Assembly (NCBI RefSeq): GCF_002288005.1 | Contig: NZ_CP016771.1 | Coordinates: forward strand, 868,001 to 932,000 | Source of the DNA: Candidatus Nanopelagicus hibericus | GTDB lineage: Bacteria > Actinomycetota > Actinomycetes > Nanopelagicales > Nanopelagicaceae | Length of the DNA stretch: 64,000 nt | Direction: 5' to 3' | Part shown: positions 1-64,000 of the stretch, in pieces | Position numbering within the stretch: the stretch's first letter is position 1 | Layout: each line of letters starts with the position of its first letter | Position numbers and translations under genes: made by a program | Notes under the pieces: model-generated | The model's database searches: none | What the model saw: the letters and a program-made list of their open reading frames with translations, nothing else | What the model was told of the DNA's origin: nothing

Positions 1-1
1 A

Positions 2-433
2 GTTGCTGATTACTTTAGTAAAAATGTTTGGCAAGTTGCAGGCGCTAAGTACCCCGCCACTTGGAATGTTGATCGGGTGGGGGGTACAGAGAAAACCTTT
101 TGTTGCTTTAATGCCTCCGCAATAGATTATGGTCGAATTGGCATGCTCTTCTTAAATGGTGGTTACGCTGGTCCAAATAAAATAATTGATAAAAACTGGC
201 TAAATAGAATGTCAACTCCTGTAACAACCCTAGATCACAACTGGGGATACGGCGCGCAAACTTGGCACCCATACCCAAATACAATTATGGCAGAGGGACT
301 TCACGGTCAATTTATATTTGTAAATCCGGCCACCAGAACTGTAATTGTAAAGTTAAGTGATAACCCCACTGATTCAAATCACGAAGAAGATACTGTATCT
401 ATACTTCTTAAAATATCTAACCTAAAAAACTAA
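2..433 (+). CDS. serine hydrolase, beta-lactamase family (C-terminal part only)
   Basis: The frame is open from the window edge to TAA at 431-433, so only the last 143 residues are seen; a GTG at 77 is internal, not the start. The visible part has the GGTEKTFCC stretch, a following DYGRIG helix and a late HGQF segment, typical of the C-terminal half of Pfam beta-lactamase (PF00144) esterases and 6-aminohexanoate-dimer-hydrolase-like proteins. The catalytic SxxK and Tyr would lie upstream of the window. Substrate cannot be inferred. The gene converges on proB and the two stop codons share the tetranucleotide CTAA at 430-433. Confidence 0.8.
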   Translation, partial: VADYFSKNVWQVAGAKYPATWNVDRVGGTEKTFCCFNASAIDYGRIGMLFLNGGYAGPNKIIDKNWLNRMSTPVTTLDHNWGYGAQTWHPYPNTIMAEGLHGQFIFVNPATRTVIVKLSDNPTDSNHEEDTVSILLKISNLKN

Positions 434-1212
434 TTAGGGTAAAAGTAAGTACCAACTTCACCACCAGCTAAAGCAGATGGTAGATCAGATAAGCTAGTAA
501 GCAACATACCAATTCCGGCTTTAGTTACCACCTTAGCTGCTTCAATTTTTGTAATCATGCCGCCGCTACCCACTCCTGCAGCACCAGCGCCACCAAGTGT
601 CTTGATATCAATCTTTGAAATATCAGATACGCGGTGAATTTGTTTAGCACTAGCATCTTTTGGATTAGCATCATACAAACCATCAATATCGGTAATAAGA
701 ATAAGTAAATCTGCTGTGATCAATGTTGTTACTAGCGCTGCTAGGCCATCATTATCGCCATACCTAATCTCATCGGTGCCAACCGTGTCATTTTCATTAA
801 TAATAGGGACAACACCTAGTTTTAATAAGGAGTTCAGCACGCCCTTAATATTTTCAACATGTCCTTGACGCTTTATATCCTCTATCGTGATTAAAACCTG
901 TGAGGTAGTTATTTTAAATCTATTAAAGGACTCGGTATATCTGGCCATCAGCAACCCTTGACCAACTGAGGCAGCTGCTTGTTGGGTGATGAGATCTGAA
1001 GGGCGAGAGGACAAACCAAGTGGAGATAAACCTGCTGCAATAGCACCGGATGAAACCACAATTACTTCTTTATTTTCTTTTCTTAATTTTGCAACTACAT
1101 CAACTAAATTATCAATTGCTTTTGGATCTAGGTTGGCACCGGCGTTGCCAGTAAGAGTTGATGAACCAACTTTTATTACAACTCGGTTGCAACTGCTTAA
1201 ATCAACGGACAT
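430..1212 (-). CDS. proB: glutamate 5-kinase, PUA-less
   Basis: Phosphorylates glutamate to gamma-glutamyl phosphate, the first step of proline synthesis, in the cytoplasm. The 260-residue protein has the amino-acid-kinase fold: KVGSST near the N-terminus, the INENDTV box and the YGDND box. It ends directly after the kinase domain, so the C-terminal PUA domain found in long ProB enzymes (about 370 residues) is absent. The frame is open upstream to 1281, but that part overlaps obg; ATG at 1212 has GGTGG six bases upstream and overlaps the end of obg by 11 bases, fitting translational coupling. An ATG at 1218 is the alternative. It is the last gene of the obg-proB unit; proA is not in the window. 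Confidence 0.93.
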
Positions 1213-2680
1213 CTTCATCCACCCGAGGGTTTCTTGGATTTGCCACGTTGTACTCCCATTGCATTTCAATCTCATCATCACTTAATTGATCAATATCATC
1301 CTCTAATAAATCCATCCGCCACGGAGTTGAAAGACGAAGATCCTCTCCTCTTGGGCCACCAGCTAGTAATTCAGCACCGGCTTCAATACTTGGCTCCCAA
1401 TCAAAAATAACTGCTTCATCCCCTGAACCAATCCTCACTTCATCCCCTGATTTAGCACCCTGCTTAAATAACTCTTTCTCAATACCGTAGGAGGCAAGTC
1501 GATCTGCTAAGTAACCAATCGCTTCAGCATTTGCAAACTCTGTTTGCTTAACCCATCGCTCGGGTTTATCACCAGTGATATTGAATGTGCCATCCTTATT
1601 TGCAATAACTTCAAAGCCAGCATCATCAACTGCAATAGGTCTGAGCACAATTCTGGCAACCTGAGCCTCTTTTTGCACTTTGCGAACTTTTTGAATTATC
1701 TGTGCCATGGCATAAATTAATTCTTGGACACCTTCGCGGGAGGCAGCAGATACTTGAAATACTAGAAAACCACGATCCTCTAATGTTTTTTGCACCATAT
1801 CTGCCATTGCTTTACCATCTGGAAGATCTATTTTATTTAACGCAATAATTCTTGGCCGATCTGCTAAGCCACCGTACTCTTTTAATTCCTCTTCAATAAC
1901 ATCAAAATCTTTTACTGGATCTCGATCAGTTTCAAGAGTTGCACAATCCAATACATGAACCAGAGCTGCACATCGCTCGACATGGCGCAAAAACTCATGT
2001 CCTAAACCTTTGCCTTGGCTGGCACCTGGAATTAAGCCGGGTACATCTGCCGCTGTAAACCTAGTATCACCAGCTTGTACAACACCAAGGTTTGGCACCA
2101 AGGTAGTAAATGGATAATCAGCAATTTTTGGCCTAGCAGCTGAGATTGCCGCAATTAAAGAGGATTTACCTGCACTTGGATAACCAACTAATCCAATATC
2201 AGCAACGCTTTTTAACTCTAAAAATAATGTCCGACCTTCACCTGGTTCACCAAGGAGTGCGAAACCTGGCGCTCTGCGTTTTGAGTTAGCTAGACCAGCA
2301 TTTCCCAATCCACCCTTGCCACCTTGTGCTGCCATGAATCTGGTACCAAAACCAACTAAATCTGCGATGGTATTTCCATTTACATCCTTAACCACTGTGC
2401 CATTTGGAACCGATAAAATTAAGTCTTGTCCTTCAGGGCCATTACAAAAATCACCAGCACCCTTTTTACCATCAGTTGATTTACGATGTGGTGAGTGATG
2501 AAAATCCAATAATGTAGTCACATCAGGATCAACAACTAAAACTATGTCGCCACCGCGTCCACCATTGCCGCCATCTGGGCCACCTAATGGTTTAAATTTT
2601 TCACGGTGGACTGAAACACAGCCATCTCCACCTTTACCAGCGCTAGCATGCAAAGTAACACGGTCAACAAAAGTTGCCAT
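1202..2680 (-). CDS. obg: Obg-family GTPase (ribosome assembly, stress)
   Basis: Essential GTPase that binds the 50S subunit during late assembly. Domain order in 492 residues: glycine-rich Obg fold (about 1-158, with the GGDGG/GGNGG runs), the G domain with P-loop GYPSAGKSS, switch [13 protein letters not shown] and SAAS, then an OCT domain (about 345-430) and an acidic tail. This three-domain form is typical of actinobacteria. ATG at 2680 has a good GGGAGGAG site seven bases upstream. It follows the rplU-rpmA pair but is separated from it by an intrinsic terminator at 2711-2744, so it probably depends on read-through or its own promoter. proB follows with an overlap. Confidence 0.97.
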
Positions 2681-2710
2681 GTTAACTCCTCCCTTGCTAG
2701 CTATTTAGAT

Positions 2711-2744
2711 CAAATAAAAATGGGCCCGCAGATAGCGGACCCAT
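2711..2744 (-). terminator. intrinsic terminator after rpmA
   Basis: Bases 2720-2729 and 2735-2744 form a 10-bp stem (one C-A mismatch) around a 5-base loop. Read on the minus strand the hairpin is followed by TTTTTATTTG. It lies 20 bases after the rpmA stop codon and before obg, so it would let the ribosomal proteins be made in excess over Obg. Confidence 0.85.
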
Positions 2745-2763
2745 AATTAAATATCCGCTGGGT

Positions 2764-3018
2764 TTAAGAAACCGGAACGATGTTTACTACACGACGACCG
2801 CGAGCGCGACCGAATTCAACTGATCCACCTTCTAGTGCAAATAATGTGTCATCTTTTCCAATTCCAACATTTTTTCCCGGGTGGAAGTAGGTTCCGCGTT
2901 GGCGAACCAAGATCTCCCCGCCCTTAACTACCTGACCAGCAAATCGCTTGATGCCAAGGTACTGCGCATTTGAGTCGCGACCATTTCTGGTTGAGGAGAC
3001 ACCCTTTTTACTTGCCAT
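2764..3018 (-). CDS. rpmA: 50S ribosomal protein L27
   Basis: L27 sits near the peptidyl-transferase centre of the 50S subunit. The 84-residue length is normal and the N-terminal [16 protein letters not shown] block and the GTYFHPG motif are diagnostic. There is no Firmicutes-type N-terminal cleavage extension. ATG at 3018 begins the conserved N-terminus. It is the second gene of rplU-rpmA (26-base spacing), followed by a strong terminator. Confidence 0.98.
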
Positions 3019-3044
3019 CTGCTTTCACCCGCCTTAAGTAGTAG

Positions 3045-3353
3045 TTACTTGTTAATTCCAGTTATTTTTACACGCGTTAATTTTGCACGAAATCCCTGAC
3101 GGCGACGATATCCAGTTTTGCTCTTGTATCGTAAAATCGCAATCTTTGGTCCTTTTTGTTCTGCCAGTACCTCACCCGTTACTTTAATGCCAGCAAGAAC
3201 CTTTGGGTCAGCTGTTACATCTGCGCCATCAACTAGTAGGACCGCTGGAAAAGTTACCTTTGATCCAACTGCCGCATCAAGACGATCAACTACAAGAGTC
3301 TCACCAACTGAAACCTTCTCTTGCCGTCCGCCTGCTTTAACAATCGCGTACAC
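3045..3353 (-). CDS. rplU: 50S ribosomal protein L21
   Basis: Large-subunit protein that binds 23S rRNA. The 102-residue protein starts MYAIVKAGGRQEKV and has the basic C-terminal KTGYRRRQG block, both characteristic of L21. The start is GTG at 3351-3353 with AAGGAG eight bases upstream. First gene of the rplU-rpmA transcript; the 98 bases upstream hold a strong hairpin (3412-3435) and must hold the promoter. Confidence 0.98.
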   Translation of the reverse strand: MYAIVKAGGRQEKVSVGETLVVDRLDAAVGSKVTFPAVLLVDGADVTADPKVLAGIKVTGEVLAEQKGPKIAILRYKSKTGYRRRQGFRAKLTRVKITGINK

Positions 3354-3411
3354 CTTGTACTCCTTCTAGTTATTAACCAAGATTGAATAATTCAAATCTG
3401 GCTAGGTAGAT

Positions 3412-3435
3412 AAGGGTAGAGATTGATCTACCCTT
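3412..3435. other. perfect 9-bp stem-loop between rne and rplU
   Basis: AAGGGTAGA (3412-3420) and TCTACCCTT (3427-3435) pair perfectly around a 6-base loop. It lies 16 bases after the rne stop codon and 59 bases before the rplU start, both on the minus strand. No T-run follows on either strand, so it is not a textbook terminator. It could protect the rne 3' end, act as a weak terminator, or sit in the rplU leader. Confidence 0.6.
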
Positions 3436-3451
3436 GGTCAAATTCACTTGA

Positions 3452-5548
3452 TTAGTTGGTTGAAATTACCCCAGTACTGACTGCTCTACGCCCCTTACGG
3501 CGGCCAGATGTAGCTGGTGGTTGTTCAACTGGTTCATCAACTTGATTTGAATTTAAGTTTTGATCGGTATCTATATCATCACCAGTTGAGCCATCAGCTG
3601 AATCTGTTTCCTCATCTGAATCATCATCTTGTGAGGCTTTATTACTCTTTGAAAATCGTTGATCCATATCTTTTTCAAGTGCAACCTTTTTAACTGGCTC
3701 ACTGTGAATATGAATTCCTCTACCGCCACAACTTTCACAAGTTGTTGAGAAAGCTTCAATTAATCCTTGACCAACACGCTTACGAGTCATTTGAACCAAG
3801 CCAAGTGAGGTTACTTCAGCCACCTGATGCTTAGTGCGATCTCTGCCTAAGCACTCAACTAATCTGCGGAGAACTAACTCTCGATTTGATTCCAAAGTCA
3901 TATCAATAAAGTCAATTACGATAATTCCGCCCATATCCCGCAGTCGTAGTTGGCGGGCAATCTCCTCCGCTGCTTCTAAATTATTTTTCGTAACAGTCTC
4001 TTCAAGGTTTCCACCCTTACCAATGAATTTACCGGTGTTGATATCAATTACGATCATCGCTTCAGTGCGATCAATTACCAGCGAACCACCAGATGGCAGA
4101 TAGACCTTACGATCAAAGGCTTTTGCTAACTGCTCCTCCACCCGATTTTCGGCAAATAGATCTCTTGGGCCTGGCCACTTTTCAATCTTGCTTGCCAATT
4201 CAGGTGCGATATGGCCAATATAATTTTGAATATCATCCCAAGCTTGATCACCTTGAACTAGCATTTTGTTAAAATCTTCATTAAAGATATCGCGAATAAC
4301 TCGCACAGTTAGATCTGGCTCACTATATAAAAGTGATGGTGCAGTGGTGGCAGAGTTCTTTGCCTGCTTATCAATCTCCTGCCACTGATCTTTTAGCCTG
4401 CTTACATCCGCCTCTAACTCAGTTTCACTTGCTCCTTCAGCAGCGGTTCTAATAATTACCCCAGCTTGCTCCGGGATTAGATTCTTTAAAATAGATTTCA
4501 AACGATTGCGTTCATTATCTGGCAATCTGCGAGAAATCCCACTCATGCCACCACCAGGAACATAAACCAGGTATCGACCAGGAAGAGATATTTGACTTGT
4601 TAATCGAGCACCTTTTTGTCCGATTGGATCCTTAGTTACTTGTACCAATACAGATTGACCACTCTTTAACACATGTTCAATTTTGCGTGGTGCGGTATCA
4701 GATAAGCCATGCGCATCCCAATTCACTTCACCGGCGTATAAAACTGCATTTCTGCCCTTGCCGATATCAACGAAGGCTGCCTCCATAGATGGCAAAACAT
4801 TTTGTACCTTACCCAAATAGATATTTCCGACATAGGAGATATTGCTATTTCGGTTTACATAATGTTCAACCATTACCTCATCTTCAATAATTGCAATCTG
4901 AGTACGATCTGCAATTTGCCTGACCAACATAGATCTATCAACTGCTTCTCTACGTGCTAGGAACTCAGATTCAGTAATTACCGTTCCGCGTTTTCGCGCA
5001 AATGATCCACGCTCCCTGCGATCGGGTCTATCTCCACGTTCAAAACGTGGACGATCTTTGCGATTAAAACCTCTACCTTCACTTCTTGGTTCGCGAACTC
5101 GAACCGGTCGCACCTTAACTACAGTAAGTACGCCATCCTCTTCAATAGTTTCACCAGGTGTTACACCTTCACCACGTGCCCTGCGACGTCTGCGGCGCTT
5201 ATGTGTAGTTGTTGAGCTCTCCTCATTTTCATCAGAGCTCTGCCCTTCATTAACCTCATCACCTTGCTCACTTTCAGTGAGCTCTTTGCCGTTACGACGT
5301 CTGCCTCTTCCGCCACGACGGCGTCTGCGACGAAACTCCTCTTTTTCACTCTCGTCACCTTTAGCTTGTTGCTCAACATCTGCTGGCTCAGTTTTAACTG
5401 GCTTTACAGCCTTTGGTGACTTACTTACTGGGGCTGCCTGAAATAGTGGAACTGGAATAGCAGCAGATTTTTTACTTACCTTTTTACTTTCACCCTCTGC
5501 CTCTTTTTTGGCAGCGCGTTTACGTGGTGCTTTAGGCTCATCGGCCAT
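3452..5548 (-). CDS. rne: ribonuclease E/G
   Basis: Endoribonuclease for mRNA decay and rRNA/tRNA processing. The 698-residue protein has a basic, disordered N-terminal extension (about 1-190, with RRRRRRGGRGRRR), then an S1 domain (GNIYLGKVQNVLPSMEAAF), the RNase H-like and DNase I-like catalytic core with DINTGKF and DFIDM carrying the metal-binding Asp residues, a CxxC Zn-link (CESCGGRG), and an acidic-to-basic tail. This layout, with long arms on both sides of the core, is the usual actinobacterial form. The frame is open to a TTG at 5557, but ATG 5548 is preferred because AAAGGA lies about ten bases upstream. Confidence 0.95.
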   Translation of the reverse strand: MADEPKAPRKRAAKKEAEGESKKVSKKSAAIPVPLFQAAPVSKSPKAVKPVKTEPADVEQQAKGDESEKEEFRRRRRRGGRGRRRNGKELTESEQGDEVNEGQSSDENEESSTTTHKRRRRRRARGEGVTPGETIEEDGVLTVVKVRPVRVREPRSEGRGFNRKDRPRFERGDRPDRRERGSFARKRGTVITESEFLARREAVDRSMLVRQIADRTQIAIIEDEVMVEHYVNRNSNISYVGNIYLGKVQNVLPSMEAAFVDIGKGRNAVLYAGEVNWDAHGLSDTAPRKIEHVLKSGQSVLVQVTKDPIGQKGARLTSQISLPGRYLVYVPGGGMSGISRRLPDNERNRLKSILKNLIPEQAGVIIRTAAEGASETELEADVSRLKDQWQEIDKQAKNSATTAPSLLYSEPDLTVRVIRDIFNEDFNKMLVQGDQAWDDIQNYIGHIAPELASKIEKWPGPRDLFAENRVEEQLAKAFDRKVYLPSGGSLVIDRTEAMIVIDINTGKFIGKGGNLEETVTKNNLEAAEEIARQLRLRDMGGIIVIDFIDMTLESNRELVLRRLVECLGRDRTKHQVAEVTSLGLVQMTRKRVGQGLIEAFSTTCESCGGRGIHIHSEPVKKVALEKDMDQRFSKSNKASQDDDSDEETDSADGSTGDDIDTDQNLNSNQVDEPVEQPPATSGRRKGRRAVSTGVISTN

Positions 5549-5768
5549 ATAAATCAAATCCTTTTCAAAAAATAACTACTGCAGTTTTGCAGTATCTCTT
5601 ACAATACTTTTTTAATTCACCTGGTTAATTAATTTAACTTAACTAACTTAACTTACTAAAAAATATCGACGTGATCGCGGCGTTGGATATTTATCCTCGC
5701 GCTGATTTCCGTGTCATAAGTATCGCAGATACTCAAGCAATCAGCCAACTTTGGCTAATTTAAGCGTG
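5549..5768. other. rodA-rne intergenic region with small inverted repeats
   Basis: This 220-base spacer is among the longest in the housekeeping cluster and holds no ORF. It contains AGTATC-GCA-GATACT (5719-5733), AGCCAA-CT-TTGGCT (5743-5756), a GGAT-N4-ATCC hairpin (5685-5696) flanked by GCG/CGC, and a tandem AACTTA/ACTAACTTA run around 5635-5657. The rne promoter is expected here; no single -35/-10 pair is convincing. Confidence 0.4.
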
Positions 5769-6914
5769 TTATCGGCTGCGGGCATGAACATTTAGCAGCA
5801 GACCAATACCAATTAAATTGGCAAACATCGAAGATCCCCCATAGGACAAAAAGGGTAGTGGCACACCAGTCATCGGCATTAGCCCCATAGTCATACCAAT
5901 ATTCTCAAAGGTTTGAAAGGCAAACCAAGCTATAACCCCAATACAAACTAATCGACCAAACAGATCACTGCTGCGGCGGCAAATTGAAAATGCCCTAATA
6001 AATACCAGTAAATAAAGGAGTAAAATGATTGAGCAGCCAAGGAATCCAATCTCCTCTCCAGCTACCGTAAAAATAAAGTCAGTTTGTTGTTCAGGCACAA
6101 ACCGCCCATTAGTTTGTGGCCCATTAAATAAGCCTTTTCCAAGTAAGCCACCTGAGCCAATTGTAATTCTAGATTGGCGCAATTGATATCCAGTTGCTTG
6201 TGGATCAGAGGATGGATCAACAAATGATTCCAACCGAGCAACTTGATACTCACTTACCGCACCTGTTTGAATTGCAGTTACCACACCGACCACCCCTAGC
6301 AAAAGTAAGCCCACTATCCATCGCACTTGCGCGCCAGAGGCGCCAATCATGGCAACAACCGCTGCGCTAATAATTAAAACTGTTCCAAGATCTGGCTGGG
6401 CAACTATCAATAAAATAGGAATTGCTGCAACTAGAAGTGCCTTAAGGACATCTGGTGTAGTTGGATCTTTATCGACTTGATCTCTATCGGCCAAAATCAT
6501 CGATATGCCAACAATTATTGCAATCTTTGCTAGCTCAGCTGGTTGTAATTGAAATCCACCAGGCAATGCAATCCATGCTTGCGCGTTATTGACCTCTAAA
6601 CCAATTCCAGGAATTAAGACAAGAATTAAACCAATTACTGCAGCTCCCCAAATTACTGGCGTATAAGCACGAAGCAGACGATAGTCAACCAAAGTAGTGC
6701 CATAGGCAAGAAGTGCACCGATTACAATATTTATAATGTGACGCTTTAAGTAGTATTCAGGATCTAATCCAGCAGACCTAAACCACTCTCTCGTTCCGGC
6801 GTAGACCAACAATGTGCCGATAGCCAATAGACCAGTTACTGCAAATACCAATAACTTATCAAATTTTCCAAGTGAGCTTCTTGCCGCTGAGCGATACTTT
6901 AGATTTGAACTCAC
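5769..6914 (-). CDS. rodA: rod-shape peptidoglycan glycosyltransferase RodA
   Basis: SEDS-family membrane polymerase that elongates glycan strands with its partner class B PBP. The 381-residue protein has about ten hydrophobic segments and the SEDS signature near the C-terminus (PFLSYGGSSMFAN). GTG at 6914 overlaps the mrdA stop codon (GTGA). It is the last gene of mreB-mreC-mreD-mrdA-rodA, which separates it from the FtsW paralogue expected in the division cluster. Confidence 0.95.
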   Translation of the reverse strand: MSSNLKYRSAARSSLGKFDKLLVFAVTGLLAIGTLLVYAGTREWFRSAGLDPEYYLKRHIINIVIGALLAYGTTLVDYRLLRAYTPVIWGAAVIGLILVLIPGIGLEVNNAQAWIALPGGFQLQPAELAKIAIIVGISMILADRDQVDKDPTTPDVLKALLVAAIPILLIVAQPDLGTVLIISAAVVAMIGASGAQVRWIVGLLLLGVVGVVTAIQTGAVSEYQVARLESFVDPSSDPQATGYQLRQSRITIGSGGLLGKGLFNGPQTNGRFVPEQQTDFIFTVAGEEIGFLGCSIILLLYLLVFIRAFSICRRSSDLFGRLVCIGVIAWFAFQTFENIGMTMGLMPMTGVPLPFLSYGGSSMFANLIGIGLLLNVHARSR

Positions 6915-9031
6915 TTTAACTTCACCCCGCCCACTTTAACCCCAGTTAAATCTACTTTTTTTGCTACCTGTTTGAGATCTACCTTAGCAATGGTACTTGG
7001 CACACCAGTTGGGAATATCACTTTTTCTGAATCAATTTTATTTCCGTTAACGCCAAATAATGTTGCATAAATATCTCTAACGCCGATACCAGAGGTTGAT
7101 GCACCAAATCCGCCTTGGCTCACCATCATCACTACCGCATACTGTGGATCATTTGTTGGCCCATAAGATGCAAACCATGAAGTGTCATCCTTGGCACTAC
7201 CATTTGGATTTTTTCCAAAAACCTGCGCAGTTCCAGTCTTACCACTTACGGCAACTGGAAAACCAGAGAAAACTCCAGCAGCTGTTCCCCGGGTTACTAC
7301 CATCCGTAAACTTTTATGCAGGAAATCCCAAGTACTTTGGGCAATATTTATATTGTCAGCAACCACTGGCTTAAAATCCTTAATAACTTTGCCATCCACA
7401 TCAACAATTGCCCTAGCAACTTGTGGTTGGTAATAAGTGCCATTGTTAGCAATAGCTGCATATATCTGCGCTAGGCGAAGTGGGGTTACTAAAGTATCGC
7501 CCTGACCAATTGAGAAGTTAACTGCATCTCCAGCTCGTACCTTGTTGCCATCTATACAATTTTCTCGAGCAATCTCAATTAGATATGCAGTTAGATCGGC
7601 CTTTTTGGCTCGTTGCTTATAGTTGCAGTAAAAATCTTTATTTTGTTCATACCAATTCTGCTTCCACTGCCGATTTGGCAACCTGCCCTTTAATTCACTG
7701 GGTAGATCTATGCCAGTTAATTGCCCAACACCAAAGCTTTTTGCGGCGTTGAAGAAATGATCATTTGCAGTTGGTTTTGGTTTCAGACCGCCATCTCTTA
7801 CCCATTCATCATATGCAATCTGATACCAAAGTGAGTCACAGGAGATTGCGATCCCGAGGTCCAGTGGAATTCGACCAGCGGCGATGCTGTCAAAGTTTTT
7901 AAAGGTTCGATTGCCAATCTCAACTGTTGCTGGGCAGTTATAACTTGCATTTAGTGGATAACCAGCAGCAGCGGCAGCAACTACTGAAACTGATTTAAAG
8001 GTTGAAGCTGGTGCAAATAATCCTTGTAGCGGGCGCGAGAGTGCCGGCACGCCTTTAGCCTCACTAAATAAATCCTCTGCTTGTTTAACAGTTAATCCCT
8101 TTTGCCAAATACTTGGGTCATATGTTGGATATGAGGCCATTGCCAGTACACGGCCAGTTTTTATCTCCAAGACAACTGCTGCGCCAGAATCTCCACGATA
8201 GCCAGAAGCTCTTGCCCGCTTAACAGCTGCCTCTAAAGCTTTCTCTACCCCAGACTGCAATTTTGCATCAATATTTGTAATTAAATGATTCCCAGCAACC
8301 GCTTGAATATTTTTATCTTCTTTTGTCACAACCTCTTTACGATTTACTAAGAATGTTCTAACCCCTGGCACACCACGTAAGAATTGGTTGTACTCAATCT
8401 CCAGCCCTGACTTGCCCACCACCTCATTGCGGTAGTAATTAACCTCTGGATTTTTTAAATCCTCATCTGTCACCTGCCCAACATAACCAAGCACATGCGC
8501 CACATTTTCACCAACGAGTGAGGGATAACTTCTGATTGGTACAGATGAGACCTCAACACCTGGATAAAAGTCTGAATTTTCCATGATCTCAAGTGCATCA
8601 TCTTGGGAGGCACCACCAACTAGTGGAATTGGCTGATATCTAGTGCCATTCCAACAACCAGCACGGTTATTTTTTGGTAATTCACCGCATAATCTAGTTC
8701 GTTGATAAACATCGGAGTACTGTAAATTAAATAAATTTGCAACCCTAGACAGTATCAAAACCCCCTTGTCCGTTTGCTTATCAATAACTATTCGATTTAT
8801 TGATATAACTAAACCAGGCAGGTCAACCACCATAGGTGTGCCATTAATATCAGTAATCGCACCTCTGATTGCTGGCGTTACTACATCCCTACTTTGAATG
8901 CTGATAGCTGCATCCTGATACTTATCACTCTCTAGAACTTGCAAATAAAACAATCGGCCAAATAAAGCAAATAGCAGTGAAAAAACTAAAGTTTGAAAAA
9001 CAATCAGGTTAACCCTAGCGCGAAGGCTCAT
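6911..9031 (-). CDS. mrdA: penicillin-binding protein 2 (elongasome transpeptidase)
   Basis: Class B PBP that cross-links peptidoglycan during elongation. The 706-residue protein has one N-terminal membrane anchor (about 8-30), a PBP dimerisation domain, and a transpeptidase domain with the three catalytic motifs: STFK (SxxK), SCD (SxN position) and KTGT. ATG at 9031 overlaps the mreD stop (ATGA) and its own end overlaps rodA, so PBP2 and RodA are translationally coupled, as expected for partners. Confidence 0.95.
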   Translation of the reverse strand: MSLRARVNLIVFQTLVFSLLFALFGRLFYLQVLESDKYQDAAISIQSRDVVTPAIRGAITDINGTPMVVDLPGLVISINRIVIDKQTDKGVLILSRVANLFNLQYSDVYQRTRLCGELPKNNRAGCWNGTRYQPIPLVGGASQDDALEIMENSDFYPGVEVSSVPIRSYPSLVGENVAHVLGYVGQVTDEDLKNPEVNYYRNEVVGKSGLEIEYNQFLRGVPGVRTFLVNRKEVVTKEDKNIQAVAGNHLITNIDAKLQSGVEKALEAAVKRARASGYRGDSGAAVVLEIKTGRVLAMASYPTYDPSIWQKGLTVKQAEDLFSEAKGVPALSRPLQGLFAPASTFKSVSVVAAAAAGYPLNASYNCPATVEIGNRTFKNFDSIAAGRIPLDLGIAISCDSLWYQIAYDEWVRDGGLKPKPTANDHFFNAAKSFGVGQLTGIDLPSELKGRLPNRQWKQNWYEQNKDFYCNYKQRAKKADLTAYLIEIARENCIDGNKVRAGDAVNFSIGQGDTLVTPLRLAQIYAAIANNGTYYQPQVARAIVDVDGKVIKDFKPVVADNINIAQSTWDFLHKSLRMVVTRGTAAGVFSGFPVAVSGKTGTAQVFGKNPNGSAKDDTSWFASYGPTNDPQYAVVMMVSQGGFGASTSGIGVRDIYATLFGVNGNKIDSEKVIFPTGVPSTIAKVDLKQVAKKVDLTGVKVGGVKLK

Positions 9032-9549
9032 ATCCGCTCTCGATTACTCATTAACATTTTTCTTACTCTTATTATTAGTGGTAAAAATAGTGGTGTAATT
9101 AATATGGTCCACAAAGAGTTGGCAAAAATTAACGAGAGATTATGCAAGAGGCCACCATTATTGGCTCCGAGCATTACACCAAATACCAAATACATTGAAA
9201 GTGAAAGCGCAGTAGCAAAACTTACGAAAAGTAGAAATAAAAATGGGCTATCAAGGAAATCGCCAATACTCTCCCTGTTAATTGAATAGAGGTAGCCGAT
9301 TATGGTTAGTACTAATGCCCACTGACCCAAAGGAGAGTCTGCAGAGGGTGAAAAATCTAGAATCACGCCGCCAATAAAGCCGAAAACTAAAGATCCACTC
9401 CTATCCTCTAACGCCAGCACCACCATTAAAGCTGCTAGGTATAGTGAAAAGCCATTTATAGGAAAGTTGATTCGAGCAATAGCTAACTCCTGAATCATAA
9501 AAATCACAAATAAAAATAAGGAGGTATTAATAACTCTTAACCGACTCAT
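9028..9549 (-). CDS. mreD: rod shape-determining protein MreD
   Basis: Integral membrane component of the elongasome. The 173-residue protein is strongly hydrophobic with about five membrane segments and the GFIGGVILDFSP loop seen in MreD (DLxP-like). MreD is poorly conserved; the call rests on this motif and on its place between mreC and mrdA. ATG at 9549 lies six bases after the mreC stop; no clear ribosome site, so coupling is likely. Confidence 0.9.
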   Translation of the reverse strand: MSRLRVINTSLFLFVIFMIQELAIARINFPINGFSLYLAALMVVLALEDRSGSLVFGFIGGVILDFSPSADSPLGQWALVLTIIGYLYSINRESIGDFLDSPFLFLLFVSFATALSLSMYLVFGVMLGANNGGLLHNLSLIFANSLWTILITPLFLPLIIRVRKMLMSNRERI

Positions 9550-9555
9550 ATCTAA

Positions 9556-10464
9556 TTACTTACTTGGCGAAGGTGTTGGGGTCACCAGAACTGTCACTGT
9601 AGGCAAAGGTTTTGGGATCAAAGCATCTCTGGGGTCACTCTTTGGTGGTGCTACAACCACCGCCACCACACTTACTCGATCATTGTTCACAAAACCAATC
9701 ACATCGGCATTTTGAGTAATTGCCGAAGCATTACTTTGCACCTTAGTTACCTCCCCTACTGGTACACCAGGCACATATGGCCGGCCGTTCTCACTGCCTC
9801 GTGCAACTAAATTATCACCAACTTTTATTTCACCAGTTGCATCTAGTAGCTGTAGCAAGTAAGTATCGCCACCTTGTCCAGAAATTACCCCGATGCTTTG
9901 AGTACCAGCAATTCTGACACCAATTTTAAATGACGGATCACTCATCAACAAAACTATTGCATTGTTGCTCGTTACTGATTTAACAACTCCAACTAATCCA
10001 CCATCAGCAATTACCGTCATATTTTTTGCCACTCCATCACTACTACCAACATCAATAGTTATGGTTTGCTTAAATGTCGCTGCCGAACCCCGATTTACTA
10101 CCTTCGCTGCCACAACCTTATATCCACCGCGGCCTGCTAAATCTAAAAGATTTTTCAATTGGCTAACTTGCGCCACTAAATCCTCATCCAATACCTCTTT
10201 AGATTTTAAAAGATCAACCTCTTTAGTTAAATCATTTATCTTCTTTTTTGATTGATTGAAATTACGTAAATCTGAGGTGAAATTACCAATCGGTGAAAAA
10301 ATTCTTGCGGCTAAACTTTCCAACGGTGAAAATGCGGTAGCCACAACTGACCGAACACTGGTAGCCAAATTAACTCCGCGCAGATCTAGCGTGATTAGAA
10401 ATAGCGCTGAGACTAGTAATAGGACTAGTAGCAGACGCGAACGATTACCGCCGCCTCTAGCCAC
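9556..10464 (-). CDS. mreC: rod shape-determining protein MreC
   Basis: Bitopic protein that scaffolds the elongasome outside the membrane. The 302 residues show a short cytoplasmic N-terminus, one membrane helix (about 10-30), a coiled coil (about 65-110), the beta-sandwich MreC domain with GLVG and a DPSFKIGVR-type segment, and a Pro/Thr-rich tail. GTG at 10464 has GGGAG seven bases upstream. It follows mreB by 23 bases. Confidence 0.95.
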   Translation of the reverse strand: MARGGGNRSRLLLVLLLVSALFLITLDLRGVNLATSVRSVVATAFSPLESLAARIFSPIGNFTSDLRNFNQSKKKINDLTKEVDLLKSKEVLDEDLVAQVSQLKNLLDLAGRGGYKVVAAKVVNRGSAATFKQTITIDVGSSDGVAKNMTVIADGGLVGVVKSVTSNNAIVLLMSDPSFKIGVRIAGTQSIGVISGQGGDTYLLQLLDATGEIKVGDNLVARGSENGRPYVPGVPVGEVTKVQSNASAITQNADVIGFVNNDRVSVVAVVVAPPKSDPRDALIPKPLPTVTVLVTPTPSPSK

Positions 10465-10487
10465 AAATGAACTCCCTTACAAATTAA

Positions 10488-11528
10488 TTATCGTCGTGGT
10501 TCGGAGATCAAAACCTTCTCCAAGGCTTCAAACTCTTCAATACATTTACCAGATCCTTCCGCAACAGCTTGTAATGGCCGTTCCGATACATGAATTGGCA
10601 TCCCAGTTTCGTGGCGCAATCTCTCATCAAGACCGCGTAGTAATGCTCCGCCACCAGTTAAAACTATGCCCCGATCCATAAGATCACTGGCCAACTCAGG
10701 TGGGGTCTTATCTAACGTATTTTTAATGGCATTAACAATTGCTGCTACTGGCTCCTCGATCGCCTTTCGAATATCGGCGGAGGTGACCAGAATAATTTTT
10801 GGTAATCCAGTTGCAAGATCTCGACCTCGAATTTCAGCATCTGGCTCACCAGGCATTGGAAATGCTGAGCCAATCGCCATCTTTATCTCTTCAGCTGTGC
10901 GCTCTCCGAGCAATAATGAGTACTCGCGTTTAACCCAGTTAATAATGGATTGATCCAACTCATCGCCACCAACCCGAATTGATAATGCGGCAACAATTCC
11001 ACCTAGTGAAATAACTGCAACCTCTGTAGTTCCACCGCCAATATCCACCACCATATTTCCAGTTGGCTCATGAATCGGCAGATCTGCACCAATCGCTGCT
11101 GCCATTGGCTCTTCAATAATGTAAACCTTGCGAGCACCTGCGGCATAACCGGCATCTTTTACCGCACGTTGTTCCACGCCAGTTATTCCTGATGGCACAC
11201 AAACCACAATTCTTGGTTTGGCAAGATAGCGACGCTTGTGAACTTTTTGAATAAAGTACTTAAGCATTCGCTCAGTAGTATCAAAATCAGCAATCACACC
11301 ATCTTTAAGAGGTCTAATCGCCACAATATTTCCAGGAGTTCTGCCAATCATTCGCTTAGCTTCAAGTCCAACCGCCAAAATCGCACCAGTATCTTGATTG
11401 ACCGCCACTACAGATGGTTCATTAAGCACAATTCCACGGCCGCGCACATACACCAATGTGTTAGCTGTTCCTAGATCAACCGCCATATCACGGCCAATCC
11501 AAGACATCCGATTTGATCCCTTAGCCAT
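10488..11528 (-). CDS. mreB: actin-like cell-shape protein MreB
   Basis: Forms ATP-dependent membrane-bound filaments that place the elongation machinery. The 346-residue protein carries the actin-superfamily motifs: phosphate-1 [10 protein letters not shown], phosphate-2 [11 protein letters not shown] and adenosine motif [12 protein letters not shown] at 11528 has GAGG five bases upstream. First gene of the mreBCD-mrdA-rodA operon. MreB is absent from mycobacteria and corynebacteria, so a full mre operon separates this organism from polar-growing actinobacteria and suggests lateral rod growth. Confidence 0.97.
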
Positions 11529-11565
11529 CGCTGCCTCTTCCTGTTATCTGCTGGTAGTAAATTAG

Positions 11566-11985
11566 TTAATTACCGAAAAAAATCTTTATCTCACGAGCTG
11601 CCGACTCTACAGAGTCTGAGCCGTGCACAATATTTTGCACTACCTTTGTTCCCATATCTCTTGCTAAGTCTCCTCTTATTGTTCCTGCTTCAGCCACAGT
11701 TGGATCAGTGGCCCCTGCCATCTTTCTAAACCCTTCAATTACTCGCTCCCCTTGTGCCACCATCGCCACAATCGGACCCGATGTCATGAACTCAAGTAAT
11801 GGCTCATAAAATGCTTTGCCTTCATGCTCGGCATAATGCTTGGCAAGAAGCGTGCGGTCTGCAGTTAACATTTTTAAGTTGGTAACTTTATAACCTTTGT
11901 TTTCAATGCGAGCGATAACTTCGCCAACCAAACCACGCTTTACGCCATCTGGTTTAACCAAAATTAAAGTTTGCTCTGAACTCAC
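11566..11985 (-). CDS. ndk: nucleoside diphosphate kinase
   Basis: Transfers the gamma phosphate of NTPs to NDPs through a phospho-histidine. The 139-residue length is normal; the catalytic His lies in NIVHGSDS and the N-terminus TLILVKPDGVKRG is diagnostic. The start is GTG at 11983-11985. There is no Shine-Dalgarno sequence; instead TAGAAT lies exactly six bases upstream, suggesting a leaderless transcript from an internal promoter between DUF4233 and ndk. Confidence 0.97.
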   Translation of the reverse strand: MSSEQTLILVKPDGVKRGLVGEVIARIENKGYKVTNLKMLTADRTLLAKHYAEHEGKAFYEPLLEFMTSGPIVAMVAQGERVIEGFRKMAGATDPTVAEAGTIRGDLARDMGTKVVQNIVHGSDSVESAAREIKIFFGN

Positions 11986-11991
11986 TTACTT

Positions 11992-11997
11992 ATTCTA
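11992..11997 (-). promoter_or_regulatory. -10 box of a probable leaderless ndk promoter
   Basis: On the minus strand TAGAAT is followed by six bases and then the ndk GTG. A TTTTCA hexamer 18 bases upstream may be the -35 element. The spacing would put the transcription start at or next to the start codon. Confidence 0.5.
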
Positions 11998-12021
11998 CGC
12001 ACCTTTGGCTGAGGCTGAAAA

Positions 12022-12369
12022 TTATGGCCGTTTCTGCGGATCCCCCTGCTGTTTTTCGATAAGGCTCGCCTTTATTGCCTCACCCCTGCGACCAAGTGCA
12101 ATAGCTGTGATCCATAAAAGTGCGAATAAGCCACCCATGTAATACATGTGCCAAATGACTAATCCATAACTGATCATGAAAATCTGCAAAATACTTCCCA
12201 GCAGATACCCACCTTTGCGCTTTAGCAGACCTGCAGATAACAAAAGTGCGATCGCAAGACCTGCTCCCGACCAAAGCTGGGCATTACTGGCGGAATCTTT
12301 TGCAATCAAAAGCGCAAATCCCATCAGCAATGACTCCATAGTCAGTACCGCAGCCGCCATTACTCTCAT
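12022..12369 (-). CDS. DUF4233 membrane protein
   Basis: Small integral membrane protein of unknown function with four predicted hydrophobic helices over 115 residues and a charged C-terminal tail. The family is actinobacterial and regularly lies between folC and ndk, as here; this conserved position is the main support. ATG at 12369 directly abuts the folC stop codon (TAAATG), so the two are translated from one message. Confidence 0.85.
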   Translation of the reverse strand: MRVMAAAVLTMESLLMGFALLIAKDSASNAQLWSGAGLAIALLLSAGLLKRKGGYLLGSILQIFMISYGLVIWHMYYMGGLFALLWITAIALGRRGEAIKASLIEKQQGDPQKRP

Positions 12370-13719
12370 TTATTTCACCCTCGCCAATCCCTTTACTATC
12401 GATCTTGCCATGCCCGCAGTCGCCACCGAACCGGTGATTACCACCGCCCCGACCCCTTCATTAACCTGATTAAAAAGTGCCACCTTTTCAATTGCATAAG
12501 TTATCGCAGAATTCATATCACCGATGATTTCAATCTGCTCCTCCTTGAAGAATTCACTGGCCATCTTAGCCAGCAGGTTTGGCTTCATCACTCTTGATGA
12601 ATCATTTTCAGTAATAACTAGGTAATCCAAAACGGCTGAGAGATTTTTTAGAATCCCAGCCACATCTTTGTCAGCTAGTACTGAAATCACGCCAACTACT
12701 AGCTCAAAATCAAACTCAGTATTTATGGTGGTAGCAATAGCGCCAGCACCATGGGGATTATGGGCGGCATCAATAATTACAGTGGGATCTTTATAAACAA
12801 TCTCACACCTACCAGGAGATGACACCTTGCTAAATGCATCCTGGACTAACTCAGTATCTAGTTTTACACCTGCAAATACCTCAACTGCAGCAAGTGCAAC
12901 TGCAGCATTATTTCCTTGGTGATCACCGTAAAGTGGCAGAAATATTTCATCATAATCACCTTGTACTCCTTGTATGGAGATTAATTGTCCACCGACAGCT
13001 AATGCCCGATTTTTCAGGGCAAACTCAACACCTTGCCTAAAGGGTTGCGCAGATACTTTCGCAACCTGCGCCAGCAATACCTTTGCCACCTGAGCACTTT
13101 GTGCAGCAAGGACAACATTGGATTCTGGTTTAAAAATGCCTGCTTTGGTTTGTGCAATCTCCTCTAAGGTATTTCCTAAATACTCCATATGGTCAAAGCC
13201 AATCGGTGTCATAACTGATACCGCAGATGAGATCACATTTGTGGCATCCCACTGCCCACCCATGCCAGCCTCAATTACTGAAATATCAACTGGGTGCTCG
13301 GCAAATGCGACAAACGCCATCGCAGTTAGCGCTTCAAAGTAAGAGATTGGATGAGGCTGGCGAGAGTCAATCAAATCTAAATATAAATGAATATCTTCAT
13401 AGGTTTTTATCATTTCTACCTCGCTAATTGATCCTCCCTTAATACTTATTCGTTCAGTAAAGGATTCAAGATGTGGTGAGGTATAGCGACCAACACGGTA
13501 ACCAAGATTTGCCAGTAATTGATCAACCATTCGGGCGGTACTGGTTTTGCCATTAGTACCAGCGATATGAATTGTGGGATAGGTAAGGTGAGGTGATCCA
13601 AGAGCATCGACCAAAGCCAAAATCCGATCCAAAGTTGGCTCAATCTTATTTTCTGGCCAACGTGTATTTAACGCAGCCTCTATCTCATTTAGTTTTACTA
13701 GGTTTTCTTTATCCTTCAT
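12370..13719 (-). CDS. folC: folylpolyglutamate / dihydrofolate synthase
   Basis: Adds glutamate to folates (and in many bacteria makes dihydrofolate from dihydropteroate). The 449-residue protein belongs to the Mur ligase superfamily: P-loop AGTNGKTST near residue 53, the EAGMGGQWDATNV block and a C-terminal domain with DAAHNPHG. ATG at 13719 overlaps the valS stop by one base (TAATG), a tight translational coupling. Confidence 0.95.
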   Translation of the reverse strand: MKDKENLVKLNEIEAALNTRWPENKIEPTLDRILALVDALGSPHLTYPTIHIAGTNGKTSTARMVDQLLANLGYRVGRYTSPHLESFTERISIKGGSISEVEMIKTYEDIHLYLDLIDSRQPHPISYFEALTAMAFVAFAEHPVDISVIEAGMGGQWDATNVISSAVSVMTPIGFDHMEYLGNTLEEIAQTKAGIFKPESNVVLAAQSAQVAKVLLAQVAKVSAQPFRQGVEFALKNRALAVGGQLISIQGVQGDYDEIFLPLYGDHQGNNAAVALAAVEVFAGVKLDTELVQDAFSKVSSPGRCEIVYKDPTVIIDAAHNPHGAGAIATTINTEFDFELVVGVISVLADKDVAGILKNLSAVLDYLVITENDSSRVMKPNLLAKMASEFFKEEQIEIIGDMNSAITYAIEKVALFNQVNEGVGAVVITGSVATAGMARSIVKGLARVK

Positions 13720-16316
13720 TACTTAGGGAGTTTTTCCAGCAATTGCGTAAGCCGAGTGATATCTGCATTAGTTTGGGCAAGTCGAGCCCTGATCTCACCA
13801 ACCACCTCAATCGGAGCTTTTGCCATGAACCCTTCATTCTCTAACTTAACCTTGGCGGTATCACGATCTTTTTTAGCCGTTTGTAAATCTTTACTTAACC
13901 GAGCACGCTCTGCCACTAAATCAATCGCACCGGTTAGATCAAACTCAATTACCACCTCTGCTACCTGAGTTTTAGCGGTAAAAGTACCTTGATCAGATTC
14001 ACACTTAGTCACACTTCTAATTGCAGCTTCGTAGGGGGCTAATCCCACCTTTGATAATCCCGAAAACTTTGCTGCAACCTTGGCAGTAGTTTTAATTCCC
14101 TGATCATTTCTAAACTTTCTTATCTCAGTAACTATCTCTTGAATTAGGTTAACTATCTTCACCGCTTCGTGATCTTGGCCGGCTAAATTTGATTTTGGCC
14201 ATTGAGTAATCATTAACGACTCAGCCCCAGTTAATGAACACCAAAGCTCCTCAGTAATAAATGGCATCACCGGGTGCATTAAACGAAGTAATTGATCTAA
14301 TACCTCCCCTAATACCCGTTTGCTGTTTTCGGCTTCAGCGCCACCCGTTATAAAGGTGGATTTAGATAGCTCTAAATACCAATCACATAAATCATCCCAG
14401 GTGAAGTGATAAATAAGATCACAGGCTTTTGCAAACTCAAATTTTTCAAATAATTCATCAACCTCAGCGATACTCTGATCTAACCTAGTTAATATCCAAT
14501 TATCAATCGCATTTAATTGTGAAGCCTTTGGCAATGGACCTGCAACACTGGCGCCATTTAGCAATGCAAATCGAGTGGCGTTCCATAATTTGGTCGCAAA
14601 ATTTCTTGACCCAGCCACCCAATCTTCAGCTAAGGCTTGATCAGTTCCTGGATTAGCGCCTCGTGCCAAGGTAAAGCGCAGCGCATCAGATCCATACTTA
14701 TCCATAAATTCAATTGGATCGATGGTATTTCCCCGGCTTTTGCTCATTTTTTTACCAAATTGATCACGCACTAGTCCGTGTAAAACAATTACATCAAAGG
14801 GTTGCTTGCCATCCATTGCAAACAATCCCATGATCATCATTCTGGCAACCCAAAAAAACAAGATGTCATACCCAGTTACCAGCACTGAAGTGGGATAAAA
14901 CTTTTTTAAATCTTCGGTTTCATTTGGCCAACCTAAGGTTGAAAATGGCCATAAGGCAGATGAGAACCAGGTGTCTAAAACATCTGGATCTTGGGTGTAT
15001 CCGGCAGGTGGTTTTTCATCTGGCCCACAAACTATTACTTCATCATTTGGTCCATAAAAAACTGGGATTCTATGTCCCCACCAAAGTTGGCGAGAGATAC
15101 ACCAATCGTGCATGTTATCTACCCACTCAAAATATCTGGCAGACATCTGCTCTGGTTCAATTTTAACTCTGCCATCTCGAACAGCATCTCCTGCTGCCTT
15201 TGCTAACGGTGCTACTTTGACAAACCATTGTTTCGAAAGTCTTGGTTCAATAGTGGTATCACAGCGTTGGCAATGTCCAACTGCATGAATGTATGGCTTC
15301 TTTTCTGCCACCACTCGGCCAAGTTTTCTCAACTCCTCCACCACCGCTTTGCGGGCAACAAATCTATCCATGCCATCAAATTTTGTACCGGTTCCTGCCA
15401 TAACGCCATGCTCATTCATAATGATTACCAACTCAACGCCATGGCGCATGCCCATCTCAAAATCATTTGGATCATGAGCTGCTGTCACCTTAACTGCGCC
15501 AGTTCCAAAATCTGGGTCAACTAACTCATCGGCAATAATTGGAATCATTCGATCTACTAGTGGCAACAAAACTTTTTTGCCAACTAAGTGCTTATAACGC
15601 TCATCATTTGGATTAACCGCAACCGCGCCATCTCCTAGCATGGTCTCTGCCCGAGTAGTGGCAACTGTGATATTTAAACTGTCATCACCATATTTGATAG
15701 AGACAAACTCTCCAGAATCATCTTTATGTTCGACCTCAATATCAGAGATAGCGGTTAAACACCTTGGACACCAATTAATAATCCTCTCCGCCCGATAAAT
15801 CAAACCTTGGTCATATAACTTTTTGAATATAGTCAAAACCGCTTTACTTAGATTTGCATCCATAGTGAAGGCTTCGCGGTCCCAATCAACTGAATCACCA
15901 AGGCGTTTCATTTGATCTAAAATTGCCCCACCTGATTCATTTTTCCACTGCCAAATTTTTTCAATAAATGCATCTCGACCTAAGTCATGCCGAGTTTTTC
16001 CCACCTCAGCTAACTGTTTTTCCACCACATTTTGGGTTGCGATTCCAGCATGGTCCATGCCTGGCAGCCAAAGTGCTTCAAAGCCCTTCATCCGCTTCAT
16101 GCGAATGAGTAAATCTTGAATTGTGTGATCTAGCGCGTGACCAATATGTAAAGAGCCGGTGACATTTGGTGGTGGAATAACAATGGTAAATGGCTGCTTC
16201 TTAGATTTTGCATCCGCTTTAAAATAGCCACGCTTCTGCCACTTTTGATAGAGCGATGCTTCGATTTCTGCAGGTGAGAAGGTGGCAGCTAACTCTTTCT
16301 TATTTTTACCACTCAT
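13719..16316 (-). CDS. valS: valyl-tRNA synthetase
   Basis: Class I aminoacyl-tRNA synthetase charging tRNA-Val. At 865 residues it has the full domain set: HIGH-type motif HIGH in PNVTGSLHIGH (near residue 58), the CP1 editing domain, KMSKS in KKMSKSRGN, an anticodon-binding domain and the C-terminal coiled coil typical of ValRS (last 65 residues). ATG at 16316 follows clpX by 11 bases without a clear ribosome site; TAAGAT eight bases upstream may be a -10 box. Confidence 0.98.
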   Translation of the reverse strand: MSGKNKKELAATFSPAEIEASLYQKWQKRGYFKADAKSKKQPFTIVIPPPNVTGSLHIGHALDHTIQDLLIRMKRMKGFEALWLPGMDHAGIATQNVVEKQLAEVGKTRHDLGRDAFIEKIWQWKNESGGAILDQMKRLGDSVDWDREAFTMDANLSKAVLTIFKKLYDQGLIYRAERIINWCPRCLTAISDIEVEHKDDSGEFVSIKYGDDSLNITVATTRAETMLGDGAVAVNPNDERYKHLVGKKVLLPLVDRMIPIIADELVDPDFGTGAVKVTAAHDPNDFEMGMRHGVELVIIMNEHGVMAGTGTKFDGMDRFVARKAVVEELRKLGRVVAEKKPYIHAVGHCQRCDTTIEPRLSKQWFVKVAPLAKAAGDAVRDGRVKIEPEQMSARYFEWVDNMHDWCISRQLWWGHRIPVFYGPNDEVIVCGPDEKPPAGYTQDPDVLDTWFSSALWPFSTLGWPNETEDLKKFYPTSVLVTGYDILFFWVARMMIMGLFAMDGKQPFDVIVLHGLVRDQFGKKMSKSRGNTIDPIEFMDKYGSDALRFTLARGANPGTDQALAEDWVAGSRNFATKLWNATRFALLNGASVAGPLPKASQLNAIDNWILTRLDQSIAEVDELFEKFEFAKACDLIYHFTWDDLCDWYLELSKSTFITGGAEAENSKRVLGEVLDQLLRLMHPVMPFITEELWCSLTGAESLMITQWPKSNLAGQDHEAVKIVNLIQEIVTEIRKFRNDQGIKTTAKVAAKFSGLSKVGLAPYEAAIRSVTKCESDQGTFTAKTQVAEVVIEFDLTGAIDLVAERARLSKDLQTAKKDRDTAKVKLENEGFMAKAPIEVVGEIRARLAQTNADITRLTQLLEKLPK

Positions 16317-16327
16317 AAGGGTTGATC

Positions 16328-17629
16328 TTATGCGCTTTTTTCTTCAGCACTCTTTTCACCCTTAACCGCCCGCTTTGGCCCACCCGCAGGACGCGGTACA
16401 TAAGTTGGTGCTTCCTCTTTTCGTACAACCGCTGGGGTGATAATTACCTTGCCAACATCTTTTCGACTTGGCACCTCATACATCACCGACAATAAGGTTT
16501 CCTCCATTATTGCCCGTAAACCTCTTGCCCCAGTACCACGCTTGATCGCTAAATCAGAGACCACCTGTAGTGCTTCATTACTAAACTCCAACTCAACCTC
16601 ATCTAGATCAAATAATTTTTGGTACTGCTTCACCAATGCATTTTTTGGCTCGGTAAGGATCTGCATCAAGGCGTTTTGATCCAAACTCTCAACGCTAGTC
16701 ATGATTGGAAGTCGCCCAATAAACTCGGGAATCATGCCAAACTTAAGTAGATCCTCCGGCATAACATCTCCAAAAATATCAGTCTTGACGGCATCATCAA
16801 TAGTTTGAAGCTTGGCATTAAATCCAACACCAGCTTTTCCTTTGCGGCTTTCAATAATTTTCTCTAGTCCAGCAAATGCACCCCCTACAATAAATAAAAT
16901 ATTTGTAGTATCAATTTGTAGAAACTCTTGATGCGGATGCTTGCGCCCACCTTGTGGTGGCACCGATGCAGTGGTTCCCTCTAGGATTTTGAGCAGCGCC
17001 TGCTGCACTCCTTCACCAGAGACATCTCTAGTAATCGATGGATTCTCAGCTTTCCTTGCCACCTTATCAATCTCATCAATATAGATAATTCCAGTCTCAG
17101 CTTTTTTCACATCAAAATCAGCTGCTTGAATCAACTTCAGTAATATGTTTTCAACATCCTCACCCACATAACCAGCCTCAGTTAGGGCGGTGGCATCTGC
17201 AATCGCAAATGGCACATTTAGCATTCTGGCTAAAGTTTGTGCTAATAAAGTTTTACCACAGCCAGTTGGTCCTAAAATTAAAATATTACTTTTAGATAAT
17301 TCAATGGCATCTTCTCGTTTAGTATCCCCAGATTGCACCCGCTTGTAATGGTTATAAACTGCAACTGAAAGGGATTTCTTCGCTTGATCTTGCCCAATCA
17401 CATACTGATCTAGGAATTCAAATATCTCCTGCGGCTTTGGTAGCTCTGCTAAACCAAGGGATGAGGTCTCATTTAATTCATCAATGATGATTTCATTACA
17501 AAGATCAATACACTCATCACAGATATATACGCCAGGTCCGGCAATTAATTTCTTAACCTGCTTTTGAGTTTTGCCACAAAAGGAGCACTTAAGTAAGTCA
17601 CCGCTCTCACCAATTCTTGTTGTGCTCAC
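16328..17629 (-). CDS. clpX: Clp protease ATP-binding subunit ClpX
   Basis: AAA+ unfoldase feeding substrates to ClpP. The 433-residue protein has the N-terminal zinc-binding domain (CSFC ... CDEC, residues 15-45), Walker A GPTGCGKT near 120, Walker B IIYIDEID, and the IGF-type loop region (here EFIGRLP). The C-terminal tail is Lys/Glu-rich. The start is GTG at 17629 with GGAG nine bases upstream. It lies 105 bases after clpP2, a gap with a small TTCGC-N6-GCGAA hairpin. Confidence 0.98.
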
Positions 17630-17734
17630 GCTTGATTGCTCCAGTTCACTAGGGAAGAAGCTAAGCGTAGAAGCAGACGGTATTTACTCGCTACTTATTT
17701 CCCCGCAATTGTGTTCGCTTATAGGCGAAATTAC

Positions 17735-18373
17735 TTATGACTTCGCTTTAGCCTTACGGGTAGCAAGCACCTGATCGATAAGTCCATACTCAACCGCTTC
17801 CGCTGAGGTTAAGATTTTATCTCGCTCAATATCTTTCGCAATATCCACTTGGCTCTTCTTCGAGTGACGTGCCAACATCTCCTCCAGCAAGGTGCGCATG
17901 CGCAAAATTTCTTTTGCTTGAATCTCAATATCAGATCCTTGCCCGCCGCCTTCAGAGTAAGGCTGATGAATCAAAATCCGCGCATGCTCTAATGCATATC
18001 GCTTTCCAGGAGCTCCACCAGCAAGTAGTACGGCAGCAGCTGATGCTGCTTGGCCTAAACAAATTGTCATTACATCAGGGCGAACAAATTGCATAGTGTC
18101 ATAGATTGCAGTCAGTGCAGTAAATGAGCCACCAGGTGAGTTGATATAAATCATGATATCTCGATCTGGGTCCATTGACTCAAGTGTCAGTAATTGCGCC
18201 ATCACATCATTGGCAACAGTGTCATCAATAGCTTGACCTAAGAAAATAATTCGCTCTTCAAATAATTTGGTATACGGATCTAATCTCTTGTATCCATAAC
18301 TTGTGCGCTCTTCAATTGTTGGCAAAATGTAACGAGAGGTAATCTCATTTACCTTATTGATATCTGGCTTCAT
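17735..18373 (-). CDS. clpP2: ATP-dependent Clp protease proteolytic subunit 2
   Basis: Serine protease subunit. The 212 residues include the catalytic triad in [10 protein letters not shown] (Ser), LIHQPY (His) and DIERDKIL (Asp), and the [15 protein letters not shown] handle. The N-terminus has an extra 15 residues relative to ClpP1. ATG at 18373 overlaps the clpP1 stop (ATGA). Actinobacterial ClpP1 and ClpP2 form a mixed tetradecamer, which fits the coupling. Confidence 0.97.
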
Positions 18374-18987
18374 CGTGATGTACCTCCACTACCTGAGACC
18401 TGACCTGCTGATTTCACAACATGATCTACAAATCCATACTCTTTCGCCTCCGCTGCAGTAAACCAACGATCTCGATCAGAATCCTCGGTAATTGTCTCTG
18501 CTTTTTGGCCGGTATGAAATGAGATTAACTCCGCCATGCTCTTTTTAGTAAAACTCATCTGCTCTGCTTGAATCTTGATATCTGAAGCTGTGCCACCAAT
18601 ACCACCAGAGGGTTGGTGCATCATGATGCGAGCGTGTGGCAGTGCATATCTTTTCCCGGCAGTCCCGGCGCAAAGTAGGAATTGACCCATTGAAGCTGCC
18701 AGTCCCATCGCAACTGTTGCTACATCATTTTTGATGTATTGCATCGTGTCATAAATTGCCATTCCAGCTGAGATCGATCCACCAGGTGAGTTGATATAAA
18801 GATAGATATCTTTCTCTGGATCCTCAGCGGCAAGTAACAACATCTGTGCACAGATTGCATTTGCCATGGAATCTTCCACAACTGAACCAAGAAAAATAAT
18901 TCGCTCTTTTAGTAAGCGCTGATAAACCTGATCATCAAGGCCACCAGCACCATTACTTGCTGCCCGTGGGGTAGTACTTAGCTCCAC
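18370..18987 (-). CDS. clpP1: ATP-dependent Clp protease proteolytic subunit 1
   Basis: Partner of ClpP2. The 205 residues carry [11 protein letters not shown] (catalytic Ser), IMMHQPSGG (His) and DSDRDRWFT (Asp). The start is GTG at 18987 with GGGAG six bases upstream. A ClgR-type operator lies about 90 bases upstream at the end of tig, the expected position for the conserved actinobacterial activator of clpP1P2. Confidence 0.97.
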
Positions 18988-19078
18988 TTATATCTCCCTG
19001 CTAGATTGATTTAAAAAAATACTGTCATGACCTTAACAATCTTTTCCTTAAATTGCTTCCCTATTTACGCTCACTCGT

Positions 19079-19096
19079 TGTTCGCCCAAAGCGATT
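19079..19096. promoter_or_regulatory. ClgR-type operator upstream of clpP1P2
   Basis: The 18 bases have core CGC-CCAAA-GCG and match the published actinobacterial ClgR consensus WNNWCGCYNANRGCGWWS at every defined position but the last. The box overlaps the tig stop codon and lies 92 bases before the clpP1 start. ClgR activates clpP1P2 in Streptomyces, Corynebacterium and Mycobacterium. No clgR gene is in the window. Confidence 0.65.
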
Positions 19097-20390
19097 ATTT
19101 CTCATTTGCCTTGAGACTTCCTTCACTCTTTGGCGCAAGTGCTTCTAGATCAACCTTATTTCCAGATTTATCAACAACATCTACTCGAGCTAATACCTGT
19201 GCCAACGCCTTCGCCCTAGCAACCTCGGCCACCATGGTGGTGACCTGGCCAGCCTGTGATACCTCTTTAATAAATTGATCAGGGCTCATTCCGTATCGAG
19301 CTGCTGCGCGCACTAAATACTCAGTTAATTCGCTCTCATTAACTGCAACTGATTCTGCCTTCACAATTGAATCTAATAAGAATTCGCGGGTGATGGTCTT
19401 CTTCACCTCTTCATTGACCTCAGCGCGATGCTTATCATCATCTAGTTTTCCCTCTTTTTCTAGATGATCATTAACCTCATCTTTGATAATCTCATCTGGC
19501 AGTGGAATTTCAACTGAAGAAAGCAGTTTTTCCATAAGCAAATCCCGGGCTTGAGCTCCTTGTTGCATCTGTTTTAATTTACTCAACCTGGTGGCTAAGT
19601 CTGCTTTTAGCTCTGCTAAGTTTTCAAACTCTGAAGCCAACTTAGCAAAGGCATCATCAACTGCTGGCAGCTCTCGCTGCTTCACCGCCTTCACACTCAC
19701 CTTCACCGTGCCAAGCTCATCAGCTGGCATGCCAACTAATGCAGTGTCAAAACTTTTTTCATTGCCAACTGATAAACCAATTAATGCTTCATCTAAGCCA
19801 TCGATCATGGAGGCAGATCCCACCTCATATGAGAGATCATTGGCGGTGCCACCATCTAGATCTTTTCCATCCTTAGTAGCTACTAAATCAATGCTGACAA
19901 AATCACCCTTTGCTACCACTTTTTCAACTGTGGTGAGGGTGCCAAAGCGAGTCCGTAAATCTTGAAGCTGCTCTTCAATATCAGCATCGCTAACCTGCAC
20001 ATCATCAACCTCAATTTTAATTTGTGAAAAATTTGGTAATTTAATCTCTGGTCTGATATCCACCTCGACTGTGAAGGTGAGCTTCTCATTATCTTTTAAC
20101 TCAGTAATCTCCACATTTGGCCGACCAATTACCAATACATCATTATCTTTAGCAGCCTGGGAGTAAAAAGTTGGCAGCGCTGCATTTATTGCTTCATCTA
20201 ATACCGCGCCTCGACCAACTCGCTGATCAATCATTGCAGCTGGCACTTTTCCTTTGCGAAAGCCAGGGATACTTATTTTTTCAGATAAGCTCTTATATGC
20301 CCCATCAATATGTGGCTTAAGCTCATTAAATGGCACATCAATAGAAAGTTTCACCCGAGTTGGCGAGAGTTTTTCAACATCACTCTTCAA
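19095..20390 (-). CDS. tig: trigger factor
   Basis: Ribosome-associated chaperone and peptidyl-prolyl isomerase. The 431 residues show the N-terminal ribosome-binding domain with the signature GFRKGKVP (near 43-50), the FKBP-type PPIase domain (about 150-240, GDFVSIDL), and the helical C-terminal arms. The start is TTG at 20388-20390, supported by AAGGAG seven bases upstream and by the conserved N-terminus (LSPTRVKL). tRNA-Pro ends 39 bases upstream on the same strand, so both may share a transcript. Confidence 0.96.
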   Translation of the reverse strand: MKSDVEKLSPTRVKLSIDVPFNELKPHIDGAYKSLSEKISIPGFRKGKVPAAMIDQRVGRGAVLDEAINAALPTFYSQAAKDNDVLVIGRPNVEITELKDNEKLTFTVEVDIRPEIKLPNFSQIKIEVDDVQVSDADIEEQLQDLRTRFGTLTTVEKVVAKGDFVSIDLVATKDGKDLDGGTANDLSYEVGSASMIDGLDEALIGLSVGNEKSFDTALVGMPADELGTVKVSVKAVKQRELPAVDDAFAKLASEFENLAELKADLATRLSKLKQMQQGAQARDLLMEKLLSSVEIPLPDEIIKDEVNDHLEKEGKLDDDKHRAEVNEEVKKTITREFLLDSIVKAESVAVNESELTEYLVRAAARYGMSPDQFIKEVSQAGQVTTMVAEVARAKALAQVLARVDVVDKSGNKVDLEALAPKSEGSLKANEK

Positions 20391-20429
20391 GTAACTCTCC
20401 TTAATTATTTAAGTAAATACTTTTTTATT

Positions 20430-20505
20430 TGGTCGGGGCGGAGGGATTCGAACCCACGGTCTCCTGCTCCCAAAGCAGGCGCGCTAGCCACTACGCTACG
20501 CCCCG
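20430..20505 (-). tRNA. tRNA-Pro (TGG)
   Basis: Full cloverleaf: acceptor CGGGGCG pairs with CGCCCCG, anticodon stem CCTGC/GCAGG with loop TTTGGGA (anticodon TGG), T-arm GTTCGAATC. Discriminator A at 20433 is followed by an encoded CCA (20430-20432). No terminator follows; tig begins 39 bases downstream. Confidence 0.97.
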
Positions 20506-20514
20506 AAGGCTGAA

Positions 20515-20520
20515 AGTCTA
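20515..20520 (-). promoter_or_regulatory. possible -10 box for tRNA-Pro
   Basis: TAGACT on the minus strand lies nine bases before the tRNA 5' end. A weak TTAGGA is found 18 bases further upstream as a possible -35. Only the -10 is convincing. Confidence 0.4.
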
Positions 20521-20622
20521 GAGGGTGATTTTCCCTTCTCCTAACCGAAGTAATAAGGTATGACTGCTACGGCAAACCAAGATAAACTTGGCAACTGCAG
20601 TAGCAGATCACGCAACAAATTT

Positions 20623-20696
20623 GCGGGTGTAGCTCAATGGTAGAGTTCTAGCCTTCCAAGCTAGCTGTGCGGTTTCGATTACCGTCACCCGCTCCA
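20623..20696 (+). tRNA. tRNA-Gly (TCC)
   Basis: Acceptor GCGGGTG (20623-20629) pairs with CACCCGC (20686-20692); anticodon stem CTAGC/GCTAG with loop CTTCCAA gives anticodon TCC; T-loop TTCGATT. Discriminator T at 20693 and an encoded CCA (20694-20696). It ends four bases before the stop codon of the convergent collagen-like gene. Confidence 0.97.
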
Positions 20697-20700
20697 ATCT

Positions 20701-21642
20701 TTAGTTGATAGAACCGACTTCTTGCCCGACAAAATCACCTCCAAGTGTCAAAGTTGTATCTGCATTACCTGTAGACATTCCACAAGTCACAGTTGCAATC
20801 AAAGAAAAATTCGTAGCCACTGATGACGCATCAATAATTACTTTTGAATAGATCGAGAATTCGAGCTTAGAACTAGAAGTGCGATAACTCTGACCACGTG
20901 TAACTATGTATTTTGTCGTAATCGTAGGGCTACCGGTACTCGCAGCAAAAGCAATTTTCAATGGGTAAGTATCTATATCGTTATTTGTTGCAAAAATGAA
21001 TACATCGACTATGTATTTTTTTCCTGCGAGTAGTGTGGCAAAACCGGTTGACGCTGACGTAGATCCCGAGTTTCCACTCAACACACTTGAGAATGTAACG
21101 ACACCTACATAAGCACTTACTGAACCAGCAGTCCCCGTATCTCCCTTTGCACCAGTAGCTCCAGTAGCACCCGTTGCTCCTGCTGCTCCAGTATCACCTT
21201 TTGCTCCCGCACTTCCACTGCTAGAGCCAGTTGCACCTGTCGCACCAGTCGCTCCAGTTGCACCTGTCGCACCTGTGTCACCTTTTGGACCAGCAGGACC
21301 TGCTGCACCATTTGATCCTGCAGTGCCAGCAGTTGCATTTACAGTTGAGCCATTTTTTCCATCTACACCAGATGGACCAACAGCACCTGCTGGGCCTCTT
21401 AAAGATGTAGGAAGTGGCCATCGATTACTTTTCTTTGGGCCATAAAAGTTCATGGTGTTTAAGTCAATATAAAAATCACCATTGACCCCTACTTTGGTTG
21501 ATGGCACTCCAGCACCACTGCGTATTGTGTTTGCAGCAGCTACCACCTCTCGGCCTGCGCCATTAGAAGTGGCGGGATTAATGAGTGTTATTAGTAATGC
21601 CAGAGTCAATACCTGGCCCACCCTTGAAACTTTTCTATTCAT
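20701..21642 (-). CDS. secreted collagen-like triple-repeat protein
   Basis: The 313-residue protein has a signal peptide (basic start MNRK, hydrophobic core about 11-22, cleavage near SNGA), an N-terminal region of about 60 residues, a collagen-like Gly-X-Y region (about residues 83-175) rich in GAT, GPA and GDT triplets, interrupted once by SSSGS, and a C-terminal beta-rich domain of about 135 residues resembling collagen-associated trimeric head domains. No LPXTG or membrane anchor is seen. ATG at 21642 has AAGGAG seven bases upstream; an upstream in-frame GTG (21672) lacks this. It is probably a cell-surface or extracellular fibre; the target is unknown. The triplet region can vary by slippage. 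Confidence 0.8.
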
Positions 21643-21923
21643 TATCACTCCTTGATACTTAATCGGTATCACCTGAGCGGTGATGCTCTAAACAAAGGGT
21701 GAGCCTGATTACGCAAAGTTAGAAGAGTGCCCGCCCTCAGGTAGTGCTAATTCACACTGAACTCTCAGAAAAATAGGTGGTAGCACTTTGGTAAAACCTT
21801 CTAATATTTGGCCATCGAGTAAAACTCTGACCTGACGCTCAGGTGGCGTAGATAACCACCACAGGAACATGGAGTTATCTACTCACATCAGGTGCAAAAA
21901 AGTACTTGAGGAAAAGAGGATAG
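21643..21923. promoter_or_regulatory. divergent control region with repeated ACCTGA/TCAGGT sites
   Basis: This 281-base region separates two divergent secreted-protein genes. The hexamer ACCTGA or its complement occurs at 21671, 21737, 21830, 21839 and 21888; the third and fourth form the palindrome ACCTGA-CGC-TCAGGT (21830-21844). There are also ATCACC-N5-GGTGAT (21668-21684) and an 8-bp inverted repeat TAGATAAC-N17-GTTATCTA (21849-21881). They look like operator sites for an unidentified regulator. No ORF is present. Confidence 0.45.
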
Positions 21924-22433
21924 ATGAATAAGAAATTAGTCGCAGCAATTGCAGCAACTGCAATTGCACTAACTGTTTCCACAACTGCGGTGGCATCGGC
22001 AGATGATGGTAGAGGTAAAGATGGGATCTCATCCCTGCTCTCTGGCTTAGTAAGTAAGGGCACAATTACCCAATCCCAAGCAGATGCAATTATTAAAGCG
22101 GCAGCCGATGCTAGAGCTGCAGCCAAAGGTGTTATGGATAAAAATCGCGCTGCGATCGACAGCGTAGTCACCTCCACACTTGGAATTTCACTAGATACTC
22201 TAAAGAGCCGATTGCAGGCCGGTGAATCACTCGCCACAATCGCAGGTGATAAGAAGGCTGCATTAATTTCTGCAATATCTACTGAGATCAACAAACAGAT
22301 TGATGCCGCCGTAACCGCCGGGAAATTAACCACTGAACAGGCAGCTGCTCAAAAGGCTAAGACAACTGAGCGGGTGACAAAGATGGTTGAACAAATTAAG
22401 TTTAAGGGCGGTAAGGGCAAACACCGCGCCTAA
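21924..22433 (+). CDS. small secreted alpha-helical protein
   Basis: The 169-residue protein has a clear signal peptide (MNKK, hydrophobic core 5-21, cleavage after AVASA near residue 26). The mature part is helical and Ala/Lys-rich with two GxITxxQAdA-like repeats (GTITQSQADAI and GKLTTEQAAAQ) around an LGIS-LKSRLQAGESLATIAG segment. This resembles DUF2680/YckD-like secreted proteins, but I cannot name a function. The mature tail is very basic (KFKGGKGKHRA). ATG at 21924 is preceded by GAGGA. It shares a control region with the collagen-like gene and ends before a strong terminator. Confidence 0.75.
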   Translation: MNKKLVAAIAATAIALTVSTTAVASADDGRGKDGISSLLSGLVSKGTITQSQADAIIKAAADARAAAKGVMDKNRAAIDSVVTSTLGISLDTLKSRLQAGESLATIAGDKKAALISAISTEINKQIDAAVTAGKLTTEQAAAQKAKTTERVTKMVEQIKFKGGKGKHRA

Positions 22434-22470
22434 AAACTGATTCAAACCTTCCTTCCCTTAAGACACAAGA

Positions 22471-22509
22471 AACCCGGCTTAAACAAATAAGCCGGGTTCT
22501 TTTGTTTTC
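22471..22509 (+). terminator. intrinsic terminator
   Basis: A perfect 11-bp stem (22471-22481 with 22488-22498) around a 6-base loop is followed by CTTTTTGTTTT on the plus strand. It ends the small secreted-protein transcript. The rpiB start codon lies only about 16 bases further on. Confidence 0.93.
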
Positions 22510-22524
22510 TGCCAAACTACCGAT

Positions 22525-22980
22525 ATGAAGATTCATATTGGCAGCGATCACGCTGGGTTGGAGTTTAAAGCCAAAATCATTAGCCACTTAGAAAAACTAG
22601 GTCATCAAGTGACAGATCATGGGCCCCATCAATATGACGCATTAGATGATTACCCAATTTTTTGTATTCCAGCAGCCCAAGCTACTGCTGCAGATCCCAC
22701 CTCTTTTGGAATTGTCTTAGGTGGCTCTGGAAATGGTGAACAGATGGCAGCTAACAAGGTGGTTGGTGTTAGAGCTGCTTTGGTTTGGTCAATTGAAACA
22801 GCAAAGTTGGCCCGTGAACATAACAATGCAAATGTAATTTCAATCGGCGGGCGGCTGCATGATGAGGCGTTTTGCCTAAAGTTAGTTGATACCTTTTTGG
22901 CAACGCCATTTACCAATGATGAACGGCATCTTAGAAGAATTGGTCAAATAGCAAAGTATGAAAAAGATGGAAAGATTTAA
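22525..22980 (+). CDS. rpiB: ribose-5-phosphate isomerase B
   Basis: Interconverts ribose 5-phosphate and ribulose 5-phosphate. The 151 residues start with the diagnostic KIHIGSDHAG and contain GGSGNGEQMAANKV, the phosphate and anomer-binding loop. ATG at 22525 begins the conserved N-terminus but has no ribosome site, and only 16 bases separate it from the upstream terminator, so the message is probably leaderless; CAAACT six bases upstream could be the -10. It converges on trmB with shared stop codons in TTAA. Confidence 0.95.
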   Translation: MKIHIGSDHAGLEFKAKIISHLEKLGHQVTDHGPHQYDALDDYPIFCIPAAQATAADPTSFGIVLGGSGNGEQMAANKVVGVRAALVWSIETAKLAREHNNANVISIGGRLHDEAFCLKLVDTFLATPFTNDERHLRRIGQIAKYEKDGKI

Positions 22981-23633
22981 CGCTTCACATACCTAAAATC
23001 AGTAACTACATGCCCCTTCTTTAACCCTTGACCTTCAAATTTTGAAAGCACCCGCCAATCCGGCCTTGGCACCACACCACCTGAAAAAGCTGAGCTGGCG
23101 GCAAAGTGATTATTAATCCAACCTGCATATGGCTGCCAATCAGTTGCAATGTGGATAAAGCCACCCGGTTTTAATTTCTTTGCCACCATCTCCACAAAAT
23201 CACCTTGCACAATCCGCCGCTTATGCTGACGATTTTTTGGCCAGGGATCTGGAAATAATAAATGGATGCCATCTAAGGAGTTATCTAAAATGTAATTTTC
23301 AAATAAGTAGATCGCATCCTCCCTAATCAACTTAATATTGCTCAATTGTTTTTCAATAATTAAAAGCAGTAATGCAGCAAGGCCGGGCTTATGCATCTCA
23401 ACCGCAAGATAGCCAACCTGGGCAGTGCTCTGCGCAATTTGCGCAGTTGCCTCCCCCATACCAGAACCAATTTCAACAATTACTTTTTCCTTGCCAGGCA
23501 AAATTTGATTAAAATCAATTGGTGATTCCACCTGAATTGAGTAATTACCCCAATACTGCTCCATTGCCAAAGCTTGGGCACGGGTCATTCGATCACCACG
23601 AAGTGAGTAACTGCGATTAGATGGTCGCTGCAC
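22977..23633 (-). CDS. trmB: tRNA (guanine-N7-)-methyltransferase
   Basis: Makes m7G46 in the tRNA variable loop using SAM. The 218-residue protein has RSYSLRGDRMT at the N-terminus, SAM-binding EIGSGMGEAT, and the TrmB signature FPDPWPKNRQHKRR. The start is uncertain: the frame is open to TTG at 23669, but GTG at 23633 places the conserved block about seven residues from the start and has AGG nine bases upstream. It diverges from pepN. Confidence 0.92.
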   Translation of the reverse strand: MQRPSNRSYSLRGDRMTRAQALAMEQYWGNYSIQVESPIDFNQILPGKEKVIVEIGSGMGEATAQIAQSTAQVGYLAVEMHKPGLAALLLLIIEKQLSNIKLIREDAIYLFENYILDNSLDGIHLLFPDPWPKNRQHKRRIVQGDFVEMVAKKLKPGGFIHIATDWQPYAGWINNHFAASSAFSGGVVPRPDWRVLSKFEGQGLKKGHVVTDFRYVKR

Positions 23634-23714
23634 TTGGTTTAACCTGCAATCTCTGCTTGGATATAGCAAATAATAATATTGGTATTAATACCATAACTGC
23701 TTTAAGGAGTAATC

Positions 23715-26255
23715 GTGCCAGGTTTAAACTCAACTCGAGCGGAGGCGGCTGAGCGCTCTAGCCACCTGGTGATTCAAAGTTATCAGGTCACTCTTGATCT
23801 GAGCGTAGGCGATGAAGTATTTGAATCAAAAACTATTGTTAAATTCACCTGCAATAAAGCTGGTTATGAGACATTTATTGATGCGGTGGGCAAGAATGTC
23901 ATTAAAGCCACCCTTAACGGTGAGGTTGTTGATACCGCAAAATATGATGGTGAGAGTATTTTTCTTAAGAATTTAGCTTCCCAAAATGAGTTGGTAATTC
24001 ACATGAATGGGTTGTACTCAAAAACTGGCGAGGGATTGCAGCGATCAGTTGATCCAGTTGATAATGAGGTTTATCTCTACTCCCAAGGTGAGACTGCATT
24101 TATTAGAAAGATGTATCCCTGCTTTGATCAACCAGATTTAAAGGCGACCTTTACCTTAGATGTCACCGCGCCAACTCATTGGCAGGTAATTTCAAATAAT
24201 CCAGTCAAGGAAAAGATCAAGATTGATGAAAAAAATTCCAAGTGGAGTTTTACTACCACACCAAGAATTTCTACCTACATCACCGCCCTGATCGCAGGTC
24301 CTTACTACAGCGTGCAGGATGAGTATGTTGGTAAGAAGAAGGTGCCACTTGGAATTTACTGCCGTAAATCACTGGCAGAGTTTTTAGATCCAGAGGATAT
24401 TTTCTTAATCACCAAGCAAGGCTTCACCTACTTTGAAAAAGTCTTTGGTCTGGAGTATCCATTTGAAAAGTATGACCAGATTGCAGTTGTTGATTTCAAC
24501 TGGGGCGCGATGGAAAATGCCGGCGCTGTTACCTTTTTAGAACGGCTCTTAGTATTTAGATCCAAGGTTACCGAGCGTATGTATAACGCCCGGGCAAACA
24601 CAATCTTGCATGAGATGGCCCATATGTGGTTTGGCAATATGGTCACCATGAAGTGGTGGGATGATCTTTGGCTTAATGAATCATTTGCCGAATGGTCTTC
24701 ATACCTTGCAATGGTTGAGGGAACTAGATTTAAAAACTCATGGACCGGCTTTAATCAGGAGCGAAAGAATTGGGCCTACCGCCAAGATCAACTTGTCTCA
24801 ACTCATCCAATAGTTTCAGATATGAAAGATATTGACACCGTTGCTGGAAACTTTGATGGCATCTCCTACGCCAAAGGCGCATCAGTACTTCAACAATTAG
24901 TTGCCCACGTTGGACGAGATAACTTCATCTTAGGATTACAAAAATACTTCACTAAGCATGCCTTTAAAAACACCACATTAGATGACCTACTTTATGAATT
25001 AACCCAAACAAGTGGCCGTGATTTAAAGCCATGGGTTTCAACCTGGCTGCAAACTGCCGGTGTAACCACCTTACGTCCAGCACTTGAGATTGAAAATGAT
25101 ACTTACAAATCTGTGGCGGTCGTGCAAGAGGTGCCAACCATGCCAGTTGGGTCTAAAGAGCTTCGCCCCCACCGAATGGCGGTTGGTTTATATGATCTAA
25201 TTGGTAGCAAGATCGCACTTCGCAAAACAGTTGAGTTAGATGTAGCCGGTGCTAAAACCGTGGTTGCTGAGTTAGCTGGGCAAAAGGTGGCTGATCTATT
25301 ACTTATAAATGATCGCGATTTATCTTATGCAAAGGTTCGATTTGATGATCGATCAATCACTACCCTAAAAGCACACCTAGGCAAGATTGATGATTCACTA
25401 ACCCGCGCTCTGTGCTGGTCTGCAGCTTGGGATATGTTGCGCGATGCTGAAATTAGCGCAACTGATTTTATTGATATCGCACTTGCTGGTCTGCCGGGTG
25501 AAGATGACATTGCAACTGTCACCATCATTGCAAATCAATTATTCTCCACAATTGAGTTGTATTCCTCACCAAGCAAGCGAGACTCTGCCCGGCTTAAGGT
25601 AGGAAATGCATATGAGCAGATGTTAAGGCAGGCTAGGGCAGGCTCTGATCACCAGCTACAGTTTGCTAGAAACTTCACCTCATTTGCATCAAGTGCTGAG
25701 CACAATGATTTAATCAAAGAGTTGCTAGATGGAAAATTATCTGGGCTAAAAGTTGATGCAGATTTGAGGTGGACATTTGTAATTGCCCTAGCAGAGCGCG
25801 GCTTGATGGATAAACCAGCACTATCTGCTGAATTACTTAAGGACAACACCTTAACTGGACAACTCTCCCATGCAACTGCATTAGCATCACTACCTACGGC
25901 AGAAGCCAAAGATGAGGTTTGGAAATCCATTACCACAGAGGATCTGTCTACCTCTCAGCGGGAGGCGAAGATTGCTGGCTTTATGCGCGCACTTCACCGC
26001 CCACTACTTGCTGCATATGTTGATCCTTACTTTGAGTTACTTATGCAGACTTGGGGTAAAAAATCATATGAGGTGGCAAGTAAGTTTGTTATGGGAATGT
26101 ATCCAACCTATATAACTACCAAAGAGACGGTAGATAAAACAACTACTTGGCTAAATACAACTGGTAAAGATGGTCAGGATGGACTTCGCAGATTAGTTTC
26201 TGAAGGTAGAGATGCTTTGGAGCGAGCGCTAAGAGTTCAAGCTAAGGATAAGTAA
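23715..26255 (+). CDS. pepN: aminopeptidase N (M1 family)
   Basis: Zinc metallopeptidase removing N-terminal residues from peptides. The 846-residue protein has the exopeptidase motif GAMEN (near 263), the zinc motif HEMAH (about 299-303) with the third ligand Glu 18 residues later in NESFAEW, and a C-terminal ERAP1-like helical domain. No signal peptide, so it is cytoplasmic. GTG at 23715 has AAGGAG seven bases upstream. It fits peptide recycling in a scavenging cell. Confidence 0.97.
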   Translation: MPGLNSTRAEAAERSSHLVIQSYQVTLDLSVGDEVFESKTIVKFTCNKAGYETFIDAVGKNVIKATLNGEVVDTAKYDGESIFLKNLASQNELVIHMNGLYSKTGEGLQRSVDPVDNEVYLYSQGETAFIRKMYPCFDQPDLKATFTLDVTAPTHWQVISNNPVKEKIKIDEKNSKWSFTTTPRISTYITALIAGPYYSVQDEYVGKKKVPLGIYCRKSLAEFLDPEDIFLITKQGFTYFEKVFGLEYPFEKYDQIAVVDFNWGAMENAGAVTFLERLLVFRSKVTERMYNARANTILHEMAHMWFGNMVTMKWWDDLWLNESFAEWSSYLAMVEGTRFKNSWTGFNQERKNWAYRQDQLVSTHPIVSDMKDIDTVAGNFDGISYAKGASVLQQLVAHVGRDNFILGLQKYFTKHAFKNTTLDDLLYELTQTSGRDLKPWVSTWLQTAGVTTLRPALEIENDTYKSVAVVQEVPTMPVGSKELRPHRMAVGLYDLIGSKIALRKTVELDVAGAKTVVAELAGQKVADLLLINDRDLSYAKVRFDDRSITTLKAHLGKIDDSLTRALCWSAAWDMLRDAEISATDFIDIALAGLPGEDDIATVTIIANQLFSTIELYSSPSKRDSARLKVGNAYEQMLRQARAGSDHQLQFARNFTSFASSAEHNDLIKELLDGKLSGLKVDADLRWTFVIALAERGLMDKPALSAELLKDNTLTGQLSHATALASLPTAEAKDEVWKSITTEDLSTSQREAKIAGFMRALHRPLLAAYVDPYFELLMQTWGKKSYEVASKFVMGMYPTYITTKETVDKTTTWLNTTGKDGQDGLRRLVSEGRDALERALRVQAKDK

Positions 26256-26256
26256 G

Positions 26257-26433
26257 CTACTCAATTGAGGTAAGGGATGCCGGCTTACTTTTTTTCTTGC
26301 TTCTAGTTTCTTTCGCGGTGATGTAAGCAAAAAATGAGATCACCACAAACAACAGTGTTGGTGCGCCAACAAAGTAGGTAAGTGTTTGTAGAACCGTTAG
26401 CCCTTCACCTGCAAAGGTGCCATCTTCAATCAT
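26257..26433 (-). CDS. 58-residue single-pass membrane protein coupled to the HNH gene
   Basis: Short ORF with ATG at 26433 overlapping the HNH stop codon (ATGA) and stop TAG at 26257-26259, one base from the convergent pepN stop. The product begins MIEDGTFAGEGL, has one hydrophobic helix (about residues 13-42, with VVISFFAYI) and a basic Lys-rich tail (KETRSKKKSKP), so it is probably anchored with the tail inside. I do not recognise the family. The coupling and the filled spacing argue that it is real. Confidence 0.7.
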   Translation of the reverse strand: MIEDGTFAGEGLTVLQTLTYFVGAPTLLFVVISFFAYITAKETRSKKKSKPASLTSIE

Positions 26434-26954
26434 GCGCTAGCTGCTCCGACTGCTTCCACCCCAAATGGCTTCAGGTATGGGATCCAAATCCGCTGTGGTT
26501 TACCTGTTCCTAAAATTCGCCAAGCAGCACCGACCGGCTCTCGTGGCTTATAGCGAAGCCGCCATCCTAAATCCTTCAAAGTTCTATCTGCTTTTAGGTG
26601 ATTACATTTATGACAAGCTGAAACTACATTCTCCCAAACATGGCCACCACCCCTTGATCTTGGAATCACATGATCAATTGAGGTGGCAGTTACACCACAG
26701 TAAACACAACGATTGTTATCCCGTGCAAAAATTGCCCGACGAGATAGTGGCACTGCGTGACGATATGGAATCTTCACAAACTTATTTAATCTAATTACCG
26801 CCGGTAATGTGATGGTCCCTCTGGCGTAGGTAAGGATGCGGTCTGAATCTTCCACACTTGATGCACGCTGATTTAAGACGAGGAGTAATGCTCGTCTTTC
26901 TGTCACGACACCTAGTGGCTCGTAGGTGGCGTTCAGTACCAAAGTCTGCGACAC
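26430..26954 (-). CDS. HNH endonuclease family protein
   Basis: The 174-residue protein has an HNH fold with zinc ligands: CVYCG, the DHVIPRSRGG (catalytic His) and CHKCNHLKADRT. This is the chromosomal actinobacterial HNH family (start typically TLVLNATYEPL) with conserved position but unclear role; it is not associated here with a phage or toxin. GTG at 26954 begins the conserved N-terminus; another in-frame GTG at 26993 would lie inside a leader hairpin. The ribosome-site-like GGAATAGG is part of that hairpin. A 58-residue membrane protein is translationally coupled downstream. Confidence 0.88.
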   Translation of the reverse strand: MSQTLVLNATYEPLGVVTERRALLLVLNQRASSVEDSDRILTYARGTITLPAVIRLNKFVKIPYRHAVPLSRRAIFARDNNRCVYCGVTATSIDHVIPRSRGGGHVWENVVSACHKCNHLKADRTLKDLGWRLRYKPREPVGAAWRILGTGKPQRIWIPYLKPFGVEAVGAASA

Positions 26955-26963
26955 TTTAAAAAA

Positions 26964-27003
26964 CCTATTCCGTAAGGTCAGCGTGTGGCTCACACCGAAT
27001 AGG
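26964..27003 (-). promoter_or_regulatory. structured leader enclosing the HNH ribosome site
   Basis: CCTATTC (26964-26970) pairs with GAATAGG (26997-27003), and GTGTG (26983-26987) pairs with CACAC (26991-26995) inside it. In the minus-strand RNA the GGAATAGG just before the HNH GTG at 26954 forms one arm, so the ribosome site would be occluded when the outer helix forms. Function is inferred from sequence only. Confidence 0.45.
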
Positions 27004-27086
27004 GATATCTTGCCTTAGGTTGGCAAAAATTACCGCATTTCTAGGCATAATCTTGCTTACAATTGGGTTAAGGTTTGAATCTCACC

Positions 27087-27650
27087 ATGAAAATACCGCA
27101 AAATTTGAGAGATTTACTTGAGGCCTTCACCGGTGCCCCACTTAACATCACCGTAGTTCTTGGCTTAGCCCTTGCTATTTCACGGCTTGGTCAACGCTGG
27201 ATTACTAGATTCATGAATCGCATCGCCTCCGCTGATTTAATTCCCGGACCTAAGAGATCAGGGGTTAGACAAAAAGAGCGAGTGAAAACCACCAGTACGG
27301 TTTTAAAATCAACCTTAAATGGTGTGATCTGGTTGATTGCAATCTTTATGATCTTAGCTGAGTTTGGTTTAAATCTAGGCCCCCTGATTGCATCAGCTGG
27401 TGTGATTGGTGTGGCCTTAGGACTTGGCGCGCAAACTTTAGTGCGCGATATTTTATCTGGCATCTTTATGTTGGTTGAAGATCAATATGGTGTTGGCGAT
27501 AAAATCGATGTTTTAGATATTCAAGGAGTGGTCGAAACAGTTGGACTTCGCATTACTACTGTAAGAGATGGCAAGGGCACAATTTGGTATCTGCGAAATG
27601 GTGAGATATTAAAGGTTGGTAATAAATCTCAACCTAAATCAAAGCGGTAA
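27087..27650 (+). CDS. small MscS-type mechanosensitive channel
   Basis: Osmotic safety-valve family. The 187 residues contain two predicted N-terminal membrane segments and the pore-lining TM3 with its Gly/Ala pattern (SAGVIGVALGLGAQ) followed by the beta domain (EDQYGVGDKIDV). It ends shortly after the beta domain at GEILKVGNKS and lacks the C-terminal alpha/beta vestibule domain of E. coli MscS (286 residues). ATG at 27087 is preferred over TTG at 27075. It converges on the haemoglobin gene with a 3-base gap. Confidence 0.85.
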   Translation: MKIPQNLRDLLEAFTGAPLNITVVLGLALAISRLGQRWITRFMNRIASADLIPGPKRSGVRQKERVKTTSTVLKSTLNGVIWLIAIFMILAEFGLNLGPLIASAGVIGVALGLGAQTLVRDILSGIFMLVEDQYGVGDKIDVLDIQGVVETVGLRITTVRDGKGTIWYLRNGEILKVGNKSQPKSKR

Positions 27651-27653
27651 TAC

Positions 27654-28031
27654 TTACTCAGCCGCGTTAATCATCGCAGCAGCAGCTGCTTCTAGATACT
27701 GCCAAAGCTCACTTTTTAGATCATCTGCTATCTCAAGCCCATTTACCGCATCCTTCATACATACCAACCAAGCATCATGCTCCTTTTGTGAGATATGAAA
27801 TTGTGCATGACGCTTACGCAATCTTGGATGGCCTCTCTCATCACTATAAGTTGTTGGCCCACCCCAGTACTGCTCTAAAAACATTTGTAACCTTCGGCCT
27901 GCACCATGTAAATCATTTTCTGGATACATCGGGCGCAAGATTGGATTAACTGCAACTAAGGCGTAGAAGTGTGAGACTAAATCATTAAAGGTTTTTTCTC
28001 CCCCTGCTCTTTCATAGAAAGTTTGGCTCAA
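27654..28031 (-). CDS. glbO: truncated haemoglobin, group II (trHbO type)
   Basis: Oxygen/NO-binding haem protein. The 125 residues show the 2-on-2 globin pattern: Tyr B10 in HFYALV, the distal CD region, proximal His in KRHAQFHI and Trp G8 in DAWLVCM, all marks of trHbO. The start is TTG at 28029-28031, supported by AAGGAG six bases upstream; the usual MSQTFYERAGG-type start follows. The thioesterase gene ends nine bases upstream, so they form a unit with ettA. Confidence 0.93.
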   Translation of the reverse strand: MSQTFYERAGGEKTFNDLVSHFYALVAVNPILRPMYPENDLHGAGRRLQMFLEQYWGGPTTYSDERGHPRLRKRHAQFHISQKEHDAWLVCMKDAVNGLEIADDLKSELWQYLEAAAAAMINAAE

Positions 28032-28040
28032 ATTTTCTCC

Positions 28041-28445
28041 TTATTTTTCCAAATACTTATCTAAAAACTCTCGTTCTACGGTATTGATCGGCCGTGATTT
28101 TCTGGTAGCTAAATCAATCGTCACTTGAACTGTCTTCATCTTGGCATAAATAACCCCAGCTTTAGATACCTCATACCCATTTACAAAGGATGAGTTGCCA
28201 ATTGACTCTACCCACAATATGACATCATAAAAACAACCACCCTGCGTAATTGGTGCTAAGTAATCAACCTCACCACGTGCTACTACCATCTCAATTAAAA
28301 TTGGCTTCTCATTTTTTGAAGTAAGTGAGTACCAAGCCCAGTCAAATCGCGCCTCTTGAGCGTAGGTTAAATACTTGGCGTTATTCACATGACCAAAGGC
28401 ATCTAGATCATCCCAGCGCACAAATGCTTTATGGGTAAATTTCAT
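28041..28445 (-). CDS. acyl-CoA thioesterase, 4HBT hotdog family
   Basis: Hydrolyses thioesters. The 134-residue protein has the 4-hydroxybenzoyl-CoA thioesterase motif with the catalytic Asp in DLDAFGHVNNAKY and the following helix YAQEARFDW. This matches YbgC/FadM-like proteins; the acyl substrate cannot be read from sequence. ATG at 28445 has GGAG seven bases upstream. It lies between ettA and glbO on the same strand, as in other actinobacteria. Confidence 0.88.
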   Translation of the reverse strand: MKFTHKAFVRWDDLDAFGHVNNAKYLTYAQEARFDWAWYSLTSKNEKPILIEMVVARGEVDYLAPITQGGCFYDVILWVESIGNSSFVNGYEVSKAGVIYAKMKTVQVTIDLATRKSRPINTVEREFLDKYLEK

Positions 28446-28469
28446 TTGCTCTCCAATTGCTTTTTTCTA

Positions 28470-30137
28470 TTACCTAGTTAACTTACGGTATGTAGCACGA
28501 TGCGGACGGGCAGCATCAATGCCCAAACGAGCAATCTTATTCTCTTCATAACTTTCAAAGTTTCCTTCAAACCAGAACCATTTTGAATCACCCTCATAAG
28601 CCAATATATGAGTGGCAATTCGATCTAGAAACCAACGATCGTGGGAGATCACCACAGCGCACCCTGGAAAATCAAGGAGTGCGTTCTCAAGTGAGGTAAG
28701 GGTTTCAACATCTAAATCATTGGTCGGCTCATCAAGAAGTAATAAATTTCCACCCTGCTTAAGAGTCAGCGCTAGATTTAATCTATTTCGCTCTCCGCCT
28801 GATAAGACTCCAGCAGCTTTTTGCTGATCAGGTCCTTTAAAACCAAAGGCTGAAACATAAGCCCTAGAGGGCATCTCAACATTTCCAACTTTTATAAAAT
28901 CAAGTCCATCTGAGACAACCTCCCATAATGATTTCTTTGGGTCAATGCCACCGCGGGATTGATCAACGTAAGAAATCTTTACCGTCTCACCAACTTTGAC
29001 CACACCGGAGTCTGCTTTTTCCATTCCTAAAATAGTTTTAAATAATGTAGTTTTTCCAGCACCGTTGGGTCCAATAATTCCCACGATTCCATTGCGGGGC
29101 AGTGTGAATGAAAGATCATCAATTAAAATACGATCATCAAAACCTTTTACTAGATTTTTACTCTCCACCACAATATCGCCAAGTCTTGGACCTGGTGGAA
29201 TTTGTAACTCCTCAAAATCTAATTTACGAGTCTTATCCGCCTCAGCTGCCATCTCTTCATAACGAGCAAGCCGTGCCTTTGACTTTACCTGTCGTCCCTT
29301 TGCATTCATCCTGACCCACTCAAGCTCCTCTTTTAATCGCTTCGCCCGCTTAACATCTTTTTGTCCTTCAACCTTCATACGCGCTTCTTTGGTTTCTAAA
29401 TATGTTGTGTAATTTCCTTCATATGGATAGGCCCTTCCTCGATCTAACTCCAAGATCCATTGGGCCACATTGTCTAAGAAGTATCTATCGTGAGTAATAG
29501 CCACCACAGTTCCTTCGTACTTACTTAAATGTTGCTCAAGCCAAAGCACAGACTCTGCATCTAAATGATTAGTTGGCTCATCAAGAAGTAATAAATCTGG
29601 CTTTTGTAATAGCAATTTACATAGCGCAACACGCCTGCGCTCTCCTCCTGATAGGACTTTCACATCAGCTTCAGGTGGTGGACAACGAAGTGCGTCCATT
29701 GCTTGCTCAAGTTGTGAATCCAAATCCCAAGCATTTAAGTGATCTAGTTTTTCTTGCAGCGTACCCATCTCAGCAAGCAATTTGTCATAATCAGCATCTG
29801 GATTTGCCATCTCTTCACTGATTGCATTAAATCTATTTAATAATCCAATTGTCTGGGCCACACCCTCTTGGACATTCTCTAAAACATTTTTATCCTCAGA
29901 TAATGGTGGCTCTTGTAGCAAGATGCCTACTGTGTAACCGGGTGATAAATAAGCCTCACCATTTGATGGTTGTTGCAGCCCGGCCATGATCTGTAGCACC
30001 GTTGATTTACCAGCTCCATTTGGACCAAGCACACCAATCTTGGCGCCGGGTAAAAACATCAAGGTGACATCATCAAGAATTACTTTATCCCCATGCGCCT
30101 TGCGCGCCTTTTTCATCGTGTAAATAAACTCAGCCAT
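28470..30137 (-). CDS. ettA: energy-dependent translational throttle protein EttA (ABC-F)
   Basis: Cytoplasmic ABC-F ATPase that binds the ribosomal E site and gates the first elongation cycles. The 555 residues contain two ABC domains: Walker A GPNGAGKST and GPNGAGKTT, signatures LSGGERRR and LSGGERN, Walker B LLLLDEPTNHLD and LLLLDEPTNDLD, separated by the linker with the EttA arm (about 240-310). No membrane segments. ATG at 30137; TAAGGT eight bases upstream might serve as a -10. It heads a unit with the thioesterase and globin. Confidence 0.95.
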   Translation of the reverse strand: MAEFIYTMKKARKAHGDKVILDDVTLMFLPGAKIGVLGPNGAGKSTVLQIMAGLQQPSNGEAYLSPGYTVGILLQEPPLSEDKNVLENVQEGVAQTIGLLNRFNAISEEMANPDADYDKLLAEMGTLQEKLDHLNAWDLDSQLEQAMDALRCPPPEADVKVLSGGERRRVALCKLLLQKPDLLLLDEPTNHLDAESVLWLEQHLSKYEGTVVAITHDRYFLDNVAQWILELDRGRAYPYEGNYTTYLETKEARMKVEGQKDVKRAKRLKEELEWVRMNAKGRQVKSKARLARYEEMAAEADKTRKLDFEELQIPPGPRLGDIVVESKNLVKGFDDRILIDDLSFTLPRNGIVGIIGPNGAGKTTLFKTILGMEKADSGVVKVGETVKISYVDQSRGGIDPKKSLWEVVSDGLDFIKVGNVEMPSRAYVSAFGFKGPDQQKAAGVLSGGERNRLNLALTLKQGGNLLLLDEPTNDLDVETLTSLENALLDFPGCAVVISHDRWFLDRIATHILAYEGDSKWFWFEGNFESYEENKIARLGIDAARPHRATYRKLTR

Positions 30138-30188
30138 AGTGTCAAACCTTACCTGTTGTGATCGGTAGACTTATCCCATTCAAATAAT

Positions 30189-30262
30189 GCGCCTGTAGCT
30201 CAGTCGGATAGAGCGAATGCCTTCTAAGCATTAGGTCGCAGGTTCGATTCCTGCCAGGCGCG
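30189..30262 (+). tRNA. tRNA-Arg (TCT)
   Basis: Acceptor GCGCCTG (30189-30195) pairs with CAGGCGC (30255-30261); anticodon stem AATGC/GCATT with loop CTTCTAA gives TCT; T-loop TTCGATT. Discriminator G at 30262. The 3' CCA is not encoded (next bases are CAT). It reads AGA/AGG codons. Confidence 0.97.
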
Positions 30263-30268
30263 CATTAC

Positions 30269-31681
30269 TTAAGAATCAAAGCCCAAGCCAAGTCGGTCTA
30301 ATAAGCGCAACCAAAGATTTCGCCGACCTTCATTTTGATCCGCCTTATTAATTGACCATTGAGTTAATCTGATAAATAAGAATCTAAAGGGTTCAGGTGG
30401 AAATGGGAATGGCTTATGTTTAACCATCGATAATTGCGTTGCTTCACTTTCAATTCCATCTAATAAATCCAACATGGTAGAGGCGCCAAATCTTGTGGTG
30501 GCAACCCCAAGGCCGGTATAGCCAAGAACGTAGGCAACTTTGTTATCAAATGCTTGCCCCCAAAATGGTGAAAATCTTGAGCAGGTATCAATTGCCCCAC
30601 CCCAACCATGGGTAAATTTAATTCCAGCTAATTGTGGAAAGGTTTTGAAAAAATGCTCAGCAAGCTTGGCGTAGGTTTCAGGACGTGCTTCATACTCTGC
30701 TCGCACCTTGCCCGCGTAGTTATAAACCGCGTCATATCCACCCCATAAAATCTCATTCTCTTTAGTTAACCTGTAGTAATGGAATTGATACCCAGCATCG
30801 GATAGTCCTTCCCGACCTTTCCAGCCAATGCTTTCTAATTGCGCAGCTGTTAATGGTTGGGTTACTAATTGAAAGTCATAAACTGCAATTACATACTTTT
30901 TCACACTCTTTATCAGGGGTGTGTAAATATTTGTAGCTAGGGCTACCTTATTTGCCCTAATGGAGCCATAAGCACTCTTAACCACAACATGACCACCATC
31001 ATCTATTAACTCTTCAACTTTAGAGTGCTCATATATTTTCACGCCTAGTGACAGACATGCTTTCTCTAAGCCCCAAACCAATCTGGCAGGGTCTACTAAA
31101 GCTGTGCCATCATGATCAAAGAGGGCGCCCTCATAAATCGGTGAGTTCACCAAGGCTCTAACCTGCTCTTTATCTAATACCTCAACATGATCACCAGTTT
31201 TATTTCTAGCGATCGCCTCCTCTTTTAATCCCACCATCTGCCAAGGGGCGACCGCCATGCGAAGCTCACCATTTCGCTCAAAATCACAATCAATCCCATA
31301 TTTTTTAATCGTTTCCTCGATTGCGTCAAGATTTTGCCTGCCCAATCTTTCAATTACTGCCATCTCATCAGCAAAGCGGTTGTAGCCATTAACAAAACCG
31401 TGGGTGAGTGAACCATTACAAAAACCACCATTACGACCTGAGGCACCACTACCAGTCTCGCCCATCTCAATAATTACTACCTCACGTTTTGGATCACGCT
31501 CCTTTGCAAGAAGTGCTGTCCAAAGGCCGGTGTAGCCGGCGCCAATAATGCAAAGATCAGTTTGAATATCACTTGTTAAGGCAGAGTGAGAGGCAGGCTC
31601 TAATGGATCAGCATCTAGCCAGTACTGAGCAGGTTGAAGATCTGCTAATGAGTTAAGAACAATTGGATTAATCGCTGGCAT
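30269..31681 (-). CDS. FAD-dependent amine oxidoreductase (PuuB-like)
   Basis: DAO-family flavoenzyme of 470 residues. The dinucleotide-binding GAGYTGLWTA lies near residue 48, the flavin-attachment-type SGRNGGF follows, and the C-terminal GYTGLGVATTRFG closes the FAD site. The architecture matches gamma-glutamylputrescine oxidase and related amine or N-methyl amino-acid oxidases. The frame is open to 31756, but ATG 31681 is chosen: it begins a normal N-terminus and has CGGAG seven bases upstream. That site lies in a strong hairpin in a structured leader. No puu genes are adjacent. Confidence 0.85.
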   Translation of the reverse strand: MPAINPIVLNSLADLQPAQYWLDADPLEPASHSALTSDIQTDLCIIGAGYTGLWTALLAKERDPKREVVIIEMGETGSGASGRNGGFCNGSLTHGFVNGYNRFADEMAVIERLGRQNLDAIEETIKKYGIDCDFERNGELRMAVAPWQMVGLKEEAIARNKTGDHVEVLDKEQVRALVNSPIYEGALFDHDGTALVDPARLVWGLEKACLSLGVKIYEHSKVEELIDDGGHVVVKSAYGSIRANKVALATNIYTPLIKSVKKYVIAVYDFQLVTQPLTAAQLESIGWKGREGLSDAGYQFHYYRLTKENEILWGGYDAVYNYAGKVRAEYEARPETYAKLAEHFFKTFPQLAGIKFTHGWGGAIDTCSRFSPFWGQAFDNKVAYVLGYTGLGVATTRFGASTMLDLLDGIESEATQLSMVKHKPFPFPPEPFRFLFIRLTQWSINKADQNEGRRNLWLRLLDRLGLGFDS

Positions 31682-31686
31682 GGGCT

Positions 31687-31751
31687 GACTCCGGTGTAAA
31701 CCGGATTCCACCCCTTTGCGTATTATTAAGTGGCCCGGGTCCTCCGGAGTC
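31687..31751 (-). promoter_or_regulatory. SD-occluding leader with two exclusive helices
   Basis: In the minus-strand RNA the ribosome-site arm ACCGGAGTC (31687-31695) can pair with the nearby TCCGGT (31700-31705, 4-base loop) or with the upstream GACTCCGG (31744-31751, 8 bp). The two helices share the same arm, so they cannot form together, and each blocks the ribosome site. A CCAC/GTGG helix may form between them. This is riboswitch-like, but it matches no class I know. Confidence 0.5.
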
Positions 31752-31833
31752 CACACCCATAACGCAGATCTTTATCTAGCAATCTGTGGTTCGTTACAGC
31801 TACAAACCTAATACTACCCTACTGCGCAATAAG

Positions 31834-31868
31834 AAAACCCCCGCACTCTAGGAGTGTGCGGGGGTTTG
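31834..31868 (-). terminator. intrinsic terminator after pstS
   Basis: A perfect 12-bp GC-rich stem (31835-31846 with 31856-31867) around a 9-base loop is followed on the minus strand by TTTTCTTATT. It lies 15 bases after the pstS stop codon. T-rich bases also follow on the plus strand, so it could work in both directions. Confidence 0.93.
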
Positions 31869-31882
31869 TTTTACTTAGTTAA

Positions 31883-33067
31883 TTACTTGATCTTGGCAAT
31901 CTGTGCTTTTGCTTTGTCGTATAAAGCACCAGTAATTTGGATGTATCCTTTTTCTGGGAACTTCTTAGGACATTGCTCTAGCAAATATGTGTGCCACTCA
32001 GCTACGATCTTTTGTTTTTCAGGATCTTTCTTTGCAGCCTCTGGGTATACCAATCCATATGATGCGGTTCCAATTGGATATGCACCTGGGATCGCCTTTT
32101 GGTAAGGGGTGGTTACGCTGCCATTGGCTTCAATAGTTCCGCCACCAAGGAAAGCTGAGGTTGCAGCAGCCGTTGGCGGTACAAACTCTTTTGCCCAGTT
32201 TTGCACTAGGGCAGTTCCTAAGTTGTTGGATGTAAACCAAGCACTTTCAGCGTATCCAATTGCGCCAATCTTGCTCTTAACACCAGCTCCCACAAGTGCT
32301 GAACCGTTTGCACCTTGGAAGTTAAAGAAGTTTGAAAGAGAAACTGGAGTGCTATTTGCAAATGTTCCAGAGGCTGTCTTTGGCCATAGTGCTGCATTCT
32401 CTCCAGCGTTAGCACCCTGTAGGAACTTACCAAACTGCTCTGATGTTCCAGAGGAGTCGCTGCGGTAGTAAACAGTTATTGGTAGATTTGGCAGTTTTGC
32501 GTTTGCCTCTACTGTGTTGTACTTAAGAATTTTTGGCTTTCCAGCTTTATCTAGAACTGGCACAGTCTGAGTGGTGTTCTTGCCACCAACTTTTACTGTG
32601 ACCTTCTTTGTTGCAAAGACTGGCACCTTAACTTCACCGTCATTTACAGTTCTAATTCGCACATCATTCCAGTTCTGAATTTCACCTGAAAAGATTTGAG
32701 CGATAACGGCTGGGGAGAGATAAATTGGTGTCTTTACAGTTGGTAAGTTGTAACCAATTGCAATTCCTGCTGCATAAACAGCTGCATACTCTAAATGAGC
32801 TGGGAATCCTGATGTGTAAACAGAATCAGAGGCTGCAAAATCAACTAGATTGCTAGCAAAATCGGTACGGCCTTTACCAGATCCACCTGCTGTGTAGTTA
32901 ACAGTGTGGCCAGTATCTTTTGTGAACTCCACTTTACATACATCGATAAGTGGTTGAGCAAATGTTGCACCACTGCCATTAATCTGGCCAGCAAATGCAG
33001 GTGAAGATGAAAGAATTAATGAGGAAGTAGCGATTGCAATAATCGCAACTTTTTTGCCTAACTTCAT
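31883..33067 (-). CDS. pstS: phosphate-binding protein PstS
   Basis: Extracellular phosphate receptor of the PstSCAB importer. The 394 residues have a signal peptide ending AFA-GQ (near 26), then the PstS N-terminal block GSGATFAQPL, the phosphate-binding YTAGGSGKG and RSDSSGTSEQF loops, and an inserted segment with KVGGKNTTQ around 170. There is no lipobox Cys, unlike most Gram-positive PstS proteins and unlike LivK in this window. ATG at 33067 has AGGAGG six bases upstream. It is transcribed last, 112 bases after pstB, and is followed by a strong terminator. Confidence 0.95.
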   Translation of the reverse strand: MKLGKKVAIIAIATSSLILSSSPAFAGQINGSGATFAQPLIDVCKVEFTKDTGHTVNYTAGGSGKGRTDFASNLVDFAASDSVYTSGFPAHLEYAAVYAAGIAIGYNLPTVKTPIYLSPAVIAQIFSGEIQNWNDVRIRTVNDGEVKVPVFATKKVTVKVGGKNTTQTVPVLDKAGKPKILKYNTVEANAKLPNLPITVYYRSDSSGTSEQFGKFLQGANAGENAALWPKTASGTFANSTPVSLSNFFNFQGANGSALVGAGVKSKIGAIGYAESAWFTSNNLGTALVQNWAKEFVPPTAAATSAFLGGGTIEANGSVTTPYQKAIPGAYPIGTASYGLVYPEAAKKDPEKQKIVAEWHTYLLEQCPKKFPEKGYIQITGALYDKAKAQIAKIK

Positions 33068-33179
33068 AAAGCCTCCTGTTTAGATGGATGGGTAGGTTGA
33101 AATTAACCAAGCCCGGCTAACGCAGAGGCTGATTTTGGCAAACTTTATATGGCAATTAAGTTAACAATTGGTGTACTGA

Positions 33180-34076
33180 TTAGCCAAATCTGCCAGAGAC
33201 ATAATCCTCTGTTCGCTTCTGTTTTGGATTAGTAAAGATCGCTTCAGTGGTGCCACTTTCAATTAAGCGACCTGGGCCGCCATCAGAAAGGAAGAATCCG
33301 GTGTAATCAGAGACGCGAGCTGCCTGTTGCATATTGTGAGTAACAATTACGATGCTCATCGAAGCTGATAGCTCTCTGACAGTCTCCTCAATACGAAGTG
33401 TTGAGCCTGGATCTAGTGCAGAACATGGCTCATCCATCAGCAATACCTGTGGATTAACTGCCAGGGAGCGAGCAATACATAAGCGTTGCTGCTGACCACC
33501 CGAGAGTGCTCCACCATACTCATTTAATCGATCCTTAACCTCATCCCATAAGCCTGCTCTTCTCAGACAACTCTCCAATAACTCATCAGCATTTTCTATC
33601 TTTATTTGCGCAAGTCTTAAGCCGGATAAAACATTCTCTTTAATTGTCATGGATGGGAATGGGTTTGGCTTTTGAAAAACCATACCAACTCGTAATCTAA
33701 TTTTTGTGACATCAACTCCTGGCTCATAAACATCTTTTCCATCCAATAACACCTGACCAGCCAAGGCAGCTGTTGGAATGAACTCATGCATTCGATTTAA
33801 GATTCTGATGAATGTTGATTTACCGCAACCTGACGGACCAATTAATGCCGTTACAGTGCCAGAAAAGAAGTCCATGGAAATATCTTCAAGCACATGCTTC
33901 TTACCAAACCATGCGTGCACTCCCCTGGCCTCAAGACCGGTTGAGCCGGCGATAGGTTGGCCAATCTTTGCTCGTCTTGCTGATGCCACATCGGAGAGTG
34001 AATGGGTGGCAACTGATTGCTTTGCCGCGCTTCGATCTTGACTGATACTGCCTTGCTTGCCGGTTACCTGACTCAT
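33180..34076 (-). CDS. pstB: phosphate ABC transporter ATP-binding protein
   Basis: ATPase of the phosphate importer. The ABC domain has Walker [11 protein letters not shown]-loop FQKPNPFP, signature LSGGQQQR and Walker B VLLMDEP, followed by the D-loop SALD. Two starts compete: ATG at 34124 overlaps the pstA stop (ATGA), giving 314 residues; ATG at 34076 has GAGAGGA five bases upstream, giving 298. Even from 34076 the protein carries a polar Ser/Gln-rich extension of about 40 residues before the ABC domain, longer than the usual 250-260 residue PstB. Confidence 0.94.
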
Positions 34077-34120
34077 TGTTTCCTCTCGATCATTGTTTGA
34101 ATTTGCGCCATCAGTTGTAC

Positions 34121-35176
34121 TCATTTTTTGTTGCCCCTAGCTGAACTAAAGTATCGGGCTAAGGTAAAAATTATTAGAACTAAAATCATTAATACAAAGA
34201 CACCTAACCAGGCGCGGCTAATTGAGTTTTCATTACCAATCAGCAGGTTCTTCCAAACGTAGTATGGAAAAGCGGACATATTGCCCTGACCTGGATTTAG
34301 ATTAATTGCATCAGCGCCACCAATAGTTAGAAGTAATGGCGCAGTCTCACCAACTACTCGTGCAACTCCTAAAATGATTGCAGTTACCAATCCACTGCGA
34401 GCCGCTGGCACAATAACCATAGCTACTGTTCGCCACTGGGTGGCACCTAGTGCCAGCCCTGCCTCCCGTAGATCCTGTGGAATTAATTTCAATACCTCCT
34501 CAGAGGTACGGGCAACTGTTGGAATCATTAATACAGTAAGTGCAAAGCCACCAGCAATTCCACTATAGGCATTACCTAATTGAATCATCCAGACGGCAAA
34601 AATAAATAGTCCAGCAACAATTGATGGCACTCCACTCATTGCCTGCACAAAGAATCTAACGAGGCCAGCAAATCTCCCCTTCACCTCGACAATATAGAGC
34701 GCAGTTAAGATACCAATTGGTGTAGCAAGAAATGTTGCAAAGGTTACGATATAGGCGGTTCCAATTACTGCGTGCAATAAACCACCTTCAGTTAATGGTG
34801 ACTCAGATGAACTCTCCGCCATATCATCGGTGAATATTCCAAAGGAAAATCCCACAGTGCCTAATTTTACAATTTCATAAATCACAGAGGTGAGAGGAAT
34901 AATTACAAAAGCGGCGGCAATATAAACCAAAACAGTTGTTGTGGAGTTCATAGCAGCCTTACGATCCCTGCGGATCCAACTAATTGTGGTGGCGGTAATA
35001 ATCGCCATAAAGATTAAGGTGAGTGCGAAACCTAATTTTCCTTTAAGGGGAGAGATTGCAACTATTGCAAAGGTAGCGGCAACTGTAAATATTGCTCCAA
35101 ACAAGTCTGGCAAAATCTGTTTTGGGGTAAGTTTCCATGGCCTACCTGGTTGGACCGCTGTAAGAGTTTGAGTCAT
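34121..35176 (-). CDS. pstA: phosphate ABC transporter permease PstA
   Basis: One of two membrane subunits of the phosphate importer. The 351 residues include extra N-terminal membrane segments (three hydrophobic helices before residue 105) and then the BPD_transp_1 core with the EAA-type loop [14 protein letters not shown] and [13 protein letters not shown] at 35176 has GGGAG six bases upstream. It follows pstC by two bases. Confidence 0.95.
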
Positions 35177-35178
35177 TT

Positions 35179-36159
35179 TTACTCCCTTGCAGTCTTATTA
35201 ATAATGTAGTTGGCTAAAAAATTAACCATCAAGGTAACTAGGAATAACACAAAACCAGCTGCCATTAACGCTTGTAACTCAACAAAATCTGCCTCACCAA
35301 ATTTATTAACAATCATCGAGGCCACATTTCCACCAGCACTGAGCAGAACTTCAATTCTTATGTCATATACCAAATTTAAAACGGTATAAACTGCAACTGT
35401 TTCACCCAATGCTCGACCAAGACCTAGCATCGCGCCCCCTACGACACCACCTCGGCCATATGGAAAAACTACCGCTTTAATCATCGACCATTTGGTAGCA
35501 CCCAGGGCGTAAGCAGCTTGAATACGTTCTAATGGTGTTTGCGCAAAAACCTCACGGGCAATTGCGGTAACAATCGGTGTGATCATAATTGCTAACACCA
35601 ACCCAGCAATAAATGGTGAGCGGGTGAAAACCGGTGCTGGCATATCAAAGAAAGGAATAAAGCCAAAGTACTTATGAATTAATTTCGCCCAGTACTCAGC
35701 ATGTGGCATTAAAACAAAGAAGCCCCATAATCCATAAACAATTGATGGAATCGCAGCCATTACATCAACTACCACCACCATTGGTTTTTTTAACCACTCT
35801 GGTGCGTAATAGGATAAAAACAATGCTGTGCCAACTGCAATCGGCACACCCATGATCATCGCTAATATTCCAGTAACAATGGTTCCGTAAAGCATCGCAC
35901 CGATTCCATAGGATGCGAGTTGTTCATTCTCTGGCACCGCATCAACCCAATCAAAGCCAGTCAAAAATGCTAAGCCGGCATTACGTATTGCTTCAAAGCC
36001 GTTATAGATTAAAAAGAAACCAATTAAACCAAGTATTGCTAGCGAGATTAATCCACCACCGGTGACAACCCCACGAAAAACCTTGTCGGTGAAGCGTAAT
36101 TCAGTGGTAATAACTCTTGGTTCGGGGGTTTGCTTTTGTTCAACTACCGCTGAGGACAT
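35179..36159 (-). CDS. pstC: phosphate ABC transporter permease PstC
   Basis: Second membrane subunit of the importer. The 326-residue protein has six membrane segments, the IPSIVYGLWG stretch and the EAA loop AAYALGATKWSMI typical of PstC. ATG at 36159 has AGGA seven bases upstream. It is the first gene of the pstC-pstA-pstB-pstS order, and a PHO-box-like repeat lies 44-72 bases upstream. Confidence 0.95.
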   Translation of the reverse strand: MSSAVVEQKQTPEPRVITTELRFTDKVFRGVVTGGGLISLAILGLIGFFLIYNGFEAIRNAGLAFLTGFDWVDAVPENEQLASYGIGAMLYGTIVTGILAMIMGVPIAVGTALFLSYYAPEWLKKPMVVVVDVMAAIPSIVYGLWGFFVLMPHAEYWAKLIHKYFGFIPFFDMPAPVFTRSPFIAGLVLAIMITPIVTAIAREVFAQTPLERIQAAYALGATKWSMIKAVVFPYGRGGVVGGAMLGLGRALGETVAVYTVLNLVYDIRIEVLLSAGGNVASMIVNKFGEADFVELQALMAAGFVLFLVTLMVNFLANYIINKTARE

Positions 36160-36202
36160 GTGTGAATCCTGCCCTGAAGCCGCATTATTAGTAAGGCAGG
36201 TG

Positions 36203-36231
36203 GGTTAAAACAAGGTGAACGAGAGATGAAA
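36203..36231 (-). promoter_or_regulatory. PHO box (PhoP direct repeats) upstream of pstC
   Basis: On the minus strand three 7-mers follow each other with an exact 11-base period: TTTCATC, GTTCACC and TTTAACC. The middle one is identical to the Streptomyces PHO-box repeat GTTCACC and the others match it at 5 of 7 positions. The placement between orn and pstC is what phosphate-starvation control by PhoR-PhoP needs. phoR, phoP and phoU are not in the window. Confidence 0.75.
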
Positions 36232-36252
36232 TCAAGCGTGAGTGGCATCCAA

Positions 36253-36258
36253 TAGGCT
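36253..36258 (+). promoter_or_regulatory. possible -10 box of a leaderless orn transcript
   Basis: TAGGCT lies eight bases before the orn ATG at 36267, and there is no ribosome site between them. No good -35 is seen. Confidence 0.35.
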
Positions 36259-36266
36259 TACCCCAT

Positions 36267-36815
36267 ATGAGCCAAGATCTGCCACACCTAATCTGGGTCG
36301 ATTGTGAGATGACAGGGCTAGATATCAATAAAGATGCCTTGGTTGAAATAGCTGTTTTAGTAACTGATGCCCAACTTAATGTGTTGGGCGCGGGTGTTGA
36401 TCTAGTAATCAAATGTGATCAGGTGAAGCTAGATTCTATGCAACAGGTAGTAATAGATATGCATAGTAAATCTGGGCTGATAAATGAGATACCAAATGGC
36501 ACCACACTTGCAGCGGCGGATGATGCGATTATTACCTACTTAAAAAAGTATGCACCAAGTGAGGGCAAATCCCCATTGGCTGGAAACTCTGTCTATGTTG
36601 ATCGCGCCTTTATTGCCAGAGATCTACCAAAGTTAAATGCATACCTACATTATCGAACCATTGATGTTTCAACCATCAAAGAGTTAGCAAGAAGGTGGCA
36701 TCCAAAAACCTACTTCGCAGCCCCTGCCAAAGATGGCAACCACCGGGCCTTAGGTGATATCCGAGATTCAATCGCAGAGCTTGATTACTACCGCAGCGCA
36801 ATCTTTCTTCCCTAA
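36267..36815 (+). CDS. orn: oligoribonuclease
   Basis: 3'-5' exoribonuclease that clears 2-5 nucleotide RNAs. The 182 residues carry DEDDh motifs: WVDCEMTGLD near residue 10, the middle Asp in YVDRAF, and HRALGDIRDS near the end. Length and start are normal for Orn. It diverges from pstC; the 107-base gap holds the PHO box. Confidence 0.96.
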   Translation: MSQDLPHLIWVDCEMTGLDINKDALVEIAVLVTDAQLNVLGAGVDLVIKCDQVKLDSMQQVVIDMHSKSGLINEIPNGTTLAAADDAIITYLKKYAPSEGKSPLAGNSVYVDRAFIARDLPKLNAYLHYRTIDVSTIKELARRWHPKTYFAAPAKDGNHRALGDIRDSIAELDYYRSAIFLP

Positions 36816-36882
36816 TTACCCGTAGATTTGGTGAAAATACCTTAGGTATTTTTTGCCGTATCATTAGCCAAGCAATAAACAT

Positions 36883-36959
36883 GGTGGGCGTAGCTCAGCT
36901 GGTAGAGCACCCGGTTGTGGTCCGGGATGTCGCGGGTTCGAGCCCCGTCGCTCACCCCA
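36883..36959 (+). tRNA. tRNA-His (GTG)
   Basis: Acceptor GTGGGCG (36884-36890) pairs with CGCTCAC (36949-36955) with one G-T pair; G at 36883 is the identity base G-1 opposite C73 (36956). Anticodon stem CCCGG/CCGGG with loop TTGTGGT gives GTG. CCA is encoded (36957-36959). Confidence 0.97.
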
Positions 36960-36992
36960 CATTATTAATTACTACTGGTTAACTCTAAATAC

Positions 36993-38231
36993 CTAAACTA
37001 ATGAGCCTCTAACACTAAAGGCCTCTGCCACTCTGCCTACTGAAACAATAAAAGCGGCACTTCTGAGATCAACATTGTATTTTTTAGAGATAGCATAAAC
37101 ATTGATAAAGGCCTTACCCATCCGCTCATCTAACTCCTTGCGAAACTTTTCAATTGGCCAGGAGAATTGTTGAATATTTTGGGTCCACTCAAAGTAGGAG
37201 CCCATCACACCACCACTATTGGCCAGGATATCTGGCACAATCAAAATATTATTGGATTTTAAAATTAGATCAGCTCTGGTTGTAATCGGCTGATTAGCAC
37301 CTTCGACAATAATCTGCGCCGCTACCTTGTCAGCATTTTTGCTGCTGATAACTCCACCCAACGCTGCTGGAATCAAGATATCGCACTCAATCTCTAATAC
37401 ATCAGTTGAGCTAATTCGATTATCTGATTTAACCTGGCTCAAATCCTTCATCCCAAAAATAGCCGCAACATCAATGCCATTTTTCTCATAAATACCGCCA
37501 GTAACATCACTGATTGCGACAACCTTCATTCCTAACTCTTGGCAGACCAGCGCTGCATAACGCCCAACATTTCCAAAGCCTTGAATGGCAACTCTGGCAC
37601 CTGCTATTTTGCGATTTGTCTCAGTTAATGTCGCTGCTGCAATCTGAGCAACACCACGACCTGTTGCCTCCTCCCGACCAGGTGCGCCAAATAAGCCAAC
37701 TGGTTTACCAGTAACACAAGCAGGTTGGAAACCTTCTAGACGGTGAAACTCATCCATCAACCACGCCATTGTTTGGGAATCAGTTCCCATATCTGGAGCT
37801 GGAATATCTCGATTGGGACCTAGGACATTTATCAATGTTCTAGTCCACCTTCTTATTACCTCCTCCTTTTCAATTGGCGATAATTTGCTGGCATCAACTG
37901 TGACGCCACCTTTGCCACCACCAAATGGCACATCAATTAATGCAGTCTTCCAAGTCATTAAGGAAGCAAGTGCGCGCACCTCATCAAGATTTACATCTTG
38001 GTGGAATCTAATGCCACCTTTTCTAGGTCCTCTAGCACTTGAGTGCTGCACTCGGTAACCAGTTAGTACATCTATTCCAGAGTCTCGGTGTAGTGGTATT
38101 GATATAACTACCTCTCGCTCACAAGCAGAGATTGCGTTAATTACACCTTTGTCGATCTTTAAAATCTCACCAGCTTGAGCAACTCGCTCATTGACCTCAG
38201 CAAAAGCTGAGTGCTCAGACTTCTCTGTCAT
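36993..38231 (-). CDS. gdhA: glutamate dehydrogenase (Glu/Leu/Phe/Val family)
   Basis: Catalyses oxidative deamination of glutamate or its reverse; links nitrogen and carbon metabolism. The 412 residues have the substrate-binding GPRKGGIRFH, catalytic Lys in PFGGGKGGV and Asp in PAPDMGT, and the nucleotide-binding GFGNVGRYA. Length fits the hexameric ~420-residue class. Leucine or other substrates are not excluded by sequence alone, so the symbol is tentative. ATG at 38231 has no ribosome site; a promoter with -10 six bases upstream suggests a leaderless message. Confidence 0.92.
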   Translation of the reverse strand: MTEKSEHSAFAEVNERVAQAGEILKIDKGVINAISACEREVVISIPLHRDSGIDVLTGYRVQHSSARGPRKGGIRFHQDVNLDEVRALASLMTWKTALIDVPFGGGKGGVTVDASKLSPIEKEEVIRRWTRTLINVLGPNRDIPAPDMGTDSQTMAWLMDEFHRLEGFQPACVTGKPVGLFGAPGREEATGRGVAQIAAATLTETNRKIAGARVAIQGFGNVGRYAALVCQELGMKVVAISDVTGGIYEKNGIDVAAIFGMKDLSQVKSDNRISSTDVLEIECDILIPAALGGVISSKNADKVAAQIIVEGANQPITTRADLILKSNNILIVPDILANSGGVMGSYFEWTQNIQQFSWPIEKFRKELDERMGKAFINVYAISKKYNVDLRSAAFIVSVGRVAEAFSVRGSLV

Positions 38232-38237
38232 GAGGTC

Positions 38238-38267
38238 AATCTAGTTTAATTTGAGAGTAATTGTTAA
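38238..38267 (-). promoter_or_regulatory. leaderless promoter of gdhA
   Basis: On the minus strand TTAACA (38262-38267), an 18-base spacer and TAGATT (38238-38243) are followed by six bases and the ATG. Both hexamers resemble the SigA-type consensus, and transcription should begin at or next to the A of ATG. Confidence 0.6.
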
Positions 38268-38325
38268 ATATTCTGCAAATACCCGCCAAACTCTAGATTA
38301 ACTCCCACTGGAAGTTGCCAGGGTA

Positions 38326-39315
38326 ATGAATACTGGCCCTGTGATTGTTGATATTGCCCTCTACCTAGAGGGTAGACGAAGTAGTGATGCCCCTACAGAT
38401 TTATCAGATCAGGTTGAGATTGCAAGAAAAAATAATGGCTTTGTCTGGATAGGCCTCTCCGAGCCAACCTCAGCTGAGTTTGATCATGTGGTGGGTGAGT
38501 TGAATTTTCATCCACTTGCAATTGAGGATGCGGTCTTGGCCAAGCAGCGCCCAAAGATTGAGGATTACGCTGGGCTGACATTTTTTGTAATCAAAACAGT
38601 TTTCTATGATGAGGCCAAATCTGAGGTGACCACCGGAGAGTTGATCTGCTTTGTTGATAAACACTTTATTGTGATTGTTCGACACGGAGAGGGCTCACCA
38701 TTAACCTCGGTCCGACAGGATATTGAAAATCATCCTGAGCAATTAAAGATGGGTCCCTTTGCAGTACTACACACAGTAGTTGATCGGGTAATCGATGGTT
38801 ATACCAAGATCGCCACTGAGTTAGAAAACGACATAATTGATATTGAAACTGCAGTATTTAGTGGGCAGCGAAAAACTTATAGCCAAAAAATCTATTTTCT
38901 AAAGCGTGAGGTGATTGAGTACCGCCATGCAATTGAACCATTGCTGACTCCATTACAAAAAATTGTTAGTGAAGGTTTTGATAAAGCACCTGAGTTAATA
39001 AGACCATTTTTCAGAGACACCATTGATCACCTGCAACATGCATGTGAGCACGCATCTGGCATGGACTCACTTTTAACCACAGTACTGCAAGCAGATCTGG
39101 CGCATGTGCAGGTGAGACAAAATGAGGATATCCGGCGAATCTCAGCCTGGGTGGCACTAGCTGCTGGCCCAACCATGATCGCTGGTATCTATGGAATGAA
39201 TTTTGAACACATGCCAGAGTTGGGATGGCGTTATGGGTATGGAATTACTTTGGGTGGAATTATTCTCTTAAGTTCAATACTTTTCTATAAATTCAAAAAA
39301 TCACGCTGGCTTTAA
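38326..39315 (+). CDS. corA: CorA-family magnesium/cobalt transporter
   Basis: Pentameric divalent-cation channel. The 329-residue protein has a large cytoplasmic N-terminal domain, a long stalk helix (about 200-270) and two C-terminal membrane helices with the signature YGMNF directly after the first helix, then the MPEL loop. ATG at 38326; a TAGATT hexamer lies 26 bases upstream as a candidate -10. It diverges from gdhA. Confidence 0.94.
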   Translation: MNTGPVIVDIALYLEGRRSSDAPTDLSDQVEIARKNNGFVWIGLSEPTSAEFDHVVGELNFHPLAIEDAVLAKQRPKIEDYAGLTFFVIKTVFYDEAKSEVTTGELICFVDKHFIVIVRHGEGSPLTSVRQDIENHPEQLKMGPFAVLHTVVDRVIDGYTKIATELENDIIDIETAVFSGQRKTYSQKIYFLKREVIEYRHAIEPLLTPLQKIVSEGFDKAPELIRPFFRDTIDHLQHACEHASGMDSLLTTVLQADLAHVQVRQNEDIRRISAWVALAAGPTMIAGIYGMNFEHMPELGWRYGYGITLGGIILLSSILFYKFKKSRWL

Positions 39316-39381
39316 GCCAGTATCTGAGTGGGTTAATCACCAACCTGCTGCTGATAGGGTTACCACCGCAGAAAACTATCC

Positions 39382-39454
39382 GGGTTGTTAGCTCAGTTGG
39401 TAGAGCAGGTGACTCTTAATCACCGGGTCAGGGGTTCAAATCCCTTACAACCCA
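39382..39454 (+). tRNA. tRNA-Lys (CTT)
   Basis: Acceptor GGGTTGT (39382-39388) pairs with ACAACCC (39447-39453); anticodon stem GGTGA/TCACC with loop CTCTTAA gives CTT; T-loop TTCAAAT. Discriminator A at 39454; CCA is not encoded. Confidence 0.97.
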
Positions 39455-39578
39455 CTTTATGTGTGCAAGATTCTCGATTTAGTTTACTGAGAATTACGCT
39501 TTGGATTTAAGTGTGAAACCTCATCAAACCTTCAGGCAGTATTCATTCAAACTTTGGTAAATCTGAATGTGGCTGGGT

Positions 39579-39584
39579 TAGGTT
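39579..39584 (+). promoter_or_regulatory. -10 box of the leaderless DUF1800 gene
   Basis: TAGGTT is followed by exactly six bases and ATG 39591. TTGGTA at 39554-39559 (19-base spacer) may be the -35 element. Confidence 0.5.
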
Positions 39585-39590
39585 TTGCTG

Positions 39591-40886
39591 ATGGAAGCCA
39601 AGCGCGTTGAGACCGCCCGCCTGTTTCACCGCTTTGGGTTTGGTCCAAAACCTGGTGAGTACGCTGCGGCACTAAAAGCTGGCATTCCTGCAACTAGAAA
39701 AAAAGTATTAACTCTCTCTCAAACACCAAACTCATCAGTTGTAAGTGACCCGCAGATTAGCGATCTTGGAAAACGTCCGGCTGCAAACTCACCACAGATA
39801 ATCGATTTTGCAGTGGCAAGGCGCAGACAAATCCAAGACATGCAGTTGTGGTGGCTTGATCTGATGGTACTTAGCCCCAACAGTTTGGTTGAAAAAATGA
39901 GTTGGTTTTGGCATGGTCACTGGGCAACCTCAATTGAAAAGGTTGAGTACGCACTGCCGATGTATCTACAAAATAAAACCCTACGTGAGTATTGCTTAAC
40001 CGACTTCACCAAACTGGCAAAAGCAATGATTAATGATGGCGCCCTGCAGGTTTGGCTTGACGGTCAAGACAGCACTGTTAAAGCGCCTAATGAAAATTTA
40101 GCTAGAGAGTTAATGGAGTTATTCACCCTAGGTGTAAATCGTTATACCGAACAGGATGTCAAAGAGATGGCGCGGGTGTTGACCGGCTATCAGGTGGAGC
40201 GAACAACTGGTCAGGTAAAGATCAATCCAAGTCGACAAGACAAAAACCCGGTAACAATCTTTGGCTCAACTATGACGCTTAGTAGTGAGTCACTAACAGA
40301 GCTGCTAGTAAAGCGGAAAGATTGTCAGCAATTTATTCCAGAACGAATATGGTATCGATTTATTTCAAGTAGTGAAAAAATGCCAGCAAACTTTGCAGCG
40401 ATTAAAGCCTTTTCGTCCAGAGATATCTCCCAAGCAGTATCTGCAACAGTTAACTCACCAGTGATGGCAAATCCCAAGTATGAGATGGTGAAGTCACCGG
40501 TGGAGTGGTTTGTCGCTGCTTGTCGGGCGCTGGAGGTAGTGCCATCCCAACTACAAACGAGTGATAAATTAATTAACCATCTAGATAAATTGGGACAGGT
40601 GCCATTTTCACCTCCTAATGTTGGTGGTTGGCCAGCTGGTGAAGGTTGGCTCTCCTCAGCAAGTGCTTTATATCGAGTTGCATTTGCAAATTGGTTAGTG
40701 CCACAAAGCCAATTAAGTGTGATTAGAGAGACCTCAATCTCAGATCGCACAAGAAAAAGTGCAGATTGGTTGGGTGTGCCAGAGTGGAGTGCTAGAACTA
40801 AAGCGGTACTAGATGAAAACTCTGCCGACCCTGAGCAATTTACCTTGATGGCACTTTGCAGCCCTGATTACATCGTGAGTAGATAG
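39591..40886 (+). CDS. DUF1800 domain protein
   Basis: The 431-residue protein has the DUF1800 marks: N-terminal RLFHRFGFG, the FWHGHW motif near residue 105, NENLARELMELFTLG and PNVGGWP near the C-terminus. The family is usually encoded next to a DUF1501 protein, as here; its biochemical role is not established. No signal peptide is visible. ATG 39591 is chosen over the TTG at 39585. DUF1501 starts nine bases downstream, so the pair is one operon. Confidence 0.88.
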   Translation: MEAKRVETARLFHRFGFGPKPGEYAAALKAGIPATRKKVLTLSQTPNSSVVSDPQISDLGKRPAANSPQIIDFAVARRRQIQDMQLWWLDLMVLSPNSLVEKMSWFWHGHWATSIEKVEYALPMYLQNKTLREYCLTDFTKLAKAMINDGALQVWLDGQDSTVKAPNENLARELMELFTLGVNRYTEQDVKEMARVLTGYQVERTTGQVKINPSRQDKNPVTIFGSTMTLSSESLTELLVKRKDCQQFIPERIWYRFISSSEKMPANFAAIKAFSSRDISQAVSATVNSPVMANPKYEMVKSPVEWFVAACRALEVVPSQLQTSDKLINHLDKLGQVPFSPPNVGGWPAGEGWLSSASALYRVAFANWLVPQSQLSVIRETSISDRTRKSADWLGVPEWSARTKAVLDENSADPEQFTLMALCSPDYIVSR

Positions 40887-40895
40887 GAAAAGTAG

Positions 40896-42134
40896 ATGCT
40901 AATAGTTACCCGTCGTAAGTTTCTTAAGTTGACCACTGGCAGCTTAGCCACTGGTCTTGCTACCCAGCTGATTTCATTTGAGGATATTGCCAACGCGGCA
41001 ATCAGCAGGCCACTTGCGGCCAATACCCCAATTTTGGTAGTCGTTACCTTGTATGGTGGTAATGATGGATTGAATACAGTGATTCCATTTACAGATTCAA
41101 CCTATTTTAGCGCCAGACCAGGAATGACATATCCAATCTCACAGATGCTGCCAATAGATGCTGAGCTTGCCTTAAATCCAGCAATGAGCGGCATGAAAAC
41201 ATTATGGGATCAAAACAAGGTGGCAATTGTGCGCGGGGTTGGTTATCCAAATCCGGATCGCTCTCACTTCTCATCCATGGCGAAGTGGCAAACTGGATCA
41301 CCAAATAACAACTTAAGCACCGGCTGGATTGGTCGATGGATTGATACCCAGAAAGAGGATCCAATGCTGGCGATATCACTGGGCTCTGTGCTGCCACCAT
41401 TATTTGCTGGGGCAAAAAGATCTGGCTCCGCCCTGCCAATTGGTGGCCTAGTTATTCCTAAAGGAGTAACTGGTGCTCAACTTCAGAAAATCTCCACCCC
41501 TTCAGCCAAAGATTCCAAGTTAATGGCGGCAAGTGCCACATCAATGCGAAATCTCTTCTCGGTTTCAACTGATGTACAGCCAGTATTAAAAGCACCAGCA
41601 CCCCTTGCCCCTGATCTACCAACTATTAATGGTGGCAATGCAGGGGGTGATAACAACCTGGCGCAACAATTAGATGTAGTGGCAAAACTTATTGCTGCAG
41701 ATTCACCAACAAAGGTTTGGTCAGTCTCCCTTGGTGGCTTTGACACCCATGCAAATGAGGCAAATGCCCAAGCTGCATTACTTGGTGTGGTCTCATCATC
41801 TATCTATAGATTTATGAGTCAATTAAAATCAACAACTAGAAGTAATGATGTAACTGTTCTGATCTACAGTGAGTTTGGAAGACGGGTAGCGGCAAATGGA
41901 TCAGATGGAACAGATCATGGCACCTCCGGACCAATGTTTGTTATTGGAAACTCTGTTAAGGGTGGTTTCTACGGAGATCAACCATCCCTAAAATCATTAA
42001 TCAATGGTGATCTGGCAGTAACCACAGATTTCAGAGATGTTTACGCCTCTTTGCTTGAGGGAGTATTAAAATCTCCAGTAGAACCGAGTTTGGGTAATTG
42101 GAGTGGCAGAGTAAATTTCTTAAAAACTGCTTAA
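40896..42134 (+). CDS. DUF1501 protein with Tat signal
   Basis: The 412 residues begin with a twin-arginine signal (TRRKFLKLTTG, then a hydrophobic core), so the folded protein is probably exported. The body is of the alkaline-phosphatase/sulfatase-like DUF1501 family: LYGGNDGLNT near the start, GVGYPNPDRSHF, GGFDTHANEA and the metal-site-like EFGRRVAANGSDGTDHG. Substrate is unknown. ATG at 40896 has AGGA seven bases upstream. Its stop codon directly abuts the stop of the convergent zinc-ribbon gene. Confidence 0.88.
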   Translation: MLIVTRRKFLKLTTGSLATGLATQLISFEDIANAAISRPLAANTPILVVVTLYGGNDGLNTVIPFTDSTYFSARPGMTYPISQMLPIDAELALNPAMSGMKTLWDQNKVAIVRGVGYPNPDRSHFSSMAKWQTGSPNNNLSTGWIGRWIDTQKEDPMLAISLGSVLPPLFAGAKRSGSALPIGGLVIPKGVTGAQLQKISTPSAKDSKLMAASATSMRNLFSVSTDVQPVLKAPAPLAPDLPTINGGNAGGDNNLAQQLDVVAKLIAADSPTKVWSVSLGGFDTHANEANAQAALLGVVSSSIYRFMSQLKSTTRSNDVTVLIYSEFGRRVAANGSDGTDHGTSGPMFVIGNSVKGGFYGDQPSLKSLINGDLAVTTDFRDVYASLLEGVLKSPVEPSLGNWSGRVNFLKTA

Positions 42135-42281
42135 CTAAGCAAAGGTTAAGGGTTCAAACTTACTTTTCCAAACGCCACCACAAAAATCACACTCATAAAT
42201 GGTTGCGCCAGTTGGTGCCCGGTACTGATCAACTTTTTCACCGCCACAAAACTTACAAAAGGTGCCGATTAGGTATGTCAT
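42135..42281 (-). CDS. 48-residue zinc-ribbon protein (paralogue A)
   Basis: Mini protein with two CxxC knuckles: FCKFCGG near residue 8 and ECDFCGG near residue 32, the pattern of a rubredoxin-like zinc ribbon. ATG at 42281 has GGAG eight bases upstream and the stop TAG lies immediately next to the DUF1501 stop. Its N-terminal part (TFCKFCGGEKVDQY) lines up with paralogue B upstream. Not recognised as a named family; zinc binding is inferred from the cysteines. Confidence 0.72.
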   Translation of the reverse strand: MTYLIGTFCKFCGGEKVDQYRAPTGATIYECDFCGGVWKSKFEPLTFA

Positions 42282-42320
42282 GCCCTGCTCTCCTTAAGCT
42301 CTCGTTAAACGATAAATTCA

Positions 42321-42527
42321 TTAGTGAAATCGAAAGTGGTTGGCGACCGGTGCCAGAAATGTTGTCCAGAAAGATTCGGAGTGATACTTGCGTTTTTTAT
42401 GAAAAATTGAGGCGATAAACCCTGCTGAATGAGCGCAGTGATTTACCAAATGACCTTGGATATCATGGTAGTGATCAAATGATTCATTGCCACAGTATCG
42501 ACAAAAAGTAGCAAATTTGTTGGTCAT
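42321..42527 (-). CDS. 68-residue zinc-finger-like protein (paralogue B)
   Basis: The N-terminus TFCRYCGNESFDHY matches paralogue A (42135-42281) position by position, but the second CxxC of A is replaced here by HCAHSAG, and several His residues (FDHYHD, GHLVNH) could supply ligands instead. The C-terminal 25 residues are unique. ATG at 42527 has GGGAG seven bases upstream. A and B are 39 bases apart on the same strand, so they are probably a tandem duplication in one transcript. Confidence 0.7.
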   Translation of the reverse strand: MTNKFATFCRYCGNESFDHYHDIQGHLVNHCAHSAGFIASIFHKKRKYHSESFWTTFLAPVANHFRFH

Positions 42528-42792
42528 TGTCTTACTCCCATCATTAGATGATTTTCAGTAACGCCAAAGTAACTAGGAAATAAGGCCAAGCTGCGAAATC
42601 CATCTGAACTACATATGATCTTTTGAGAAATATTGGCCTATTAAAAAACCAACGCAGCGCAGTAGTTAACTTAAGGTTACTTTCAGGGTTTATTCATATG
42701 ACGTTTACCTTCTACCGCCAGCTACCCACCTACATTTTGGTACTTTTATCTCACTTCCCTAACCAAGAAACTTTAAAGAGTGGGGAGGTATC

Positions 42793-42963
42793 ATGGGTCA
42801 AATCATTGAGTTTCCATGTTGCTTGTATTGCCATTCAAATCAACTTGGCATATTTCTGACTGGAAATAACAATCCAATGGTTATGTGTGATGAGTGTGGT
42901 TATGCCTGCCGGGCATCAATTGAACACTTTGATCAGCCTTTAACTAAAGTATCAATTTGCTAA
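42793..42963 (+). CDS. 56-residue zinc-ribbon protein (C)
   Basis: ATG at 42793 has a strong GGGGAGG four to five bases upstream. The product has CCLYCH near residue 9 and CDECGYAC near residue 32, i.e. two paired-cysteine knuckles as in a zinc ribbon. It is on the opposite strand to paralogues A and B and is not obviously a third copy. The longer open frame at 42623-42859 that overlaps it is regarded as a shadow. Confidence 0.68.
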   Translation: MGQIIEFPCCLYCHSNQLGIFLTGNNNPMVMCDECGYACRASIEHFDQPLTKVSIC

Positions 42964-43044
42964 CTCGGCAGCTTCGCTGCCTTAGCCAGTTGAGGTAATT
43001 TCACACCTCCTCTACCCTGCTTACTGCTTTTTTAAGCAACTTAA

Positions 43045-43072
43045 TTGACATTTACCCTATCTTCGCTAACTT
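43045..43072 (+). promoter_or_regulatory. leaderless promoter of the FAD oxidase
   Basis: Perfect -35 TTGACA (43045-43050), 16-base spacer, -10 TAACTT (43067-43072), then six bases and ATG 43079. There is no ribosome site. This is the clearest promoter in the window. Confidence 0.75.
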
Positions 43073-43078
43073 AACATC

Positions 43079-44431
43079 ATGCATGCAGTGGTAATTGGCG
43101 CAGGTGTGATTGGTTCATCAATTGCATTGCAATTAAGACGTCTTGGTCATGATGTAACAGTGGTGGAGCGAAACTCAGCAGCTGGCATGGGTTCCACTAG
43201 TGCCTCCAGCGCCGTAGTCAGATTTAATTACTCAACCTTTGACGCAGTTGCCCTCTCCTGGGAGTCATACTTTTTATGGAAAGAGTTCAAAGATTTAATT
43301 GATGGTGCAAATGGATATGCAAAGAATCCATTAAGTAATTCGCAAGAGCATTACGCCCACCTCGAAGATCGTGGTTATGTGATGTTGGATGTGCCAGTTC
43401 TATCAAATGATAAAACTATGGCGCTCTTTGATCGGGCTGGTATTCCTTATGAAATCTGGGATTCAGAGCAATTAAAGATTGGTATGCCAGGAATAGATGC
43501 TGGTAGGTACTGGCCAAACAAACCAGTTAAGTCAGATGAGTTTTGGGATGAGTCAAGTGAGGAGTTAGGAGCCATATTTTCTAAGCATGGTGGCTATGTC
43601 TCAGATCCCTTACTTGCTGCACAAAACTTTGCGATGGCAGCAAAGCGGGAGGGAGTAAATTTTAGATTTAAAAAAGCAGTTGTTGGCATTGAAAAACAGG
43701 ATGGAAGAGTTTGTGGGGTGAAGGTTAAAGATTTTGATTCTCAAAGTAAGAAGGCTTTGGATACTGGGGTTGAGGTAATTACCGCTGATGTTGTGGTGAA
43801 TGTGGCAGGACCTTGGTCTACTTTGATAAATCAAATGGCAGGTGCTGGTAGTGATTTCACGATGGAGTTAAAGCCACTTCGGGCTGAGGTGCACCAAATA
43901 TCAACTCCAAAAGATATTTTGCCAGGTCCAATCATGGGTGATTTAGATCTTGGCACCTATGTCAGATCAGGTGCTGGTGGAATTACCTTAGTTGGTGGCA
44001 CCGAGCCAGAGTGTGATGTGTTGGAGTGGGTTGAGCCAGACAAGGTTGATGAGGTAAATATGACAAGAACTGTTGAAGTTTTTGAATCTCAAACATATCG
44101 ATTTGCTAGAAGATTTCCAGCAGCTCAAATCCCCTCCACTCCAGTTGGTGTAGTTGGTGTTTATGATGTTTCATCTGATTGGACGCCAATTTATGACAAA
44201 ACTGATGTGCCAGGGTTTTATGTGGCGATAGGAACTAGTGGAAATCAATTTAAAAACGCCCCTGGTGCTGGCTTGATTATGGCGCACCTAATTACCCAGG
44301 TGGAAAAAGGTGCTGATCATGACAGTGAGCCAGTGGTTTATCAATGCACAAAAAGTAAAAGCGCTATTAATTTAGGGACTTTTTCTAGAAAGCGCGAGCG
44401 CAACTTAACTAGCGGAACGGTAATGGGTTAA
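43079..44431 (+). CDS. FAD-dependent oxidoreductase (DAO / sarcosine-oxidase-like)
   Basis: The 450-residue protein starts with the Rossmann motif VVIGAGVIGSSIA and ERNSAAG, followed by the STSASSAVVRFNYS stretch and a C-terminal ASD-FAD closing region (FYVAIGTSGNQFKNAPGAG). This is the DAO superfamily that oxidises secondary or N-methyl amino acids, e.g. sarcosine, dimethylglycine or D-amino acids; the substrate is not readable. It converges on the liv transporter (15-base gap), a context that suggests amino-acid catabolism. Confidence 0.85.
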   Translation: MHAVVIGAGVIGSSIALQLRRLGHDVTVVERNSAAGMGSTSASSAVVRFNYSTFDAVALSWESYFLWKEFKDLIDGANGYAKNPLSNSQEHYAHLEDRGYVMLDVPVLSNDKTMALFDRAGIPYEIWDSEQLKIGMPGIDAGRYWPNKPVKSDEFWDESSEELGAIFSKHGGYVSDPLLAAQNFAMAAKREGVNFRFKKAVVGIEKQDGRVCGVKVKDFDSQSKKALDTGVEVITADVVVNVAGPWSTLINQMAGAGSDFTMELKPLRAEVHQISTPKDILPGPIMGDLDLGTYVRSGAGGITLVGGTEPECDVLEWVEPDKVDEVNMTRTVEVFESQTYRFARRFPAAQIPSTPVGVVGVYDVSSDWTPIYDKTDVPGFYVAIGTSGNQFKNAPGAGLIMAHLITQVEKGADHDSEPVVYQCTKSKSAINLGTFSRKRERNLTSGTVMG

Positions 44432-44446
44432 GCAAGTAAAGCGGTA

Positions 44447-45160
44447 CTAATGGCCTAGGTAAGCCTTAGTAACCTTGTCATCAGCTCGTAGCTCTTTAGC
44501 ACTTCCACTGATCTTTACCTTGCCAGACTCTAAGACATAGGCACGATCTGCAACATCAAGTGCTGCCATCGCATTCTGCTCAATTAACAAGATTGTTACT
44601 CCTTGTTGGCGAATCTTCACAATAGTGTCAAAAATCAACTCAACTAATACTGGTGCCAATCCCATAGATGGCTCATCTAACAATAACAATTTAGGATCGC
44701 CCATTAACGCCCGGCTCACTGCGAGCATCTGCTGTTCTCCACCAGACATAGTGCCAGCTCGTTGATCAATTCGCTCTTTTAATCGCGGAAAGAGATCAAG
44801 CACCTTAGCCATATCAGCTGCTACCTCTGCTTTGTTATTTCTAAGAAATGCACCCAACTCAAGATTTTCCTTTACCGTCATTCGAGGGAAAATTCTTCGC
44901 CCCTCAGGTGAGTGGCAGATTCCCATCCCAACAATCTCATGACCTGGTACGCCATCAATTCGCTTGCCATTAAATAAAATCTCACCAGATTTGGGTTTAA
45001 TTAATCCTGAGATGGTGCGAAGTGTGGTTGATTTACCAGCACCATTTGAACCAATTAAGGTGACAATCTCACCTTGATTAACGGTGACTGATACATCTTT
45101 GACTGCAACAATTTTGCCGTAGGCAACTTGAATATTCTTAACCTCTAACATTGCACTCAT
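44447..45160 (-). CDS. livF: branched-chain amino-acid type ABC transporter ATP-binding protein
   Basis: Second ATPase of the Liv-type importer. The 237 residues have Walker A GSNGAGKST, signature MSGGEQQML and Walker B LLLLDEPSMGL, the LivF pattern. ATG at 45160 overlaps the livG stop (ATGA). Last gene of livK-livH-livM-livG-livF. Liv-type systems also carry urea, amides and other amino acids, so the substrate is open. Confidence 0.93.
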   Translation of the reverse strand: MSAMLEVKNIQVAYGKIVAVKDVSVTVNQGEIVTLIGSNGAGKSTTLRTISGLIKPKSGEILFNGKRIDGVPGHEIVGMGICHSPEGRRIFPRMTVKENLELGAFLRNNKAEVAADMAKVLDLFPRLKERIDQRAGTMSGGEQQMLAVSRALMGDPKLLLLDEPSMGLAPVLVELIFDTIVKIRQQGVTILLIEQNAMAALDVADRAYVLESGKVKISGSAKELRADDKVTKAYLGH

Positions 45161-45936
45161 TTTCTAGCCGCCTTAGCTTTACCCAAGTACGCCTCGATCA
45201 CTCGTGGATTACTCTTAATCTCATCCGGTGATCCTTCGGCGATCTTCTCACCTTGATCTAGCACGGTAATTCTTTGTGAGAGCGCCATAACTACCTTCAT
45301 ATCATGTTCAATTAACATCACTGCGATATCACGCTCTGCAACTAATTTATTTATGAAATCAATAAATACCTGTGACTCCGCAGCATTCATGCCAGCAGTT
45401 GGCTCATCAAGTAATAGCACCTTTGGCTCCAGTGCTAAGGCTCTTGCCACCTCCAGTCGGCGTTGATCACCGTAAGAAAGATTTCTTGCAAACTCATGAG
45501 TCCATTTACCCACTCCAGAAAAATCAAGGATCTCCTGTGCCCGATCCTCAGCCTCACGCTCCTCTTTGCGTTGCTTTTTGGTACGCAAGATTGTGGCGGA
45601 AATGCCAGCTTTTAAGTGTGAGTGCATAGCAACAAGTAGATTCTCTTGCGCTGTCATAAGTCCAAATAGGCGGATGTTTTGGAAGGTTCTAGCAATACCA
45701 ATCTCTGCGATTTTATGTGGCGGTAGATCAGTAATATCTCGATCACCGTAAATAATATTTCCAGCAGATGGTTTATAAAGCCCAGTTAAAACATTAAAGA
45801 AGGTGGTCTTGCCAGCACCATTTGGGCCGATAAGTGAGACGATAGATTTATTTGGAATATTAAAGGTCACATTATTTACTGCAAGTAAACCACCAAACTG
45901 CACTGAGATATTTTTAGCCTCTAATACATTACTCAT
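45157..45936 (-). CDS. livG: branched-chain amino-acid type ABC transporter ATP-binding protein
   Basis: First ATPase of the importer, 259 residues, with Walker A GPNGAGKTT, LSYGDQRRLE signature, Walker B LLLDEPTAGMN and the LivG-typical IARTFQNIRLF. ATG at 45936 starts four bases after the livM stop; longer in-frame starts lie inside livM and are rejected. Confidence 0.93.
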   Translation of the reverse strand: MSNVLEAKNISVQFGGLLAVNNVTFNIPNKSIVSLIGPNGAGKTTFFNVLTGLYKPSAGNIIYGDRDITDLPPHKIAEIGIARTFQNIRLFGLMTAQENLLVAMHSHLKAGISATILRTKKQRKEEREAEDRAQEILDFSGVGKWTHEFARNLSYGDQRRLEVARALALEPKVLLLDEPTAGMNAAESQVFIDFINKLVAERDIAVMLIEHDMKVVMALSQRITVLDQGEKIAEGSPDEIKSNPRVIEAYLGKAKAARK

Positions 45937-45940
45937 GGGG

Positions 45941-47125
45941 TTACTTACCCACTTTCTTTTTACCAACAGAATCTGCTTCATCCAACTCATCTTCATTTAG
46001 CATCAACTTCAAACGAGATTCAGGTAGCAAGCCCTCGCGTCTAAATAACATCATCAGAATTAGTACTAATCCAAAGATTAAGAAGGTGAAGGAGGCAAAA
46101 TCAATCTTGGTGCCAAAGGTGTCGTTGTAGACCCGACCAAAGGCTGATAATCCATTGCCATTTACCCAGGAGAGCACAAATGCACCGAGAATTACTCCCC
46201 AAACATTTCCCATTCCGCCAAGTACTACCATCGCAAGTAAGAAGATGGAGATAGTGAAGTTGAAACGTTCTGCGTAAACACCATCCACGTGGGTAGCAAA
46301 TGCCACACCACCAAGGCCGCCAGCAAAGGCACCAACTGCATAAGCTGCAAGTTTTGTGCGCATCAACGGCACACCCATCATGGAGGCAGCAAGCTCATCC
46401 TCACGGATTGCCAGCCATGCCCTTCCTAATCTGCCACGACGAAGCCGTAGTGAGATAAACACCATCACTGCGGTAAGTAGCAAGAAGATTAGTAATTTCC
46501 ACCCAAAATCAAATGGCCCAAGATCCTTCACTCCAACTGGAATCGGATCCACCCGCACAATTCCGCGGGTGCCATTTGAGATATTAAAGCCAAAGAAGTT
46601 TTCACCATTGAAAAATACCTGCGGAATAATCTCGCCAAAACCAAGTGTTACCAGCGCTAGGTAATCACTCTTTAAACGCAGGGTTGGTGCACCAATTAAT
46701 ATTCCAAAGAGGGCGCAGACAAAGCCACCAATAACTAAGACCATCCAGAAGTTAATATGAATGCCTGGAGCTGCTGCTGGAACTGATCCTAAGAAATGAA
46801 GATTTAAAAAGTAGAAAAACTCTGACATAAACCAACCTGCGCAGTAGCCACCAATTGCCCAGAATGCAACATATCCAAGATCTAGCAAGCCTGCGTAACC
46901 AACCACAATATTTAGGCCTAGCGCCATGATCACATAAACCAAAGATTCATTTACCGCAGCAGGTGGCATCCAACGATTTACAACGTTGTAAATTCCAGAA
47001 GGTAGGCCATCCCAAGGTAGCAAAAATTGGTAGGTGATAAAGAGAATTAATCCAGCAATTGAGTAACCAATTATCCACTTGCGATTTGATCTAGTGACAT
47101 TATTTGCTACTGAGGTTTTGGCCAT
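45941..47125 (-). CDS. livM: branched-chain amino-acid type ABC transporter permease
   Basis: Membrane subunit of 394 residues with about nine hydrophobic segments, the conserved GYAGLLDLGYVAFWAIG stretch and the EAA loop region AIREDELAASMMGV. It has a long charged C-terminal tail (about residues 370-394, with EDELDEADS and KKKVGK). ATG at 47125 has AAGGTG about eight bases upstream. Confidence 0.93.
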   Translation of the reverse strand: MAKTSVANNVTRSNRKWIIGYSIAGLILFITYQFLLPWDGLPSGIYNVVNRWMPPAAVNESLVYVIMALGLNIVVGYAGLLDLGYVAFWAIGGYCAGWFMSEFFYFLNLHFLGSVPAAAPGIHINFWMVLVIGGFVCALFGILIGAPTLRLKSDYLALVTLGFGEIIPQVFFNGENFFGFNISNGTRGIVRVDPIPVGVKDLGPFDFGWKLLIFLLLTAVMVFISLRLRRGRLGRAWLAIREDELAASMMGVPLMRTKLAAYAVGAFAGGLGGVAFATHVDGVYAERFNFTISIFLLAMVVLGGMGNVWGVILGAFVLSWVNGNGLSAFGRVYNDTFGTKIDFASFTFLIFGLVLILMMLFRREGLLPESRLKLMLNEDELDEADSVGKKKVGK

Positions 47126-47130
47126 AGTCT

Positions 47131-48183
47131 TTACACCTTTTCCGTAACTGCTTTGCCCAATAAACCAGCAGGCTTAAAGACCAAAATAATAATCAAGATG
47201 GTGAACACAACTGATTGTGACCATTGCTGGCCAAATGCAATTGGCAAGCCATCATTTAATCCCTGAATAAGGCCGATAAGTAATCCACCAATAACCGCTC
47301 CCCATAGATTGCCAATTCCACCTAGTACGGCGGAGGTGAATGCAATCAAGCCCAGCTGGAATCCTAGGTTGTAGTTAGTGGTACCAATAGATTGCTGATA
47401 CAAAAGTCCGGCGGCTCCCGCCATCGCACCTCCCAAAGCAAATGTGAAGGCGATTGTCTTATTCACATTGATGCCCATCAATGTTGAAGCATCTCTATCT
47501 TGTGAGGTTGCCCGCATAGCTTTACCCTGCTTGGTGCTGGTGACCAAATAATTTAATCCAACCAGTAACGGGAATCCAATTAAAAACAACCAAATTGTGG
47601 TCATGCTGATTCGAATCTCACCAATATAAATGTCACTGTTAGGAATCACTGTTGGCCACTGCCGTGGAGTAGATCCATTCCATTTCAAACCAATAAAGTT
47701 CAGTAAAAACGACATACCGACTGCGGTAATTAAAGGTGCAAGCCTGGGTGCGTGCCGCAGCCTCCGATAAGCAAGCCGCTCAATCAAAACATTTATAACC
47801 GCTCCAAAGATCATTACCGCTATCAAACATAATCCAAAGGCAAACCAGCCATAACCATTTGATTGATCAGCGCCAAGCCAATATGTGATAAAGAAAGAGG
47901 AGAAAACGGCGCTAAGCATAAATAGATCACCGTGAGCAAAGTTGATCAACTCAATAATTCCGTAAACAAGTGTGTAGCCAAGGGCGATTAGCGCGTAGAT
48001 AAGGCCATTTCGAAGTCCAGAGATCGCTACCTGCACAAACTGCTCTGGTGCTTTGATTAAATTTGCTAACATCCAAATTGCTGCCAGCAAGCTGATGACA
48101 ATGGCGCCAGTGCGCTCAATTCGTTGCTGACGAATTTGACCAGGAGTGCCTTTAAAACTCTTTGTCTCAACCGCTTTATTCAC
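47131..48183 (-). CDS. livH: branched-chain amino-acid type ABC transporter permease
   Basis: Membrane subunit of 350 residues with about eight helices, GLIYALIALGYTLVYG and the EAA-loop MRATSQDRDASTLMGI. Two GTG codons compete, 48189 and 48183; 48183 is chosen because GGGAG then sits five bases upstream, while it overlaps the 48189 codon. It lies 169 bases after livK, with a hairpin terminator between. Confidence 0.92.
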   Translation of the reverse strand: MNKAVETKSFKGTPGQIRQQRIERTGAIVISLLAAIWMLANLIKAPEQFVQVAISGLRNGLIYALIALGYTLVYGIIELINFAHGDLFMLSAVFSSFFITYWLGADQSNGYGWFAFGLCLIAVMIFGAVINVLIERLAYRRLRHAPRLAPLITAVGMSFLLNFIGLKWNGSTPRQWPTVIPNSDIYIGEIRISMTTIWLFLIGFPLLVGLNYLVTSTKQGKAMRATSQDRDASTLMGINVNKTIAFTFALGGAMAGAAGLLYQQSIGTTNYNLGFQLGLIAFTSAVLGGIGNLWGAVIGGLLIGLIQGLNDGLPIAFGQQWSQSVVFTILIIILVFKPAGLLGKAVTEKV

Positions 48184-48289
48184 TTGCACTCCCTCTAGAC
48201 CTTCAAAACTCAGTAGTAAACCTTAAAACCTTGGTAAAAGATACAACAGTAATGGGGATTTGATAAGAGCAATTTAAAGAAAGAACTTG

Positions 48290-48329
48290 TATAAGTAAAT
48301 TTGGGTGGCTCATTTCAGAGCCACCCAAA
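48290..48329 (-). terminator. intrinsic terminator/attenuator between livK and livH
   Basis: A perfect 12-bp stem (48300-48311 with 48318-48329) around a 6-base loop lies 23 bases after the livK stop; the minus strand continues TTTACTTAT. Partial termination here would give more binding protein than permease, the usual need of such importers. Confidence 0.75.
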
Positions 48330-48352
48330 CCTTTACTGCTTTTAAACCAGAA

Positions 48353-49591
48353 TTAATTGATAGTGATCTTCTTTACGAAGGTCTCTTTCTGGTCTTTAAC
48401 TGTGAGAATAGTGATGTCCTTTGAAAGGATATCGCCATTGGCATCGAACTTAAGTTCTGTACCCACTACTGATTCCTCAGCAGGGATTACAACAGTTTTC
48501 ATTGCCTCAAATACACCCTTACGAGTTCCGTCAGATGCTGCAATTGCTGCAAGAATTACTTGAGCTGCTGCTGCACCATAAACGGAGAATGAGCTAGTTG
48601 GAGCCTCACCGTACTCCGCTAGGTAGTCAGCTTGGAACTTCTCTGCTGCGCCACCTGTTGGGAATTGGTCAATTGAAAGACCAGTAAATGAAAGGTATGC
48701 ACCGGCTGCTTCTGGCAGAGCCAAGAAGTCTGGGTATCCAGTAAAGCCGTCTGGCATCATGAACTTAACTTTGGTGTTATCGCCAAGGTACTTAACCTTG
48801 TCTTTTACTAACTGTCCACCGTTAAGGTCAAAGATTCCGCCAACATAAACCATATCTGGCTTTGTTGCCTTGATCTTTGTAAACAATGCTTCGTAGTTAG
48901 GAGCTTTATCATCCCAACCAGTTCCAGCATCTCCATCTGCAAGCAAGGTTAGACCTAGTGCTTTAGCAGCTGAAGTGAAAGAACGTGCAACACCGATTCC
49001 GTATGTTTGACGATCGTTAAGTACATAAACTCTCTTAACGCCAAGGCTGGCAGCAAACTCTGCTGCAGCATTTCCTTGGTTATCATCAGTTGTTACAACT
49101 CGGAAGTAGTTACGTGCACCTGTTGGGTAATATTTCTCTGGCTCGCCTGCATCCCATGCCTTTGTAAGACCTGGGTTTGTGTTTGCGTTAGAAACCATGA
49201 TCATTGGACCATCTGGATCTTGATTTAATACCGGAACAATAATCTTTGCACAACCTGAGTTGTAAGTTCCCATTACAGCAACTTCATCCTTAGCAGCAAC
49301 GTGTGCTTGGGCGTTCTTTGCGCATTGCGCATCATCCCATGAACCTTTTGCTGCAGTTGAGTTGTCATACTCGCGGAAACCAATTGTGAATTCGCCAGCT
49401 TTGTTACCAGCTTGCTTTAGCAATAAATTAATTGCGTTGTTTGTTGATTTACTCTGATCTGCAGATCCGCCCTGTAGTGGTAGGTCAGATGCAATGAAAA
49501 GATCAGAAGAAGATGAGGAGCAAGATGTCAGCACTAAGCTCACTGAAGCAGCAAGAGCGACAACCGCAACCTTTAAACGGTTCTTTTTCAT
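48353..49591 (-). CDS. livK: substrate-binding lipoprotein of the Liv-type transporter
   Basis: Extracellular receptor (periplasmic-binding-protein type I, family of LivJ/LivK). The 412 residues have a lipoprotein signal with lipobox LTSC (Cys near residue 24), a Ser-rich linker and the two-lobe body with GTYNSGCAK and VSNANTNPGLT. ATG at 49591 is chosen; the frame begins one codon earlier with TTG. AAAGG lies about 12 bases upstream. The preferred ligand cannot be read from sequence. Confidence 0.93.
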   Translation of the reverse strand: MKKNRLKVAVVALAASVSLVLTSCSSSSSDLFIASDLPLQGGSADQSKSTNNAINLLLKQAGNKAGEFTIGFREYDNSTAAKGSWDDAQCAKNAQAHVAAKDEVAVMGTYNSGCAKIIVPVLNQDPDGPMIMVSNANTNPGLTKAWDAGEPEKYYPTGARNYFRVVTTDDNQGNAAAEFAASLGVKRVYVLNDRQTYGIGVARSFTSAAKALGLTLLADGDAGTGWDDKAPNYEALFTKIKATKPDMVYVGGIFDLNGGQLVKDKVKYLGDNTKVKFMMPDGFTGYPDFLALPEAAGAYLSFTGLSIDQFPTGGAAEKFQADYLAEYGEAPTSSFSVYGAAAAQVILAAIAASDGTRKGVFEAMKTVVIPAEESVVGTELKFDANGDILSKDITILTVKDQKETFVKKITIN

Positions 49592-49805
49592 CAAGGGGTT
49601 AAACCTTTCTTAGTTTTACACAGCCAACAGATGCCAACTATGTGTGGGGAAAGGTTAGAGGCTCGGGGATTTTTTCGCCAACCGAGAGTGAGCCTAGAAC
49701 CGCCTGATAAGGCAGAAACTCAAGAAAAAACTACTCAAATTGGTGAAATTACAAAATTGTTATACGCACTCGGGGAGGTTGAGTGACCCACCCACCTCAC
49801 GATTA

Positions 49806-51005
49806 CTAGCGAGTACTTGATCCTATTCTGCCAAAGTAAACCAGGGCCAACATGATTGTTGCACAGATGAGCAGTGCCACAGTAATTGAAGTTGCTTGCA
49901 CAATCCAAGCCAAAATAGTTTTAGCAATAAAAATAATAAAGACATTTACAAAACTAAGTTGTGCTACCGCCATAGCGTTTTGACCGTTAGACAACCGTCC
50001 TGCGATGGAGAAGAAAATTGGCGACATTGCAGAGCTGCCTAAACCTGCTAATAGAAATCCGAAAAACGCAAGCGCAAATGCTAAGCCTTTGCTTTTATCT
50101 TCCACAAGTTTTGAGGTGATGATCATCAAGCTAAATCCCAAGCCACCTACTAAACCACCTGTTTTAATCCAGAATTGTTCACTTTGATGTTTAAGCGCCC
50201 AACCAATTGAGTAGCGACCGATAATTAAGCCAATTAGATAGAGCAGATAATTTAAGGTTGCAATTGATGCCCCCATGCCAAGCTCCTCTTTACCAAACAA
50301 AGTTGCCCAATCTGCAATTGTAAACTCCATAATTGAGGCACAGAAGAATCCAATACTTAGAAACCAATTAACCTTGAACTTGAACTGCTTAATTGAGGTC
50401 ACCTGATAAGCATCCTCGCCACTAGGTTTTTCTGGAAAGGTTTTAGATAACTTAGCAATACTAATCTGGGTAACAACCCAAAAAATAATCATTAAGAGTG
50501 TGATATGCCAAGTTATTGATATCTGATTTGAAATTATAAATGCAATGGCCGCTGTACTCATCGCCCCTGCAGCCCAAGCACCATGAAGCTTTGAAACAAT
50601 TGGTGAGCCAATCTCATCTTGTCGATGCAGTGAATGGCCACTTGATGCAATATGAAATATTGAGACGCTCGCGCCTGCCGAAATATTAAGAATAAGAAAA
50701 AGCAAGGGTGAGGTGGTGTGTACTAATAGGCTATAAGAAACGGCAATTGCAGTCGCGCCAATTTGAAGTGATCGCTTAGCACCAATGGTATGAACAATTT
50801 GTCCCCCAATTAATAACATAATTATTGAACCAATCGAACCAGTGCCAAGTAAGGTGCCAAATGTTCCATTGTTCACATCTAAATTAGCTTTTAGATCTGG
50901 AGTGCGGGGAGCAAGCGACATAATAGAAATGCCAAATAAAAAGAAAATTAGACTTAGGTTATTCTTTTCTTGATTTGTGTACTCAGATTTATTGAAGTTT
51001 TTCAA
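49806..51005 (-). CDS. major facilitator superfamily transporter
   Basis: The 399-residue protein has twelve hydrophobic segments and an MFS loop (GGQIVHTIGAKRSL) between helices 2 and 3. It resembles the FucP/YbjJ-like branch in which many members are putative exporters or sugar carriers. The start is TTG at 51005, overlapping the stop of the thioredoxin-like gene (TTGA). Last gene of a three-gene unit. Confidence 0.82.
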   Translation of the reverse strand: MKNFNKSEYTNQEKNNLSLIFFLFGISIMSLAPRTPDLKANLDVNNGTFGTLLGTGSIGSIIMLLIGGQIVHTIGAKRSLQIGATAIAVSYSLLVHTTSPLLFLILNISAGASVSIFHIASSGHSLHRQDEIGSPIVSKLHGAWAAGAMSTAAIAFIISNQISITWHITLLMIIFWVVTQISIAKLSKTFPEKPSGEDAYQVTSIKQFKFKVNWFLSIGFFCASIMEFTIADWATLFGKEELGMGASIATLNYLLYLIGLIIGRYSIGWALKHQSEQFWIKTGGLVGGLGFSLMIITSKLVEDKSKGLAFALAFFGFLLAGLGSSAMSPIFFSIAGRLSNGQNAMAVAQLSFVNVFIIFIAKTILAWIVQATSITVALLICATIMLALVYFGRIGSSTR

Positions 51006-51892
51006 AACAGCGCACTTGCCAATTGGCTTCTGGCCTTCACCAACCTGGGATCGGTGGGATCAACTAGATTAAATAGAGAGATCAGGTGTGCTTTCACCTT
51101 ATCTCGATCATCACCGGAAAAGGATTTGACCGCTTTTATCAGCCGATCAAAGGCGGCTTCATAATTTCCAGTTGCTATCTCAATATCAGCACACATCATT
51201 TGGCTGGTCAGATCATCATCTTTTGCATTTTTTAAACTCAGTACTGGATCTAAGCCATCGATGCGGAGCATCAAATTAACCTGTGCTAACCCAACTACTG
51301 CAACCTGCTCATTTGGTTTTCGCTTAAGCCATGCCTCATATGAAAGCTTTGCTGCTTTGTAATCACCCTTCTCCATTGCCGCATATGCAGCCTCTTCTTC
51401 AGCCTCCATTGGAATCTCAGCTGGACCTTCAGGTGCGCTACCAACTCCTTTTTGGGAGGCTAGCTCAAGTAATTTATTAATTACTAATCTCACCTGATCA
51501 GCAGGTGGAACAGATTCAAAAAGGGGAAGTAATTGCTCTCCAATAATTGCAATTGCAACTGGCACTGATTTTATTTGTAGCGCTTGGGCCACCTGTGGTT
51601 GGGTATCAATATCTACTACGCCCAGTAACCAAGTGTTTTTATCAGCAATCTCAAGCTTTCCTAAAGTTTCTAATATCTCCTTTGCCTGCGCACTTCTGGT
51701 AGACCAAGCCAGCAAAATCACCACACACTCTTTGGATTTTGCAACAAAGTCAGCGACTAGATTCTCTTGCGTAACCGGCTTGCCATGAGTGGGAGTAACT
51801 GCTTCACCTGTTGGCTTTTTTAAGGTGGATAGATCAAAGGCATTGGCGAAGTTGGCACCTGCCATGCCTGGGATGGGTTTATTTGTACTCAT
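51002..51892 (-). CDS. thioredoxin-fold/TPR protein (YbbN/CnoX-like), no CxxC
   Basis: The 296 residues show an N-terminal thioredoxin fold (about 40-150) and a C-terminal TPR region (about 160-290), the layout of the chaperedoxin CnoX/YbbN. At the redox position the sequence is AWSTRSAQ, so both cysteines are replaced and redox activity is not expected; the cis-Pro is kept in KSVPVAI. Probably a holdase-like chaperone. ATG at 51892 overlaps the DUF4032 stop (ATGA). Confidence 0.85.
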   Translation of the reverse strand: MSTNKPIPGMAGANFANAFDLSTLKKPTGEAVTPTHGKPVTQENLVADFVAKSKECVVILLAWSTRSAQAKEILETLGKLEIADKNTWLLGVVDIDTQPQVAQALQIKSVPVAIAIIGEQLLPLFESVPPADQVRLVINKLLELASQKGVGSAPEGPAEIPMEAEEEAAYAAMEKGDYKAAKLSYEAWLKRKPNEQVAVVGLAQVNLMLRIDGLDPVLSLKNAKDDDLTSQMMCADIEIATGNYEAAFDRLIKAVKSFSGDDRDKVKAHLISLFNLVDPTDPRLVKARSQLASALF

Positions 51893-53118
51893 CGATTAAT
51901 TACCACCCCTGAATCCATTCGATACGGCAAAACCTTCTCAATGTAATCTGCAGTAGCAAAATCTAGCCCAACATCTCGGCCTAGTTTTTCACCCAAGTAC
52001 CAGCGGTTCTCCAATACCTCATGAAATAACTGTGCTGGCTCAACTCTGCCCTTTAAGTTTTCTGGAACTTGATTTACCACCCGTCTAAATACATCAGAGA
52101 GCCACTGCTTTACTACTACAGAGTTGGAGGTGTTTGGGGCAAACTCTCTAGCTTTGTAACGATCATAGGAGGCAAGTAATCGCTTTGCCTGCAGCTCCTC
52201 TGTTTGTAATCCCATTAACTCATATAAACGATTAGCGTGATACCTTGCTGCAACCAACTTTGGTTGAAATCTAATTGACCCCTTATCCCCCGCTGTGGTT
52301 ACCTCAACCTCCTCCACTGCAAAACCAAGATCTTGCAAACTTCGCATCGCCCGCTCCACCGCCTGGCGATCGGAGGCATCTAATATCTGTGGCTCCTTTA
52401 ACATCTTCCACAATCGTCGATACCTTCTTATTACACCATCTGATGCTCGCACTGGGTCGATCTCTTGCGATAAAACTCCGGCGATAGCCAAGTCCTCTAA
52501 CTCTGCTGCTACATTAAAGTGAGTTAGCTCTAGATCATGCTCGCGCTGGCCATCACTTAAAGATTTATGAAACTCACCTGTTTCTGCATCCACTAGATAG
52601 GCGGCAAAATCATTGGCATCTCTTCTAAATAAAGTATTAGAAAGTGAACAATCTCCCCACCAAAAACCAATCAGATGCATCCGCACCAAAAGTAAGGCGA
52701 GCGCGTTAGCCATATTTAAAATCTCAGTTGGTGTAACTGCGCTACTTAATATGACTCGATAAGGAAGTGAGTAAGGCAGATACTTAGTAACTAATGCGGA
52801 TGGCAACTCATTGCCATCCTTATCTAATCTGCCCTCAATTACCGCAACCGGCTCCACAACTGGGGCGGTACGTTGGTTTAAATCGCGCAGTAATGTGTAC
52901 TCTCGGTTGGCAAACTCTGAAACCGTCTCCTTGACTGCAAATATCTCACTATTACTTCGCTTTTGATCTGATCTGATTAATCTGACCACATGCCGTGATA
53001 TTCCACGCATTGAGGTGAGGACCTCATCCTCGGGCCAATTTTCTAGCGGTTGATCCCAAGGCAGATTTGCCAAGGTTGCAATCTCCTCGCCCAATCCTTT
53101 GATTCGTAGCCCGCTCAT
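51889..53118 (-). CDS. DUF4032 protein (kinase-like fold)
   Basis: Actinobacterial protein of 409 residues. It has kinase-like features: VKETVSEFANREY (Lys-Glu region), FWWGDCSLSNTLF (catalytic-loop-like, D and N kept) and LVDAETGEFH (DFG-like position). The family includes LPS-kinase-like proteins of unknown substrate. First gene of the DUF4032-thioredoxin-MFS unit; it diverges from the AI-2E-type permease gene. Confidence 0.83.
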   Translation of the reverse strand: MSGLRIKGLGEEIATLANLPWDQPLENWPEDEVLTSMRGISRHVVRLIRSDQKRSNSEIFAVKETVSEFANREYTLLRDLNQRTAPVVEPVAVIEGRLDKDGNELPSALVTKYLPYSLPYRVILSSAVTPTEILNMANALALLLVRMHLIGFWWGDCSLSNTLFRRDANDFAAYLVDAETGEFHKSLSDGQREHDLELTHFNVAAELEDLAIAGVLSQEIDPVRASDGVIRRYRRLWKMLKEPQILDASDRQAVERAMRSLQDLGFAVEEVEVTTAGDKGSIRFQPKLVAARYHANRLYELMGLQTEELQAKRLLASYDRYKAREFAPNTSNSVVVKQWLSDVFRRVVNQVPENLKGRVEPAQLFHEVLENRWYLGEKLGRDVGLDFATADYIEKVLPYRMDSGVVINR

Positions 53119-53184
53119 ACCCTTATTCTCTCTTATTTAACCTGCACTCACTAACCAAATCCGCTTACTGATGGCAAAAGCGGT

Positions 53185-53190
53185 TAAAAT
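53185..53190 (+). promoter_or_regulatory. -10 box of the leaderless AI-2E-type permease gene
   Basis: TAAAAT is followed by exactly six bases and ATG 53197. No ribosome site; the -35 is unclear. Confidence 0.5.
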
Positions 53191-53196
53191 TACTAA

Positions 53197-54339
53197 ATGG
53201 CTAGATTTAGTAAACCAAAAGTTGGTAGGAAATTAACACCACTACTTCGCCGTAAAGTTAAAGGCAACCTGCCAGAGGATTTTGGGATTGCTGGAAAACC
53301 AGTTGATACCACCCACCCCTTTTACTTTGGCTTTATGGTCACAGTTGGCGCACTTATCGCACTGACCACACTAAGGGCCCTGGCATCGGCAAGTTCAGTA
53401 TTTATATTAATTATTATCGCAATTTTCTTAGCAGCTGGTTTAAATCCGGCAGTAATGTTTTTCCAAAACCGAGGCTTAAAGCGAGGCGCTGCGGTTGGCG
53501 CAGTAATGGCCTGCGTCGTAGCCTTTGTTGGTTTATTTTTTGCAATCGCAGCTCCGCCTTTAGTTGATCAAGGCAATCAATTACTGGATAACGCCCCGCA
53601 ATTAGTTAAAGATTTAAATAACAACGCCTTTATTAATGATCTCAATCTTAGATACGGAGTTATTGATTCCCTGGAAAGCCGGCTTGATTCGGTGATTAAG
53701 GATGGCCAATTTGCCATCACCGCCTTTGGCGGCGTAATTGGGGTTGGAAAGGCTGTGGTTAGTGGCTTGTTCTCCGCCTTTACCATCTTAATTTTGACGC
53801 TTTATTTTTTGGCATCTCTGCCACAGGTAGTTAATATCAGTTTACGTTTTGTGCCAGCAACGAGGCGAGATCGGGTATCTAAGTTGACTAATGCAATTAT
53901 TAGCCGAGTTGGTTCATTTGTTGGCGGCCAATCAATTATCGCTGCTCTGGCTGCAGTATTTATCTTACTTATGGGCTTAACAATTGGCATGCCATACCCA
54001 GGGCCACTTGCGATGGTGGTGTTAATCTGTGGCTTTGTTCCGCTCATTGGCCACTTCATTGGAATGACTATTGTTACTTTAGTAAGTCTTACCGATTCAC
54101 TTACCACTGCTGCAATTGCACTCGGTGCTTATATTGTTTATGTGCAGATTGAAAATTATGTAATCACGCCAAGAATTATGCGAAAATCTCTGGCTATCCC
54201 TGGGTTGGTGACAATTATCGCTGCCCTGCTTGGCTCATCTTTACTGGGCTTGGTTGGTGGCTTATTAGCGGTGCCAATTGCTGCTGCAATTCTTCTTATC
54301 TTAGATGAGGTAGTTTTCCCAAGAGCTGATCAATCCTAA
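53197..54339 (+). CDS. AI-2E/PerM family membrane protein
   Basis: The 380 residues have about eight hydrophobic segments in the PF01594 pattern: two helices, a pair, a polar central loop (about 130-175), then four to five helices with PLIGHFIGM and a C-terminal LLGLVGGLLAVPIAA. Members export autoinducer-2 or act as antiporters or uncharacterised permeases; the specific role is not readable. Its stop codon overlaps that of the convergent hydrolase in CTAA (54336-54339). Confidence 0.88.
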   Translation: MARFSKPKVGRKLTPLLRRKVKGNLPEDFGIAGKPVDTTHPFYFGFMVTVGALIALTTLRALASASSVFILIIIAIFLAAGLNPAVMFFQNRGLKRGAAVGAVMACVVAFVGLFFAIAAPPLVDQGNQLLDNAPQLVKDLNNNAFINDLNLRYGVIDSLESRLDSVIKDGQFAITAFGGVIGVGKAVVSGLFSAFTILILTLYFLASLPQVVNISLRFVPATRRDRVSKLTNAIISRVGSFVGGQSIIAALAAVFILLMGLTIGMPYPGPLAMVVLICGFVPLIGHFIGMTIVTLVSLTDSLTTAAIALGAYIVYVQIENYVITPRIMRKSLAIPGLVTIIAALLGSSLLGLVGGLLAVPIAAAILLILDEVVFPRADQS

Positions 54340-55046
54340 ACTTCAATAGCAAGTGGCAATCTGCTGGGTGCAATAACCTTAACAATCTCACTTAACACCA
54401 AATGAACCATTGGCTCACCTACCCATAGGTGCTTAGCACCTGCCACATCAATCTGCTTTAAGTTTTTAACCTTTGAAAACTTCAGCTTTGCTGCTTCAGG
54501 CTTTAAGTAATCATCTAACTCAGGGATTAGTGCAGTAATCACTCTGCCATCTTTAATCCAAAAATCTAGATCATCCTGCGTGGTAGATAACATCGGTGGG
54601 CTTAGCAGTATTAACTCTTTAATTCTTTTATCTCTTGCATATTGCAATGCCAGCTCAGTACCAAATGACCAGCCGATTACATATAAAACTTTTGTCTTTA
54701 ATTGCTCAAAACAGTAATCAAGAGCTGCTAATACATCTAACTTTTCACCTTTGCCATGGTCATACTCACCATCACTTTTTCCTGCTTCACTAACAGTTCC
54801 TCTGGTGTTAAATCTAATTATTTGAATTCCAGCCATGGCAGGTAATCGATTTGCTGCCTTTTTATATATATGAGAATCCATCATTCCCCCACCTGATGGG
54901 TTGGGATGAAGCATTAAAAGTGAGCCACTTACTTCACCCAGCGGGGTAGAAACCTCACCAACTAAATTAAGCCCATCGCTTGTTTTTATGGTTATTGCGC
55001 TGCGATTAGCGGGCAATACCGTTGAAGGGCGGATTAACTCTGGCAC
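54336..55046 (-). CDS. alpha/beta hydrolase
   Basis: The 236-residue protein has the alpha/beta-hydrolase fold with oxyanion region HPNPSGGG, nucleophile elbow GWSFG and a late His in AGAKHLWVG. Of the short CarO/dienelactone-like hydrolase type; substrate unknown. The start is GTG at 55046. TAAACT lies exactly six bases upstream, so the message is probably leaderless. Its start codon is only 22 bases from the divergent aldehyde dehydrogenase start. Confidence 0.83.
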   Translation of the reverse strand: MPELIRPSTVLPANRSAITIKTSDGLNLVGEVSTPLGEVSGSLLMLHPNPSGGGMMDSHIYKKAANRLPAMAGIQIIRFNTRGTVSEAGKSDGEYDHGKGEKLDVLAALDYCFEQLKTKVLYVIGWSFGTELALQYARDKRIKELILLSPPMLSTTQDDLDFWIKDGRVITALIPELDDYLKPEAAKLKFSKVKNLKQIDVAGAKHLWVGEPMVHLVLSEIVKVIAPSRLPLAIEV

Positions 55047-55062
55047 AAAAAGAGTTTACTCT
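55034..55062. promoter_or_regulatory. overlapping divergent leaderless promoters
   Basis: Plus strand: TTAACT (55034-55039), 17-base spacer, TACTCT (55057-55062), six bases, ATG 55069. Minus strand: TAAACT (55053-55058), six bases, GTG 55046. The two -10 boxes overlap by two bases and the plus-strand -35 lies inside the hydrolase coding sequence, so RNA polymerase cannot serve both at once. Confidence 0.55.
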
Positions 55063-55068
55063 TACCTT

Positions 55069-56532
55069 ATGAACCTTGAGGCCACCTTTGATAAATGTGA
55101 TCCTAAAACTGGTGAGGTAATTGCAAAGTATAAAAACTTTTCACTCGATGAGGTATCTGCCCAAGTAAATCTGGCCCAAACTGCAAGTATTCGCTGGCAA
55201 GAGTTTGGCTTCACCGCTCGAAAGCGCACCTTGCTTAAATGGGCTTCTTACATAACTAAAAATCAAAGTGAGATTGCTGCCTTAGTTGCAACTGAGTGCG
55301 GCAAACCATTAAGTGATGCGTCTTTAGAGGTTTCTATTTCAATTGACAATCTTGCTTGGGCAGCAAAGCATGCAGAAGAGATTATGCAAAAACAAAATCG
55401 CCCAGCTGGTTTATTGATGTTTAACATGAAGGCGCAGGTTCAAAGATCACCCCTTGGTGTGGTTGGCGTAATTGGTCCTTGGAATTATCCAATCTTTACT
55501 CCAATGGGCTCTATTGCTTACGCCTTAGCTGCTGGAAATGCAGTTGTCTTTAAACCATCTGAGTTCACACCCGGTGTGGGAAAGTGGCTGGCAGATTCAT
55601 TTGCTCTCATTGCACCATTTGAAAATATCTTTGCAACGGTAACTGGCTTACCTGATACCGGTAGAGCATTAACTCAATCAAAGATTAATAAGCTCTCATT
55701 TACCGGATCAACTAAAACTGCTAAAAAGGTGGCAGAAAGTTGCGCGCAATCAATGATTCCAGTTGTGCTCGAATGTGGTGGCAAGGATCCAGTAATTGTG
55801 GCAGCAGATGCTGATATAAAACTTGCAGCCGAATACACACTCTGGTCTGCCATGGCTAATGCTGGTCAATCTTGTATTGGGGCAGAAAGAGTTTATGTGG
55901 TCGAATCTGTTGCTGATCAATTTATTGAAGAGATTAGTAAGATGGCAAAAAAGATTGAGGTTGGCAAAGATTACGGCCCAGCCACAATGCCATCACAATT
56001 AAATGTTATTCAATCCCATTTAGATGATGCCAAAGCAAAGGGGGCTAAATTCTTACTTGGGGGCGCTGATTCGGTAAAGGGCGCCTATGTTGAACCGGTA
56101 ATAATGTTGGATGTGCCAGAGGATTCAACTGCGATGACGCAGGAGACCTTTGGGCCAACTATTGCTATTAATAAGGTATCTAATACTGAAGAAGCAATTA
56201 AGTTATCTAATGCCAGCTCCTATGGACTTGCTGCAGCAGTTTTCTCCAAGCGAGATGGTGAAAAGATTGCCTCAAAGCTTGCCTGTGGCATGGTCTCCAT
56301 AAATTCAGTCTTTTTATTTGCAGCTGTTGCATCTGTGCCATTTGGTGGAGTTAAAGATTCTGGATATGGGCGCATTCATGGAGCTGAAGGTTTACTTGAG
56401 TACACCTACGCACGCACAGTAGTTAAAACTAGATTTAGAATTCCACTTAGAGTTACTACCTTCAAGCGCACAAAAGTTTCAGAAAAAATCATAACAACCT
56501 TGATTAAGCGCTTGCATGGAAGAAAGAAGTAG
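55069..56532 (+). CDS. NAD(P)-dependent aldehyde dehydrogenase
   Basis: Oxidises an aldehyde to its acid. The 487 residues include GPWNYP, the NAD-binding SFTGSTKTAKK, catalytic Glu in LECGGKDP and catalytic Cys in AGQSCIGAE. It is close to succinate-semialdehyde and benzaldehyde dehydrogenase-type ALDHs; substrate is not determined. A basic C-terminal tail (about 30 residues, TFKRTKVSEK onward) extends past the usual end and could be a membrane-binding segment. The frame is open to 54988, but ATG 55069 fits homologues and the promoter spacing. Confidence 0.9.
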   Translation: MNLEATFDKCDPKTGEVIAKYKNFSLDEVSAQVNLAQTASIRWQEFGFTARKRTLLKWASYITKNQSEIAALVATECGKPLSDASLEVSISIDNLAWAAKHAEEIMQKQNRPAGLLMFNMKAQVQRSPLGVVGVIGPWNYPIFTPMGSIAYALAAGNAVVFKPSEFTPGVGKWLADSFALIAPFENIFATVTGLPDTGRALTQSKINKLSFTGSTKTAKKVAESCAQSMIPVVLECGGKDPVIVAADADIKLAAEYTLWSAMANAGQSCIGAERVYVVESVADQFIEEISKMAKKIEVGKDYGPATMPSQLNVIQSHLDDAKAKGAKFLLGGADSVKGAYVEPVIMLDVPEDSTAMTQETFGPTIAINKVSNTEEAIKLSNASSYGLAAAVFSKRDGEKIASKLACGMVSINSVFLFAAVASVPFGGVKDSGYGRIHGAEGLLEYTYARTVVKTRFRIPLRVTTFKRTKVSEKIITTLIKRLHGRKK

Positions 56533-56534
56533 TA

Positions 56535-57683
56535 CTACAAACTCTTTGCAATCCGATCAATACCTTCAGTGATTACTTGCGGGCTGGTTCCAAAGTTAAG
56601 TCGGACAAAGCTCTTATGTTTTGGTCCATATAAAACTCCACCATTTAATGCCACTTTTCCTTTTTCTAAAATCTTCGCTGCTGGATCATCCCCTAAACCA
56701 AGGGCGCTCATATCAAGCCAAGCAAGATAGCCAAAATCTGGAATTCGATACTTAACTTGCGGTAATTTGCTTTGCAGTAAATTGCTAAGTAATTTCCTAT
56801 TCTCATCCAATGTGATCAACACTCCATCTAACCAATTAACAGAGTCTGCATAAGCAGCAGTTGATGCTACTGCGCCAAATAAAGATGCCCGCCAAGTTAC
56901 CGCCAGTGGCATTTTATTTATTCGCTCCTGCAGCGCACTTGATTGAGTAATGATAAACGCACACTTAAGCCCAGCTAGGTTAAAGGATTTACTTGCGCTA
57001 GTAATAATAATTCCAACCTCTTTGGCAACATCACTTACAGCTAAGAAGGGTGTAAAAGTTTTTGCGTCATAGGAAAGAGGTGCATGGATCTCATCACTTA
57101 AAATCACCACTTGATAACGCTTTGCCAACTCAGCTAACGCACTTAATTGTTGCTTATCAAAAATAACCCCAACTGGATTATGTGGATGGCACAAAATATG
57201 GACCTTAACACCAGCCTTGTACTCTTTTTCAATCGCTACTAAATCTAATTTGTAATTTAAATCCTCCTCAATAAGAGGGGTATCAACTGTGGTGGCATTA
57301 ACCTCAGTAATCCATCGCCAGATATTTTCATAAACTGGTGAGTTAAGCATTACCTTCTCACCTGGCTTAATTAGGGTGCGCATGATCTCCACAATGCCAA
57401 CGCCAACATCAGTTGCCATGCGCATTTGTTTGGTATCAACCTGCCAACCCCAACGAGATAGTGAGAATTTGGCAAAGGCATCAAATAACTCTGGGAATGG
57501 TCCGAGGTATCCAGTATCTGATCGCTCGACCATATCTAATAAGGCAGCTTTTATTGCCGGGGCTGATTCAAAATCCATCTCAGCAACAGGTAGCGGCAGA
57601 ACATCATTTGGAAATTGTCGCCACTTAACACTTTTACGTTTACGTAATTGATCAAGTGATAACGCTCGGACGACATCGGCCAT
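56535..57683 (-). CDS. PLP-dependent C-S lyase / aminotransferase, MalY-PatB type
   Basis: Fold-type I PLP enzyme of 382 residues. It has VAEMDFESAP at the N-terminus, the CHPHNPVGVIF segment, the PLP lysine in SASKSFNLAG and a C-terminal RLNFGTS (carboxylate Arg). PatB/MalY members cleave cystathionine or other S-conjugates. ATG at 57683 lies 31 bases after the SDR gene; longer in-frame starts fall inside that gene. CATACT seven bases upstream could be an internal promoter. Confidence 0.88.
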   Translation of the reverse strand: MADVVRALSLDQLRKRKSVKWRQFPNDVLPLPVAEMDFESAPAIKAALLDMVERSDTGYLGPFPELFDAFAKFSLSRWGWQVDTKQMRMATDVGVGIVEIMRTLIKPGEKVMLNSPVYENIWRWITEVNATTVDTPLIEEDLNYKLDLVAIEKEYKAGVKVHILCHPHNPVGVIFDKQQLSALAELAKRYQVVILSDEIHAPLSYDAKTFTPFLAVSDVAKEVGIIITSASKSFNLAGLKCAFIITQSSALQERINKMPLAVTWRASLFGAVASTAAYADSVNWLDGVLITLDENRKLLSNLLQSKLPQVKYRIPDFGYLAWLDMSALGLGDDPAAKILEKGKVALNGGVLYGPKHKSFVRLNFGTSPQVITEGIDRIAKSL

Positions 57684-57714
57684 AAGTGCAAGTATGCCAC
57701 TTATTTTAAAAGAA

Positions 57715-58491
57715 TTAGTAGGTTGCTCGCCCGCCTGAAATATCAAAAGTAAAGCCAGTTGTAAATGAACAAGCCTTTGATCCCATAAATGCAATTATCT
57801 CTGCAACTTCACTTGGCTCACCAAGACGGCCGGCTGGAATTTTTGAGATCATATAATCCAAAGTTTCTTTGGCGGTATTCACATTAATTGGCGTTGCAAT
57901 TACGGCTGGAGCAAGTGCATTTATTGTTATTCCATCAACTGCAACCTCTTTAGCAACACCTTTTACAAAACCAATTAAGCCAGCTTTAGCGGTGTTGTAA
58001 GGGGCCATCTTGGGATTGCCCTCTTTACCGGCAATTGATGCCACCTGCACAATCCGGCCATACTTTTGTTTTTTCATAATTGGCAACACTGCTTGAGTTA
58101 ACCAGATAGCACCAAAGAGATTAACCTCGATTACTTTTTGATAATCACTCCAAGTAATCTCCTCAACAAATTTTCCCGTAGGTCCTGGGTAGCCGGCGCA
58201 ATTTACTAATGCATCAATTCTTTTATGTGTACTTCCTAGCGTTGCAATTAAATCCATAACGTTTTTTTGATTGGATATATCTAAAACCACAGCTTCGGCA
58301 GCTCCGCCTGATTTTGTAATCAGATCTACACACTCATCAATACCTGACTGATTTAAATCAATACAGATTACCTTTGCCCCACGGGATGCGATTAATTGGG
58401 CGGCAGATTTACCAATTCCACTACCTGCGCCAGTAACAATTACTACCTGACCTGCGTAGGAGATCTCTTGGAAAGCGCTGTTGTTACTCAT
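57715..58491 (-). CDS. short-chain dehydrogenase/reductase (3-oxoacyl reductase-like)
   Basis: Classical SDR of 258 residues: NAD(P)-binding GAGSGIG near residue 21, catalytic Ser in VASIAG, YNTAK (YxxxK) and a C-terminal glycine-rich ISGG. A polyol, sugar or hydroxyacid substrate is likely. ATG at 58491; a TATAAT -10 box lies nine bases upstream. It is divergent from the U32-like operon and may act in the same pathway. Confidence 0.88.
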   Translation of the reverse strand: MSNNSAFQEISYAGQVVIVTGAGSGIGKSAAQLIASRGAKVICIDLNQSGIDECVDLITKSGGAAEAVVLDISNQKNVMDLIATLGSTHKRIDALVNCAGYPGPTGKFVEEITWSDYQKVIEVNLFGAIWLTQAVLPIMKKQKYGRIVQVASIAGKEGNPKMAPYNTAKAGLIGFVKGVAKEVAVDGITINALAPAVIATPINVNTAKETLDYMISKIPAGRLGEPSEVAEIIAFMGSKACSFTTGFTFDISGGRATY

Positions 58492-58500
58492 TGTTATCCG

Positions 58501-58506
58501 ATTATA
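58501..58506 (-). promoter_or_regulatory. -10 box of the SDR-patB unit
   Basis: Perfect TATAAT on the minus strand, nine bases before ATG 58491; TTTAGA 17 bases further upstream is a partial -35. On the plus strand a separate TAATCT (58521-58526) may serve the divergent operon. Confidence 0.5.
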
Positions 58507-58548
58507 CTTGCCTAATCCTTTAATCTAAAAAGTGAATTGAAATGGAGC

Positions 58549-59475
58549 ATGATGGCATCTTGGCCAAGCACGCGAGATCCCAAGGGCCCAATGAAGCGCT
58601 CCATTGGGATATTGAGCAAACAAAAAATTCAATCACAAGATGCAGATGGATTACCCGAATCTGGCAAGAGATTTGCCGACGGCAGCCGCTACAAAATAGA
58701 GATTCCATCGGTAGAAGGTCCGGCTGCATTTAAAACTGTAATTGACGAAGCAAAAAAACATAAGCTAGTAATACATCGCATCTCCCAAGGCTCTGGCATC
58801 ATGATGCAAACTGATGATGAGATTAAGCAGATGGTCGCGATGGGTAAGAAGGAGAAGATTGAGGTTTGCTTATTTGTTGGGCCAAGGGCTTCCTGGGATA
58901 TTGGAAAGCAGGTAAGTGCTAGTGCTGGCGTGATTGCATCGCCAACTCTTCGCGGTGGTGATCAACTTAGATTTGCATTAGAGGATGTAATAAATGGCGT
59001 AAATCTTGGGCTTCGAAGTGTTTTGGTGGGAGATCTTGGATTATTAAAGGTATTAGGAGATGCAAAGCGCAAGGGTGATCTGCCTAAGGAGTTAATTCTT
59101 AAAACTTCAGTGGCGTTGGTTTGTAATAATCCAGCAACCGCTGCACTCCTAGAAGATCTTGGTGCCTCTACTTTAAATTTAGCCACTGATCTCTCCTTGC
59201 AACAAATTGCTGCCATAAGATCACAGGTTGATCTACCAGTTGATATTTATGTTGAAGGGCCAGATGATTTTGGTGGTGCGGTAAGACATTATGAAACACC
59301 AGATTTGGTAAGAGTGGCTGCTCCGATTTACTTAAAGTTCACACTCAGAAACTCACCGGGTTTATATCCCGCAGGTGCCCACATCCAAGGATTGGTTGAG
59401 TCAACTGCGAAAGAGCGGGTGCGCCGTGCTGCAATTAGCAAGGCGATATTAGATAGGTATGGTTTTAAAAAATAA
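58549..59475 (+). CDS. U32-like TIM-barrel protein of unknown function
   Basis: The 308-residue protein resembles an actinobacterial group often labelled U32 family peptidase: IEIPSVEGP near residue 55, HRISQGSGIM, CLFVGPRASWD, LRGGDQLR and DIYVEGPDDFGG, consistent with a beta/alpha barrel. It lacks any clear protease signature I can point to, and an enzymatic role on a small metabolite is as likely. The start is uncertain: TTG 58537, ATG 58549, ATG 58552 and ATG 58591 (AAGGG upstream) are all in frame. First gene of an operon with SDR, kinase and enolase-like genes. Confidence 0.75.
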   Translation: MMASWPSTRDPKGPMKRSIGILSKQKIQSQDADGLPESGKRFADGSRYKIEIPSVEGPAAFKTVIDEAKKHKLVIHRISQGSGIMMQTDDEIKQMVAMGKKEKIEVCLFVGPRASWDIGKQVSASAGVIASPTLRGGDQLRFALEDVINGVNLGLRSVLVGDLGLLKVLGDAKRKGDLPKELILKTSVALVCNNPATAALLEDLGASTLNLATDLSLQQIAAIRSQVDLPVDIYVEGPDDFGGAVRHYETPDLVRVAAPIYLKFTLRNSPGLYPAGAHIQGLVESTAKERVRRAAISKAILDRYGFKK

Positions 59476-59476
59476 A

Positions 59477-60181
59477 ATGACTAATCCCGCGCCGCTTAAG
59501 CTTTTAATCTTTGGGGGCACAGGAGTATTGGGTCAGGCGATTGCCACAAAGTTTAAATCTCATAATTATGAAGTCACCTACGGTGTTCGAAAAATAAGTA
59601 ATCCTAAGGATCAGTTCCAACTGCCAATTGCTGACTCTTCATTTCCAGAGCTACTAAAAGGTCAATTATTTGACACAGTAATTTTTGCCCAGGGAGCCAA
59701 CATCAATGATTCAGTGATTAATAATTCCTTAGATGACCTAAACAAACTGTTTGAAGCAAATGTTAGTTTTATTACCGAAACTACTAAAGCGCTTATTTCT
59801 CGCAACTTGATTAAGAGCAAAGGGAAAATGGTGGTCTTGAGCTCCTTTTGGGAGCAAGTAACGAGGCAAGAAAAGATGTCCTACACAATCACCAAGGCTG
59901 CAGTTGGTGGCTTGGTTAGATCGATGGCGGTTGATTTAGGTAATGCCAAAGGAATTTTAGTTAATGGATTGCTGCCTGGAGTAGTTGATTCACCAATGGC
60001 ACGGGGATTACTAAAGCCAGAACAGATTGAAAATGTTGAGTGGCAAACTCCCGGACATAAAATGGTGGTACCAAGTGATGTGGCAAATGCTGCTTACCTG
60101 CTTGGCTGTGAAGACAACACTGCAATCTCTGGACAATCTTTATTTGTTGATTACGGCTTTGCCATCGCCCGGGTTCTTTAG
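59477..60181 (+). CDS. short-chain dehydrogenase/reductase
   Basis: SDR of 234 residues with the N-terminal GGTGVLG, catalytic Ser in VLSSFW and YTITK (YxxxK), then a C-terminal NGLLPGVVDSPMARG. It is shorter than the SDR at 57715 and not a close copy. ATG 59477 lies one base after the upstream stop codon; an earlier in-frame ATG (59459) overlaps the U32-like gene. Probable role: oxidation or reduction of the intermediate handled by the operon. Confidence 0.85.
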   Translation: MTNPAPLKLLIFGGTGVLGQAIATKFKSHNYEVTYGVRKISNPKDQFQLPIADSSFPELLKGQLFDTVIFAQGANINDSVINNSLDDLNKLFEANVSFITETTKALISRNLIKSKGKMVVLSSFWEQVTRQEKMSYTITKAAVGGLVRSMAVDLGNAKGILVNGLLPGVVDSPMARGLLKPEQIENVEWQTPGHKMVVPSDVANAAYLLGCEDNTAISGQSLFVDYGFAIARVL

Positions 60182-60190
60182 GCGCTATTT

Positions 60191-61180
60191 GTGAGTGTAG
60201 AACTTCTTAATAAGGATACTGTTGTTCAATATCTGACTGACAAAAATATTATCTCTGCCACTGATAAGGCTGAGGTTGAGGTATTAACTGGCGGTGTATC
60301 AAATGTAGTTCTGGCTATTACAACTGCAGATCAAAAACTGGTTTTAAAGCAGGCATTAGCCGAGCTTGCAGTGAGTGAAAAATGGCTAGCTGATCAACGC
60401 CGTGCAATTGTGGAAGCAGATGCTATTAAATTGTTTAACCAATTAAGCCCAGCTCAAGTGCCAAAGTTGATATTCCTAGATCCAGAGCGTTTTATTCTTG
60501 TGCTAGAACGTGTACCAGTAGGTAGTACGGTTTGGAAATCTGATTTACTTGCTGGAATTATTAATCCAGATGTGGGTGCTGGTTTAGGAAAGACGCTTGC
60601 CACATGGCATAACTATGGCGAAGTTACCGCTTCAGCCAGGATTAAATTTATGGAAGATACTCTGTTTGAACAACTGCGCATTGATCCCTTCTACCGTTTT
60701 GTAGCTGCCAAAAGTCCACAAATTGAGGTTCCAATTAGAAAACTTATTAATGAATTAGAGGGTGATAAAACCACAATTGTGCACGGAGATTTCTCCCCGA
60801 AAAACATTATGGTTTCTATGGATGATCAGATTTACATTTTAGATTTTGAAGTCACTCACGTCGGAAATCCGGTCTTTGACCTGGCTTTTTTAATCGCACA
60901 TTTGCTCTGTAAATTCTTTCGAACCGAAGATCGCCTGCAGGCTAAGCTTTTAAGTAATACTGCAAATACCTTTACCGCAGAGTATGCCCAACTAAGGTCG
61001 ATCTCACCCACGGTGGCAAAGCACGCCGCCCTAATTGCACTTGCCAGAGTTGAAGGTAAATCACCAGTAAATTACCTAAACCAAGTACAACAGAAGAAAA
61101 TACAAAGCTTTACCAAAGCAGTTTTAGCGGATAATGCTAAATTACCTGTTGCAAATCTATTTGAGATGAGCGCTAAGTGA
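60191..61180 (+). CDS. APH/choline-kinase-fold small-molecule kinase
   Basis: The 329-residue protein has GGVSNVVLAI (nucleotide loop), VLKQ (Lys), the catalytic loop VHGDFSPKNIMV and the metal site ILDFEVTHVGNP. The family includes methylthioribose kinase (MtnK), homoserine and aminoglycoside kinases; no mtn genes are near, so the name MtnK is not used. The start is GTG 60191. It overlaps the enolase-like gene by four bases (GTGA), which suggests the two products act consecutively. Confidence 0.82.
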   Translation: MSVELLNKDTVVQYLTDKNIISATDKAEVEVLTGGVSNVVLAITTADQKLVLKQALAELAVSEKWLADQRRAIVEADAIKLFNQLSPAQVPKLIFLDPERFILVLERVPVGSTVWKSDLLAGIINPDVGAGLGKTLATWHNYGEVTASARIKFMEDTLFEQLRIDPFYRFVAAKSPQIEVPIRKLINELEGDKTTIVHGDFSPKNIMVSMDDQIYILDFEVTHVGNPVFDLAFLIAHLLCKFFRTEDRLQAKLLSNTANTFTAEYAQLRSISPTVAKHAALIALARVEGKSPVNYLNQVQQKKIQSFTKAVLADNAKLPVANLFEMSAK

Positions 61181-62448
61181 AAATTACCAAGGTATTTGGT
61201 TATCAGGTTTTAGATTCCAGAGGCAGGCCAACAGTTGCAGCATCGATATCACTCACTGATGGCTCAACTCATACCGCCAGGGTTCCTTCAGGTGCTTCAA
61301 CCGGTTCTCATGAAGCTAAAGAGTTGCGTGATACTGGCAGCAAGCATGCCGAAAAGTTTTTTGCAGGTGCATCTGTCCAATTAGCCGTCGCCAATATCAA
61401 TGAGAAGATTGCGCCGCTACTGATTGAAGATCAGATAAGTTTAAGTTCAGTCGATAACAAGTTGAGCGAGTTAGATCCAAGTATTGATCACGCTCAGTTA
61501 GGTGCCAACGCCACGCTAGCGGTTTCTCTAGCTGCTGCTTTAGCTGATGCTCATGGGCAGAACAAATCACTGGCGCGATATTTCACCGCCGAAAAACAAC
61601 TACTGATTCCAATGCCGATGGTTAATATTTTATCTGGCGGTGCACATGCAAATCGCACCATGGATATTCAAGATATTTTAATAATTCCAGTGGGCGCCAA
61701 ATCATTCACTCAAGCTCTCTCTTGGATCGTGGCCATCCGTGAAATGGCAGCTAAGTTGGGCAAAGAGTCAGGAGCGGTGACAAATCTGATTGCAGATGAA
61801 GGCGGGCTAGCAATTGCATTTGATTCCGTTGAAAAGGCTTGTGAATTTGTCACAAAATCAATTGAAAAAGTGGGACTGAAGGTGGGCACTGAAGTTGCAC
61901 TTGCGCTAGATGTAGCTGCCACACAATTTTTTGATGGAAATAAATACAATTTTGCAACTACTAACAAGAGTTACACATCTGCCGAGTTTGTTAAATACAT
62001 CGGTGATCTAACATCTAACCAGCCAATTATTTCAATTGAAGACCCATTTGCAGAGGATGATTGGCAAAGTTGGCAGAATTTTTCTGAAATTGCTCCTAAG
62101 AAACTGCAGGTTATGGGTGATGATTTACTCACAACAAATCTAGATCGCTTAAATCAAGCAATTGCCAGTAAGAGTGCAAATGCAATATTGATTAAAGCAA
62201 ATCAAAATGGTTTAGTCACCTCAACTCTTAATGTGTTAAAACAGGCTCGAGCAAACAATTTCAATACTGTCGTTTCGGCTAGATCTGGTGAAAATGAGGA
62301 TTCTTGGCTAGCAGATTTAGCTGTTGGCTGGAGTGCTGGTCAGATTAAGGTGGGGTCAACTCATGGCTCTGAAAGGAATGCAAAGTGGAATAGGTTGCTT
62401 GAGCTTGAGGCAACAGAGGAGTGTAGGTTCTTAAATCCTTTTAATTAA
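61177..62448 (+). CDS. divergent enolase-superfamily protein with altered active site
   Basis: The 423-residue protein is a full-length enolase homologue: DSRGRPTV, SGASTG loop, LGANA, GGAHAN, ADEGG, metal ligands in LALDVAATQF, SIEDP and GDD, catalytic Lys in ILIK and GQIK. Compared with E. coli Eno, the Glu of DIQE is Asp here (residue 166, E168 in E. coli) and the His of SHRSGETED is Ala (residue 368, H370 in E. coli). The substrate loop RSGE is kept. It is therefore unlikely to be the glycolytic enolase and may dehydrate another phosphorylated acid made by the adjacent kinase. Confidence 0.82.
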   Translation: MKITKVFGYQVLDSRGRPTVAASISLTDGSTHTARVPSGASTGSHEAKELRDTGSKHAEKFFAGASVQLAVANINEKIAPLLIEDQISLSSVDNKLSELDPSIDHAQLGANATLAVSLAAALADAHGQNKSLARYFTAEKQLLIPMPMVNILSGGAHANRTMDIQDILIIPVGAKSFTQALSWIVAIREMAAKLGKESGAVTNLIADEGGLAIAFDSVEKACEFVTKSIEKVGLKVGTEVALALDVAATQFFDGNKYNFATTNKSYTSAEFVKYIGDLTSNQPIISIEDPFAEDDWQSWQNFSEIAPKKLQVMGDDLLTTNLDRLNQAIASKSANAILIKANQNGLVTSTLNVLKQARANNFNTVVSARSGENEDSWLADLAVGWSAGQIKVGSTHGSERNAKWNRLLELEATEECRFLNPFN

Positions 62449-64000
62449 TGTGAGTGGCGCGGAACGTAATCGCCACTGCCACCAACTAAGAAATCAAGAT
62501 CAGCCCCAAGATGTGCTTGTTGCACATGCTCGATATACATCTTGCTCCAACCACGGTCTGCTTTAGGTTTTGGTGCTACCCAAGCTGCTTTACGTTTTGC
62601 TAACTCCTCAGATGAAATAAGTAAATTTAATTTACGATTTGGCACATCAAGTTCAATCTCATCACCATTTTGCACAAACGCAAGTGGTCCACCAGCAGTT
62701 GACTCTGGCGAGACATGCAAGACCACCGTGCCATATGCGGTTCCACTCATTCTGGCATCTGAAATTCTCACCATATCGGTAACACCTTGATCTAACATTT
62801 TCTTTGGCATCGGTAGATTTCCGACCTCTGGAAATCCGGGATAACCCTTTGGGCCAGAGTTTTTTAGAACCAAAATAGTATCGGCGGTAACTGGCAAATT
62901 TGGATCATCAGCAACTTTTAAGTACTCCTCAATCTCATTAAATACAAGTGCTTTTCCTTTGTGTGTTAATAACTTTGGTGTCGCAGCTGATACTTTAATA
63001 ATCGCGCCATCTGGAGCGAGTGAGCCTTTAACCACCACGATTCCACCACCAGCTGCTTGAAATGGCTTACTTACTGGGGTAATCACCTCTTTATTCCAAT
63101 TTTCAGCTCCTTCGATATTTTCCTTCACAGTGTTACCAGTTACGGTGATGTGGTCGGTGTGAATTAAGTTTGCGATCTCCTTCATGACAGTTGGCACACC
63201 ACCTGCATCGAAAAACTCTTCCATCAGATATTTACCACTTGGCATCATATTTGCAATGACGGGAACATCTTTACCCAATTTATCAAAATCATCTAGATTC
63301 AATGGCACGCCCACTCGACCAGCAATTGCTAATAAGTGAACCACTGCATTGGTTGAGCCACCGATAGCAGCTAATATCTTGATAGCATTTTCAAATGCTT
63401 TGCGATTTAATATTTTTGAAAGCCGCAAATCCTCTTCCACCATCTTCACAATTCGACGACCAGATAAGGTTGCTAAGGTAAATTTGCGTGAATCAACCGC
63501 TGGAATTGCAGCCGCTCCTGGTAGTTGCACACCAAGTGCTTCAGTAACACATGCCATAGTTGAAGCAGTTCCCATTGTCATGCATGAACCTTGGCTACGT
63601 GCAGAGCAAGACTCCATCGCCATAAACTCTTCAAAACTGATCTTGCCGCTTCTGACCTGCTCGCTATATTTCCAAACTAAAGTTCCTGAGCCAACTGGTT
63701 GACCTTGATATCTACCATTGAGCATCGGTCCACCAGTGATCATCAGTGTTGGTAGATCAACACTTGCTGCTCCCATTAATAATCCAGGTGGTGTCTTGTC
63801 GCAATTGCCAAGTAATACAACACCATCTAATGGATGGGATCTAATTAACTCTTCAACCTCCATCGCCAACATATTGCGATATAACATTGTGGTTGGTCGC
63901 TGTAAGGATTCACTAAGTGACATCGCTGGAAATTCAAGTGGAAAACCACCTGCCTCCCATACTCCACGCTTTACTGCTTCTGCCACATCATCTAAGGATC
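62445..64000 (-). CDS. sugar-acid dehydratase, IlvD/Edd family (N-terminus beyond window)
   Basis: About 518 residues of an estimated 570 are visible; the frame is open to the edge. It has the Fe-S cysteines in GNCDKTPPG and MESCSARSQGSCM, GGSTNAVVHLL and the C-terminal VPRHSH, which is typical of the sugar-acid branch (arabonate, xylonate or similar) rather than valine-pathway IlvD. The product would be a 2-keto-3-deoxy acid. The stop codon is shared with the convergent enolase-like gene in TTAA (62445-62448). Confidence 0.88.
   Translation of the reverse strand, partial: SLDDVAEAVKRGVWEAGGFPLEFPAMSLSESLQRPTTMLYRNMLAMEVEELIRSHPLDGVVLLGNCDKTPPGLLMGAASVDLPTLMITGGPMLNGRYQGQPVGSGTLVWKYSEQVRSGKISFEEFMAMESCSARSQGSCMTMGTASTMACVTEALGVQLPGAAAIPAVDSRKFTLATLSGRRIVKMVEEDLRLSKILNRKAFENAIKILAAIGGSTNAVVHLLAIAGRVGVPLNLDDFDKLGKDVPVIANMMPSGKYLMEEFFDAGGVPTVMKEIANLIHTDHITVTGNTVKENIEGAENWNKEVITPVSKPFQAAGGGIVVVKGSLAPDGAIIKVSAATPKLLTHKGKALVFNEIEEYLKVADDPNLPVTADTILVLKNSGPKGYPGFPEVGNLPMPKKMLDQGVTDMVRISDARMSGTAYGTVVLHVSPESTAGGPLAFVQNGDEIELDVPNRKLNLLISSEELAKRKAAWVAPKPKADRGWSKMYIEHVQQAHLGADLDFLVGGSGDYVPRHSH

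Follow-up and report, generated by a model that had tools for sequence, protein, structure and literature searches.

The Leader and Its Target Gene

In the genome of Candidatus Nanopelagicus hibericus (GCF_002288005.1, contig NZ_CP016771.1), the gene for an FAD-dependent oxidase is preceded by a segment in which one arm can pair with either of two partners. This raises the question of whether the oxidase gene is controlled by a structured RNA and, if so, of what kind. The window analysed comprises 64,000 nt (868,001–932,000 of the forward strand of the contig). The coordinates below are positions in the window, and the gene and all parts of its leader lie on the minus strand.

The gene (30269–31681) encodes a DAO-type amine oxidase of 470 aa (PF01266, E = 1e-58; the best NCBIfam model, TIGR03329, remained below its cut-off). 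The longest ORF call for the oxidase, 30269–31756 (495 aa from GTG at 31756), overruns the leader; the conserved start is the ATG at 31681. The original prediction placed a riboswitch-like element at 31681–31760 and regarded it as GC-rich for an AT-rich genome, and this range indeed has 57.5% GC against 43.2% in the window. Based on the match of covariance model R1 (31803–31679; 119.5 bits, E = 1.6e-27 in a search of the one genome) and on the alignment A2 of 100 leaders, the whole structured leader occupies 31682–31803, that is, about 122 nt from the predicted transcript start (~31803) to the base before the start codon. The predicted element is real and longer than first thought: its 5′ half (31761–31803), which contains helix P2 and the 5′ strand of helix P1, was missed.

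Folding of the single sequence beats shuffled sequences only moderately (z = −2.3, 6 of 200). The leader is certain because of comparative evidence, which was absent from the single-sequence view behind the original prediction. Covariation, the relatives found and the position of the start codon bear out a structured, riboswitch-like leader of the oxidase: all 100 aligned leaders end at the start codon, and in every case where the contig extends further, the gene that follows is this same DAO-type FAD oxidase. The leader is a genuine structured RNA, whose existence and architecture are strongly supported.

The usual gene order in most genera is potD-potA-potB-potC-leader-oxidase-agmatinase, and a GABA aminotransferase gene is often located nearby, downstream. 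The ureohydrolase scores above the agmatinase cut-off, but the solved proteins closest to it are guanidinobutyrase, proclavaminate amidinohydrolase and ‘agmatinase 2’; its substrate could thus be a guanidino compound different from agmatine. In the genome of the window, potC and the ureohydrolase (agmatinase) gene lie at 835–837 kb, and the oxidase gene with its leader stands alone at 898 kb, behind pstS. This separation from the transporter genes indicates that the leader goes with the oxidase rather than with the transporter. It seems that the oxidase and its leader have left the pot operon in the genus of the window.

Some variants of this context should be mentioned. In the genome of the window, the potB/potC and agmatinase genes of the separated set are adjacent, without the oxidase, at G000:C1:835316-837554 (L251–L253). 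In one genome of genus g11 (L111:1-3665), a second-type pot set (B-C-D) and a 418-aa protein precede the leader in place of potDABC. In addition, paralogous oxidases with 43–45% identity and no detectable leader occur in some genomes alongside the leader-bearing gene (G258:C91, G262:C122, G273:C10 and G276:C22), and these may act on another amine.

Helices, Core and Covariation

The alignment A2 contains 94 distinct sequences among its 100 leaders. The 5′ part of the leader forms one arm, in which P1 (8 bp; CTGTAACG, 31792–31799, with CGTTATGG, 31757–31764) and P2 (6 bp; CAGATT, 31781–31786, with GATCTG, 31765–31770) are joined by a conserved one-sided GAAC-A bulge. Double-sided compensatory changes were found in six of the eight pairs of P1 and in all six pairs of P2, and 96.7% and 96.4% of the cells, respectively, are paired. 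Then follows P3, formed by GTGG (31751–31754) and CCAC (31730–31733), with a UA to GC exchange at columns 54/78 and a longer form in genus g5. In the genus of the window, the CCAC strand has an alternative partner in the GUGG of the ribosome site (31711–31708).

P3 encloses the core UCCGGAGGACCCGGG, which in the window reads TCCGGAGGACCCGGG (31734–31748) and consists of P3b (UCCGG/CCGGG) and the loop AGGAC. Nearly all of its columns are invariant across the 94 distinct sequences, and for this reason the core gives no covariation. A variable linker leads from P3 to AAGGGGUGA, then to the hairpin P4 (31690–31705; 96.2% of cells paired) and to the AUG at an almost fixed distance. The innermost pair of P4 covaries (UG/CG/UA/GC), and locus L107 compensates as CCAGC/GCUGG.

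As a whole, 94.4% of the cells over the distinct sequences pair, as opposed to at most 46% in slid controls. Double-sided changes affect 17 pairs and 240 cells, against no more than 10 pairs and 53 cells in the slid controls and with 0–1 of 500 shuffles; these counts lean towards the model since A2 was fitted to it, and alignment A1, made by sequence alone, agrees. Parsimony on a maximum-likelihood tree of 92 oxidase proteins gave 68 independent double-sided, pair-preserving steps, mostly in P1 and P2 with a few in P3 and P4, in comparison with 1–8 for slid partners. Compensatory change across homologous loci, proposed as a check of the element, is thus abundant, mainly in P1/P2.

Two helices had been predicted for this region. 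The first, a 6-bp hairpin with a 4-base loop (TCCGGT-TTAC-ACCGGA, 31705–31690), is P4. The second is an 8-bp helix between GACTCCGG (31751–31744) and CCGGAGTC (31694–31687), 50 bases apart. Both exist, and they exclude each other, as the 3′ arm of the hairpin is common to both. The distal segment GACTCCGG offers the full 8 bp only in the genus of the window (g1). Since an 8-bp Watson–Crick helix arises in 26 of 500 dinucleotide shuffles (about 5%), the claim could not rest on the single sequence.

Distribution and Search for Known Families

A DNA search with the leader revealed relatives in many genera of the order. Covariance model R1, built from 27 leaders, matched 122 of the 296 genomes of the order, in 10 of 17 genera; a few of the 122 were weak matches and turned out to be sensor-deleted forms. 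Across the class sample, 21 of 395 genomes were matched, all of the same family, under stricter filters by which distant forms could be missed. An exact-pattern scan of GTDB 220 returned 113 stretches, all in freshwater actinobacterial records with the exception of one Streptomyces match. The latter (Streptomyces spirodelae, L175) is a chance hit in GC-rich surroundings that has no flanking helices. The carriers include the complete chromosomes of IMCC19121 and IMCC26077, and the genome of the window has a single copy. The leader is confined to the freshwater acI actinobacteria (Nanopelagicales), where more than 100 species of these abundant bacteria carry it. In several assemblies it was found twice, at contig ends (G204:C54/C61, G236:C50/C73, G275:C8/C18 and G286:C33/C79), as if assembly graphs branch there, perhaps owing to strain variation.

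A search against known RNA families, also proposed for the element, gave no match. Rfam 15 (4227 models, including guanidine, SAM, cobalamin, TPP, FMN, glycine, potC and T-box) yielded only tRNAs over the window at the gathering threshold. For the leader itself at E up to 10, the only hits were BSnc120 and rdlD, far below cut-off and attributable to chance (15 bits versus gathering scores of 114 and 50). Five divergent relatives searched at E up to 5 had no match. To the eye, GGUG-AAUCCGG resembles the cobalamin core; this lead was discarded, as no cobalamin model matched at E 10. The leader thus matches no RNA family described in Rfam and is a previously unlisted element in front of one amine-catabolism gene of freshwater actinobacteria.

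Predicted Promoter and Transcription Start

A −10 box, TAGTAT, is located at 31811–31816 and predicts a transcription start at about 31803. The pattern TANNNT occurs 6–11 nt upstream of the leader in 80 of 98 loci (13/19 stand-alone, 67/79 in operons), compared with 0–16% at other offsets; in operons the box overlaps the stop codon of potC. A sigma-70 scan found no full two-box promoter at the leader, and the start at ~31803 is therefore a prediction. It had been reasoned that a start downstream of 31751 would speak against the element; the conserved box places the predicted start upstream of it.

No intrinsic terminator (a GC-rich hairpin followed by a U-run) was found within the leader, and transcription attenuation was rejected on this ground. 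Inspection by eye revealed no start codon or short upstream ORF kept across A2 that could serve as a leader-peptide attenuator; a minimal AUG-GGG-UAG is present in some A2 leaders, is missing from others and was rejected as not conserved. The only strong terminator-like hairpin of the region, CCCCCGCACAC...GTGCGGGGG, lies between pstS and the leader (31833–31869; terminator-like site 31837–31855) and would insulate the promoter of the leader in this genome.

Ribosome Site and Natural Sensor Deletions

The Shine–Dalgarno sequence (SD) of the window, AAAGGGGTGG (31708–31717), which in most relatives is AAGGGGTGAT, forms a duplex of −11.8 kcal/mol with the 16S tail AUCACCUCCUUUCU; in the window's own genome the tail reads GGAUCACCUCCUUUCU. 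Over the 100 leaders the median for AAGGGGUGAU is −13.7 kcal/mol, whereas the hairpin arm in which the ribosome site had been predicted reaches a median of only −3.3 kcal/mol. Such weak anti-SD pairing does not support the arm, and the stronger pairing of AAGGGGUGAU places the SD upstream of P4, 22–25 nt before the AUG. This order of SD, hairpin and AUG is unusual; plausibly, P4 loops out the excess distance.

We also read the sequence upstream of 20 oxidase genes that had no strong model match. In nine g11 loci (L287, L294–L299, L302 and L303), the potC stop codon is followed by CAACTACTAGTAGTAATTGCAGAGGTGATTTCCGG...CCGGAAA...ATG, so that the sensor is gone with the SD and P4 kept. Two g2 loci (L285 and L286) have a different join, from the potC coding sequence to AAGGGGTGA or AAGATGTGA, with P4 and ATG kept. 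Four loci (L290, L292, L300 and L301) have lost the whole leader; at L289 and L304 a contig end or a stretch of N interrupts the sequence. By the different joins, P1–P3 were lost independently in at least two lineages, with SD, hairpin and ATG retained. Deletions of this type point to two separable parts, namely a removable sensor and a retained initiation platform.

Proposed Mechanism

Based on the above results, we suggest that the leader probably represents an undescribed class of cis-acting translational riboswitch for an amine of the polyamine pathway, in which ligand binding and switching are read from sequence and context. The nature of the ligand is a reasoned guess and is offered tentatively. 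In its fullest form, a possible scheme that we likewise put forward with reserve, the new class would directly sense putrescine, agmatine or a related guanidino amine and turn on amine catabolism in acI, with the core masking the SD and the hairpin bridging SD and AUG.

The sensor domain would comprise the P1–P2 hairpin with its GAAC-A bulge, P3 and the invariant core. It would be followed by the initiation platform, made up of the strong SD, P4 and the AUG about 24 nt past the SD. In the permissive fold, P3/P3b and P4 would be formed and the SD free, P4 looping out the extra distance to the AUG, and AAAGGGGUGG would be where the ribosome binds. The closed fold would instead pair the core with the SD and the 5′ arm of P4 (CCGGAGGACCC with GGGGUGAUUCCGG); in the genus of the window, the predicted 8-bp helix together with CCAC/GUGG would take its place. 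A small molecule of the polyamine/agmatine pathway would most likely tip the balance towards synthesis of the amine oxidase in the presence of its substrate. The machinery of an SD-masking switch appears to be there, and we infer which fold the ligand would stabilise from the catabolic role of the gene, which makes induction by substrate the likeliest logic.

Folding calculations would allow two competing states that are close in energy. Beside P1/P2, RNAalifold on A2 chose to pair the core with the SD and the 5′ arm of P4 (columns 61-64/107-110 and 69-71/97-99), a solution that 98–100 of the 100 leaders retain and that excludes P3b and P4. When open and closed folds were forced, the median difference was 3.2 kcal/mol (interquartile 1.0 to 5.8), a calculation in which the columns of genus g1 were shifted by one. 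With this corrected, the window's own leader gave −42.4 kcal/mol for the open fold, −39.9 for the predicted alternative with the SD buried and −32.0 for the general closed fold. The last value is poor, and the genus would thus need its own version. Covariation cannot be expected from the switching helices, because these are made of invariant CCGG/CCC/GGGG segments; in L107, P4 is kept by compensation and one closed-fold pair is broken.

Further features count against the riboswitch reading. The leader is known from one lineage and one gene only, and some relatives have no leader at all in front of the oxidase gene. Most riboswitch classes serve several genes.

The restriction to one lineage and one gene would also suit a protein, either a repressor or an autoregulatory RNA-binding factor, that binds the leader in place of a metabolite, the core being its binding site, by which the SD is covered or freed. 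A nearly invariant core within a varying helical frame fits such a site, as does the lack of an Rfam riboswitch match. However, the gene encodes a flavin oxidase, which is not among the known RNA binders, the clusters examined show no recurrent regulator gene next to the leader, and the metabolic operon context favours metabolite sensing. We consider a protein site rather unlikely. A static, non-switching leader that would enhance translation or stabilise the mRNA through a strong SD, P4 and a 5′ hairpin as protection is more doubtful. P1–P2 begins a few nucleotides from the predicted 5′ end, as a protective hairpin would, and SD and P4 are kept where P1–P3 are lost. The same losses, however, show that SD and P4 evidently suffice without P1–P3, and a simple protective stem needs no nearly invariant 15-nt core over about 100 species.

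The mechanism first envisaged, with a ribosome site in the 3′ arm of the hairpin that is masked by the 8-bp helix (31751-31744/31694-31687), is very improbable in that exact form. Both helices exist in the window's leader, and the 8-bp fold lies 2.5 kcal/mol above the aptamer fold with P1/P2 kept and becomes the overall minimum if P1/P2 are given up. Against it stand the restriction of the full complement to g1, the weakness of the arm as an SD in this leader (−6.1 versus −11.8 kcal/mol for the upstream SD) and the chance frequency of such helices. What survives is that in this genus the 8-bp fold also buries the upstream SD through CCAC/GUGG, and it may represent a local version of the switch. 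Conservation of a protein N-terminus from GTG 31756 (495 aa) is ruled out for practical purposes: the frame is open up to that codon in the window's genus, but the leaders differ in length by single bases, a stop codon interrupts the frame a few codons ahead of the ATG in most relatives, the changes in the helices are compensatory, and loss of the sensor leaves the ATG in place.

Comparison with Known Systems

The riboswitch reading invites comparison with known regulatory RNAs. The preQ1-II and SAM-II riboswitches are SD-sequestering translational riboswitches. Like these, the leader is compact, lies directly before the start codon and would have its ribosome site masked in one state; its sequence and fold are unrelated, and the leader has a hairpin between SD and AUG.

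Convincing natural polyamine riboswitches are rare: earlier claims were unconvincing, a spermidine class was published in 2023, and the authors of that work anticipate others (PMC10853860). The spermidine riboswitch is a variant SAM-I aptamer on biosynthetic genes (PMC10853860). Both it and the leader are tied to polyamine genes, agmatinase (speB) among them (PMC10853860). In contrast to this SAM-I-type RNA of biosynthetic genes, the leader gave no SAM-I match in Rfam and is part of an uptake/oxidation operon. Guanidine riboswitches I–IV (ykkC, mini-ykkC, ykkC-III and class IV) are linked to it by the ureohydrolase of its operon, which resembles guanidinobutyrase and ‘agmatinase 2’. Guanidine-III is an H-type pseudoknot (PMC5696562), and Actinobacteria are among the carriers of ykkC-III RNAs (PMC2864571); the leader differs from all four classes in architecture and conserved sequence, and Rfam searches at E up to 5 or 10 gave no match.

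The potC RNA motif (RF01751; Weinberg et al. 2010, PMC2864571) is likewise a candidate cis-regulatory RNA of aquatic bacteria, named for a polyamine-transport permease gene. It is listed as marine only (PMC2864571) and named for potC, whereas the leader follows potC, controls the oxidase and has no Rfam match. The literature yielded no polyamine riboswitch of acI or Actinobacteria; a motif unique to the 2017 list of 224 candidate RNAs (PMC5737381), absent from Rfam, could still match. The first acI genome paper reported thiamine, FMN and cobalamin riboswitches, the only models searched there, and nothing like the leader (PMC5301498).

With a short ligand panel and an RNA of 125 nt, the riboswitch hypothesis is directly testable, and the natural sensor deletions are ready-made controls. 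In most lakes the acI are the bacteria of highest abundance, and spermidine/putrescine transporters are found in all strains sequenced first (PMC5301498). If our reading is true, a metabolite switch on the acI amine oxidase would bear on the use of dissolved organic nitrogen in fresh water.
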